DNA of 44,045 nucleotides from positions 1-44,045 of the forward strand of contig JAJZXE010000005.1 in assembly GCA_021802505.1 (NCBI GenBank), read 5' to 3'. The notes below the pieces were generated by a model, which saw only the letters and a list, made by a program, of their open reading frames with translations, searched no databases and was not told the DNA's origin. A program made the translations under genes and the position numbers. The stretch is from Nanobdellota archaeon. Lineage in GTDB: Archaea; Nanobdellota; Nanobdellia; Parvarchaeales; Parvarchaeaceae. Positions within the stretch are counted from its first letter, which is position 1. Every line of letters starts with the position of its first letter. Positions 1-44,045 of this stretch are shown here, in pieces.

Positions 1-151
1 CGGTTTCTTCCTTTGCTTTCAGTATGATCTCCCTTCCTTTCGTCTCTGCCTCTTCGACTATCTTTTTCGCCCTTTCGGTCGCTTCCCTTATCTTTCTCTC
101 GGATTCCTCCTCTTTTTCTTTTAATTTCCTTAGGTTCTCTATCCCTTCCAT
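1..151 (-). CDS. atpH: A-type ATP synthase subunit H (partial, runs off left edge)
   Basis: Reverse-strand reading from ATG at 151: [50 protein letters not shown], a charged coiled coil typical of AhaH; start overlaps the subunit D stop (TGATG). Confidence 0.7.
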   Translation of the reverse strand, partial: MEGIENLRKLKEKEEESERKIREATERAKKIVEEAETKGREIILKAKEET

Positions 152-765
152 CAGCTTTTTAACCTCTTTATGAATTTTATTGAAACTAAACGATCTCTTT
201 CCATGTCGTCAAGGCTCTGTTTTATGTACTTTATTTTTTCCTTCCACCGCGGTATTATGATATTCTCTATGGAATTCGTCCTCCTGTTCAGTTTGTATAT
301 TTCGTTCAGCAGCTTTCTCATTGCGGTCTCCTTCTCCGCTATCTCTATCAGCATAGAAAGAAAAGAGGAATAGGTGTTCTTTGCGTCGTAAACCGCCGTC
401 GGTATGGTCAGGCTGTCGCTGTTCGTCAGTATATCAATGTTCTGGCTTATGTTTATGTTCGGTATTACCAAGCCCATCACGTTTCTTGCCTTTAGTTCGG
501 CGGTTTTCTCGCTCTGTTCCTGTGCGACTCTTTCTATCGTGATCCTTCCGCTGAGAGCTTCAGCGATCTCTATGCTCTCCCTGCTTTTCATGATGGTGTT
601 CTGCAGATCCGCCTTCATGTTTTCAATCTGTCTTACAAGCTCGAAGAACTCCATTATCAGCGAGGATCGCTTCATTTTAAGAAGATCAAGCCCTCTGCTT
701 GCGGTTTTAATCCTTCTTTTTGTCTCGATCAATTCCCTTCTGGTTACTCTGATGTTTCCTTCCAT
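151..765 (-). CDS. atpD: A-type ATP synthase subunit D
   Basis: 204 aa, N-term [29 protein letters not shown] typical of V/A-ATPase subunit D; located after subunit B. Confidence 0.93.
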
Positions 766-2132
766 TTTCCGTATTTCTGTATAAATTCAGGCTTTATCCT
801 CTTTATCTCCTTTTTGTCTATCATGCTTAATAGCTCCCACCCTAAATCCAGCGTGTCATTTATGCTTCTGTCCTCGTCAAAGCCCTGCTTAAGGAAGCGG
901 TTTTCAAATTCATTCGCGAAGTTAAGGTACTGCTTGTCTATGCTGCTCAGTGCATCCTCACCGACGATCTCTGTCAGGCTTCTCAGTTCCTTGCCTTTTG
1001 CATAGGCCGCATACATCTGGTCCGAAACCCCTTTGTGGTCCTCTCTTGTAGAATCCTTTCCTATTCCCTGGTTCATTAATCTGGAAAGAGAAAGAAGTAC
1101 GTCTATGCCGGGATAAATCCCGCTTTTGTCCATGCTCCTGCTTAATACTATCTGACCTTCGGTTATGTAGCCCGTTAGATCAGGAATAGGGTGCGTAATG
1201 TCATCGCTCGGCATGGTAAGTATCGGAAGCTGTGTTACAGACCCCTGTTTGCCTTTCACTTTTCCCGCTCTTTCGAAAAGGCTTGCCAGATCAGTGTACA
1301 GATAACCGGGATAACCTCTTCTTCCCGGAACCTCGTCCCTCGCGGCAGAGATTTCACGCAGAGCCTCCGCGTAGTTCGTCATATCCGTAAGTATCACTAT
1401 CACGTGCGCTCCTTTTTCGTACGCTAAATATTCTGCTGTAGTTAACGCGAGTCTGGGCAGCACTATCCTCTCCATTGAAGGCTCCGCGGCAAGATTCAGG
1501 AATACCACTGACTTTTCCAGTGCGCCGCTTTTTTGGAATTCATTCACGAAGAAGTTGGCGTCCTCGCTGTTTATTCCTATACCGCCGAATACAACGTAGA
1601 ACTCGTCCTTTTCAGAGAGTATCTTAGCCTGCTTTACGATCTGCGCCGCAACCTTGTTGTGTGCCAGACCCGATCCTGAGAATATCGGGAGTTTCTGCCC
1701 CCTTACTAAAGTGTTCATGCAGTCTATCGCCGATATCCCCGTCTGCACAAATTCAGAAGGCTCTTCCCTTGCGTATGGATTTATCGGGTTTCCGTTTATG
1801 TCCGCCTTTTCGTCGCTGAAAACTGGAATTCCGCCGTCCCTCGGTCTGCCTAAACCATCGAATACTCTTCCGACCATGTCCATGCTCACCGGTATCTTGA
1901 ACGTGCTTCCCTTGAATCTGACCTTCGTGCCTTCGGTATTCATCCCGCTCGTATCTCCGAATACCTGTATTATGGTCACGTCTTCATTTGTCGCAAGCAC
2001 CTGTCCGTTTATCTTTCTTCCGTTTTCCAGTTCTATCTCAGCTACTTCGTTGTATGAGGCGTTTTTCACGCCCCTTACAAACAAAAGTACATTGGTCACT
2101 TTTTCAACGGTTTTATATTCAATGCCTTCCAT
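744..2132 (-). CDS. atpB: A-type ATP synthase subunit B
   Basis: 462 aa; [39 protein letters not shown] motifs of the non-catalytic B subunit. Confidence 0.97.
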
Positions 2133-2133
2133 T

Positions 2134-5100
2134 TTATTTCTCCGAATTCATTTTGCTTATTTCTTCTATGTTCTTTTCTATTTCCTTTATTGCATTATCG
2201 ATATCCTCTTCCTTTGTGTATCTCAGCCTTGCTATTTTCTGTTTCACCGGCAGGGAAACGAGTTTTTCCATTGTAATGTTTCTCGTTAATGCCGCCTTTT
2301 CCGTTTCAAATAGCTGCATTATAATTTTGAGCATTTTATACTGCTTGCTTACCGAGGCATAGGTGTCAACCTCATCGAAAGCGTTTTGCTGAAGGTAATC
2401 CTCCCTTAACGTTTTGGAAATCTCCAGAATAAGCTTGTCAGATTCAGGTAAAGCATCATATCCCACCAGCTGCACTATCTCATTTATCTCCGCCTCTTTC
2501 TGCAGCGTCGCCAAAGCGCTGCCCCTCAGTTCCGGCCAGTCCTGCGCTATGTTCTTCCTGTACCATGCATCTAATCCATCGGTGTAAAGCGAGTAGCTGT
2601 TCAACCAGTTTATCGACGGGAAATGCCTAGCATTCGCCAGCGCTGCATCTAATGCCCAGAAAACCCTTGTCACTCGCAGTGTGTTCTGCGATACCGGCTC
2701 GGATATGTCACCACCTGGAGGAGAAACCGCTCCTATTATAGTTGCAGAGCCTGTTTTTCCGCTGAGAAGTTTTGCGCGTCCGGCTCTTTCATAAAACTCT
2801 CCGATCCTCCTGCCAAGATAAGCGGGATAACCCTCTTCACCGGGCATTTCCTCCAGCCTGCCGGAAAGCTCACGCAGTGCCTCGGCCCATCTGGAAGTAC
2901 TGTCCGCCATCACGGCTACGTTGTAACCCATGTCTCTGTAGTACTCTGCTATAGTTATCCCGGTGTAGATGCTTGCCTCCCTAGCGGCAACGGGCATGTT
3001 TGAAGTGTTTGCGATCAAGATGGTTCTGTCCATCAGCGGCCTGCCGCTCTTTGGATCCTTTAATTCAGGGAATGTAGTCAGTATTTCAGTCATCTCATTT
3101 CCGCGCTCACCGCAGCCAACGTACACTATCACATCCGCGTCGGACCACTTTGCAAGCTGGTGCTGGATTACTGTATTATGGAGAAGAATGGCTCCTTCTC
3201 CCCCGACAAAATTGCTGCCAAACTCAGGAGTTACAACATCATATACATCAAAAGGTCCCGGAATTTCTTCTATCTTTTCTATCCTGTCAAAGTACACAAA
3301 TTCCAGTGCTTTTGCAAGGTAATTTAGCCGTTGTATCTGCAAGACGTTAGAGTGGTTTACCGAAAGAGTTTGTACAAATTTATTAAAGGAATTGACGCTC
3401 ATTTTTTCATTTCCGCCGGTGTAGTTGGTTATTTCTAATCCGTTTGATTTCAGCTCGCTGTAGCTGGAATAGGATCTATATAAATCTTGTACAGTCTGTC
3501 CTTTCAATGGAACTAAATCCACCGCGGTATAAGTATTTCCTTTTGAACTGCAATATGTTTTGATTTTCTCAATTTTTTCGTATTCGTTTTCTTCGGATTT
3601 TACGCTCGAATAGAATTTTTTAAGTTCATTTATGTTCCTTATAAATATCCTGTTTCTATCATTTTCGCTTAGGCTCTTGTTTGTACTGAGGGAATGCAGT
3701 ATTCCCAGCCTGGTCAACAGGTATGACAGTCCTATCGATAACTTTTTACTTGCGGTGGATAATTCTATATTTCCCTTATAATAGCTGCCGTCTCCCAGGT
3801 AGTAGCCCTTTAAAAATGCGGATATAATCTTGTCATTTGATTTCATTATCATTGTAGGTATGTATTTATCAGTAGCAGATCTAGCGTTTATCATTTTTTT
3901 CACAAAGCTGACCAATATTACGCTGTTGACCAGTACATTCGGAGTTTTATCTCTCGGTCTTTCGATTTTACTGTCTAAATTAAATACCTCTTTTATCAGG
4001 TACTTTACCCTATTAAGCAGCTTTTCATCTGAATTGGTGAATACAAACGTGGTTTTTCCCCTCAGATATCCCTCGGCTACATAAAACCCAAGCAGTTCCG
4101 CCAGTTCTTCGGACATGTAATCGGGAATAGTTACTATATTGCCCCTTCTGTCTCCTCTCAGTTTATTTATCCGCGGTAACTTTATATTGAGTGCATCATA
4201 AGCCTGTTTTATCCACTTTATTTTCGGTGCGGGATTATTTTCATTTCTGGTTATCTGGTTTATGATATCCTCTTTCAAACCGCTCTTTATTACCTTCTGT
4301 CTGTTCTTTTTTACCAGCGATTTAAGTTCTGCCTTGATGCTTTCATCGCTTGCCCGGGCCTCTGCAAACAGTGAGTAAACGTCTATATCCTGATCTGTTC
4401 CATTCGTTTTAAATTTCCTTATAGAAACTATATACTCTCCTTCCTTCAGTGAGTTAGCGGGTGTCTCCCTTATCTGGCCGTCCGGATCCAGTCTAAATAA
4501 CTTATGAATAGGCGTTACCTTTACTTTTTTCCCAGTTCTTGTTTTTATTCTTAATACAGAATCGCTTTTTCCTTGATATATGAAATTTGATGCGCTTTCA
4601 GCGACTTTTCCACCGTAGAAAGAACAGGTTTTTAGGGGAGAATCAAGTTTAATCAGCGTTTCATTCTCATCCCGATATTCTATTTTGCCGCTTGATAACG
4701 CCTCTTCATATACTTTCTCTATTGTTTCTATGCTTCCGTCCCCTAAAAGAATCGGCGTATCTCCGGTTACGCACTTACCAGATCCGAAAGGCCCCGGAAC
4801 CGCTGCAGTTCCTCCCATGGCTACCGGAAACATCGTATCTATTACCCTCTGCCCTGTCAACAAAGGTATGAACGGAGGAAGTTTTTCCTTTACCGGACGG
4901 GGAGTTCTCACCGGCCATTTGTTCATCATCTTTATGTTTTCGTTCTTTCCGTCGTTATCCAAAACCATTATCGTGTCTTCAATCGTGTACTCTCCTTCTT
5001 CGGCTATCTTTTTTACTTTTCCTTTTTTATCGGGCGGCAGAAGTATCCTGTGCTTTATAAGCGAGCTCTCTTTTACCTCGCCGATCTCCTCTCCATAATC

Positions 5101-5484
5101 TAGTTCCTGGCCCTCGCTTACTTTGGGTTTGAAATGCCATTTCTTTTCTCTGTCCAGCGAATCTACGGCTACTCCGCTTCCTATGAACGTTCCCTCTTTC
5201 TCCAGGATCTTATCCAACGGTCTTTGTATCCCGTCAAATATGGATCCTATCAAACCGGGGCCTAACTCAACGGACAAAGGCTCGTTTGTATCAATGGCCT
5301 TCTCCTCTACCTTTAATCCGCTGGTGTCTTCATAAACCTGGATTATCGCGTTTTCCCCGTCGAGTTTAACTATCTCCCCCACAAGAGATTTGTCTCCGAC
5401 AAGAACGATATCATTCATCTTAGGATTATCCAATCCCTTCGCAATTACAACCGAACCAGATACGCTTATTACTTTTCCTTCCAT
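2134..5484 (-). CDS. atpA: A-type ATP synthase catalytic subunit A, intein-containing precursor
   Basis: 1116 aa; exteins carry GPFGSGK|T P-loop, [36 protein letters not shown]; interrupted by an in-frame intein. Confidence 0.97.
3175..4773 (-). mobile_element. Intein with LAGLIDADG (DOD) homing endonuclease domain, 533 aa, in atpA
   Basis: Starts at Cys238 ([14 protein letters not shown], block A), block [13 protein letters not shown], two DOD motifs ([14 protein letters not shown] and [16 protein letters not shown]), block [23 protein letters not shown], ends HN followed by Thr+1; splits GPFGSGK/TVIQH. Confidence 0.95.
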
Positions 5485-5807
5485 TATTTGAATTTTGTTA
5501 TGTCCACCCCCAGTACTCTCCTGGCCAGACCCTCTATCGATTCCTTGCCCAGTTCTAAATTCTCGTTTGGTATAAGCAATACGAGAGGGTCCACCGAAGA
5601 GTTTATCATCATTAATTCGTTTTGATTTGCATGCTGTTTTATATTTTCTTCTGTAATTATTAGGTTATATTCTTTGCTTTTTATCAAGCGTATGACCTCT
5701 TCGAGCGCTTCCTTTCCATTCAAGGTCTTTGAATCATTTATTCCCGCCAGTCTGAGTCCTAAAGCGTCCCTTCTGTCTCCTATGAAAATTATCTTCCTAA
5801 ATTCCAT
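5484..5807 (-). CDS. atpF: A-type ATP synthase subunit F
   Basis: 107 aa; [16 protein letters not shown] plus position between C and A. Confidence 0.88.
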
Positions 5808-6837
5808 ATCCGATATTAACTACCTCTTTTTCTATATTATAATACTTCTTGAACCAGTTTAATCTTATCATATCTCTCTCTATCTCCGCTTCTATTATGA
5901 AGGAAAGGACGGATTCAAGGGATATAGAACTTGCTTTGAAGATCTGCAGATACCTGTCATGCGACTGCCTTTTCAGTTCCACCTCAAAATTAGCGACCAG
6001 TCCCTCTTTTCTGTAGAGTTCCAGAGCCTCGGACAGGTCGAATGGTATATCCTTTATCGCGTCTTCTATTCTCATCTTTGACATTTCAGCCAGCTTTTCA
6101 GTGCTAATTGACCCTCCTTTTATCAGGATGTTCTCCACGGTTTTGTTCATTTCTATCGCCTTGATCACCGTCATTATGTTCCTTATGTCTATCTGGCTCT
6201 GTATGAACCTCAGTATGGGGCCTTCGTTCCCGTTGTAGAATTTGAAGGCCTTGAGCAGGCCGTTGTAATACTCTACATCCAGAGCGGTGGCCATCCCGGA
6301 GACATCCCTGCTCAGCTCCGCGGAAACAGAAAACGGAAGCAGTACCTTCCCATAGTCATATCTCGTCAGGTAGTTTATCACCTCTGCGAGGTCCTTCTGC
6401 TGGATTATGTTCGAGTATTCGTCCTTGCTGAGCATCGGGCTTAGTATGCCCAGCGGAAAGCCCCTGTTGATGGTGAGCATGTTTTCTGTCATCTGCAGAT
6501 CCTTTCCGATAAGCTTTGCCGCAAGTATCAATTTTATGTTTTCTATGTCTATCTTGCTCAGATATGCCCGGATTAAACCTTTTCCGGAGCTCGGCAGCAA
6601 CATAATCGCGTTTTTGCAGTTTCTTAAGAAATGCGTGTTTACGACGATGTCGATGAGATCCTCTTCCCTGTATCTGTTGTAAACCTCATCTATATCCTGC
6701 TTGTAATTGGTACCGCTTAGAATGGCAATAAATTCGTCCTTACTGCTTTCCTTTATCCTGTTGATCTGATCCTTGCTTAAAAGGTCCAGGGAGAGAGCTT
6801 TTATGTGACCGTAAGCTCCAGCATAAGTTGAATCCAT
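5797..6837 (-). CDS. atpC: A-type ATP synthase subunit C
   Basis: 346 aa; YAGAYGHIKALSLDLLS N-terminus and helical composition; position between E and F. Confidence 0.88.
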   Translation of the reverse strand: MDSTYAGAYGHIKALSLDLLSKDQINRIKESSKDEFIAILSGTNYKQDIDEVYNRYREEDLIDIVVNTHFLRNCKNAIMLLPSSGKGLIRAYLSKIDIENIKLILAAKLIGKDLQMTENMLTINRGFPLGILSPMLSKDEYSNIIQQKDLAEVINYLTRYDYGKVLLPFSVSAELSRDVSGMATALDVEYYNGLLKAFKFYNGNEGPILRFIQSQIDIRNIMTVIKAIEMNKTVENILIKGGSISTEKLAEMSKMRIEDAIKDIPFDLSEALELYRKEGLVANFEVELKRQSHDRYLQIFKASSISLESVLSFIIEAEIERDMIRLNWFKKYYNIEKEVVNIGYGI

Positions 6838-6840
6838 ATT

Positions 6841-7401
6841 CTAACTAGTTATTTTCTTTAAGACTTCCTGAGCTATGCTTTCCTCCGCGTTTTGTATTAT
6901 CCTGTTCAGTGTCAAATCAACGGATAATCTTCCGTCACTCGATTCTGCGTACACCCCGAATATGCGTTTTTTGGAGGTTTTCACGTTCTTTTCCTTTTTT
7001 CCGAATCTTTCAAAATCTTCGCTGTTCATGTAGATTACCGCATCGGGGCCCAGCTTCTCTTTTGCGGTCTTTATCATTGTTTGAATAACTTTTTCATATT
7101 CCTTTTCCCTGCTGAAATCTTTTTCTCCGCTGTAAAGATTTTTCATGCTCTCCTTAAATGCATCGCTTACGGCTTTTTTGACTATGCTCTCGCTTTCCAC
7201 AAGCATATTTGCCTTTTCCACCCGGTCTCTTTCATCAATTTCTTCCTTAAGCTTTTTTTTGCCCTCGGTTCTTATTCTTTCCGCTCCTTCGTTTGCTTGT
7301 TTAATATAATTATTGGCTTTAAGCTGAGCTTCCATTATTAATTTTTTTATCTTTGTATTCGTCTCTTTCTCTATGTGTTCGGTTATTTTCTCAAGACTCA
7401 T
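6841..7401 (-). CDS. atpE: A-type ATP synthase subunit E
   Basis: 186 aa; MSLEKITEHIEKETNTKIKKLIMEAQLKANNYIKQANEGAERI coiled-coil N-terminus; operon position. Confidence 0.88.
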   Translation of the reverse strand: MSLEKITEHIEKETNTKIKKLIMEAQLKANNYIKQANEGAERIRTEGKKKLKEEIDERDRVEKANMLVESESIVKKAVSDAFKESMKNLYSGEKDFSREKEYEKVIQTMIKTAKEKLGPDAVIYMNSEDFERFGKKEKNVKTSKKRIFGVYAESSDGRLSVDLTLNRIIQNAEESIAQEVLKKITS

Positions 7402-7414
7402 ATTCTAATATGCC

Positions 7415-7648
7415 TCACAGTATCTGTAACAGCAAGATCAAACCCAGTACAAAACCGATTATCCAGAGTGTTTCAGGGATTACAAAGAAGAAAAGAACCT
7501 GTCCGAATTTTTCAGGTTTCTCGGCGATTATTCCCATACCGGCCGCACCGATTCCCTGCTGTGCCATTCCGGTACCGATTAAACCGCCCGCTATTGCTAT
7601 TGCAGCGGCTATGGCATATAGAGCGCCTGCATCAGTTGTGACTACCAT
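7415..7648 (-). CDS. atpK: A-type ATP synthase subunit K (proteolipid c-ring)
   Basis: 77 aa, two TM segments, GGLIGTGMAQQGIGAAGMG and ...FFFVIPETLWIIGFVLGLIL with the ion-binding Glu. Confidence 0.93.
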   Translation of the reverse strand: MVVTTDAGALYAIAAAIAIAGGLIGTGMAQQGIGAAGMGIIAEKPEKFGQVLFFFVIPETLWIIGFVLGLILLLQIL

Positions 7649-7828
7649 AGCATCTTACGTTTTTTTCTATTTTTAAGCTTTGCTGTTTTATCAGTACTTA
7701 AAAAAAGACTTTTACATAGATAACTGGAAAAACACTAAAATGATACGATCTTAACATTTTTATATTCTGGCACCATCCCACCAATAAAATTCTATAACCA
7801 GTCTCGATTACCTTTCGCTCGCCATAAA

Positions 7829-7966
7829 CTACAGATATTTATTTATCTCGTCGAGCAAATAATCCGGTGAAACTAAATCAAATTTATGGCTTATAATTAT
7901 CTCTCTGGACTTATTGTTTTTTATAAGGGCTGCAATAACGCAGTTCGCGTCGATAACTAAAATCAT
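7829..7966 (-). pseudogene. Truncated PIN-domain toxin (VapC remnant), 45 aa
   Basis: Reverse-strand reading MILVIDANCVIAALIKNNKSREIIISHKFDLVSPDYLLDEINKYL*: PIN N-terminus only (first catalytic Asp), stops at TAG; ATGA-coupled to the upstream antitoxin. Confidence 0.75.
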
Positions 7967-8193
7967 AGCCTGTGTCTTTTTGCCATGTTCTCTTTGATTT
8001 TATTGCCTATCTCGAGTGCATCTTTTTCAGTTAATTTGCTCTTTGCTAAAATCTTGTCCATAAGTTCCAGTTCCGTCGCTTTTTCCAGCAATGCCTGCCT
8101 AGCGACCTCGCTCCACTTTATTTCTTTATGTTTCTTCATTAACATATTCAGTTCCGGCGAAACTGCCAATGTCATATTTGTCATACATATCAC
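7963..8193 (-). CDS. VapB-like antitoxin
   Basis: 76 aa; TLAVSPELNMLMKKHKEIKWSEVARQALLEKATELELMDKILAKSKLTEKDALEIGNKIKENMAKRH, archaeal VapB type; overlaps the downstream PIN remnant start. Confidence 0.8.
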   Translation of the reverse strand: MICMTNMTLAVSPELNMLMKKHKEIKWSEVARQALLEKATELELMDKILAKSKLTEKDALEIGNKIKENMAKRHRL

Positions 8194-8524
8194 CTAAGTA
8201 TAATAAGCAGAATAAGTATAAATACTTATTTATTTGATATGCGAGTTCAGAGATGTGAAGTGACAACCTCTGGTGAAGGAGGCTGTGAGGTTAATTGGTT
8301 ATTTTTTTATTAAAGATTTATTTAAACTTACTTTAATCACTTTATATGTGTTAAAGTTTTTAGCTTAAAACTTTAATAACCTAAAATGTTAGGTCTTAAT
8401 TCTGTTCCTAAGTTTTCTAATTAAGTTACTTTGTTAGCAAAGCCTTTAGAAACGAAAGCTTTAAAAAGGGTGGAATACAGAAAAGTATTTATATTAGTTC
8501 TTTCATATGGTTTATCGTAAACAT

Positions 8525-9010
8525 ATGGAAATAAACTCAATACCGGACGACGTAATCGACTGTCTTTTCGATGCAATAGAAAAGAACAATAAACTATATA
8601 TTATCCTCAAGGAGGATAACAAAGACAATGAAGATAAGATAGAGAAAGTTTTCGGGAAAGACGTCGAATTTTTGGACATGATGGATTTGATCCAGAAAAA
8701 GATGTTTTCCAGTTTGATGGATGCGGTGAGCGTATTCGATAACGAGCCTTTCCTGAACAAATTCGGCTTTAACCAGATAACAGAAATCTTTTACGATCTT
8801 ACGAGACTGGAGCAGAGCAAAAAAATGCTGTTTAATTACGCTTTACTCGGCAGAAGAGGAAAGGAAGGGCTGCTTCAAACCCTGGGAGGAGGACGGCTTA
8901 CAAAAAGCGCCATATTCGTTCCGTCCAGCAGGGCAAAAGAAGCGGAGAATTTTATAAAAAAATGGAATGTAGAATACCTGAAAAAGAGCGTATTCGTTCT
9001 AGGAGGTTAG
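8525..9010 (+). CDS. Uncharacterised protein upstream of cdc48
   Basis: ORF 8507..9010 (167 aa); ATG at 8525 (MEINSIPDDV) preferred because a TATA-like box lies at about 8488-8493, too close to 8507. No family recognised. Confidence 0.65.
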   Translation: MEINSIPDDVIDCLFDAIEKNNKLYIILKEDNKDNEDKIEKVFGKDVEFLDMMDLIQKKMFSSLMDAVSVFDNEPFLNKFGFNQITEIFYDLTRLEQSKKMLFNYALLGRRGKEGLLQTLGGGRLTKSAIFVPSSRAKEAENFIKKWNVEYLKKSVFVLGG

Positions 9011-9014
9011 TGAT

Positions 9015-11312
9015 ATGGAAGAGGATAATAAGATAGGGATAAGCCTAAAAGTTGCGGAAGCACAGCAGGATGATATAGGGCAGAATTCTGTGAGGATAGG
9101 CACCGCCTGGATGAAGCAGATAGGGGTCAGGCCGGGTGATTTTGTAGAGGTAGAGGGAAACAGAAAGACAGTTGCTAAGGTCGATAGAGCACACCCTGGT
9201 GATTTGGGTTTAAACATAATAAGGATGGACGGTACAACGAGAAAGAACGCAAAAGCTGCAATAGGCGAGAACGTAATAGTTAGAAAAGCGGAGGTATTTG
9301 AGGCGGACGTCGTCAATCTTTCTCCGCTTTCAAATGTCTCGATAAGAGGGGCTGAGAACCTTATCGGCAAGCTTCTTCTGGACAGGGCCGTTTCGAAAGG
9401 GGATATAATAACACTGGGCAGCGGCGGCCACAGTTCGTTTGCCTCTTTCTTCGGTGACGATATAATGAGCATATTTGAAAACACGGCTTTTCCTTCGTTT
9501 CAGTTCGGTTTTTCCGAACTGAGGTTTCTTGTCACTTCGACCGCTCCGAAAGGTTTCGTGGTGATAACCGAAAACACGGACATAAACGTCTCTCCTGAGC
9601 CGGTTAAATTTTCCGAAGAAGCGAGGGTAAAGCACGTCAGTTACGAGGACGTCGGTGGGTTATCCGACGAGGTTTCAAAGATAAGGGAGATGGTAGAAAT
9701 ACCATTAAAGCATCCGGAGATTTTCATGAGACTGGGCATAACGCCTCCAAGAGGGGTGCTTTTATACGGTCCGCCGGGAACCGGCAAGACGCTGCTTGCG
9801 AGGGCCGTTGCAGACGAGAGCGAAGCACATTTCATAACGATAAACGGACCGGAAGTAATGAGCAAGTGGGTAGGTGACGCAGAAAAGAAATTGCGCGAGA
9901 TATTCGATGATGCGGAGAAAAACGCTCCTTCCATAATATTCATAGATGAAATAGACGCAATCGCAACCAAAAGAGAAGAAAGCATCGGGGAAGTGGAGCA
10001 TAGGGTGGTTTCACAGCTTCTTACGCTGATGGACGGATTGAAAAGCCGCGGAAAGGTAATCGTGATAGCAGCGACGAACAGGCCGAATGCGATAGATCCC
10101 GCGCTGCGTAGACCGGGAAGGTTCGACAGGGAGATAATGTTCGGCGTTCCGAATGAAAAAGGAAGGCTTGAGATACTTAACATACACACGAGAAACATGC
10201 CCCTGGACCAGAGTAAGGACAAGGGGGTAGACCTCGCATACATTTCAAAAATAACGCACGGATTCGTAGGCGCGGACATAGAATCGCTCATAAAGGAAGC
10301 CGCAATGAACGTTATAAGGAGAAATATAAACGAACTCAATGTAAAGGAGGGGGAAAACATACCCAAGGGCGTCCTGGAAAAACTTACCGTCACAATGGAT
10401 GATTTTAGGGAGGCCCTCAGGTTCGTAAGGCCCAGTGCGATGCGTGAAGTCCTTGTTGAAAGGCCGAGCGTCGGCTGGGAAGATGTCGGCGGTTTGGATG
10501 CAGTAAAGGCGCAGCTGAAGGAGGCTATAGAATGGCCGTTGAAGCACCCTGATTCGTTCAGAAAAGTGGGCATAACTCCCCCGAAAGGGATACTGCTTTA
10601 TGGCCCTCCAGGAACAGGCAAGACTCTGCTTGCCAAGGCGGTAGCGCACGAAACTGAATCAAACTTCATAGCTATAAAGGGACCGGAAATCTACAACAAA
10701 TACGTCGGTGAGAGCGAGAAGAGGATAAGGGAGATCTTTGACAAGGCAAGGCAGGTCTCCCCTTCAATAATCTTCATAGATGAATTAGACAGTATAGCTT
10801 CCTCACGTTCTAATTACGAGGGCAACAATGCAACGGAACAGGTTGTTAACCAGCTGCTAACAGAACTGGATGGCATTGAGCCGCTTAAAAACGTGATTGT
10901 TATAGGTGCTACAAACAGGATAGACAAGGTCGATTCTGCGATACTAAGAACGGGCAGATTTGACAACATAGTGTTCGTGCCGCCGCCGGATGAAAACGGA
11001 AGGAAGGACATACTCAGGGTTTATCTCACTAGAATGCCGATAGAGGGGGATAAGGAAGAACTTATAGAATACCTTGTAAAGAAGACCGAAGGCTATGTCG
11101 GATCAGACCTGGAGAGGCTTACAAAGGAAGCGGGAATGAACGCCCTCAGAAACAACATAGCAGCGACCAAGGTTACAAGGGATGACTTTGAAAAATCGCT
11201 GGAAATTGTAAGGCCGAGCCTGAGTCCGGACGACGCAAAGAAATACGAAGAGATGGCGAAGAAACTTTACAGTAAAAGGGAGAAGGCGAAGGAGTTGAAC
11301 TACTTCGGTTAA
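9015..11312 (+). CDS. Cdc48/VCP-like AAA+ ATPase
   Basis: 765 aa; N-domain plus two AAA modules ([17 protein letters not shown] and [28 protein letters not shown] and [11 protein letters not shown]). Confidence 0.98.
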
Positions 11313-11313
11313 A

Positions 11314-11979
11314 ATGGATCATGAGGATATATACAAGCTTATACTGAACGATGAGCTTGGCTGGGAGCATCTTATAACCACCATAATAAGGGAGGAGGAG
11401 ATGGATCCCATGGATATAGACCTCATAAAAATAGCGGACAGATTTGCCGCGCTTCTTTCCAGGATAAACCAGATCGATTTCCGTTTTGGCGGCAAGTTTG
11501 TTTACACGGCAGCAATTCTCCTTAAGATGAAATCAGATACAGTCATAGGGGAAATGCTGGAGCTGAACAGGAAAAAAGAGCATGAAAGCCAGCAGAGATA
11601 CATAAAGGCCGTGCCTTTTGACATAACGGTCACTTCAAAACTGCCTATTTTCAGGAGCAGAAAGATCACCCTTACCGAATTGATAAACACCATAAGGGAT
11701 GCGATGCGGTACAGCGGCAAGCAGAAGATAAACTTTGAACTTAAACTGAGGGAAGTCAAGATAGAAGAAAGGATCAGATACCTTATTGAAAAACTGTCAA
11801 GACTTTTCGGCCTTAAAGAAGTGGTGGCATTCTCCGAACTTATAGCCAAGAAAAACGACAGGAAGGAAGTAATCTATACCCTTCTGCCGCTTTTGTTCAT
11901 ATCTAACATGAACAAGGTGGAGCTGCTGCAGGAGCAGCCCTTCCAGGAGATATACATAAAAAGCAGGGTCAAAAGTTAG
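11314..11979 (+). CDS. scpA: Segregation and condensation protein A (kleisin)
   Basis: 221 aa; MDPMDIDLIKIADRFAALLSRI, FVYTAAILLKMKSD; ScpA pattern. Confidence 0.88.
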   Translation: MDHEDIYKLILNDELGWEHLITTIIREEEMDPMDIDLIKIADRFAALLSRINQIDFRFGGKFVYTAAILLKMKSDTVIGEMLELNRKKEHESQQRYIKAVPFDITVTSKLPIFRSRKITLTELINTIRDAMRYSGKQKINFELKLREVKIEERIRYLIEKLSRLFGLKEVVAFSELIAKKNDRKEVIYTLLPLLFISNMNKVELLQEQPFQEIYIKSRVKS

Positions 11980-12048
11980 ACGGGAGCAGGAACTGTATAC
12001 AAAGCGATATGGCCCAGGTTTTTATTGATAAAAAAACAATAGAATGAT

Positions 12049-12582
12049 ATGGCTAAGATAAACGAATACGTTGAGGCATTGATATTTTCCTTTGGGGACG
12101 GAATAAGTCTGGATGAACTGGTGAAACGCACAAAATCAGATCCGATCATAATAAAAAAGGCAGTAGATTCTCTTAATAAAGGATATGAGGAGAGGAAAAG
12201 CGCCTTTTACATATTGACGGAGGGAAATCTGTACAGAATGAGATTAAGGAGCGATCTGCTGCATTTGGTACAGGACACTTTAAGGACTGACATGAGCAGG
12301 GGCGTCCTCATGACTCTTAGTTTAATTGTCCTGAGCGGAAAGATCAAGCAGAGCGATCTTATCAAAAAAAGAGGAAGCATCTCCTACCAGCACGTGAAGG
12401 AACTCCAGTCCCGCGGCCTTGTTTCAACTGCAGTAGAAGACGGCAGGAAAGTGATAAGGATAACCCCGTCGTTTTACGATTATTTCGACGTCGAAAAGAA
12501 GGAATTCAAGGAGATAACCGACACCATCAAGGAAGAGTTGAAGAAGGAGGATAATCAGACCGTAAAGTATGAAGGAAATTAA
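12049..12582 (+). CDS. scpB: Segregation and condensation protein B
   Basis: 177 aa winged-helix protein; EYVEALIFSFGDGISLDELVKRT, LSLIVLSGKIKQSDLIKKRGSISYQHVKELQSRGLV. Confidence 0.85.
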   Translation: MAKINEYVEALIFSFGDGISLDELVKRTKSDPIIIKKAVDSLNKGYEERKSAFYILTEGNLYRMRLRSDLLHLVQDTLRTDMSRGVLMTLSLIVLSGKIKQSDLIKKRGSISYQHVKELQSRGLVSTAVEDGRKVIRITPSFYDYFDVEKKEFKEITDTIKEELKKEDNQTVKYEGN

Positions 12583-13124
12583 AAGACGACGACCTTTCTC
12601 TTTATTATGGTTTGCGGCGGCTTTTCTTCCTTTACCGTGTTTTCCGTTTTTTTAACCTCTTCCACAGCGGGTTTTTCTGGTTTAACTGGTTCCGTCGTTT
12701 TTACCCTCTCTATCGCGGATTTTATGGCGTTCGCTATTGCAGTAAAATCGCTTTCCTCCAGTTTCTGCGGCTGCCATACGTGATTTATCGAGTCATCGTC
12801 ATATCTCGGCAGCAGGTGTATAAGCGCATGCGGAGTAACAGTTCCCTTTGTAAGCTCCTTGGTATAGAGTAATTCCACATTATTGGGGGCGAGAGACAGC
12901 AGTATGGCGTATCCTACTGCTCTTGCCACGCTCACATACCCTAAAAATTCGTCCTGCGGTATCTCATACAGGTTGTTATAGTGTTTTTTAGGTATGATTA
13001 TGACATGGCCTTTTGAAGCGGGGTTTATGTCCAGCACGCCCATTACCAGCGAATCTTCATAAACCTCTTTCGAAGGTATCTTCTTGCCGGCTATCTTGCA
13101 GAATATGCAGTTTTCCTCCTCCAT
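12579..13124 (-). CDS. HIT-family protein with altered HIT motif
   Basis: 181 aa; CIFCKIAGKKIPSKEVYEDSLVMGVLDINPASKGHVIIIPKKHY and PHALIHLLPRY. Confidence 0.9.
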   Translation of the reverse strand: MEEENCIFCKIAGKKIPSKEVYEDSLVMGVLDINPASKGHVIIIPKKHYNNLYEIPQDEFLGYVSVARAVGYAILLSLAPNNVELLYTKELTKGTVTPHALIHLLPRYDDDSINHVWQPQKLEESDFTAIANAIKSAIERVKTTEPVKPEKPAVEEVKKTENTVKEEKPPQTIIKRKVVVF

Positions 13125-13225
13125 GACTTTTTATAGTCCTTTAAAGTATTTATCGTTTAGTGACGGTTTTACCGCCAATTTTAACGGAAAAAAAGCTTTT
13201 TAAGTAATAAAACTATAGGTCTATT

Positions 13226-13486
13226 ATGAAAGCAAAAACTAATGTAAAGTTTGCTGACGAAGAAAAAAGAATAGTAGATGCAGGGATCGGTTTGATACTG
13301 TTCGGATTGGGAGTAGTCCTTATAGTATTTGGCCTTGTGTCTATTATCTCAGCAGCGGTTCTTAGTGGTTATTTCTACAAGACCGTTACGACAGCTCCGT
13401 CAACTTACATATACCCCTTGTTTGAGGTTATAATCGGAATAATCGTATTCGCCTTTTCGATGTGGGTATTCAGGGCAAGGGTATAA
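13226..13486 (+). CDS. Small two-TM membrane protein, uncharacterised
   Basis: 86 aa; two hydrophobic segments; TATA-like sequence upstream. Confidence 0.6.
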   Translation: MKAKTNVKFADEEKRIVDAGIGLILFGLGVVLIVFGLVSIISAAVLSGYFYKTVTTAPSTYIYPLFEVIIGIIVFAFSMWVFRARV

Positions 13487-13539
13487 GGATCATTTGGGTT
13501 TTTATTTTTTTTACTTTTATTTTTGGTGAAAAAGAAAGA

Positions 13540-13547
13540 TTTATATA
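13540..13547 (+). promoter_or_regulatory. TATA box for trmB-like gene
   Basis: tttatata about 37 nt upstream of ATG 13584. Confidence 0.5.
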
Positions 13548-13583
13548 CTTGTTTGAGTCTTAGTAGTTTGTAGGTGATATATC

Positions 13584-14381
13584 ATGGCATTGTCGTTTAG
13601 TGAAGATTATATAGCAAAAGTAAGGAGGATGTTCGGTCTTAACCTGTACGAGGCAAAGGTATGGCTGGCTCTTCTTTCACAGGGCAAATCAACCTCCGGC
13701 AAGTTGAGCGAGATCGCCAATATTCCAAAGTCAAGAGCGTATGACATACTGGTTTCACTGGAAAACGGCGGTTTTATAGTCAGAGACCTAAGCAAACCAA
13801 TAAGTTACCGGGCCATACCGCCACAGGAGCTTATAGAAAAACTCGAGGAAAAGGCAAAGGAATCGCTGGAGCAGAAGGTTGAGAAGCTGAATAAGCTGAA
13901 GGACAGCGCGGTTCTTACGGATCTGCAGAATCTTTACACAAAAGGGATAAAATACGTGGAGGAAGGCAAGGTCGCAAATTCCTACCAGGGTTTGGATAAT
14001 ATATACTTCAGGATAAAGAAAAGTATAGGTTCCGCGAAGAACGAGATAGTAGTTATAACGACCGAACAGTCTCTAGAGAAGAAAATAAACTCGCTCGGGA
14101 GGGCGCTTAAAAAAGCCAAGGCAAATAACGTGACGGTGCATATTTATGCACCGGTGAAGGACGTAAACGAAACCATAATGAACGAGATAAAGCAGTTCGG
14201 AAAACTAAATAAGACAAATTTGGATATAGGAAGGTTTGTCATAGTGGATTCAAACGAAATTTTTATCTTTACAGAGAACGAGGATGAGACACACCCCAGC
14301 AACGAGGTCGTGCTGCACATAAAGGGCAAATACCTCCCGGAAAGGATCAGAAAGCTGGTATCATCGCACGTCGTCGACTGA
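13584..14381 (+). CDS. TrmB-family transcriptional regulator
   Basis: 265 aa; FGLNLYEAKVWLALLSQGKSTSGKLSEIANIPKSRAYDILVSLENGGFI plus TrmB-type C-terminal domain. Confidence 0.9.
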   Translation: MALSFSEDYIAKVRRMFGLNLYEAKVWLALLSQGKSTSGKLSEIANIPKSRAYDILVSLENGGFIVRDLSKPISYRAIPPQELIEKLEEKAKESLEQKVEKLNKLKDSAVLTDLQNLYTKGIKYVEEGKVANSYQGLDNIYFRIKKSIGSAKNEIVVITTEQSLEKKINSLGRALKKAKANNVTVHIYAPVKDVNETIMNEIKQFGKLNKTNLDIGRFVIVDSNEIFIFTENEDETHPSNEVVLHIKGKYLPERIRKLVSSHVVD

Positions 14382-14443
14382 GCTTTTGAAGCCTGCGGAA
14401 ATAGTTAGCATTTAATATTAAAAATTTTTTTAGATACTTAGTT

Positions 14444-17400
14444 ATGACTTACATCAAACAGGTAGAACTCGATAATTTTAAATCCTTTGCGGGACACATA
14501 AAGTTCGATTTTATTAATGGCTTCAACGCAATCGCCGGCGCAAACGGTTCGGGTAAAAGCAACATCATAGACGCGCTGCTCTTCGTATTCGGCGGCTCCT
14601 CGAAAAAAGAAATGCGAAGTGATGTCCTTACCGATTTAATATTCAACGGCGGAAAAAACGGAAGACAGGCCGAGCACGCAAAGGTGAATGTAATACTGGA
14701 TAATTCGAAGAACGAATTCAAAGGAACGGCAGAAAAAGAGATTTCGATCAGCAGAAAAGTGGACAAGAACGGAAAAAGCGTCTACAGGATAAACGGAAAG
14801 GCTTCCACCAGGGAAGAAGTCCTTAACCTACTCGCACTTGTAAAATTCAGGCAGGACGGCTTTAACATAATACCGCAGGGGAGAATTCTGGAGATAATAG
14901 GCTCAACGAATGAGGACAGGATGAACCTCATAAATGACATCTCGGGGATAAGCATATTCGAGGATAAAAAAAGCAAGGCCATGAACGAGATGAAGAAAGT
15001 GGAGGACAATATCTCGAAAATAGAGACTATCCTGAACGAGAAGCAAAAGCTCATGGCCCAGCTGGACAAGGAGAAAAACAGGGCGGTTGAGTTCCAGGAG
15101 CTGAAGACCAGGCAGGCGGGTCTTCTTTCAAAACAGGCAATGATAAAAAGAGAGGCCTCGCAGAAGGAACTGCAGGCGATAACCGGGAAATTAAAGGAGA
15201 TAGAGAAGGGAAATGAAGCCCTGGCCGCAGAAATAGAGGCAATAAACGAAAAGACGAAGAAAATAAACGGGGAGATAGACCTGATAAACACAAAGGCCGA
15301 ATCCGAGGGCGAGAAGGAGATACTCGATGCGGAGAACAAGGCGAAGGAATTCGATTCCGAGCTGGCGAGGCTGAATGCCGTCCTTAAGAATGACAATGAA
15401 CAGCTTAAAAACATTCTTTCCTCTATAGAAGAGCTTTCAAAGTCGCAGGAAGAGATGAAGACGCAGGTAAAGGACGAAGAGAAAGAAAAAGATAAATTTG
15501 AGGAGAGGATAAGGCAGCTCAACTCAAGAAAACTCCTTCTCATAGAAAGCGATTCAAAGGCGCAGAATTACCTTAAAACGCACGAGGCTCTCGAGAAGAA
15601 AATTTATGATACAGAAAAAAAGATATACGAGGAAAAGATAATACTGGCAGATTATCCCAAAGTATCGGAGATAGAGGAAGAGCTCACAAAACTGCAGGAA
15701 TCAAGGAATGAGCTTGAAAGGAAAATAAAAGAGAGAACCCTCTCATTCTCGGCGTTGAAACCAGAGATAGACAGGCTGAAGGCGCAGGTGAAAAAGGAAT
15801 CCGATTCGGTTTATCTGCTGAGGGAGAACCTATTCAACCAGAGGAATCTGCTGTCGTCACAGAACAGGGTGATAGAGGTCGTAAACCGGCTAAAAAAGGA
15901 CATAAAAGGAATACACGGTGCGGTATCCGAACTTTTTTCGCTTAACAACGCGGAGTACATGATACCGGTCTTAAGGGCGATAGGGAGGAGGAGCGACTTT
16001 ATAATAGTAGACAGCGAGGAGACCGCCAGAGAGTGCATAGAAAAGCTGAAAAGCGACAGGCTTGGGTTTTATACCTTTGTGCCGCTGACCGCGGTAAAAA
16101 GCAGCTATAGCTTTAACAAAATAGACGACAGCGGAGTCATAGACTATATAATAAACCTTGTGCATTTCTCCGGGGAGTACGCAAATGCGATGAGATTCAT
16201 ATTCGGAGATACAGTCTTAGTGAGTGATTTTGATTCCGCGAAAAGGATGATAAACAGATACAGGATGGTTTTGCGGGACGGCACCGTTTTCGAGAAGACC
16301 GGAACCGTCTCCGGCGGACATTTTGAGGTGCCCAATGTCCTTAACATAAACAAGAGAATCTCTGAAATAACTTTGGAAATGGAAGAGCATTCAGGGTTAA
16401 AGGAAAAATATGAAGAGGAGATCATCGAAAAAGAATCGACGCTGAATTCATTTATGACCGAGATAAAAGTTCAGCAGAAGACCCTTGATGAAACCAGAAG
16501 TCAGATCACTAAGCTTATGCAGGAGAGGGCAAAGTTTACCGGAACGGAATCCGAAATATCAGAGAACATAAGAAAGCTGGAGAATGAAAGCATTGAATTG
16601 AAATCCAGGCTAGCGGACCTGGAAAAGAACAAACCCCAAATATCGGATCATAAAAAGGAGATAGAATCCATTGAAAGAGAGGTGGGCGATCTGCAGGTCA
16701 AGGTTGCAACTTCAGGCAACAAACTCTCCGCTGTTCTGCTGTCGGAAATAAACAATCTCGAAAAAAGGTATTCACAGCTGAACAGGGAGCGGGAAAAGTT
16801 TGAAAAGGACATAGGTGAGGTCGAAAGCGCGATAAAGGATACGCGGGAAAAATACGAGAAGGCGAGGGGTGAACTCTCAAACAAATCGAATAATCTCAGC
16901 ATGCTCAGAAAGAGAAGGACGGAGCTTCTGACCGAGGTGAGCCGTCTTCAAAAAGAAAGAGAGGAAGTGTATTCTAAATCGCAGAGGGTCGGCTCAGAGC
17001 TGAACGCATTAAAGGTTAAGGAAGCGGAGCTAAAGGTAAAGTTTGAGACGGCGGATGAAGAATACGCAAAGTATAAAGTGGAGAGTTTACAGCTAGAGGA
17101 GGGAGAAACGCTTGAGAGAATAACAAAGGAGCTTAACTCCATAACCTCCAAAATAAGTTCATTCGGTCCCATAAACGAGCTGGCCGTGAAAACCTTCAAC
17201 GAGACGCAGCAGCAATACGATGAATTCGAGGGCAAGCTCCTGAAATTGAACGAGGAAAAATCCAGGATAATGGCCATAATATCCGAGATAGAGCAGAAGA
17301 AGCTCGAATCGTTCATGAAAACCCTGTCGGACATAAATACGATGTTCACCAAGGTCTTCAATTCCATAACCGGCGGAAAGGCCGAACTAGTCCCGGAAGA

Positions 17401-17764
17401 CCCGCAAAATGTATTCTCCTCCGGACTGGACATCGCCATAGATCTTCCCAATAAGAAAGTAAGAAATGTGAGGGGTCTGAGCGGAGGGGAGCTTTCCGTT
17501 GTTGCGATCTCCCTTATAATGGCCCTCTCGAAATATACCGATGCGGTCTTCTATGTTCTGGATGAGGTAGACGCAGCACTTGATTCCATAAACGCCGGCA
17601 ACTTCTCCGCTTTGGTCAAGGCGTATTCTGTGTCATCGCAGTTTATAGTGATATCGCACAATGAGACCACTCTCATAAATGCCGACGTAATCTACGGCGT
17701 TACGATGAACAACGAAGGAGTAAGCAGGGTCGTAAGCGTCAAGATGCCCGAGCAGGGCAAGTGA
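14444..17764 (+). CDS. smc: Chromosome segregation protein SMC
   Basis: 1106 aa; GANGSGKSNIIDALLFVFGG, long coiled coils, hinge, LSGGELSVVAISLIMALSKY, FYVLDEVDAALD. Confidence 0.97.
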   Translation: MTYIKQVELDNFKSFAGHIKFDFINGFNAIAGANGSGKSNIIDALLFVFGGSSKKEMRSDVLTDLIFNGGKNGRQAEHAKVNVILDNSKNEFKGTAEKEISISRKVDKNGKSVYRINGKASTREEVLNLLALVKFRQDGFNIIPQGRILEIIGSTNEDRMNLINDISGISIFEDKKSKAMNEMKKVEDNISKIETILNEKQKLMAQLDKEKNRAVEFQELKTRQAGLLSKQAMIKREASQKELQAITGKLKEIEKGNEALAAEIEAINEKTKKINGEIDLINTKAESEGEKEILDAENKAKEFDSELARLNAVLKNDNEQLKNILSSIEELSKSQEEMKTQVKDEEKEKDKFEERIRQLNSRKLLLIESDSKAQNYLKTHEALEKKIYDTEKKIYEEKIILADYPKVSEIEEELTKLQESRNELERKIKERTLSFSALKPEIDRLKAQVKKESDSVYLLRENLFNQRNLLSSQNRVIEVVNRLKKDIKGIHGAVSELFSLNNAEYMIPVLRAIGRRSDFIIVDSEETARECIEKLKSDRLGFYTFVPLTAVKSSYSFNKIDDSGVIDYIINLVHFSGEYANAMRFIFGDTVLVSDFDSAKRMINRYRMVLRDGTVFEKTGTVSGGHFEVPNVLNINKRISEITLEMEEHSGLKEKYEEEIIEKESTLNSFMTEIKVQQKTLDETRSQITKLMQERAKFTGTESEISENIRKLENESIELKSRLADLEKNKPQISDHKKEIESIEREVGDLQVKVATSGNKLSAVLLSEINNLEKRYSQLNREREKFEKDIGEVESAIKDTREKYEKARGELSNKSNNLSMLRKRRTELLTEVSRLQKEREEVYSKSQRVGSELNALKVKEAELKVKFETADEEYAKYKVESLQLEEGETLERITKELNSITSKISSFGPINELAVKTFNETQQQYDEFEGKLLKLNEEKSRIMAIISEIEQKKLESFMKTLSDINTMFTKVFNSITGGKAELVPEDPQNVFSSGLDIAIDLPNKKVRNVRGLSGGELSVVAISLIMALSKYTDAVFYVLDEVDAALDSINAGNFSALVKAYSVSSQFIVISHNETTLINADVIYGVTMNNEGVSRVVSVKMPEQGK

Positions 17765-18553
17765 TTATTTAAAGTAATCCGCCACCATTTTTATTTCGTT
17801 CACGGTGAGTTTCTTGACTTCCTTATAACCTATATTCTTTATTTCATCCGGGATACCGGAAAATTCCGTCCTGCCTTCCCTTTTCGTTTTGTATTCTACT
17901 GCTATCAGTCCGTTTATTATCGCGTTTTTTAGCGTCATCTCCCTTCTGCGGAATATCTCCTGCATTACACCATTTTGTTTTTTGGTCATCTTTATCATCC
18001 TGCTTGTCACCCGGGGTACAGGATAAAACGCATTTTTTGTCACTTCGGTAATTTCAATAAAATCGAAGAATATCTTCTGCACCGCGGAAAAAACTGTGTC
18101 TTCTTTTTTGGACAGCAGCTGCTGCGCTATCGTATTCGGCAGTATCATCACTCCCGTGTCAAAATCATAAAAAGAAATTTTTTCAAGCAAACGGTCTGCG
18201 ATATTGTACGGCGGATTCGATATTATCTTGTTAAATTTAGGGTATACCATATCCAGCGCATCGGCGTTTATTATCTCAACATTCGGATCCAGCTCATATT
18301 TATCTATAAGATATGAATAGCATTTTATTTCCTTCTCGACCGCAATAATGTGGCAGATTTTTCTTGCTTCGGTTTCTATGCTGCCGAATCCCGCACCTAT
18401 ATCCAAAACAGTGTCTGTTTCCTTTAATTCAGCGCTGCCTATTTCCTTGGCAAGAGTGTCTTCATCGACAAGAAAGTTCTGTCCGTTTTCATTGTCGCCT
18501 TTTATGCCGAAATCTTTTACGAGTTTTATTATTGTATCCTTCAATGGAGTCAT
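17765..18553 (-). CDS. ksgA: 16S rRNA dimethyladenosine transferase (KsgA/Dim1)
   Basis: 262 aa; GQNFLVDEDTL, VLDIGAGFGSIE, NPPYNI motifs. Confidence 0.94.
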   Translation of the reverse strand: MTPLKDTIIKLVKDFGIKGDNENGQNFLVDEDTLAKEIGSAELKETDTVLDIGAGFGSIETEARKICHIIAVEKEIKCYSYLIDKYELDPNVEIINADALDMVYPKFNKIISNPPYNIADRLLEKISFYDFDTGVMILPNTIAQQLLSKKEDTVFSAVQKIFFDFIEITEVTKNAFYPVPRVTSRMIKMTKKQNGVMQEIFRRREMTLKNAIINGLIAVEYKTKREGRTEFSGIPDEIKNIGYKEVKKLTVNEIKMVADYFK

Positions 18554-18554
18554 A

Positions 18555-18833
18555 TTACTTGGAGTTTCCTCTCGGTGGCTTCAGCCTTTGAACGGCATAT
18601 CTCTGGCCGCATTCGCCGCAGTTAAATACATACATCTCCTTTGTTTTTCCGCTCTCTCTGATTTTTTCCGTTACAAGCTCAGATTTAAAGTCGTTATCGG
18701 CCCCGCACTTCGGGCATTTGAAAACGAAGTTGAAATCACTGCTGCCAGTTTCACGGTAAATGAGCAGCTTCTCGCTTTTTCCTTCAAAAACAACAAACGA
18801 TTTTTTTATGAAATTTATTTTGTCTATGTCCAT
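18555..18833 (-). CDS. Zinc-ribbon protein, uncharacterised
   Basis: 92 aa; CPKCG...CGECG; adjacent to ksgA on the same strand. Confidence 0.65.
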   Translation of the reverse strand: MDIDKINFIKKSFVVFEGKSEKLLIYRETGSSDFNFVFKCPKCGADNDFKSELVTEKIRESGKTKEMYVFNCGECGQRYAVQRLKPPRGNSK

Positions 18834-18866
18834 ATGAGAGAAAGTTATTTTTATTTTATATAATTA

Positions 18867-19520
18867 TCATTCAACCGATATGCGATTCAGTTCCCCGCTT
18901 TCTTTTATCCATATAGCCCAGCACAGCGCTGTCTGGCTTATGCCTAATCTGTCAGCAATTTCCCTCCCTTTTGCTATTCCATCATGCGGTGTTTTAACCC
19001 CCCAAAAATTTCTGTTTATCCATCTCAGTATTATCTTATCCGGCATTACTGTATCTACTCCGCTTTGTATCCGCAGATACTGAAAAGTGTTTATTCCCAC
19101 TCCTTTTATTCCGCCTATCTCGTCTTCTTTAAATCTTAAAGGGTCCGCCTTCTCCGCCCAATCCTTAAGTGTTTTGATCTCATTTTTTCCACTGCTGTTT
19201 GCGGATACAAATCTGCATATTTCATTCATTACGTTCCAGACCCTCTCATTTCCGAAAAAGTCCATAAGCTCTTTTCTTTTTATTTTACCAAAATCCGAGC
19301 ATTTCACGATTTTTCTGTTTTTGGTATAAATTTCGCGGAATTTTTTGACTCTCGGCACTACGACGGTAAAGTAATTTAAGCCGGTGCTGTCCATGCACGC
19401 GTCCAGTATAATAAGAAGCGCGTTCCCTCCCCATCTTCTTCCTTCACTGCATAATCTCGCAAACCCTTCTGCTTCCCCTACTACTTCCTTTCCGAAAAGC
19501 TTTAATGCGTTCTTTTTCAT
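18867..19520 (-). CDS. Helix-hairpin-helix (HhH-GPD-like) protein, divergent
   Basis: 217 aa; GIKGVGINTFQYLRIQSGVDTVMPDKIILRWI resembles the HhH plus Asp segment of DNA glycosylases. Confidence 0.6.
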   Translation of the reverse strand: MKKNALKLFGKEVVGEAEGFARLCSEGRRWGGNALLIILDACMDSTGLNYFTVVVPRVKKFREIYTKNRKIVKCSDFGKIKRKELMDFFGNERVWNVMNEICRFVSANSSGKNEIKTLKDWAEKADPLRFKEDEIGGIKGVGINTFQYLRIQSGVDTVMPDKIILRWINRNFWGVKTPHDGIAKGREIADRLGISQTALCWAIWIKESGELNRISVE

Positions 19521-19623
19521 TATCTAAGAATAAAGTGTGTGGTATTTATTATATTTTATCCAAAAAAAGGATAAAAATATATATAAAGGTAAAAAACATA
19601 AGTAGTGTATAATTTCGATAAAT

Positions 19624-20325
19624 ATGAAAGTACCAAGGTCAAGAAGAAGGGGAAAGAGCAGGGTCTTCCGGTTTAATGACTTCAATGCCATAGGGGAAGC
19701 AAGACTGCCGAATCTTGCCGATTCAATGAACGCGAGGGTCATCAAGTTGATTCATGATCCGTACAGGACGGCACCACTTATGCAGCTTAAATTTGAAAAC
19801 GGACAGAAAGTGTTTCTTCCCGCGTTTACAGGTGCGTATGAAGGTATGATAATAACATACCTGAAAAACGACGTTGTAAAGGACGGATCGGTTTTGAAGC
19901 TGGGAGATATACCGGCTGGTACCAATGTTTATAACATTGAACTGAAATCCGGGGACGGCGGAAAGCTTGTAAGAGCTGGCGGAAACAGCGCCAGGATAGT
20001 GGAGAACACCGGAAATGACGTTGCATTATCCCTTTCAAGCGGCAGGATATTAAGATTAAAATCCGATTGCAGGGCCATTGTTGGAAAAATAGCAAATTCC
20101 GGAAGGAAGGAGAAACCTTTCTACAAGGCAGGCAATAAATATCATCTTATAAAGGCAAGAAGCAGGTACTGGCCAATGAATGCGGCGGTCGCAATGAATG
20201 CTTATGAACACAAGTTCGGCGGTAAAAGAAGAAGCACGCAGCACAAGTCAAAAAGTTCGGCTAGGAATTCCCCACCAGGGGCAAAAGTCGGAGCGATCGC
20301 TCCAAAGAGAACCGGTATCAGATAA
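19624..20325 (+). CDS. rpl2: Ribosomal protein uL2
   Basis: 233 aa; SRRRGKSRVFR..., C-terminal RSRYWPMNAAVAMNAYEHKFGG. Confidence 0.93.
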   Translation: MKVPRSRRRGKSRVFRFNDFNAIGEARLPNLADSMNARVIKLIHDPYRTAPLMQLKFENGQKVFLPAFTGAYEGMIITYLKNDVVKDGSVLKLGDIPAGTNVYNIELKSGDGGKLVRAGGNSARIVENTGNDVALSLSSGRILRLKSDCRAIVGKIANSGRKEKPFYKAGNKYHLIKARSRYWPMNAAVAMNAYEHKFGGKRRSTQHKSKSSARNSPPGAKVGAIAPKRTGIR

Positions 20326-20712
20326 ATGGAAGAATACAAATTCAGAGGAAAGACGATTGATGAGCTTAGCAAGCTGTCCAATGAAGAGCTGGCAAAGATT
20401 GCAAATGCAGACTTCAGAAGGGTAGTAAAAAGGGGATTCTCGCCGGAGGAAAAGATTTTCCTCGCAAATATGAAAAAGAAGGCCGCGAAATCGAAGGCGA
20501 TAAGAACGCATATGAGGGAGATGTTTATCCTTCCCCAGTTCGTGGGTTTGACCATCCAGGTACATAACGGGAAGGAGTTTGTACCGATAGAAATAAAACC
20601 CTCGATGGTTTTCCACAGGCTGGGAGAATTTGCATTGACTACCAAACAGGTAAAGCACGGTTCGCCGGGTATGAAAGCTACCCGTTCAAGCGGATTCGTA
20701 CCTATTAAGTGA
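20326..20712 (+). CDS. rps19: Ribosomal protein uS19
   Basis: 128 aa; MREMFILPQFVGLTIQVHNGKEFVPIEIKPSMVFHRLGEFALT. Confidence 0.95.
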   Translation: MEEYKFRGKTIDELSKLSNEELAKIANADFRRVVKRGFSPEEKIFLANMKKKAAKSKAIRTHMREMFILPQFVGLTIQVHNGKEFVPIEIKPSMVFHRLGEFALTTKQVKHGSPGMKATRSSGFVPIK

Positions 20713-21311
20713 TTGATATGGTTACAAAAGTACTGGCAAAAAGAGAAGGCATGCCCATATCCCTTAAGCACACCCATGAGATAATGGAAGCAGTAAAGGG
20801 AAAACAGCTCTCAAAGGCGAATGAATTGCTTAAAAAAGTGCTTTTAAAGGAGGCTTATATCCCCTTCAGAAAATATCCCAGCAAGGGGCATAAACACGGA
20901 GTGCCTGCGGGTTTTCCGCAGAAGGCCACAAAACAGGTGATATCAATCCTGGAAGAGCTGAAGTCAAATATAAAAAATATGGGTTTTGACGAGTCAAAGG
21001 TCGTGATAAGCGGTTATTTGCTTGGCCGGGGAGGTTATCCCAGATTTTCAAGCGGTGCCATATACAGGCACGGCAAAAGGACAAACCTTGCGGTTTATTC
21101 ACTCATTGATCAGGAGAGAAAAGCGGCTGTGAAGAAGGAGAAGCCTGAAGAAAAGAAGGAAGCGGCAAAAGAGGAAGTTAAGCCGGCGGCAGAAACAGAA
21201 AAAAAGGAAGAACCAGTTAAAGCAGAGAAGGAAGTTAAATCGGAGACGGGTGAAAAACCGGAAAAAAAGGATAAAAACACTAAGGATAGTAAATTAAAGG
21301 CAGAGACGTGA
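20709..21311 (+). CDS. rpl22: Ribosomal protein uL22 with Lys/Glu-rich C-terminal extension
   Basis: 200 aa; AYIPFRKYPSKGHKHG, GRGGYPRFSSGAIYRHGKRTN; about 65-aa KE-rich tail. Confidence 0.92.
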   Translation: MIDMVTKVLAKREGMPISLKHTHEIMEAVKGKQLSKANELLKKVLLKEAYIPFRKYPSKGHKHGVPAGFPQKATKQVISILEELKSNIKNMGFDESKVVISGYLLGRGGYPRFSSGAIYRHGKRTNLAVYSLIDQERKAAVKKEKPEEKKEAAKEEVKPAAETEKKEEPVKAEKEVKSETGEKPEKKDKNTKDSKLKAET

Positions 21312-21312
21312 T

Positions 21313-21984
21313 ATGTTACCAAAAAAAATAGTTGCGAGTAAGGTGAATGAGGAGACGGCAAGGGAGTACCTCTTCAAGAGATTCAGCAGGTACGGGATAA
21401 GCGACATAAGGATAGAAAAGACCCCTTTGGGTATGAAAATCGTGATACGGACGCCGAAACCCGGAGCGATAGTCACCAGGGCAAATCAGATACTCAAGGA
21501 GAGTTCAAAGGAACTTGGAAATTACTTCAATCAGGAATCCCCAAGAATAGAGGTTGAAAGCTCAATAAATCCCAATCTGGATCCGGCGATAGTCGCGGAT
21601 TCCATAGCGTTTAAAATAGCGAAATACGGGCCTATGAAATACAAGGTGGTGGCTCATAAGGCGATGGACAGCATAATGGATGCGGGTGCAAAGGGTGTTG
21701 AGATAGAGATCGGCGGCGTGATAAAGGAGAGGGCGGCGCACTTTAAATTCAGGCCCATCGGCAGCGTAATGCCTAAAACGGGGCAGGTGGAGTTCTTCGG
21801 CGTGAGGACCGCCAAAAAACAATTAGTGCTTAAAAGAGGATCGATAGGTATAAAGGTTACAATCGTTGTACCCGTTGAAAACATTGGAGGAGTAAAAATA
21901 AATGATGGAAGAGAATCTGAAGGACCTGGAAATGGAGCTTCTGAAAATGAACATAAAGAAGACGCAGGGTCTCCAACCAGCTGA
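21313..21984 (+). CDS. rps3: Ribosomal protein uS3
   Basis: 223 aa; KH-domain region IEKTPLGMKIVIRTPKPGAIV, QVEFFGVRTAKKQLVLKRGSIGIKVTI. Confidence 0.94.
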   Translation: MLPKKIVASKVNEETAREYLFKRFSRYGISDIRIEKTPLGMKIVIRTPKPGAIVTRANQILKESSKELGNYFNQESPRIEVESSINPNLDPAIVADSIAFKIAKYGPMKYKVVAHKAMDSIMDAGAKGVEIEIGGVIKERAAHFKFRPIGSVMPKTGQVEFFGVRTAKKQLVLKRGSIGIKVTIVVPVENIGGVKINDGRESEGPGNGASENEHKEDAGSPTS

Positions 21985-22078
21985 CGCCGGAAAATACAGG
22001 CATTTGAAGAAGAAAGTAGCACAGCTTAAGAATGAGCTCAGGCAGAAAGAGCTTTCGGCCGGTAAGCAGAAAAAATAA
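21902..22078 (+). CDS. rpl29: Ribosomal protein uL29 (58 aa, below the ORF-track cutoff)
   Basis: Manual translation MMEENLKDLEMELLKMNIKKTQGLQPADAGKYRHLKKKVAQLKNELRQKELSAGKQKK*; L29-like helical hairpin at the conserved position after S3. Confidence 0.8.
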   Translation: MMEENLKDLEMELLKMNIKKTQGLQPADAGKYRHLKKKVAQLKNELRQKELSAGKQKK

Positions 22079-22104
22079 TTTTTGGTGTTTATACTAAAAA
22101 AGGA

Positions 22105-22989
22105 TCAGCCGTTTACCAGATCGAACAATGTGTCCAACTGCTCACGTCTGGCTTCTATCTGTGTCTTCATCTTCTGGTATTCGCCCTCGCTTATCTTTCC
22201 GGCTACGAAATTCCTTTCCAGATCGGCGGATTCCTTTTCTATCTCCCTCAGTTTATTGTTTAATTTCATGGATCCCTGTGGGCCCATGGAAAGGCTCGCG
22301 GAAACGTCGTTTGCCAGCTGTCTTTTGTTCAGCTTGTTTCCGTATCTTCTTGATAATTCGCTGTACATTTCGGTCATATCCCCCTCTAATTTGGAATATG
22401 AATCCTTGTCCTTGAATTTGCAGTCTCCCGCCAGAACCACCCTTACGTTTGCGGACTGCTCGGTGGGATCGTACACCCCTATTATCTTCGCCCAGAGGAA
22501 TATCGGAACTATCTTCTTTATTTCAAAAAATACAAACGCCAGAACAAAGAATGCTATCATCCCGTACAATACCAGAGCGGATGCGGAATAGCTGAAATGG
22601 GTTATATTAGAGTAAACCTCTGTCCTGTACGAGACGATAAGAACGACAGCAAGTATTATGCCTATTATAAGGCAGGCTTTCCATGCGACGGGGTATTTTG
22701 AGCCCTTTTTATTGTCCTTTGCGCTTTTTATCAGAGCTCTTACCGGCTTTATGTTGCCGCCGCGAAACGTTTCCTCCAGTTCGTTGTCATCAAACTTTGC
22801 GAGTTCATTAAGAAGTATCTTGTAGTCCATATCCGTCATATCCTCGGATACTTCGTTGCGTAAGACCTGCGGATCGTCGCTCTTTATGTAAAGATCATAG
22901 AAAACATGCTTCTTCTCCAGCTCCTGAGTATCAAATTCCTTCTCGTAGTTCTTTATGCTGAATCCAATCATAAAATTATATGATTTCAT
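22105..22989 (-). CDS. Two-TM membrane protein with C-terminal SHOCT-like helical tail, uncharacterised
   Basis: 294 aa; TM segments ACLIIGIILAVVLIVSY and ALVLYGMIAFFVLAFVFFEI; tail FVAGKISEGEYQKMKTQIEARREQL. Confidence 0.65.
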   Translation of the reverse strand: MKSYNFMIGFSIKNYEKEFDTQELEKKHVFYDLYIKSDDPQVLRNEVSEDMTDMDYKILLNELAKFDDNELEETFRGGNIKPVRALIKSAKDNKKGSKYPVAWKACLIIGIILAVVLIVSYRTEVYSNITHFSYSASALVLYGMIAFFVLAFVFFEIKKIVPIFLWAKIIGVYDPTEQSANVRVVLAGDCKFKDKDSYSKLEGDMTEMYSELSRRYGNKLNKRQLANDVSASLSMGPQGSMKLNNKLREIEKESADLERNFVAGKISEGEYQKMKTQIEARREQLDTLFDLVNG

Positions 22990-23088
22990 TTAAATAAATA
23001 AGTATTATTCCGGATTTTGGCGTTTAAAGCCGTGTGTTTGCGGACAGGACAGTTAATATTATTTATTTACATAGATACTGTTTAGTTA

Positions 23089-23565
23089 ATGGACATCGGC
23101 AGCATCGGCTTCCTGGTAATATCCGCATTGTTGATAGGCACTGCGCTGATGATGGTGGCAACCAAAAACCTGATACATTCGCTGCTTTACATGTTCATGT
23201 TCGTAATTTCAGTTACCGCAATGATCTTATACCTAAATGCCGTCTTCCTCGGCGTAGCGGAACTTATAATATACAACGGGGGAATAGTTCTTTTGCTGGC
23301 TATAGGGATAAGCTCCATGCCGGAAGGCAAAGTAAACAGGATAAATTCTAGGCTGGTTTTCCTGCTGCCCCTTCTTGTTCTGGCGATAACGTCTTTTCTT
23401 CTCCTGAAGATGCCCTCCGCTCCTTACAACAGCGCCATTGATTATTCCGTCTTTGGAACGTATTTCTTCCAGAATTACGGCGGTCTGCTCCTTGTCCTTG
23501 CTTTTACGGCGATAGCTAGCATTTTTTCCACAATATACATAATAAGCAGAGGAGATGAACTATGA
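23089..23565 (+). CDS. nuoJ: NADH-quinone oxidoreductase subunit J
   Basis: 158 aa; NLIHSLLYMFMFVISVTAMILYLNAVFLGVAELIIYNGGIVLLLAIG. Confidence 0.85.
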   Translation: MDIGSIGFLVISALLIGTALMMVATKNLIHSLLYMFMFVISVTAMILYLNAVFLGVAELIIYNGGIVLLLAIGISSMPEGKVNRINSRLVFLLPLLVLAITSFLLLKMPSAPYNSAIDYSVFGTYFFQNYGGLLLVLAFTAIASIFSTIYIISRGDEL

Positions 23566-23864
23566 TCCAGGAAATTTACTTTCTTCTGCTTACAGCAGTG
23601 CTTTTTGCGATAGGGATCTACGGCATAGCATCCAGAAGAGAGGGAATATCCATAATAATCTCCTCGGAGATAATAGTAAATGCTGCCATCATAAATTTCG
23701 TATCCGCTGCCAATTTTTATTCAGAGTTAAACGGGATAAGCTACGCTTTGATAACGCTGATAATGGTCGTATTTGAAGCGGTTGTTTTCATCGCTCTTAT
23801 GGTGGTCTTTTCGAGAAGGACCGGTTCCCTGTCCATTTCAAAATTGGGGAGGTATAAGGGCTGA
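23562..23864 (+). CDS. nuoK: NADH-quinone oxidoreductase subunit K
   Basis: 100 aa; LLTAVLFAIGIYGIASRREGISIIISSEIIVNAAIINF... and LITLIMVVFEAVVFIALMV. Confidence 0.9.
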   Translation: MIQEIYFLLLTAVLFAIGIYGIASRREGISIIISSEIIVNAAIINFVSAANFYSELNGISYALITLIMVVFEAVVFIALMVVFSRRTGSLSISKLGRYKG

Positions 23865-23865
23865 T

Positions 23866-25614
23866 ATGCTTTACTTAATACTTGTTCCGCTGCTTGTATC
23901 CTCCGTACTGATAGCCGTTTTAGGGGAAAGAAAGTCATTAAGCTGGGCCCTGTCCCTGATAGCCGCAGTGGTTTCATTTCTTCTTTCCGCCTTTTTTTTC
24001 GTCTCATATTTTAACAGGAATATCCTAGAGAGCTATACCTGGTTTTCATTTTCAGGGTTGATATTCTCCTTATCCTTTGTAGGAAACAATCTTACGCTTT
24101 TTATGTCCCTGCTCGTGTCCTTTATCTCCGTTATGGTGCTCCTATTCGCGGGTTTTTACATGAAGAAGGAGAAACAATCCAGGTTTTATGCAGAGATGTC
24201 ATTCTTCATATTTTCCATGCTCGGGTTGGTGCTATCCGGCAGCCTTCTTTTATTCTTCATATTCTGGGAGTTTGTGGGCATAACCTCTTATCTTTTAATC
24301 GGGTTTTGGTATGATAAGGAAGCTCCTGCTGTTTCAAGCAAGAAAGCGCTGCTGATAACCCGCATAGGGGATCTTTCCTTTTTAGCAGCTATAGTAATCG
24401 TTTTCTCTGCGTTGAAGACATTTTCTATTTCTGCGTTTTTGGGATCTATTCCCCTGCTGCCTCCGATGGTCATATTGACTGTAGGTATATTATTTATCAT
24501 AGCGGCGCTTTCCAAGGCCGCACAGTTTCCCTTTTACACATGGCTTATCGATGCGATGGAGGGCCCGACCCCCGTAAGTTCATTGCTTCATTCCGCAACG
24601 ATGGTGGCAGCCGGTGCATATCTTCTTATCAGACTGCTGCCATTGATATCTGCAGCGGGTTTATCCAGCTTGATCCTGGTGTTCGCATTCATAACCGCGA
24701 TAACAGCGGCGCTGCTTGCCTTAAAGGAGAGGCATTTTAAAAAGATACTTGCTTATTCAACGATAGAGAGCCTTGCCTTTATGTTTATGGCGATAGGTAC
24801 ACTGAATGCCGGCGGCGCGGTATTTTACCTGTTTACACACGCTGTCTTCAAGTCGATGCTCTTTTTCATCAGCGGCGTTCTGGCGATTCTCTTCGGCACG
24901 TATGATATCTATGAATTAAACAGCAGAGGCACAAGGGGCAGCTGGGTAACTATTCCGGCTTTGATAGGATTTGCATCGATAGCCGCCATACCCCCGTTTA
25001 TGAGCTTTTTTGCGCATTCCGCCATAACCTATAATTTCAACATTTATGAGAACTCTGTGTTTGTGGTTATTGCCTTCCTGACCGCTCTGTTTTCTTTCAG
25101 GGCCTTCTTTGTCATATTCGGTAAAAAATCCAGGAATAAGCTTAAGAGAGAATTCACCGTTCTCTTCCCGATAGTCACCTTAGCGGTTATATCAACATTC
25201 GGCGGTGTAATCATCTACTTCTTTAATGCCATAGAGCCGATCCTGCATTCGTTTGATGCGTTTTCATTCATAAGTTTGGCCGCGGCTCTGCTCGGTGTTT
25301 TTGTTTCGTATGAGCTTTTCTACGCAAAAAAAGAGGAGAAAACAGTGTTGAAAATGCAGAGGACAGCGGTTAAGCTGGAAAAGTATAGATATGAGAGGTT
25401 TATAATCGGCGTAGGGAACGCGGTTTCTGATTTCGGTTACTACATCGGTAGATTCGATTCGATGCTCTCCAGTGCCGCATCAAGGGCAGCCGAATCAACA
25501 TTTATCCTTTCATCCAAGACCAGAGAGATAGAGAACGGAGATGCCTTCAGGTATATAACAGCGATTGTAATCGGCCTGATAGCGGTTATACTCGTGGCGG
25601 TGATATTCATATGA
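23866..25614 (+). CDS. nuoL: NADH-quinone oxidoreductase subunit L
   Basis: Start at ATG 23866 (MLYLILVPLLVSS); KAAQFPFYTWLIDAMEGPTPVSSLLHSATMVAAGAYLL. Confidence 0.94.
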   Translation: MLYLILVPLLVSSVLIAVLGERKSLSWALSLIAAVVSFLLSAFFFVSYFNRNILESYTWFSFSGLIFSLSFVGNNLTLFMSLLVSFISVMVLLFAGFYMKKEKQSRFYAEMSFFIFSMLGLVLSGSLLLFFIFWEFVGITSYLLIGFWYDKEAPAVSSKKALLITRIGDLSFLAAIVIVFSALKTFSISAFLGSIPLLPPMVILTVGILFIIAALSKAAQFPFYTWLIDAMEGPTPVSSLLHSATMVAAGAYLLIRLLPLISAAGLSSLILVFAFITAITAALLALKERHFKKILAYSTIESLAFMFMAIGTLNAGGAVFYLFTHAVFKSMLFFISGVLAILFGTYDIYELNSRGTRGSWVTIPALIGFASIAAIPPFMSFFAHSAITYNFNIYENSVFVVIAFLTALFSFRAFFVIFGKKSRNKLKREFTVLFPIVTLAVISTFGGVIIYFFNAIEPILHSFDAFSFISLAAALLGVFVSYELFYAKKEEKTVLKMQRTAVKLEKYRYERFIIGVGNAVSDFGYYIGRFDSMLSSAASRAAESTFILSSKTREIENGDAFRYITAIVIGLIAVILVAVIFI

Positions 25615-27023
25615 TAAACCTTATCTTTTTGTTGATAGTGCCTATGGCGGGGATACTTGCCCTGATAATAAAACCTTTCATCGGTAAACCCGTCTCCGCA
25701 GAGATTATAACCCTGATAACAATGGTCATAACCGTTATACTGTTTGGATTCGGTTTGCTGCTGGGTTTCAGCGGATTTAATGCGAATATAAATTCAAGCA
25801 TAAGCTTTTCATTCTCCCTGCAGACCAGCTTTATAACCATTCCGTTTCTATTGCTCGCGACGGTACTGCCGATTGCCATACTGTTATTTGCGGCGAAGGA
25901 GATAAGGCAGAGCAGGTCTCTTTTTTATGTCTTTTACCTTGTGGTTTATCTCTCCGTTATCTCCGTTTTCATATCCTCAAATCTTATAGTCTTTTTCATC
26001 TTTTGGGAGCTTGCCGTCTTGTCCCTGTTCTTTATAATCAGTTTGTGGGGAAACGCCGAGAAAGGAAGAAAGGCCGGCATGAAGTTCCTGGTCTTTACGC
26101 AGTTCGGCAGTCTCACTCTTCTCGCGGTCTTTATCCTTCTTTTTGTCTACACCGGCAGCTTTAATCTGCCTGTCATCGCGTCTAAGATGGCGCTGCTTCC
26201 TTCCTATGTAGAATATCTCTCATTTTTTCTTCTGCTGATAACGGTGATGATAAAAATGCCGATATTTCCGCTGCACGAGTGGCTTCTTGATTCTTACTAT
26301 TATTCTCCGTCTTCTGGAACCATGTTCCTTTCGGCCATGCTGTCAAAACTGGGAGGATTTGCATTCATACTTTTCGGCTTCGGGCTGTTCCGCAATGTTC
26401 TTTTGAATCTCAGGCTGCCGCTTGTTTTGCTGGGTGTTTTTACCGCTATATACATCGCTTTCGCCGCCTCCGGCCAGAAGGATTTCAAAAAACTTCTGTC
26501 TTATTCAAGCATGTTTTATATGTCCCTCGTTTTTATAGGAATATCCTCGGGTGTGGGCACCGCGATCATAGGCTCCGTTATACTTATGGTCAGCCACGGT
26601 TTTATAATAACGCTGCTTTTTGGCATATCCTATGTGCTGTTTCAGAAGACAGGCACAAATGAAACGGCCAAACTCGGCGGCATAATGTCGAAAATGCCTC
26701 TTTTTGCCTTTTTCCTTGTTTTCGGTGTGTTCGCCAGTCTCGGCATACCGGGGCTTTCGAATTTTCCTGGTGAGCTTTTGATATTTATAGGCTCGTACGC
26801 CGTGGCGGGCATATCACTTCTTGCAATATTCGGTATACTCCTGTCCACAAATTATTATCTCCGCATAATAAAACAGGTGTTATTCGGACAGCTGCCGAAA
26901 AAGTTAACGACTCTTAAAGAACTGTCCACTGTGGAGTTGGCAGTCTTTTCCTTTCTCTCATTTTTCATATTGCTGATAGGGCTGTTTCCTTCATTATTAA
27001 TCGGAGTGATAGGGGGTCTTTGA
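25611..27023 (+). CDS. nuoM: NADH-quinone oxidoreductase subunit M
   Basis: 470 aa; MIKMPIFPLHEWLLDSYYYSPSSGTMFLSAMLSKLGGFAF. Confidence 0.93.
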   Translation: MINLIFLLIVPMAGILALIIKPFIGKPVSAEIITLITMVITVILFGFGLLLGFSGFNANINSSISFSFSLQTSFITIPFLLLATVLPIAILLFAAKEIRQSRSLFYVFYLVVYLSVISVFISSNLIVFFIFWELAVLSLFFIISLWGNAEKGRKAGMKFLVFTQFGSLTLLAVFILLFVYTGSFNLPVIASKMALLPSYVEYLSFFLLLITVMIKMPIFPLHEWLLDSYYYSPSSGTMFLSAMLSKLGGFAFILFGFGLFRNVLLNLRLPLVLLGVFTAIYIAFAASGQKDFKKLLSYSSMFYMSLVFIGISSGVGTAIIGSVILMVSHGFIITLLFGISYVLFQKTGTNETAKLGGIMSKMPLFAFFLVFGVFASLGIPGLSNFPGELLIFIGSYAVAGISLLAIFGILLSTNYYLRIIKQVLFGQLPKKLTTLKELSTVELAVFSFLSFFILLIGLFPSLLIGVIGGL

Positions 27024-28376
27024 ATGGGATACTTAAATCCGCAGTATGTTTTATTTGGAGGGATTCTTCTCGTCATACTCCTTGATTTTTTAAGATATGG
27101 CCTGGGCGGAAAAGGCAAGTACATCATACATTACATCTCTGCCGGTATACTGGCTCTTGCGCTTGTTTTTGACGTCCTTTACGGAAACATGAACATAAAC
27201 ATGTTTTCCGAGGTCCAATACTCGCAGTTTGTAACCGGCTTCATGCTTTTCATCTCTCTTCTGGTATATCTTTTTATATTATCGGATAAACATGAACACG
27301 GCGTCGCTGCAGATGTTGCGTATCTTTCTGCCATTCTCGGCGCGACGCTTGTCGTTTTAGCGAGCAATCTGATTTCTCTGTTCCTTTCTATAGAACTGCT
27401 TTCGATATCTTCATACGCGCTGGTCTATCTCTATAAATCTGATAGTGCATTGGAGGGAGCAATAAAATACCTGTCAACGGGGATAATCTCAATGGTCATC
27501 CTTATATTCGGTATATCCGTTATCTATGCAGGAACAGGCACGCTGTCATTTTCATCCCTTCACACCGTATCGTATATTCCGTTCATTGCTGGCATTTCGA
27601 TAGTCATCGCAGGGCTCGGTTTCAAATCCACATTAGTGCCGTTTCATATGTGGGCCCCGGATACGTACGAGGCATCAAATAGCTCTATCACTGCCTTTAT
27701 ATCGTCTGTTTCCAAGGCGGCGGGACTTCTTGCAATGATACGCGTCTTCTTTTTTGCTTTACCAGTATCATCTTCATTCGTAACCGCACTGTTCTTATCT
27801 ATCGCGCTTATAACGATTTTTCTCAGCGCATTTCTTGCCTCTGTACAGGACAGAATAAAAAGGCTACTTGCCTATTCAAGCATATCGCAGGCGGGTTTTG
27901 CATTCATCAGCTTGGCCGTTCTGACGACTAAGGGGGTAAACGCCGCCATATTCTACATATTCGCATTTGCCGTTGCGGATGCTATAGTATTTCTTGCGTA
28001 TGGTATGTTTGAAAATAAGAAGATAATCTACAGAAAAGACAGCGGCCGCATGTACTCTGTATCAAAAATAGGCGCCATAAGCTTCTTTATAGGCATGCTC
28101 TCACTCGCGGGTTTTCCGCCGACGATAGGGTTCTTTGGAAAACTTTTGATATTTTATGCGCTTTTCAACAGCGGTTATTTCCCGATAGTAATCCTTCTGT
28201 TTTTCTCCCTGCTTGTTTCGACCTTCTATTACTTTAACATACTTTCAGGCATGCATTTTGCGGATTTGATAAAGAAAGAAAGTGCAAAAAAAACCATAAA
28301 GAGAGAACAGCGTGTAAAGGAGATTATACTAGTGGTATTGACCGTTTCACTGTTTGTAGGGGTCATATTTGCCTAA
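27024..28376 (+). CDS. nuoN: NADH-quinone oxidoreductase subunit N
   Basis: 450 aa; KSTLVPFHMWAPDTYEASNSSITAFISSVSKAAGLLAMIRV. Confidence 0.93.
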   Translation: MGYLNPQYVLFGGILLVILLDFLRYGLGGKGKYIIHYISAGILALALVFDVLYGNMNINMFSEVQYSQFVTGFMLFISLLVYLFILSDKHEHGVAADVAYLSAILGATLVVLASNLISLFLSIELLSISSYALVYLYKSDSALEGAIKYLSTGIISMVILIFGISVIYAGTGTLSFSSLHTVSYIPFIAGISIVIAGLGFKSTLVPFHMWAPDTYEASNSSITAFISSVSKAAGLLAMIRVFFFALPVSSSFVTALFLSIALITIFLSAFLASVQDRIKRLLAYSSISQAGFAFISLAVLTTKGVNAAIFYIFAFAVADAIVFLAYGMFENKKIIYRKDSGRMYSVSKIGAISFFIGMLSLAGFPPTIGFFGKLLIFYALFNSGYFPIVILLFFSLLVSTFYYFNILSGMHFADLIKKESAKKTIKREQRVKEIILVVLTVSLFVGVIFA

Positions 28377-28383
28377 GACTAGT

Positions 28384-28472
28384 AGACTACACCGAACAAA
28401 TTACTGTGATAATAAACAATTTTCAGGTCAAATGTGCGTCATATTCACAGTTATGCAGAAGACTTGTAGTCT
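28384..28472. repeat. Nested inverted repeat between nuoN and vapC
   Basis: AGACTAC (28384-28390)/GTAGTCT (28466-28472) enclosing ACTGTGA (28403-28409)/TCACAGT (28445-28451). Confidence 0.6.
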
Positions 28473-28478
28473 TTATAT

Positions 28479-28880
28479 TCAGAAATCAAGGCTGTTAACA
28501 AATTGTTTAGGTATTTTGTTTATTAGTTCCTTGTCCTCAGTATAAAGGACAGCATTACTTTTCTTTGCTAGTGCCACATAAACAGCATCATAAATAGTGA
28601 TATCATACTCCAAAGCCAAATCGATGGTTAAAGATGCGAGTTCATCGTCAAAATCAACAAAAGTAAATCCGCTTTTTTCAATTGCTATCGCAGCACTCTT
28701 AATCTTTTCAGGGCTGACCTTTCTGTATTTTAGTGCGTTTAAAACCTCATACTTTATGAGTGAAGGTTCGCTGATCTCTTCTTCTCCTTTTATGAATCGC
28801 TCAAACAGTTTGTTAGCCTTTTCAGAATCCTTCTCTGTTACAAAAAGCTTGAAAATAACACTTGCGTCAAGTACTAACAT
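28479..28880 (-). CDS. vapC: PIN-domain toxin VapC
   Basis: 133 aa; MLVLDASVIFKLF, SLIKYEVLNAL, TIYDAVYVALAKKSNAVLYTEDKEL. Confidence 0.92.
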   Translation of the reverse strand: MLVLDASVIFKLFVTEKDSEKANKLFERFIKGEEEISEPSLIKYEVLNALKYRKVSPEKIKSAAIAIEKSGFTFVDFDDELASLTIDLALEYDITIYDAVYVALAKKSNAVLYTEDKELINKIPKQFVNSLDF

Positions 28881-28882
28881 TT

Positions 28883-29119
28883 TCAGTGCCTCTCATTACG
28901 GAACTTTCTTATTATTGTCGTCGTATCACCGTCTTTTTCGAGTTTTATTTCACTGGACAGCCTGTGCATTATAGATAATGCCAAAGCAGTATTCTTCTGT
29001 TTTTCGATTTCATGATTTATGAAACGCCGTATTGCCTCCGACCAGTTAATTTTCAAACGTTTCATTTTGTCCTTGGTTTCTTCATTTACTTTTACCACCA
29101 CTTCAACTTGCCTTGTCAT
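28883..29119 (-). CDS. vapB: VapB antitoxin
   Basis: 78 aa; VVVKVNEETKDKMKRLKINWSEAIRRFINHEIEKQK; immediately upstream of vapC. Confidence 0.88.
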   Translation of the reverse strand: MTRQVEVVVKVNEETKDKMKRLKINWSEAIRRFINHEIEKQKNTALALSIMHRLSSEIKLEKDGDTTTIIRKFRNERH

Positions 29120-29153
29120 ACTTATGTTAGTATCATACTTATTATATATACTT

Positions 29154-29168
29154 TACGTACGATACGTA
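29154..29168. promoter_or_regulatory. Putative vapBC operator (two TACGTA palindromes) next to TATA box
   Basis: TACGTACGATACGTA adjacent to tatatata in the vapB upstream region. Confidence 0.4.
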
Positions 29169-29288
29169 CATGTGAATTTAACTCCTATAACACCATAAAA
29201 AACGTTGGGGTGGTATTTAATATTAATGACTAACGCCAAGTAGTAACTATAGAAAAGTATTTATACTAGTTGTTTTCTTAGTAGCTAC

Positions 29289-29675
29289 ATGGAAAAAGAA
29301 AAAAAATTAGAAAGCATACTCTCAGAAGCCATCGATCTGGTCGCTAAAAAGGGACATTATGAACGAAATAAAGGGTGGCGCGTCTACGATGAAAAGGAAC
29401 CCAAGGGCAAGTTCCTGGGAATATTCCAGAAATATGAACATCAGTTCACAGTCGTACACGAGAAGACAAGATATAGAATCGGCGTTGATGAATTGGATGA
29501 AAACGTAACAATATATGATCGGGATACTCCTGTCTTCAGGGCAAGTGCTGCATCGCTTTATGATGAGACGGGCAAAAGAGTAGGGGCTGACCCCTATAGT
29601 TTTCACATAAACTCTTACGTTCCGGGCGAATGGGAACGACACTTAGATGATCTGTACTCAGGCCTCAAAAAGTGA
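29289..29675 (+). CDS. Uncharacterised 128-aa protein
   Basis: ORF with a TATA-like tatttatac about 28 nt upstream; no family recognised. Confidence 0.6.
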   Translation: MEKEKKLESILSEAIDLVAKKGHYERNKGWRVYDEKEPKGKFLGIFQKYEHQFTVVHEKTRYRIGVDELDENVTIYDRDTPVFRASAASLYDETGKRVGADPYSFHINSYVPGEWERHLDDLYSGLKK

Positions 29676-29678
29676 TGC

Positions 29679-29730
29679 GTGTTATCTCTATATAACATTA
29701 ATTTTATTTTAGGTTAATTGTATATAACAC
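29679..29730. repeat. 52-bp imperfect-palindromic repeat, copy 1
   Basis: gtgttatctctatataacattaattttattttaggttaattgtatataacac; about 48/52 identical to 31596-31647. Confidence 0.9.
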
Positions 29731-29930
29731 AAACTAAGGATACTTGTGAAATTTTATGTATCAATACTGATTAATAAATATCAATAATGAATCTTGTATG
29801 TCAAAAATGACATATAGAAAAATACGAGCCAACGGAAGCATCCTACACCATGGAAGAAAACTATTAAAGAAAGTAAATTAATTTAATATTATTAAAAAGC
29901 AATATAATTAAAAAATTAAAACGGTGCCAA

Positions 29931-30158
29931 ATGGTTTATAGAAACAAAATGAATAGATGCTTATCACAGGTGTATCATAATATAAAACTGCACTTTAGTC
30001 CTTCCTATCAGGCGGCATCCGCATTAGTGTTAAATCAAAAGGTAACTCCCAGCAACTTGGAGCATCTGGTTGCGGTAGCGGAAGGAAAGGAAGCAGGGGT
30101 TACGTACGATTCAGAGGTTTTAAATTACGCAGGGAAGATCTTGAAAGGAGAGCTGTGA
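29931..30158 (+). CDS. Possible small protein (75 aa), uncharacterised
   Basis: Only open frame between repeat copy 1 and the decayed VapBC; no family recognised. Confidence 0.3.
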   Translation: MVYRNKMNRCLSQVYHNIKLHFSPSYQAASALVLNQKVTPSNLEHLVAVAEGKEAGVTYDSEVLNYAGKILKGEL

Positions 30159-30359
30159 AGTTTATACAAAGCCGCCGAAAATACTTGCAGTTACGGCTAG
30201 AGAGATTAGACAGGTTTTTATTACTGTGTGAGTATTCTTACGTGACGCACATTGAATAGTAACTTCAACAATTGCAAGGTCAATAAGTAATAATGGATAA
30301 TGAACGTGAACTGGGTTCATTCCAAATTATCTTGAAAGTGTTTAAAGACATAACTATCT

Positions 30360-30485
30360 ATGACGAAGGTAATAAAGGTAGATGTAGATTAGCGGACTGC
30401 TAAGCAATTCAGGGAAAAGGTTGTACAGATCTATGGTTATAAAAAAGGTGCAATGAAAAAAGCGTTAGAAACTTTAATAAAGTGA
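30360..30485 (+). pseudogene. VapB antitoxin pseudogene with in-frame TAG
   Basis: MTKVIKVDVD*RTAKQFREKVVQIYGYKKGAMKKALETLIK*; TAG at 30390-30392. Confidence 0.75.
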
Positions 30486-30581
30486 TGATAACAGAGAGCA
30501 AATTAGACGAGTCCGCATTGCAGGGTGTGATAAAATCAGACAAAATTTCTACAGTAATTCAGCACAAGACCTTTAAAAGAT

Positions 30582-30755
30582 GAACTTATTGATACAAACA
30601 TCTTCTTGGAGCCTTTTCTTGGCCAGAAAAAGGCAGTCAAATGTGAGGAGTTCCTTAAAAAAAGTTGTTGGGGAGAAGACAGAATCATTGTGGCTTCGTT
30701 TACTTCAATAAAGCGGTTAAGGTTTAAATTTATACACATCCTTTTGACTACATGA
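30582..30755 (+). pseudogene. Truncated PIN toxin (VapC remnant)
   Basis: ELIDTNIFLEPFLGQKKAVKCEEFLKKSCWGEDRIIVASFTSIKRLRFKFIHILLTT*: PIN N-terminus without a usable start and lacking the rest of the domain. Confidence 0.75.
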
Positions 30756-31138
30756 ACAGGACAATAAGTTTAGAATATAAGGAAATTGCACAGGAATTTA
30801 CTAAGCGTGCAGTTGCCAGACTAGGAGGTAAAATAACCGCGATATTACTGTATGGCTCGGTTTCAAGAGGAGAAGCAAATAAATACAGCGATATAGATCT
30901 GCTTGTATTGAGCAATTACGCTAATAGCCCCTTGTTTAGACGCCAGCTATCAAGGATAGCCACAAAACTCGAGGAGGAGGACGAATTCTCTTTTTATATC
31001 TCCATTTTTCCGATATTGCCAAAAGATCTTTTAAGAAACGTTAGATGGGGGGTTCCCTTTATAAGAAATGTAAAAAAAGATGCGGTGGAGTTGTATGGCG
31101 GAAAAATATTCCAAAAACTTACTAGAGAACTATCTTAA
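30752..31138 (+). CDS. MNT-type minimal nucleotidyltransferase (antitoxin of HEPN/MNT module)
   Basis: 128 aa; ILLYGSVSRGEANKYSDIDLLVLS matches GSx10DxD. Confidence 0.92.
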   Translation: MNRTISLEYKEIAQEFTKRAVARLGGKITAILLYGSVSRGEANKYSDIDLLVLSNYANSPLFRRQLSRIATKLEEEDEFSFYISIFPILPKDLLRNVRWGVPFIRNVKKDAVELYGGKIFQKLTRELS

Positions 31139-31493
31139 AGTTGCTGACGAAGCGTTGCGAGATGCTAAATCTAGGTATAATGAGAATAGTTTTCGAGCCG
31201 CTGCTCATTCAGCATATTACGCTATGTTTTATTCGGCAAATGCAGCACTAATAAAAATAGGAGCCGAATTACCTAGAACACATCAAGGTTTAGTTGCACG
31301 GTTCAATTACCATTATATACGAACCAAAATTATAAAAGACAACTTCTCCGATTATTTAAGAACGGCCATGGAATTGCGGCTCAGTGGAGATTACAACGTT
31401 ACAATCGAACCCGATAAACGCTTAGTATTAAGTACTATAAATAACGCGCAAGAGTTTGTAACTACAATAAAAAAGATTGTAAACAAGAAATAA
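31095..31493 (+). CDS. HEPN-domain protein (UPF0332-like)
   Basis: MAEKYSKNLLENYLKVADEALRDAKSRYNENSFRAAAHSAYYAMFYSANAALIKIGAELPRTHQGL; overlaps the MNT gene by 44 nt. Confidence 0.88.
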   Translation: MAEKYSKNLLENYLKVADEALRDAKSRYNENSFRAAAHSAYYAMFYSANAALIKIGAELPRTHQGLVARFNYHYIRTKIIKDNFSDYLRTAMELRLSGDYNVTIEPDKRLVLSTINNAQEFVTTIKKIVNKK

Positions 31494-31595
31494 CAGCCAG
31501 ATTTCTATTATGGAAAAAATATTTGGCAGCAATAACGGCGTAGCCATAAACATTAAGTGGGTTTCGCCTCGGATCTTGATTCCCCTTCTTGATAT

Positions 31596-31647
31596 GTGTT
31601 ATCTCTGTATAACGCTAATTCTATTTTAGGTTAATTGTATATAACAC
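31596..31647. repeat. 52-bp imperfect-palindromic repeat, copy 2
   Basis: gtgttatctctgtataacgctaattctattttaggttaattgtatataacac; direct orientation, 1917 bp from copy 1. Confidence 0.9.
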
Positions 31648-31974
31648 AAACCATGAATATTTGTGGCCTTCTGCTCCAGTCTAGTTAATTCCATATTTAT
31701 ATTTGTGTAAGATAGTTATTGTATAAATGACTCTCTTCCATAATTTTAAAAGGAGTATACTGTAAGGAGTAGTATAACTATATTTAGTTTCAAGGGGTAA
31801 ATTGACAGTATGCCTTAAAAAGCTAAAATCTCTCTTCACAAGTATTTTTGTGATTTGGTGCTTTACTGTTTTCTTTTAGGTAGAGCACTTTAAGCACCGT
31901 TTGTATTATTTACAGGTATTAAGATAAATGGCCCTTCTTCTCATACGTATACTATTTTAGCATATAAAGCAGAA

Positions 31975-32002
31975 TGTAAACAAATTGTAAACATTTATAA
32001 AC
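31975..32002. promoter_or_regulatory. Tandem operator-like repeats over the vapB promoter
   Basis: TGTAAAC (31975), TGTAAAC (31986), TATAAAC (31996); about 10-11 bp period overlapping the TATA box of the 32023 gene. Confidence 0.45.
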
Positions 32003-32022
32003 TTTAAGCATCTAATAATTGT

Positions 32023-32256
32023 ATGGCAGACAGCGAAGTTATCTCTGTGAGAATTCCGAAGGGCTTAAAGAGAGAATTGAAAAAGAATAAAATAGATTAC
32101 ACGAGGGAGACGCGTAAATTTTTAGAGAATCTTGTGCGGAGAGCACGTTTGGAAGTAACGATGGGAAAGATGATAAAAACTTCTGCTTCATTAAAGAAAC
32201 CAGTAACTAACTTGGCCGCTAAGATAATTAGGGAAGACCGGGAGCATGGGCATTGA
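32023..32256 (+). CDS. vapB: VapB antitoxin
   Basis: 77 aa; SEVISVRIPKGLKRELKKNKIDYTRETRKFLENLVRRA; overlaps the PIN gene. Confidence 0.88.
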   Translation: MADSEVISVRIPKGLKRELKKNKIDYTRETRKFLENLVRRARLEVTMGKMIKTSASLKKPVTNLAAKIIREDREHGH

Positions 32257-32680
32257 AGAAATAGTTTTGGATTCCTCTGCAATTGTAGCTATGCAAGTGA
32301 AGGAGAAATATAGTACGTGGGTTATGAACAAGTTATCAGGCTACTTTAGTTTTGATATATTAGAATTAACTCCTTATGAAGTGTTTAACGCACTTAGCAC
32401 ATACAAAAGAAGAGGCATGCTAAACAATGATAAATACCAGGATATAATAAATAACACAAAGGATTTTCTAGATGACTGTAATGTTTATGGATATGATAAT
32501 GTGCTTTATTCTGCACTGGCAATATCAGCAGACTCAAAAATAGCTTTATATGATTCTGCCTATATAGCTTTAGCAAACAAGCTAAGATGTAAGCTGTTGA
32601 CTGTAGATCTGGCCCTTTACAATAAATTGTCAGATGTCCCCGCGCTGAAAGAGCTGCTTGTAACCCCTCTTAATAATTGA
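32246..32680 (+). CDS. vapC: PIN-domain toxin VapC
   Basis: 144 aa; VLDSSAIVAMQ, LTPYEVFNAL, ALYDSAYIALANKLRCKLLTVDLAL. Confidence 0.92.
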   Translation: MGIEEIVLDSSAIVAMQVKEKYSTWVMNKLSGYFSFDILELTPYEVFNALSTYKRRGMLNNDKYQDIINNTKDFLDDCNVYGYDNVLYSALAISADSKIALYDSAYIALANKLRCKLLTVDLALYNKLSDVPALKELLVTPLNN

Positions 32681-32807
32681 ATCAAGTTAATACAGCCTGT
32701 TTAAATCCTTTGAAATAGTATTTTTGAAAGACAACGGAAAACAGGTACATAGAGTTACAGCGGTGGCGGGCACGAGTTATTTTATATGGCCCTTTCCTTC
32801 TGATTAT

Positions 32808-33503
32808 ATGGACATTGAAGATCTTCCGTTTAGATTTAAAAAAGGGTCGCGTGCCATAGCCAGCGGAGAATACTCTATCGTGGGGGATATCCACCTCGGT
32901 TTTGAGGAGGATATAAACAGCAGAGGGTATAACGTATGGGAGAAGACCGAGGAAATAACCGATGAGATAAAATCGCTCAGGTCGAAAAAACTCATTCTTT
33001 TAGGGGATATACGGAAGGAATACACCGAGATAAAACCGAAAGAAGGCGGCATACTGATAAAATTCTTCTCCATTCTTTCAGATAATTTTGATGAGATTAT
33101 AATAACAAAGGGAAATCATGACGGCGGCCTCGAAAAGATAACAGGTAGATTTGCAAACATTTCGATGGTAAACGAGTTTATACTCGGTAAAATCGGTTTT
33201 ATGCACGGCCATGCCCTGCCATCCAAAAAGTTTGCGCAGGAAGCGGAAACACTGTGTATGAGTCACCTTCATCCTTCCGTGGTACTAAGGGATTCAAACG
33301 GTATTTATTACCAAAAAGACTGTTTTTTCGTTCTTAGCATCGGTCTGCCCGAAAAATTATATCCGAAATCCGTCCTAAAGAAGGGGATAGTCGTACCTAA
33401 ATTTAATCCGTACATCGGAAGCTCCGCCGATGTGGATTATAAAGGGGTAATGAAATACGCCGAGATAGACAGCAGAATGACCATAGATCTCGCGGTATTT
33501 TGA
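32808..33503 (+). CDS. Metallophosphoesterase (ICC-like)
   Basis: IVGDIHLGFEE, LLGDIRKEY, ITKGNHDGG, FMHGHALP; ATG 32808 preferred over TTG 32724. Confidence 0.85.
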   Translation: MDIEDLPFRFKKGSRAIASGEYSIVGDIHLGFEEDINSRGYNVWEKTEEITDEIKSLRSKKLILLGDIRKEYTEIKPKEGGILIKFFSILSDNFDEIIITKGNHDGGLEKITGRFANISMVNEFILGKIGFMHGHALPSKKFAQEAETLCMSHLHPSVVLRDSNGIYYQKDCFFVLSIGLPEKLYPKSVLKKGIVVPKFNPYIGSSADVDYKGVMKYAEIDSRMTIDLAVF

Positions 33504-33544
33504 AAAAGGAACGGTTATAAATTTAAACTCTCCTTATAAGTATT

Positions 33545-34477
33545 ATGAGTCCCGGGGAATTTTGGGTTTTTGCGGTGGGAGTGATAGTGCTTGTGCTGCT
33601 GTTCCTCTTCAGTCTGTTCGTACCCAGCCTGTTTTACATCTTTCTTATCATATTTATCGTACTTTTGGCCGTGATATTCTTCATAACATTTGTGAAGAAA
33701 TACAGCCAGTTTGAAAGAGGGATAATTTTTAGGCTGGGAAAGTTCAACAGGATAGCCGGGCCGGGCTGGGCCGTAGTTGTACCGTTTTTTGAGGAGGAGT
33801 ACAAGAAAGTAGATGTGCGTGTTAAAATGATGGATATAAGCTCTCCAGATATATTCACTTCAGATGATCTTAAATTATCTATAGATGGCACCATATACTA
33901 CCAGATAGTCGATCCGGAAAAAGCCACGCTTCAGATAGACAATTACGGCCAGGGTCTATCAAATCTTGTGCAGTCCGCCGTCAGGAATGCAATAGCCTCT
34001 TTAACAATGAGGCAGGTTTTTGGCAGTTTGGACAGGCTTAATGACATATTAGCGGATGCGATAAGACATATGACCTGGAAATGGGGCATTGATGTTCCAT
34101 CGGTACAGATAAAAACGGTTTCTCCTTCTAACGAGGTTATACAGGCCATGCAGCAGCCGGAGATATCGGCCAATCTGCTGCAGGCGCAGAGGTTCAAGGC
34201 CGAGGCTCAGAAGATTGTGATAGAAGCCATCGGAGAAGGTGGAAAGTCGCTGGATGACAGGTCTATAATGTATCTCTACCTGCAGGCGCTTAAGCAGATG
34301 GGGGAATCCAGTTCGTCGAAGATAGTCCTTCCGATGCAGTTCATGCAGAATGCGGGCGGCATGCTCGGAGGAATAGCCGGGTTATCGACAACGGCTTTAG
34401 CTTCTTTGGGCGGGCAGGAAAACGTGCAGAATGTAATTGACAAGATAAAGGAAAAGATGTCCCAGGCAAATTCCTAG
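33545..34477 (+). CDS. SPFH/Band 7 (stomatin-like) membrane protein
   Basis: 310 aa; two TM segments then ERGIIFRLGKFNRIAGPGWAVVVPFFEEEYKKVDVRV. Confidence 0.93.
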   Translation: MSPGEFWVFAVGVIVLVLLFLFSLFVPSLFYIFLIIFIVLLAVIFFITFVKKYSQFERGIIFRLGKFNRIAGPGWAVVVPFFEEEYKKVDVRVKMMDISSPDIFTSDDLKLSIDGTIYYQIVDPEKATLQIDNYGQGLSNLVQSAVRNAIASLTMRQVFGSLDRLNDILADAIRHMTWKWGIDVPSVQIKTVSPSNEVIQAMQQPEISANLLQAQRFKAEAQKIVIEAIGEGGKSLDDRSIMYLYLQALKQMGESSSSKIVLPMQFMQNAGGMLGGIAGLSTTALASLGGQENVQNVIDKIKEKMSQANS

Positions 34478-35193
34478 GGGGATATACCTAATATCTTGTA
34501 TATCTGTTTCATGTCTTCTATTATGTAATCCGGCTCTGATTTGGACACTCTGCCTTTTTCAGTGTTATATCTATCGAACAAAACGGTAAACATGCCTGCT
34601 GATTTTGCGTTGTCTATGTCTACCTCCGGCACATCTCCTATAAACAGCACCTCATCTGGCTTTAAACCCATAAGCCCGGCGGTTCTCTTGAAAGCGCCGG
34701 GGTCGGACTTGCTTTCAGGGATTCCTTCTCTTGCAATGATCTTAACGTCAAATTTTTCCATAAAACCGATCTTTTCCAGGGTCTTTCTCTTTAAACCGGT
34801 GTACATTCCTTCGCCCGTGAGCAGGCCCATCTTCAAGCCGTTGTTCTTGATGGCGTCAATGACTTCTTCTATCCCTTCTGTAAATTCCATCCTGGTCAGC
34901 AATACCTCCTCAAATGTATCGGAGTATTTCCTGATTTTTTCCCGGTCCATATCAAATCCGCTGGCCTTCGCAAATAGCTCGTAGAAAAGTTCTTTATGCC
35001 TGTAACTCGGTTCTATTTTTTTGTATTCTATATCTGTCTTTGCGTGCATCTCATTGAAAAAATCTTCGCTTATCTCATCAAAATCCCTTTTCATCTCGTT
35101 TATTACTTCTTTATTCGCATCATCTATTATTTTGGAGGAATTCAATATCGTGTTGTCCAGATCAAATATCACTCCCTTTATCTCTTTTTTCAT
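34474..35193 (-). CDS. HAD-superfamily hydrolase
   Basis: 239 aa; GVIFDLDNTILNS, GLLTGEG, VLFIGDVPEVDIDNAKSAGM. Confidence 0.92.
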   Translation of the reverse strand: MKKEIKGVIFDLDNTILNSSKIIDDANKEVINEMKRDFDEISEDFFNEMHAKTDIEYKKIEPSYRHKELFYELFAKASGFDMDREKIRKYSDTFEEVLLTRMEFTEGIEEVIDAIKNNGLKMGLLTGEGMYTGLKRKTLEKIGFMEKFDVKIIAREGIPESKSDPGAFKRTAGLMGLKPDEVLFIGDVPEVDIDNAKSAGMFTVLFDRYNTEKGRVSKSEPDYIIEDMKQIYKILGISP

Positions 35194-35205
35194 AGCTTAA
35201 ATGAT

Positions 35206-35277
35206 AGCCTCCGACGGGTGCTGGCCCCGCGACCTTCTGCTTACAAGGCAGACGCTCTACCGCTGAGCTACGGAGGC
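35206..35277 (-). tRNA. tRNA-Thr (anticodon TGT)
   Basis: Cloverleaf GCCTCCG TA GCTC AGCGGTA GAGC G TCTGC CTTGTAA GCAGA AGGTC GCGGG GCCAGCA CCCGT CGGAGGC T; anticodon at 35243-35245; T-loop is non-canonical. Confidence 0.92.
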
Positions 35278-35347
35278 TTTTCAGCCTCTAAATAGTCTAT
35301 TACATTGAAATGAACTTATATATTTTATGCTTAACCTATACTGTTAA

Positions 35348-35971
35348 ATGGAAGAATATGAAGTAATAGAGCATCTCAAATCCGGTTCGAAGCCAGCGGA
35401 TAACAAATTCCTTATAGTGGCCATAAACTATAAAGAGCCCACGTACGTAAAATTCGAAAGTGATCAGGATTTTAAGGTCGGAGACAAAGTTAATATGGAA
35501 AATAAGGATGTTTTTTTTCAGGGTAAAAAGATAGGCGAGGTAAGAGAGGTAAAAAAAGCAAATGACGTGAAAATAGATACAAGATACGACATAAAATACA
35601 CGGGCGGCTATTCGGTAGACGGCAAAAAGGTCTATCTTGATGAACATTTTCCGAAGACAATAACCGTTGACGGCAAAGTTGTGGACACCGTGGAAAGCAT
35701 AGACAGACATCATGAAGTTACAGAAAAATGGCTTGTTGACGATGCATACGAGTACGCATATGCGCATGAAATAGCTACAAAGATAGAACGGGAATACATC
35801 GAATCCATCGGGGTAAACTGGGATGATTACTGCAAGGAAGTCAACAGAAACCTTCATGAAGTTTACATGACAAAAGCCGAAAAAACCCCCTCGGATCTGG
35901 ACCTCGCGCCATACTTTTATTCAAAGGATGAAAAAGCCCTCAAGGAAATAAGGGAAACAAAAAATAATTGA
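35348..35971 (+). CDS. Uncharacterised protein with conserved-looking His/Glu segment
   Basis: 207 aa; DRHHEVTEKWLVDDAYEYAYAHEIATKIEREYIESIGV. Confidence 0.6.
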   Translation: MEEYEVIEHLKSGSKPADNKFLIVAINYKEPTYVKFESDQDFKVGDKVNMENKDVFFQGKKIGEVREVKKANDVKIDTRYDIKYTGGYSVDGKKVYLDEHFPKTITVDGKVVDTVESIDRHHEVTEKWLVDDAYEYAYAHEIATKIEREYIESIGVNWDDYCKEVNRNLHEVYMTKAEKTPSDLDLAPYFYSKDEKALKEIRETKNN

Positions 35972-36010
35972 GTTGCAAAGCATTAATATTGTATTTTACT
36001 ACTTTCTTTA

Positions 36011-36760
36011 ATGGAAGACAAATTCATTGATGTCCATGCCCATCTGAGCGATCCTTCTTTTACAGATAGGAAAAAAGAGCTGTTTTCAATGTTAAAGGAT
36101 TCATACTTAGTTCTCAATGCCGGCGAAAATTCCGTTCAGGACAGAAAAATACTCGATGAAAGCCGTAACTTAAGTTTTCTTCTTCCGTGCATAGGCCTGC
36201 ATCCGAACGAAATAGCCAGGATGGCATATGAGGACGCAGAAAAAGAACTCGCTTATTTTTCACAGAATATCGCGGACTTTTTTGCGGTATCCGAAGTGGG
36301 TTTGGATTACAGGGGAAAAGACACCTACCAGATGGAGCAGGAAAAAGAATTTTTTTATAGGATTCTTGAGCTGTCAGAAATAAACAAAAAAGTGTGTATA
36401 ATCCACAGCAGAAAAGCCATAGAGGACGTATTTGATGCCGTGTCCGGTTTCAAGGTAAAGGCAATCCTGCACAATTTCGAGGGGAATCTGCGGAATCTTA
36501 AAAAAGCGGAGGAATTAGGACTGTACATAAGCGTGTCAACCGGTTTTATCAGGTTCAAAAAGGACAACGTAATAAAAAACATAGCCCTTGACAGACTTTT
36601 TACCGAAACTGATTCGCCGGTCCTCAGCCCCGACAGTGGTATAAATACTCCGCTCAATCTACCTAAACTATTAAACTATATATCAAGTATAAGAAACATG
36701 GGTGTAAATGACTTAAAATCTGCGGTCTATAACAATTTCAAGAGAGTATTTTATGATTGA
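36011..36760 (+). CDS. TatD-family metal-dependent hydrolase
   Basis: 249 aa; IDVHAHLSDPSF, VSEVGLDYRGKD, ETDSPVLSP. Confidence 0.93.
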   Translation: MEDKFIDVHAHLSDPSFTDRKKELFSMLKDSYLVLNAGENSVQDRKILDESRNLSFLLPCIGLHPNEIARMAYEDAEKELAYFSQNIADFFAVSEVGLDYRGKDTYQMEQEKEFFYRILELSEINKKVCIIHSRKAIEDVFDAVSGFKVKAILHNFEGNLRNLKKAEELGLYISVSTGFIRFKKDNVIKNIALDRLFTETDSPVLSPDSGINTPLNLPKLLNYISSIRNMGVNDLKSAVYNNFKRVFYD

Positions 36761-37667
36761 AGGAACGTTTTTGGGAACATCGTCAGCTTTTCCGACTGCA
36801 ATGAGAAACCATCCCTCCGTTTATGTGACTTTAAACGGCAAAAAACTGCTTTTGGACTGCGGGGAGGGGACGCAGCGCCAGATAAGAAAAGCTGGTCTCA
36901 GTCCATCGATAGACCATATCTTTATAACGCACTGGCACGGAGATCATTCGCTTGGAGTGGGCGGGATAATACAGAGTCTTAATATGATGAAAAGCAGCAA
37001 GTCCCTTGATATCTTCGGTCCGGACGAAACCGGCCAAAGCGTAAAAAACATACTCAGGACGTATAAATTTTACAATACACTCGATATTGAGGCCGTTTCG
37101 GTCAATGCTCCCCATGAAAAGGTCATCTTAGAGGATACTTTGTACAGAGTATCCGCACTAAATGTAAAGCACTCCGTAAAATGTCTGGCGTATAAAATCA
37201 AGGAAAAGGATACAAGGAATATCCTGGCGGAAAAACTCGCCCTGAAAGGGATAAAAGCGGGTAAATTTCTCAGCGGGCTTAAAGAAGGAAAGGATGTGAG
37301 CTACAACGGTATAAAACTCAAGTACAAAGAGTTTACCTATATAAAAAAGGGCAAGTCCCTGGCGTACGTTACAGACCTTAGGTATGACAAGAAAATAATT
37401 CCGTTTATAAAAGGAGTCGACGCCCTTATTATAGAAAGCACGTTCGGGAGCGAATTTGACAGGTCGTATGATTATTTTCATCTTAACATAAAGGAAGCGA
37501 TGTCTCTGGCAAAAAGCTCCGGAGCAAAGACAGTCTATTTTATACACACGAGCCAGAGATACGAGAGTAACGATTCCCTCAAGAAAAACGCCCAGGAACT
37601 GTTTTCAAGGATGAAATGCAAATTTACGTATTCTTTTCCGGATGATCTGGATAAATTTGAGGTTTGA
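36753..37667 (+). CDS. rnz: Ribonuclease Z
   Basis: 304 aa; FLGTSSAFPTAMRNHPS, LLDCGEGTQRQIRKAG, ITHWHGDHSLGVGG. Confidence 0.94.
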   Translation: MIEGTFLGTSSAFPTAMRNHPSVYVTLNGKKLLLDCGEGTQRQIRKAGLSPSIDHIFITHWHGDHSLGVGGIIQSLNMMKSSKSLDIFGPDETGQSVKNILRTYKFYNTLDIEAVSVNAPHEKVILEDTLYRVSALNVKHSVKCLAYKIKEKDTRNILAEKLALKGIKAGKFLSGLKEGKDVSYNGIKLKYKEFTYIKKGKSLAYVTDLRYDKKIIPFIKGVDALIIESTFGSEFDRSYDYFHLNIKEAMSLAKSSGAKTVYFIHTSQRYESNDSLKKNAQELFSRMKCKFTYSFPDDLDKFEV

Positions 37668-37728
37668 TTTTTTTCCAATGGAATTGCATAGAAATCTATT
37701 TAAATGTTTTCCTCTTTATTAAGAAGGT

Positions 37729-38757
37729 ATGAATTCACTAACCGTGAGTGTGATAGGTCCTTACAGATCGGGAAAATCCACTCTTGTAAATAAATTGCAG
37801 CAAAGAAAAGGCGCAGAGGAAGACGTTTCGTTTTTCTTCTTCAAATACGGCGGGAAAAACGTCACTTTGATAGATACACCCGGCGATATGGACAATCCAA
37901 CGACATTGGCTTCCGTTCTCACCATTTCCAATGCCATCATTTTTTGCGTATCCCCCGAAACAGGGGTGAATCTTCAGGTGGGAGAACAGATAATAATGGC
38001 AAATTCAGTCGGGATCAAGCACGGTCTGATATGCATAACAAAAGCGGATATATCAACCGCAGACGACATAAACAAATTAGAGAAAAATCTACTCGGCATA
38101 ATAAAAGGCACATCTCTCGAAGCTTTTGAGATAATGGTCGTGGATATAAACAACGATCAAAGTATGGCGGACATACGGGCTAAAATCTCGGCTTTTCCAT
38201 ACGATAATGAAAGCATACAACAGCCTTTCAAGATACTCATAGACCATGCATTTGAATCCAGAGGCATGTCGGTTGCGGTAGGGACTATGCCCACCGGTAA
38301 AGTAGAAATTCATTCCGAAGGAATAATCGCTCCCGCACCTTTTACAAAGGAGATATCGATAAATTCCATCCAGATAAACCAGGAGGATGTGCCGTCTGCG
38401 GAAGCCGGCGATCGCGTCGGAGTAGCTATAAAGGGAGTATGGCCCTGGGATCTTCCGAGAGGGGTTGAAATAAGGAAAATCAAAAGCTTCAGAGACATAA
38501 AAGAGGGACAGTTTACTGTGAATGTCAGTCCTCTGTACAAGCAGGAGATAAGGGATGATGTGAAGCTTAATCTTATATGCAACTGGCAGAATATTGTTGT
38601 AACACTGAAAAACGTTAAAAGAGAAGGCAATAAAGTGACGGCGGACTTCGAGGCCGATAAAAATTTCTGTTTTGATGAAAACGACAGGATACTACTGATC
38701 AATAAGGATTTACCGATCAGATTCCTGAGGGTCATAGGAAAAGCAGCTATTCTGTAA
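37729..38757 (+). CDS. EF-Tu/SelB-like GTPase-fold protein with altered G motifs
   Basis: 342 aa; GPYRSGKST, IDTPGD, ITKAD; EF-Tu-like domains follow. Confidence 0.8.
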   Translation: MNSLTVSVIGPYRSGKSTLVNKLQQRKGAEEDVSFFFFKYGGKNVTLIDTPGDMDNPTTLASVLTISNAIIFCVSPETGVNLQVGEQIIMANSVGIKHGLICITKADISTADDINKLEKNLLGIIKGTSLEAFEIMVVDINNDQSMADIRAKISAFPYDNESIQQPFKILIDHAFESRGMSVAVGTMPTGKVEIHSEGIIAPAPFTKEISINSIQINQEDVPSAEAGDRVGVAIKGVWPWDLPRGVEIRKIKSFRDIKEGQFTVNVSPLYKQEIRDDVKLNLICNWQNIVVTLKNVKREGNKVTADFEADKNFCFDENDRILLINKDLPIRFLRVIGKAAIL

Positions 38758-38791
38758 GCAAATTTTTATACTCCCCGTTTCAATATAATAT

Positions 38792-39766
38792 ATGCCTGTT
38801 AAGGATGAAGAGATACGAGTGGATTACAGGACCGGCACGCGGGTCATATTCTCCGGTGTAAGAAACAACAAACCGATAGATTTTCATCTGAAGGATGAGG
38901 AATGGAAAACAGACGTTGAAAAATGTCCCTTTGAGTACGGAAAAGAGTCATTGAATAAGACGCTTATGCTTGTCGGAGGAGATGAGCACTCCTGGAAATT
39001 GAAGGTCATACAGAATAAGTTTCCCCTGGTTTCCCCCGATTTTGATTTTCAAAAAACAGGGGGATTTTTTGAAGAAAAACCTGCATTTGGTTATTCGGAG
39101 GTAATAATCGATACTCCAAAACATAATGTGCCTTTTTATAAGCTAACTGAGGATGAACTTTTGGTCTGGTTAAATACCATAATAAAAAGGGAACAGGAAC
39201 TTTACTCAAAGGAAAAAATAGGTTATGTCTATGCATTTAAGAACGAGGGGCCGAAGAGCGGAGCAAGCATCTCCCATACACACACCCAATTAATGGCATT
39301 TCCCGAACTTACACACACAATCCTTGAGGAAAAAAAGCATGCTGATGATTATCTGAGAAAAAATAATCGCTGCCTGTATGAAGACGCGATAAAATACGAA
39401 AAAGAAAGGGTGCTGGAGGAGAATGACACGTTTATTGCAGTCGCACCTTTCGGTTCTAAATTTAATGCTGAGTCTATTATACTTCCGAGAAGACATATAA
39501 GCTGCAGCGTTGATCTGTCCGGTAGGGAGAAAACAGACTTATGCAGGATGCTCAGCCATACCGTCAAATCAAACGAAAAAATCTTTGGAAATCTCTCCTA
39601 CAACATCATTTTTCATGAATTAAAGAATGACAAAAACTTTCACTTTCACATTGAGATATACCCGAGAGTTATAACGTTTGCGGCCGTAGAATTCGCGGGT
39701 TTTAATACCAATCAGTTAAACCCTGAGACTTATGTTAAGATGTTCAGGGAAAATAACAAAAACTGA
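38792..39766 (+). CDS. galT: Galactose-1-phosphate uridylyltransferase-like protein
   Basis: 324 aa; FKNEGPKSGASISHTHTQLMAFP, NFHFHIEIYPR. Confidence 0.85.
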   Translation: MPVKDEEIRVDYRTGTRVIFSGVRNNKPIDFHLKDEEWKTDVEKCPFEYGKESLNKTLMLVGGDEHSWKLKVIQNKFPLVSPDFDFQKTGGFFEEKPAFGYSEVIIDTPKHNVPFYKLTEDELLVWLNTIIKREQELYSKEKIGYVYAFKNEGPKSGASISHTHTQLMAFPELTHTILEEKKHADDYLRKNNRCLYEDAIKYEKERVLEENDTFIAVAPFGSKFNAESIILPRRHISCSVDLSGREKTDLCRMLSHTVKSNEKIFGNLSYNIIFHELKNDKNFHFHIEIYPRVITFAAVEFAGFNTNQLNPETYVKMFRENNKN

Positions 39767-39768
39767 TC

Positions 39769-40737
39769 TTATCCAACTTCTCTTAGATCCACGTTGAAAA
39801 GCTCCATGGCCTTGCTGTAAATTAGGTCTCTCAGTTCTGGGCTGTAAATCCTCATCCCTTCCACGAATTTTTTCACATTTTCTTCCCTAAGGTTTATCGA
39901 TAACCAGCTTTCTACCCTTCCGAAATCGGCCGCAGTATACTGTTCTTTTTTAATGATAAATCCGAAGGCTTTCGATGCTCTGTCCATTATCTGGTCGTTT
40001 ATCGCATCCGTCAGGTGCATCTCATTGTTTGTGCCGGGCCTTACATTTTTGAGGTAGTCTATGCTTTTTTCATTAAATATATATATCCCGCCGGCCATTA
40101 CATCATAGCTGTCCTTCAATCCGAATTTCTCTTTTATAATTTCTTCGGCTGGTTTTTCTATAGCCTCCTCCGTATCAATCAATATATCATCCAACCCGCG
40201 GGTTCTTTTTCCTTTTATGAATCCGCAATTTTTTGCGGTTTCCTTATCCAGATTCTCAACCGAGTACATAATATTTCCGTCGAATCTTTCCAGTAACTTT
40301 TTAAGCAGGCTTTCTCCCCTGTCATAGCCGCTTATTATCAGATTATCCCCCAATAAAACGACATAAGATTTATTTTTCAGTTCTTTTTCGGCTGTGGCCA
40401 CTGCATTCGCGGGCCCTTTGGGCTTTTTTAAATCCTTGTCTTCTTCTTGGTAAACAAGCTTTATTTTTACTTCCGGATCAATCTTTTTTAATTCCCTCTC
40501 AAGGTTCTTTATATAGTCATTCTGAAATTTGAAAGAATAATTGTTTTCTTCATCATGTCTTGTTACTACTATTATGTCTTTTATCCCATTGTTATAAGAA
40601 TTCATTATGTGGTGGTACATCAGCGGTTTATCCCTGTAAAGGACCATTGTTTTTGGGATGTAGTTGGTAAATGGGCGAAGGCGACTTCCGTTCCCGGCCG
40701 CTAGAATTACGGCCGTTCCTACCTTCGCATCTGCCAT
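39769..40737 (-). CDS. Sugar nucleotidyltransferase (GalU-like)
   Basis: 322 aa; AVILAAGNGSRLRPFTNYIPKTM. Confidence 0.88.
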   Translation of the reverse strand: MADAKVGTAVILAAGNGSRLRPFTNYIPKTMVLYRDKPLMYHHIMNSYNNGIKDIIVVTRHDEENNYSFKFQNDYIKNLERELKKIDPEVKIKLVYQEEDKDLKKPKGPANAVATAEKELKNKSYVVLLGDNLIISGYDRGESLLKKLLERFDGNIMYSVENLDKETAKNCGFIKGKRTRGLDDILIDTEEAIEKPAEEIIKEKFGLKDSYDVMAGGIYIFNEKSIDYLKNVRPGTNNEMHLTDAINDQIMDRASKAFGFIIKKEQYTAADFGRVESWLSINLREENVKKFVEGMRIYSPELRDLIYSKAMELFNVDLREVG

Positions 40738-40840
40738 AATTTATAAAATCTATATGAAATAAACCCATATTAATACTTTTTTTTATCACGGACTGGCCTA
40801 ACAGAAATCAATTTCTATCATATTGATATACACTGTACAT

Positions 40841-41491
40841 CTACCCAAGAAGTATGTTTTCAGTTATCAGCCCCGGCAGGCTCTTAATCTTTTCTTCCTT
40901 AAAATCACTTTCCTTCAGCAGCAGTTCTTTGATTAAACCCTCCGCCTCCGTCCTTTCCATTTTTTTATCCGAAAGGTCCCTTGATATCTCTCTGTACCTT
41001 ACCGAGTCTATCATAGGAAAATTCTCGTATTTTTTGATATAAGCAAGCATTTCATTTTCATAGTCTCTTCCGTCCTCGATATTTATTATCTCCTTCCAAA
41101 GTCTGACCTCTCTTTCTGCGGTTTCGGGGCTGTCCGAAGCGTGGACTAGGTTGATGCCTTTTGTCGTGCCGTATCTGCCTCTTATTGAAGCGGGATCCGC
41201 CTTTTCGCACATAGTTTTACCCAAAAGATCCCTGACTTTTTGCGTAATATTCTCGCCGCCCGCAATCAATACCGCCAATTCCGTTGAAGACATGAAATTC
41301 ACCAGGTTCTCATAAAAGAACTTTCCCTTGTGCTCCGCGTAATGCCTGTCCGACAGAAATTCCTTTTCAGGTTTTATGATTCCGAAAAAGTTTACCTTTA
41401 CCCCCAGATCCAGTATGCTTTTGAGGGCCCTCGCGCCGGAATATCTTCTTACAATGCCGTCGGGCTTAAGCAGTATGAGCATTTCTTCCAT
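40841..41491 (-). CDS. ndk: Nucleoside diphosphate kinase with C-terminal extension
   Basis: 216 aa; LILLKPDGIVRR, HYAEHKGKFFYENLVNFM, NLVHASDSPETAEREV. Confidence 0.9.
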   Translation of the reverse strand: MEEMLILLKPDGIVRRYSGARALKSILDLGVKVNFFGIIKPEKEFLSDRHYAEHKGKFFYENLVNFMSSTELAVLIAGGENITQKVRDLLGKTMCEKADPASIRGRYGTTKGINLVHASDSPETAEREVRLWKEIINIEDGRDYENEMLAYIKKYENFPMIDSVRYREISRDLSDKKMERTEAEGLIKELLLKESDFKEEKIKSLPGLITENILLG

Positions 41492-41622
41492 TTCAGAACT
41501 AGGTTTTTATAATATAAATATCTTAAAAAAATCTTACCCTTTTTTATTTGGCAGGGATTTTTGGTTCAGTTAGCTTTATTAGCGATAACGATTTATCTAT
41601 AGAATTAACAGAGGTTTTTAAT

Positions 41623-43338
41623 ATGAGATCCCCGATATGCGCATTTTTAGGGCATGTAGACGCCGGCAAGACAAGTATAATGGACGCCATAAGAAATACG
41701 ATGTCGGCCTACAAGGAGAGCGGGGGTTTGACGCAGAACATCGGTTCTACAGAGGTGCCCACCGGCAGGATCAAGGAGCTAGCGGAGGATTTACTGAAGA
41801 AGTTCAACATAAGCATAAAAGTCCCTAGCATAATCTTCATAGATTCGCCGGGCCATGAGGCGTTTGTGACTTTAAGAAAGAGGGGCGCTTCAATAGCTGA
41901 TATCGCGATATTGACAGTGGATATAACGGAAGGCATACAGAATCAGACAATAGAATCGATAGAGATACTGAAATCCTACAAGACCCCCTTCCTGATAGCG
42001 CTGACAAAGATAGACACGATAACCGGTTTCTATAAGACTGAAAACAGTTCCTTCCTGGATTTTATCCAGAAACAGAGCGAAACTTACAGGGAAAGGCTGG
42101 ATGAAAAGATATACAGTTTGATAGCAGATTTTTCGCTCTATAACTTTCAGGCGGAGAGGTATGACCGGGTGAAGGATTTTACCAAAGAGGTGGCGATGAT
42201 TCCGTTATCGTCGGTAAATGGCATAGGGATAAAGGACCTTATCGTAATGATTATAGGTTTAAGCCAGAGGTACCTGGAGTTGGACAAGCAGGGCATCAAC
42301 AGCGCAGCCATTCTCGAAGAGAAAAACATCAAAGGGCTGGGGAAAGTATACGATGCGATAGTCTATTCCGGAAAAGTATCCGTTGGAGACAGGGTTATAG
42401 TACAGACGCAGGAGGGCCCGTTTGAAAACAAGATAAAAGGCATTATGCGCCTGATCCCGTTGGAGGAGAGCAGGGAGAATTTCGGTAAATATGACAGCAT
42501 ACAGTATGCAGAAGCGACCGCTCCGATAAGATTGATACTGCAGGAGCCGAATGCGATGATAGGTACATCCATTTATGTCTTTTCTTCGGAAGAAGAAAGA
42601 AGCAGATTCATCGAGGAAATAAATCGTGAAAACGTCAACGACAACAATGATGAGAGCAGGGGCGTGGTCGTCTGCGCCGACTCTCTGGGAAGCATAGACG
42701 CGATAAGAAAAATAGCGCAGTCCTACGGAATAGAAGTAGGAAAAACAAAAATAGGGGAGCCATCCAAGGTCGATATAACGACTGCAAGCGTGAACGGCGG
42801 TGTCATCCTTTGCTTCAATGTGCCGGTCTCAAAACAGACCGAGGGGATTGCAGACGAGTACAGCGTGAAGATAATAGCATCCAATTCGATTTATACTCTT
42901 TTTGAAAGTTATAATGAATACATGAAGAACTTTAGGAATATGAATCTGGAGGCAAAACTGCAGAAGCTGAGGCTGCCTTCCAAATTCGTTTTTCTCGAGG
43001 GGAACATCTTCCGCAGGTCGAGTCCATGCGTATTCGGGGTTGAGGTCTTAGCGGGAGAAATACGGCCCAATTATCCGGTTATGAATTCAAGGGGGCAAAG
43101 GATCGGCAGGATAGTCGATATACAGTCGGATAAGACGAAACTCAACAAAGCAATCAAAGGGGAAAAAGTGGCGGTAAGCGTTGATGATGCGGTTTACGGC
43201 CGCAATATAACGGAAGGAGATATGTTCTACACAGATATCGAGCTGCCGGACATAATAAAGTTTGAAGACGTGGTCAATGAACTGACTGAGGACTATGCCT
43301 CTGCATTATCCGAAATAAGAAGGATAAAGAGGCTTTAA
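41623..43338 (+). CDS. infB: Translation initiation factor IF-2 (aIF5B)
   Basis: MRSPICAFLGHVDAGKTSIMD, GGLTQNIGSTEVP, FIDSPGHEAF; ATG 41623 preferred over TTG 41548. Confidence 0.94.
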   Translation: MRSPICAFLGHVDAGKTSIMDAIRNTMSAYKESGGLTQNIGSTEVPTGRIKELAEDLLKKFNISIKVPSIIFIDSPGHEAFVTLRKRGASIADIAILTVDITEGIQNQTIESIEILKSYKTPFLIALTKIDTITGFYKTENSSFLDFIQKQSETYRERLDEKIYSLIADFSLYNFQAERYDRVKDFTKEVAMIPLSSVNGIGIKDLIVMIIGLSQRYLELDKQGINSAAILEEKNIKGLGKVYDAIVYSGKVSVGDRVIVQTQEGPFENKIKGIMRLIPLEESRENFGKYDSIQYAEATAPIRLILQEPNAMIGTSIYVFSSEEERSRFIEEINRENVNDNNDESRGVVVCADSLGSIDAIRKIAQSYGIEVGKTKIGEPSKVDITTASVNGGVILCFNVPVSKQTEGIADEYSVKIIASNSIYTLFESYNEYMKNFRNMNLEAKLQKLRLPSKFVFLEGNIFRRSSPCVFGVEVLAGEIRPNYPVMNSRGQRIGRIVDIQSDKTKLNKAIKGEKVAVSVDDAVYGRNITEGDMFYTDIELPDIIKFEDVVNELTEDYASALSEIRRIKRL

Positions 43339-44045
43339 GGCCAGTTCTTTATCGCCTTTTCATACAGATCCATGTTGTCGCAGGGCAGCCATTTGCCGGA
43401 GTATATAAATCCGTCTATGATCCTGCGCTCTGCAACCTGCTCGAATACTTTTGATATGTTTGATTCACCCTGCGGTATAAAACTGAGAAAGGAGGGGTTT
43501 ATGACGTATATCCCCGCGTTTACCAGGTGCGAAGTCTGTTCTGTTTTCGGTTTTTCTATGAATTTTACTATTTTATTTCCTTCCATTTCGACTACCCCGA
43601 ACTGCGATACGTCGTCCTGCGATACCAGTGCCAGTGTCGCAAGCGGCTTGTCCTTCTTATGAAAATCGTATATCTTATTCAGATCAAAATCAAACAGGTT
43701 ATCGCCGTTCAGTACGATAAAATCATCATGAAACAGGTTCTGGTTCTTTTTTATGGCTCCGCCGGTTCCTACCGGAGTAGTTTCCTCTGAATACCTTACC
43801 CTTACGCCGAACTTGCTTCCGTCTCCGAAATACTCCTTTATCTTGCTGCCCAGGTATCCTATTGATATTATGATATCAAGAAACTCTACTTTTTTCAACT
43901 GCTCTATCACATGCTCCAATATAGGCCGGCCGTTTACCGGCAGCATCGGTTTTGGTATCTCGTATGTCAGCGGTCTCAACCTTGTGCCGGATCCTCCCGC
44001 CAGTATCAATGCGATCCTGTTTTTGTTGGGTTCAAGCTGTTCTTT
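43335..44045 (-). CDS. Sugar-1-phosphate nucleotidyltransferase (open at right edge)
   Basis: ALILAGGSGTRLRPLTYEIPKPMLPVNGRPI; frame is open upstream to the window edge (KEQLEPNKNRIALILAGG). Confidence 0.88.
   Translation of the reverse strand, partial: KEQLEPNKNRIALILAGGSGTRLRPLTYEIPKPMLPVNGRPILEHVIEQLKKVEFLDIIISIGYLGSKIKEYFGDGSKFGVRVRYSEETTPVGTGGAIKKNQNLFHDDFIVLNGDNLFDFDLNKIYDFHKKDKPLATLALVSQDDVSQFGVVEMEGNKIVKFIEKPKTEQTSHLVNAGIYVINPSFLSFIPQGESNISKVFEQVAERRIIDGFIYSGKWLPCDNMDLYEKAIKNWP

Follow-up and report, generated by a model that had tools for sequence, protein, structure and literature searches.

The only tRNA-Thr(UGU) gene found in G000, a metagenome-assembled archaeal genome, carries the T-loop GCCAGCA, and it probably encodes a functional, ACA-reading tRNA in which the 54-58 pair of the T-loop has been swapped to G54-G58, with the contacts that dock this loop against the D-loop retained. 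The gene lies in a 44,045 nt stretch of DNA (the window), contig 19 of a genome assembly of 763 kb in 28 contigs, 84% complete; the host clade consists of Parvarchaeum-like, Candidatus Parvarchaeota-type MAGs, tiny acid-mine archaea. The features on which the analysis turns are, in window coordinates:

35206-35277, minus strand: intronless tRNA-Thr(UGU) gene of 72 nt, ending at discriminator U73 with CCA not encoded (RF00005, fold, covariation)
35214-35230, minus strand: T-arm GCGGG-GCCAGCA-CCCGU, stem compensatory in relatives (alignment of relatives)
35219-35225, minus strand: T-loop GCCAGCA, that is G54 C55 C56 A57 G58 C59 A60 (sequence)
35258-35264, minus strand: D-loop AGCGGUA, G18 and G19 retained (sequence)
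35292-35332, minus strand: upstream promoter region, conserved in 12/12 copies of the locus (footprint comparison)
35326-35315, minus strand: TATA-type element AAAATATATAAG (conserved footprint)
35306-35292, minus strand: conserved promoter element AATGTAATAGACTAT (conserved footprint)
34474-35193, minus strand: HAD-family hydrolase, downstream of the tRNA (Pfam, tblastn on relatives)
35348-35971, plus strand: 207-aa protein without a Pfam match, conserved next to tRNA-Thr(UGU) across most of the clade's genomes
36011-36760, plus strand: TatD DNase family (Pfam), near tRNA-Thr(UGU) in genomes with GCCAGCA, ATCATCA, TGCGACT and canonical (G013) T-loops

Read 5' to 3' from 35277 to 35206, the intron-free tRNA is GCCUCCG / UA / GCUC AGCGGUA GAGC / G / UCUGC CUUGUAA GCAGA in its 5' half and AGGUC / GCGGG GCCAGCA CCCGU / CGGAGGC / U in its 3' half. 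The initial annotation had described an intact T-stem within an otherwise normal tRNA-Thr ending in U73, and this holds: Rfam model RF00005 matches the gene end to end (model positions 1-71) with 58.6 bits against a gathering threshold of 29, and the cloverleaf is the predicted minimum-energy fold. Among relatives the T-arm stem varies in compensatory fashion (GCGAG/CUCGC, GAGGG/CCCUC, GUGGG/CCCAC). Over all stems nine base pairs show two-sided changes, a number that 0 of 500 shuffles reach, and 98.9% of cells are paired, the D-stem being too invariant to inform. G1-C72, C2-G71 and U73 are archaeal threonine identity elements; all three are present here together with the UGU anticodon, and they are common to other threonine isoacceptors of the genus. 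The gene at 35277-35206 is not called by ARAGORN.

The T-loop itself, reported in the initial annotation, is confirmed from the sequence and is identical in 11 genomes. It fails the consensus T54 T55 C56 R57 A58 N59 Y60, which is typical of tRNAs and not strictly defining: among the fixed positions it keeps just C56 and R57, as had been noted, and it has purines at both 54 and 58. To gauge how unusual this is we took every RF00005 gene of five genomes of one genus (G000, G020, G011, G016, G007), 192 genes in total. At position 54, 186 genes have T, 3 have C, 2 have G (both tRNA-Thr(UGU)) and 1 has A; at position 58 the counts are 189 A, 2 G and 1 T, and at position 55 they are 165 T, 21 C and 6 G; C56 is invariant (192/192). 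In G000 the 41 other RF00005 tRNAs (42 total) all have T54, A58 and C56, and GCCAGCA is unique. The type is not shared by the lineage's other tRNAs in this census. Of the three deviant positions originally singled out (54, 55 and 58), G54 and G58 are indeed rare, whereas C55 is a routine state in the genus, and A60 had been overlooked; it is G54, G58 and A60 that set GCCAGCA apart. The same census contains tRNA-Ala(UGC) genes with C54 (CTCAAAT) and A58 at G011:C13:12300-12372 (L170), G016:C21:14507-14593 (L278) and G007:C35:4461-4547 (L286).

Among 371 genomes sampled from the phylum, a non-T54 tRNA-Thr(UGU) pattern matched in seven, all of this genus, to which the altered loop is therefore restricted in that sample; a listing of threonine tRNAs across the class gives essentially canonical T-loops outside the genus. 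In a separate pattern scan, most matches from outside Parvarchaeota lack T-arm closure at the expected positions, look like interrupted tRNA genes, and were excluded (L083, L084, L086, L088, L090, L092, L096, L097, L100, L104, L106, L110, L111, L113, L114). Two further matches from Firmicutes (L091, L093; C54...G58 with a T53-T61 mismatch) are apparently extra copies in genomes that also have ordinary Thr(UGU) genes.

The 12 copies of the GCCAGCA gene in these 11 genomes are nearly invariant: the whole tRNA is identical at 72/72 nt in ten genomes and at 71/72 in G020. Its neighbours have diverged, the HAD-family protein being 51-58% identical to the G000 copy by tblastn in genomes with the same tRNA, the TatD protein 63-66%, and full-length SMC 73-78% across the same genomes. 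A TATA-type element lies 40-50 nt upstream in 12/12 locus copies, flanked by variable intergenic DNA, a footprint in keeping with a promoter external to the gene, as in archaeal transcription. The concern originally raised over loss of box B does not apply, since box B belongs to RNA polymerase III promoters and is irrelevant in archaea. The twelfth copy arises because the G001 bin holds two tRNA loci (L001, L027) with unlike flanks, one resembling G008 and the other identical upstream to G039; given these different flanks, the bin probably mixes two strains. Elsewhere in the window, the catalytic subunit of an A-type ATP synthase (2134-5484, minus strand) is split by an intein with LAGLIDADG domains.

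A search for another tRNA-Thr(UGU), suggested in the initial annotation, found none among all RF00005 matches of G000 (84% complete), G020 (93%) and G011 (91%). Counted over 35 long ORFs from the window, threonine is encoded 518 times, 138 of them by ACA. With no other UGU gene found and ACA in frequent use, the most economical reading is that this tRNA decodes ACA; it perhaps helps with ACG as well. ARAGORN does report a 'Thr(tgt)' at G000:C28:41395 and G020:C26:36235, but these are misread intron-bearing tRNA-Ile(UAU) genes rather than second copies (G000:C28:41395-41493, L058; G020:C26:36235-36331, L145; a further one at G016:C16:1813-1908, L267). The tRNA-Ile anticodon UAU is listed as absent in archaea (PMC8007984). 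The same review gives ANN anticodons as missing in archaea, with no A34 deaminase known there (PMC8007984). We observed tRNA-Leu(AAG) in 5/5 genomes and tRNA-Pro(AGG) in 4/5, the latter missing from the 75%-complete G007; the loci include G000:C28:93329-93411 (L051) and G000:C2:11-85 (L041), with others in G020, G011, G016 and G007, and neither Leu(GAG) nor Pro(GGG) was seen among the tRNAs of these five genomes. These two tRNAs are possibly more important than the T-loop finding.

Comparison across the genus reveals that positions 54 and 58 change jointly: U-A in the canonical loop, G-G in the GCCAGCA clade, and A-U, with A60, in the sister genomes G011 and G017. All three non-A58 tRNAs of the census fall among its six non-T54 tRNAs; random placement would give this overlap with probability 1.7e-5, a value to be read with the relatedness of the genes in mind, as the counts are not independent and reflect two phylogenetic events (G-G and A-U). 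The A54...U58 state has also arisen independently in bacterial tRNA-Thr(UGU), as ATCATTC in an Anaerolineae MAG and ATCATAC in a Planctomycetota MAG (L098, L099), each apparently the sole Thr(UGU) gene matched by the pattern in its assembly. Both 54 and 58 are thus altered together in all of these, the bacterial and G011/G017 loops differing from GCCAGCA in having A54...U58 with U55 (ATCATCA, ATCATTC, ATCATAC). Positions 18 and 55 show a similar dependence. In tRNAs with a 7-nt D-loop, G18-U55 occurs 41 times, G18-C55 nine times and A18-G55 five times, with no mixed cases; the A18-G55 set of five spans Thr(UGU), Gly(CCC) and Phe, and its two Phe cases hinge on D-loop numbering. Further instances of A18 with G55 are Gly(CCC) of G000 and Thr(UGU) of G004. 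In tRNA-Gly(CCC) and tRNA-Phe (G000:C13:2511-2581, L054; G020:C34:13851-13921, L146; G016:C5:20011-20081, L266; G020:C2:18407-18478, L141) this is a compensated change of the D-loop/T-loop contact.

The joint change at 54 and 58, together with retention of the rest of the elbow, leads us to propose that a G54-G58 pair would take over from the reverse-Hoogsteen U54-A58 pair, with A60 in the place of Y60. The docking contacts would be kept, with G19 pairing C56, G18 meeting position 55 and purine 57 lying between, and C55 would stand in for Psi55, which roughly one in ten tRNAs of the genus also does. From the sequence we infer a G54-G58 pair within a normally shaped elbow. Zagryadskaya, Doyon and Steinberg reportedly selected active suppressor tRNAs with G54-G58 in 2003, and are said to have modelled the pair as a mimic of U54-A58. 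The G54-G58 combination is shared with those active tRNAs, which were reportedly laboratory selections in E. coli from randomised T-loops, whereas here the gene is natural, archaeal and fixed. Their paper is listed as reference 150 in PMC7912444. A54-U58 and U54-A58 are not strictly isosteric, which counts against the proposed swap. The statement in the initial annotation that docking must differ is nevertheless too strong: G18, G19, C56 and R57 all remain, many tRNAs of the genus have C55 opposite G18, and G54-G58 can replace U54-A58.

The T-loop was probably rebuilt in place, at one locus, from an ancestral canonical loop. Genomes of the genus carry GCCAGCA (11 genomes), ATCATCA (G011, G017) or the canonical TTCAACT (G013), while tRNA-Thr(UGU) genes bearing A18 have TGCGAAT (G016, G007) or TGCGACT (G004). 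Genes for Band 7 and TatD proteins adjoin tRNA-Thr(UGU) in the GCCAGCA genomes, G011/G017 and G004, and TatD does so in G013; no such neighbours were found in the 3 kb compared at the gene in G016 and G007. With the exception of these last two, tRNA-Thr(UGU) is one locus across the neighbour-compared genomes. A tree of SMC places the GCCAGCA genomes in a single clade (100/100), which includes G003, a genome in which tRNA-Thr(UGU) was not found; G011/G017 form a separate clade (100/100), and the GCCAGCA clade, G011/G017 and G016/G007 are grouped with support of 91/94.

The replacement of U54, U55 and A58 bears on modification: as the initial annotation recognised, the usual substrates are missing, so Psi54/m5U54, Psi55 and m1A58 are impossible on this tRNA, and the enzymes that modify U54, U55 and A58 would be expected to skip it. 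m1I57 would be possible in principle, A57 being present. The archaeal Pus10 family model gave only sub-threshold matches in 27 of 28 genomes, and the one match examined proved to be Cbf5 (298 bits against a cut-off of 242); Pus10 was thus not detected, though a diverged copy is possible. Cbf5 can form Psi55 in vitro (PMC7912444). We hypothesise that C55 and G55 may be more easily tolerated in a lineage without Pus10. A tentative broader reading, which we consider possible though on balance doubtful, is that the elbow in this genus is no longer bound by the near-universal TPsiC rule, possibly following the loss of Pus10. Its tRNAs might then drift through compensated 54-58 states (U-A, G-G, A-U, C-A) and 18-55 states (G-U, G-C, A-G), and tRNA-Thr(UGU) might be the extreme case.

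Other explanations differ in how much of this pattern they accommodate. The D- and T-loops might instead dock through an antiparallel three-pair kissing helix, 18-20 GGU or GGC with 54-56 GCC or AUC, which we regard as unlikely. The pairs could be formed in G000 (G18-C56, G19-C55, U20.G54), in G020 (with C20-G54) and in G011 (G18-C56, G19.U55, U20-A54), and a canonical UUC loop could not form the third. Position 20 is commonly U, however, and any residue other than T at 54 has a chance of roughly two in three of complementing it, which makes such fits weak evidence; the helix also leaves the change at 58 along with 54 unexplained and does not fit the C54 bacterial loops. T-arms are common integration targets, and a mobile element, virus or tRNA-cutting nuclease could have driven the change, for example through loss of an integration or cleavage site. 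Within the GCCAGCA clade tRNA-Thr(UGU) is the only tRNA altered at 54 and 58 together, which would suit such a cause, but the tRNA sequence is in no viral contig and the locus keeps its synteny, the scanned neighbours including no integrase, so that this origin is quite improbable. A viral or plasmid source for the gene was likewise rejected, there being no viral matches and only short, partial, bacterial plasmid matches.

Staphylococcal cell-wall glycine tRNAs have altered T-loops and a non-ribosomal role. A comparable specialisation here, in aminoacyl-tRNA-dependent transfer, could draw on the altered T-loop and missing modifications weakening elongation-factor binding; we think it slightly less probable still, as this is the sole ACA-reading gene found in G000, G020 and G011, ACA codons are common, and there is no transferase among the scanned neighbours. 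That the gene is a pseudogene or decaying copy, for which the ARAGORN miss might speak, is scarcely credible beside 72/72 identity in ten genomes despite diverged neighbours, compensatory stem changes, a conserved promoter and its position as sole UGU gene. The data being from MAGs, a read error at the T-loop had been raised as a possibility; the chance of a sequencing or assembly error is negligible, since ten further genomes, sampled differently and assembled separately, have the same sequence, with contig coverage from 1.5 to 270 where given.

The tRNA with G54 and G58 is a lineage-specific natural variant of a well-known RNA, most likely fully functional, and no new system. It resembles a canonical archaeal elongator tRNA-Thr(UGU) in its cloverleaf, anticodon, G1-C72, C2-G71, U73, G18G19, C56, R57 and 7-nt T-loop, and differs in that G54, C55, G58 and A60 replace U, U, A and Y. 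Eukaryotic initiator tRNA-Met has A60. Purines at 54 and 58 as well as A60 are common to that tRNA and to ours, in which the pair is predicted, although ours is an archaeal elongator with G54, G58 and C55 and no initiator features; a CAU anticodon is absent, the tRNA having UGU. The initiator is a natural, functional tRNA with a purine-purine A54-A58 pair (PMC7912444).

A standard finder of the ARAGORN type misses this gene, so that ACA decoding would wrongly appear absent from such genomes. The genus series of canonical, A18/G55, A54-U58 and G54-G58 forms could serve directly to test in what order the steps occurred. If the elbow of the genus has indeed been freed from the TPsiC rule, these tRNAs would be a natural counterpart to laboratory elbow selections. 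Few motifs in biology are as conserved as the TPsiC loop. If a cellular tRNA present in single copy does live without U54, U55 and A58, then other base pairs can hold the elbow in natural tRNAs as well as in laboratory selections, and an essential tRNA can do without the usual T-loop modifications.
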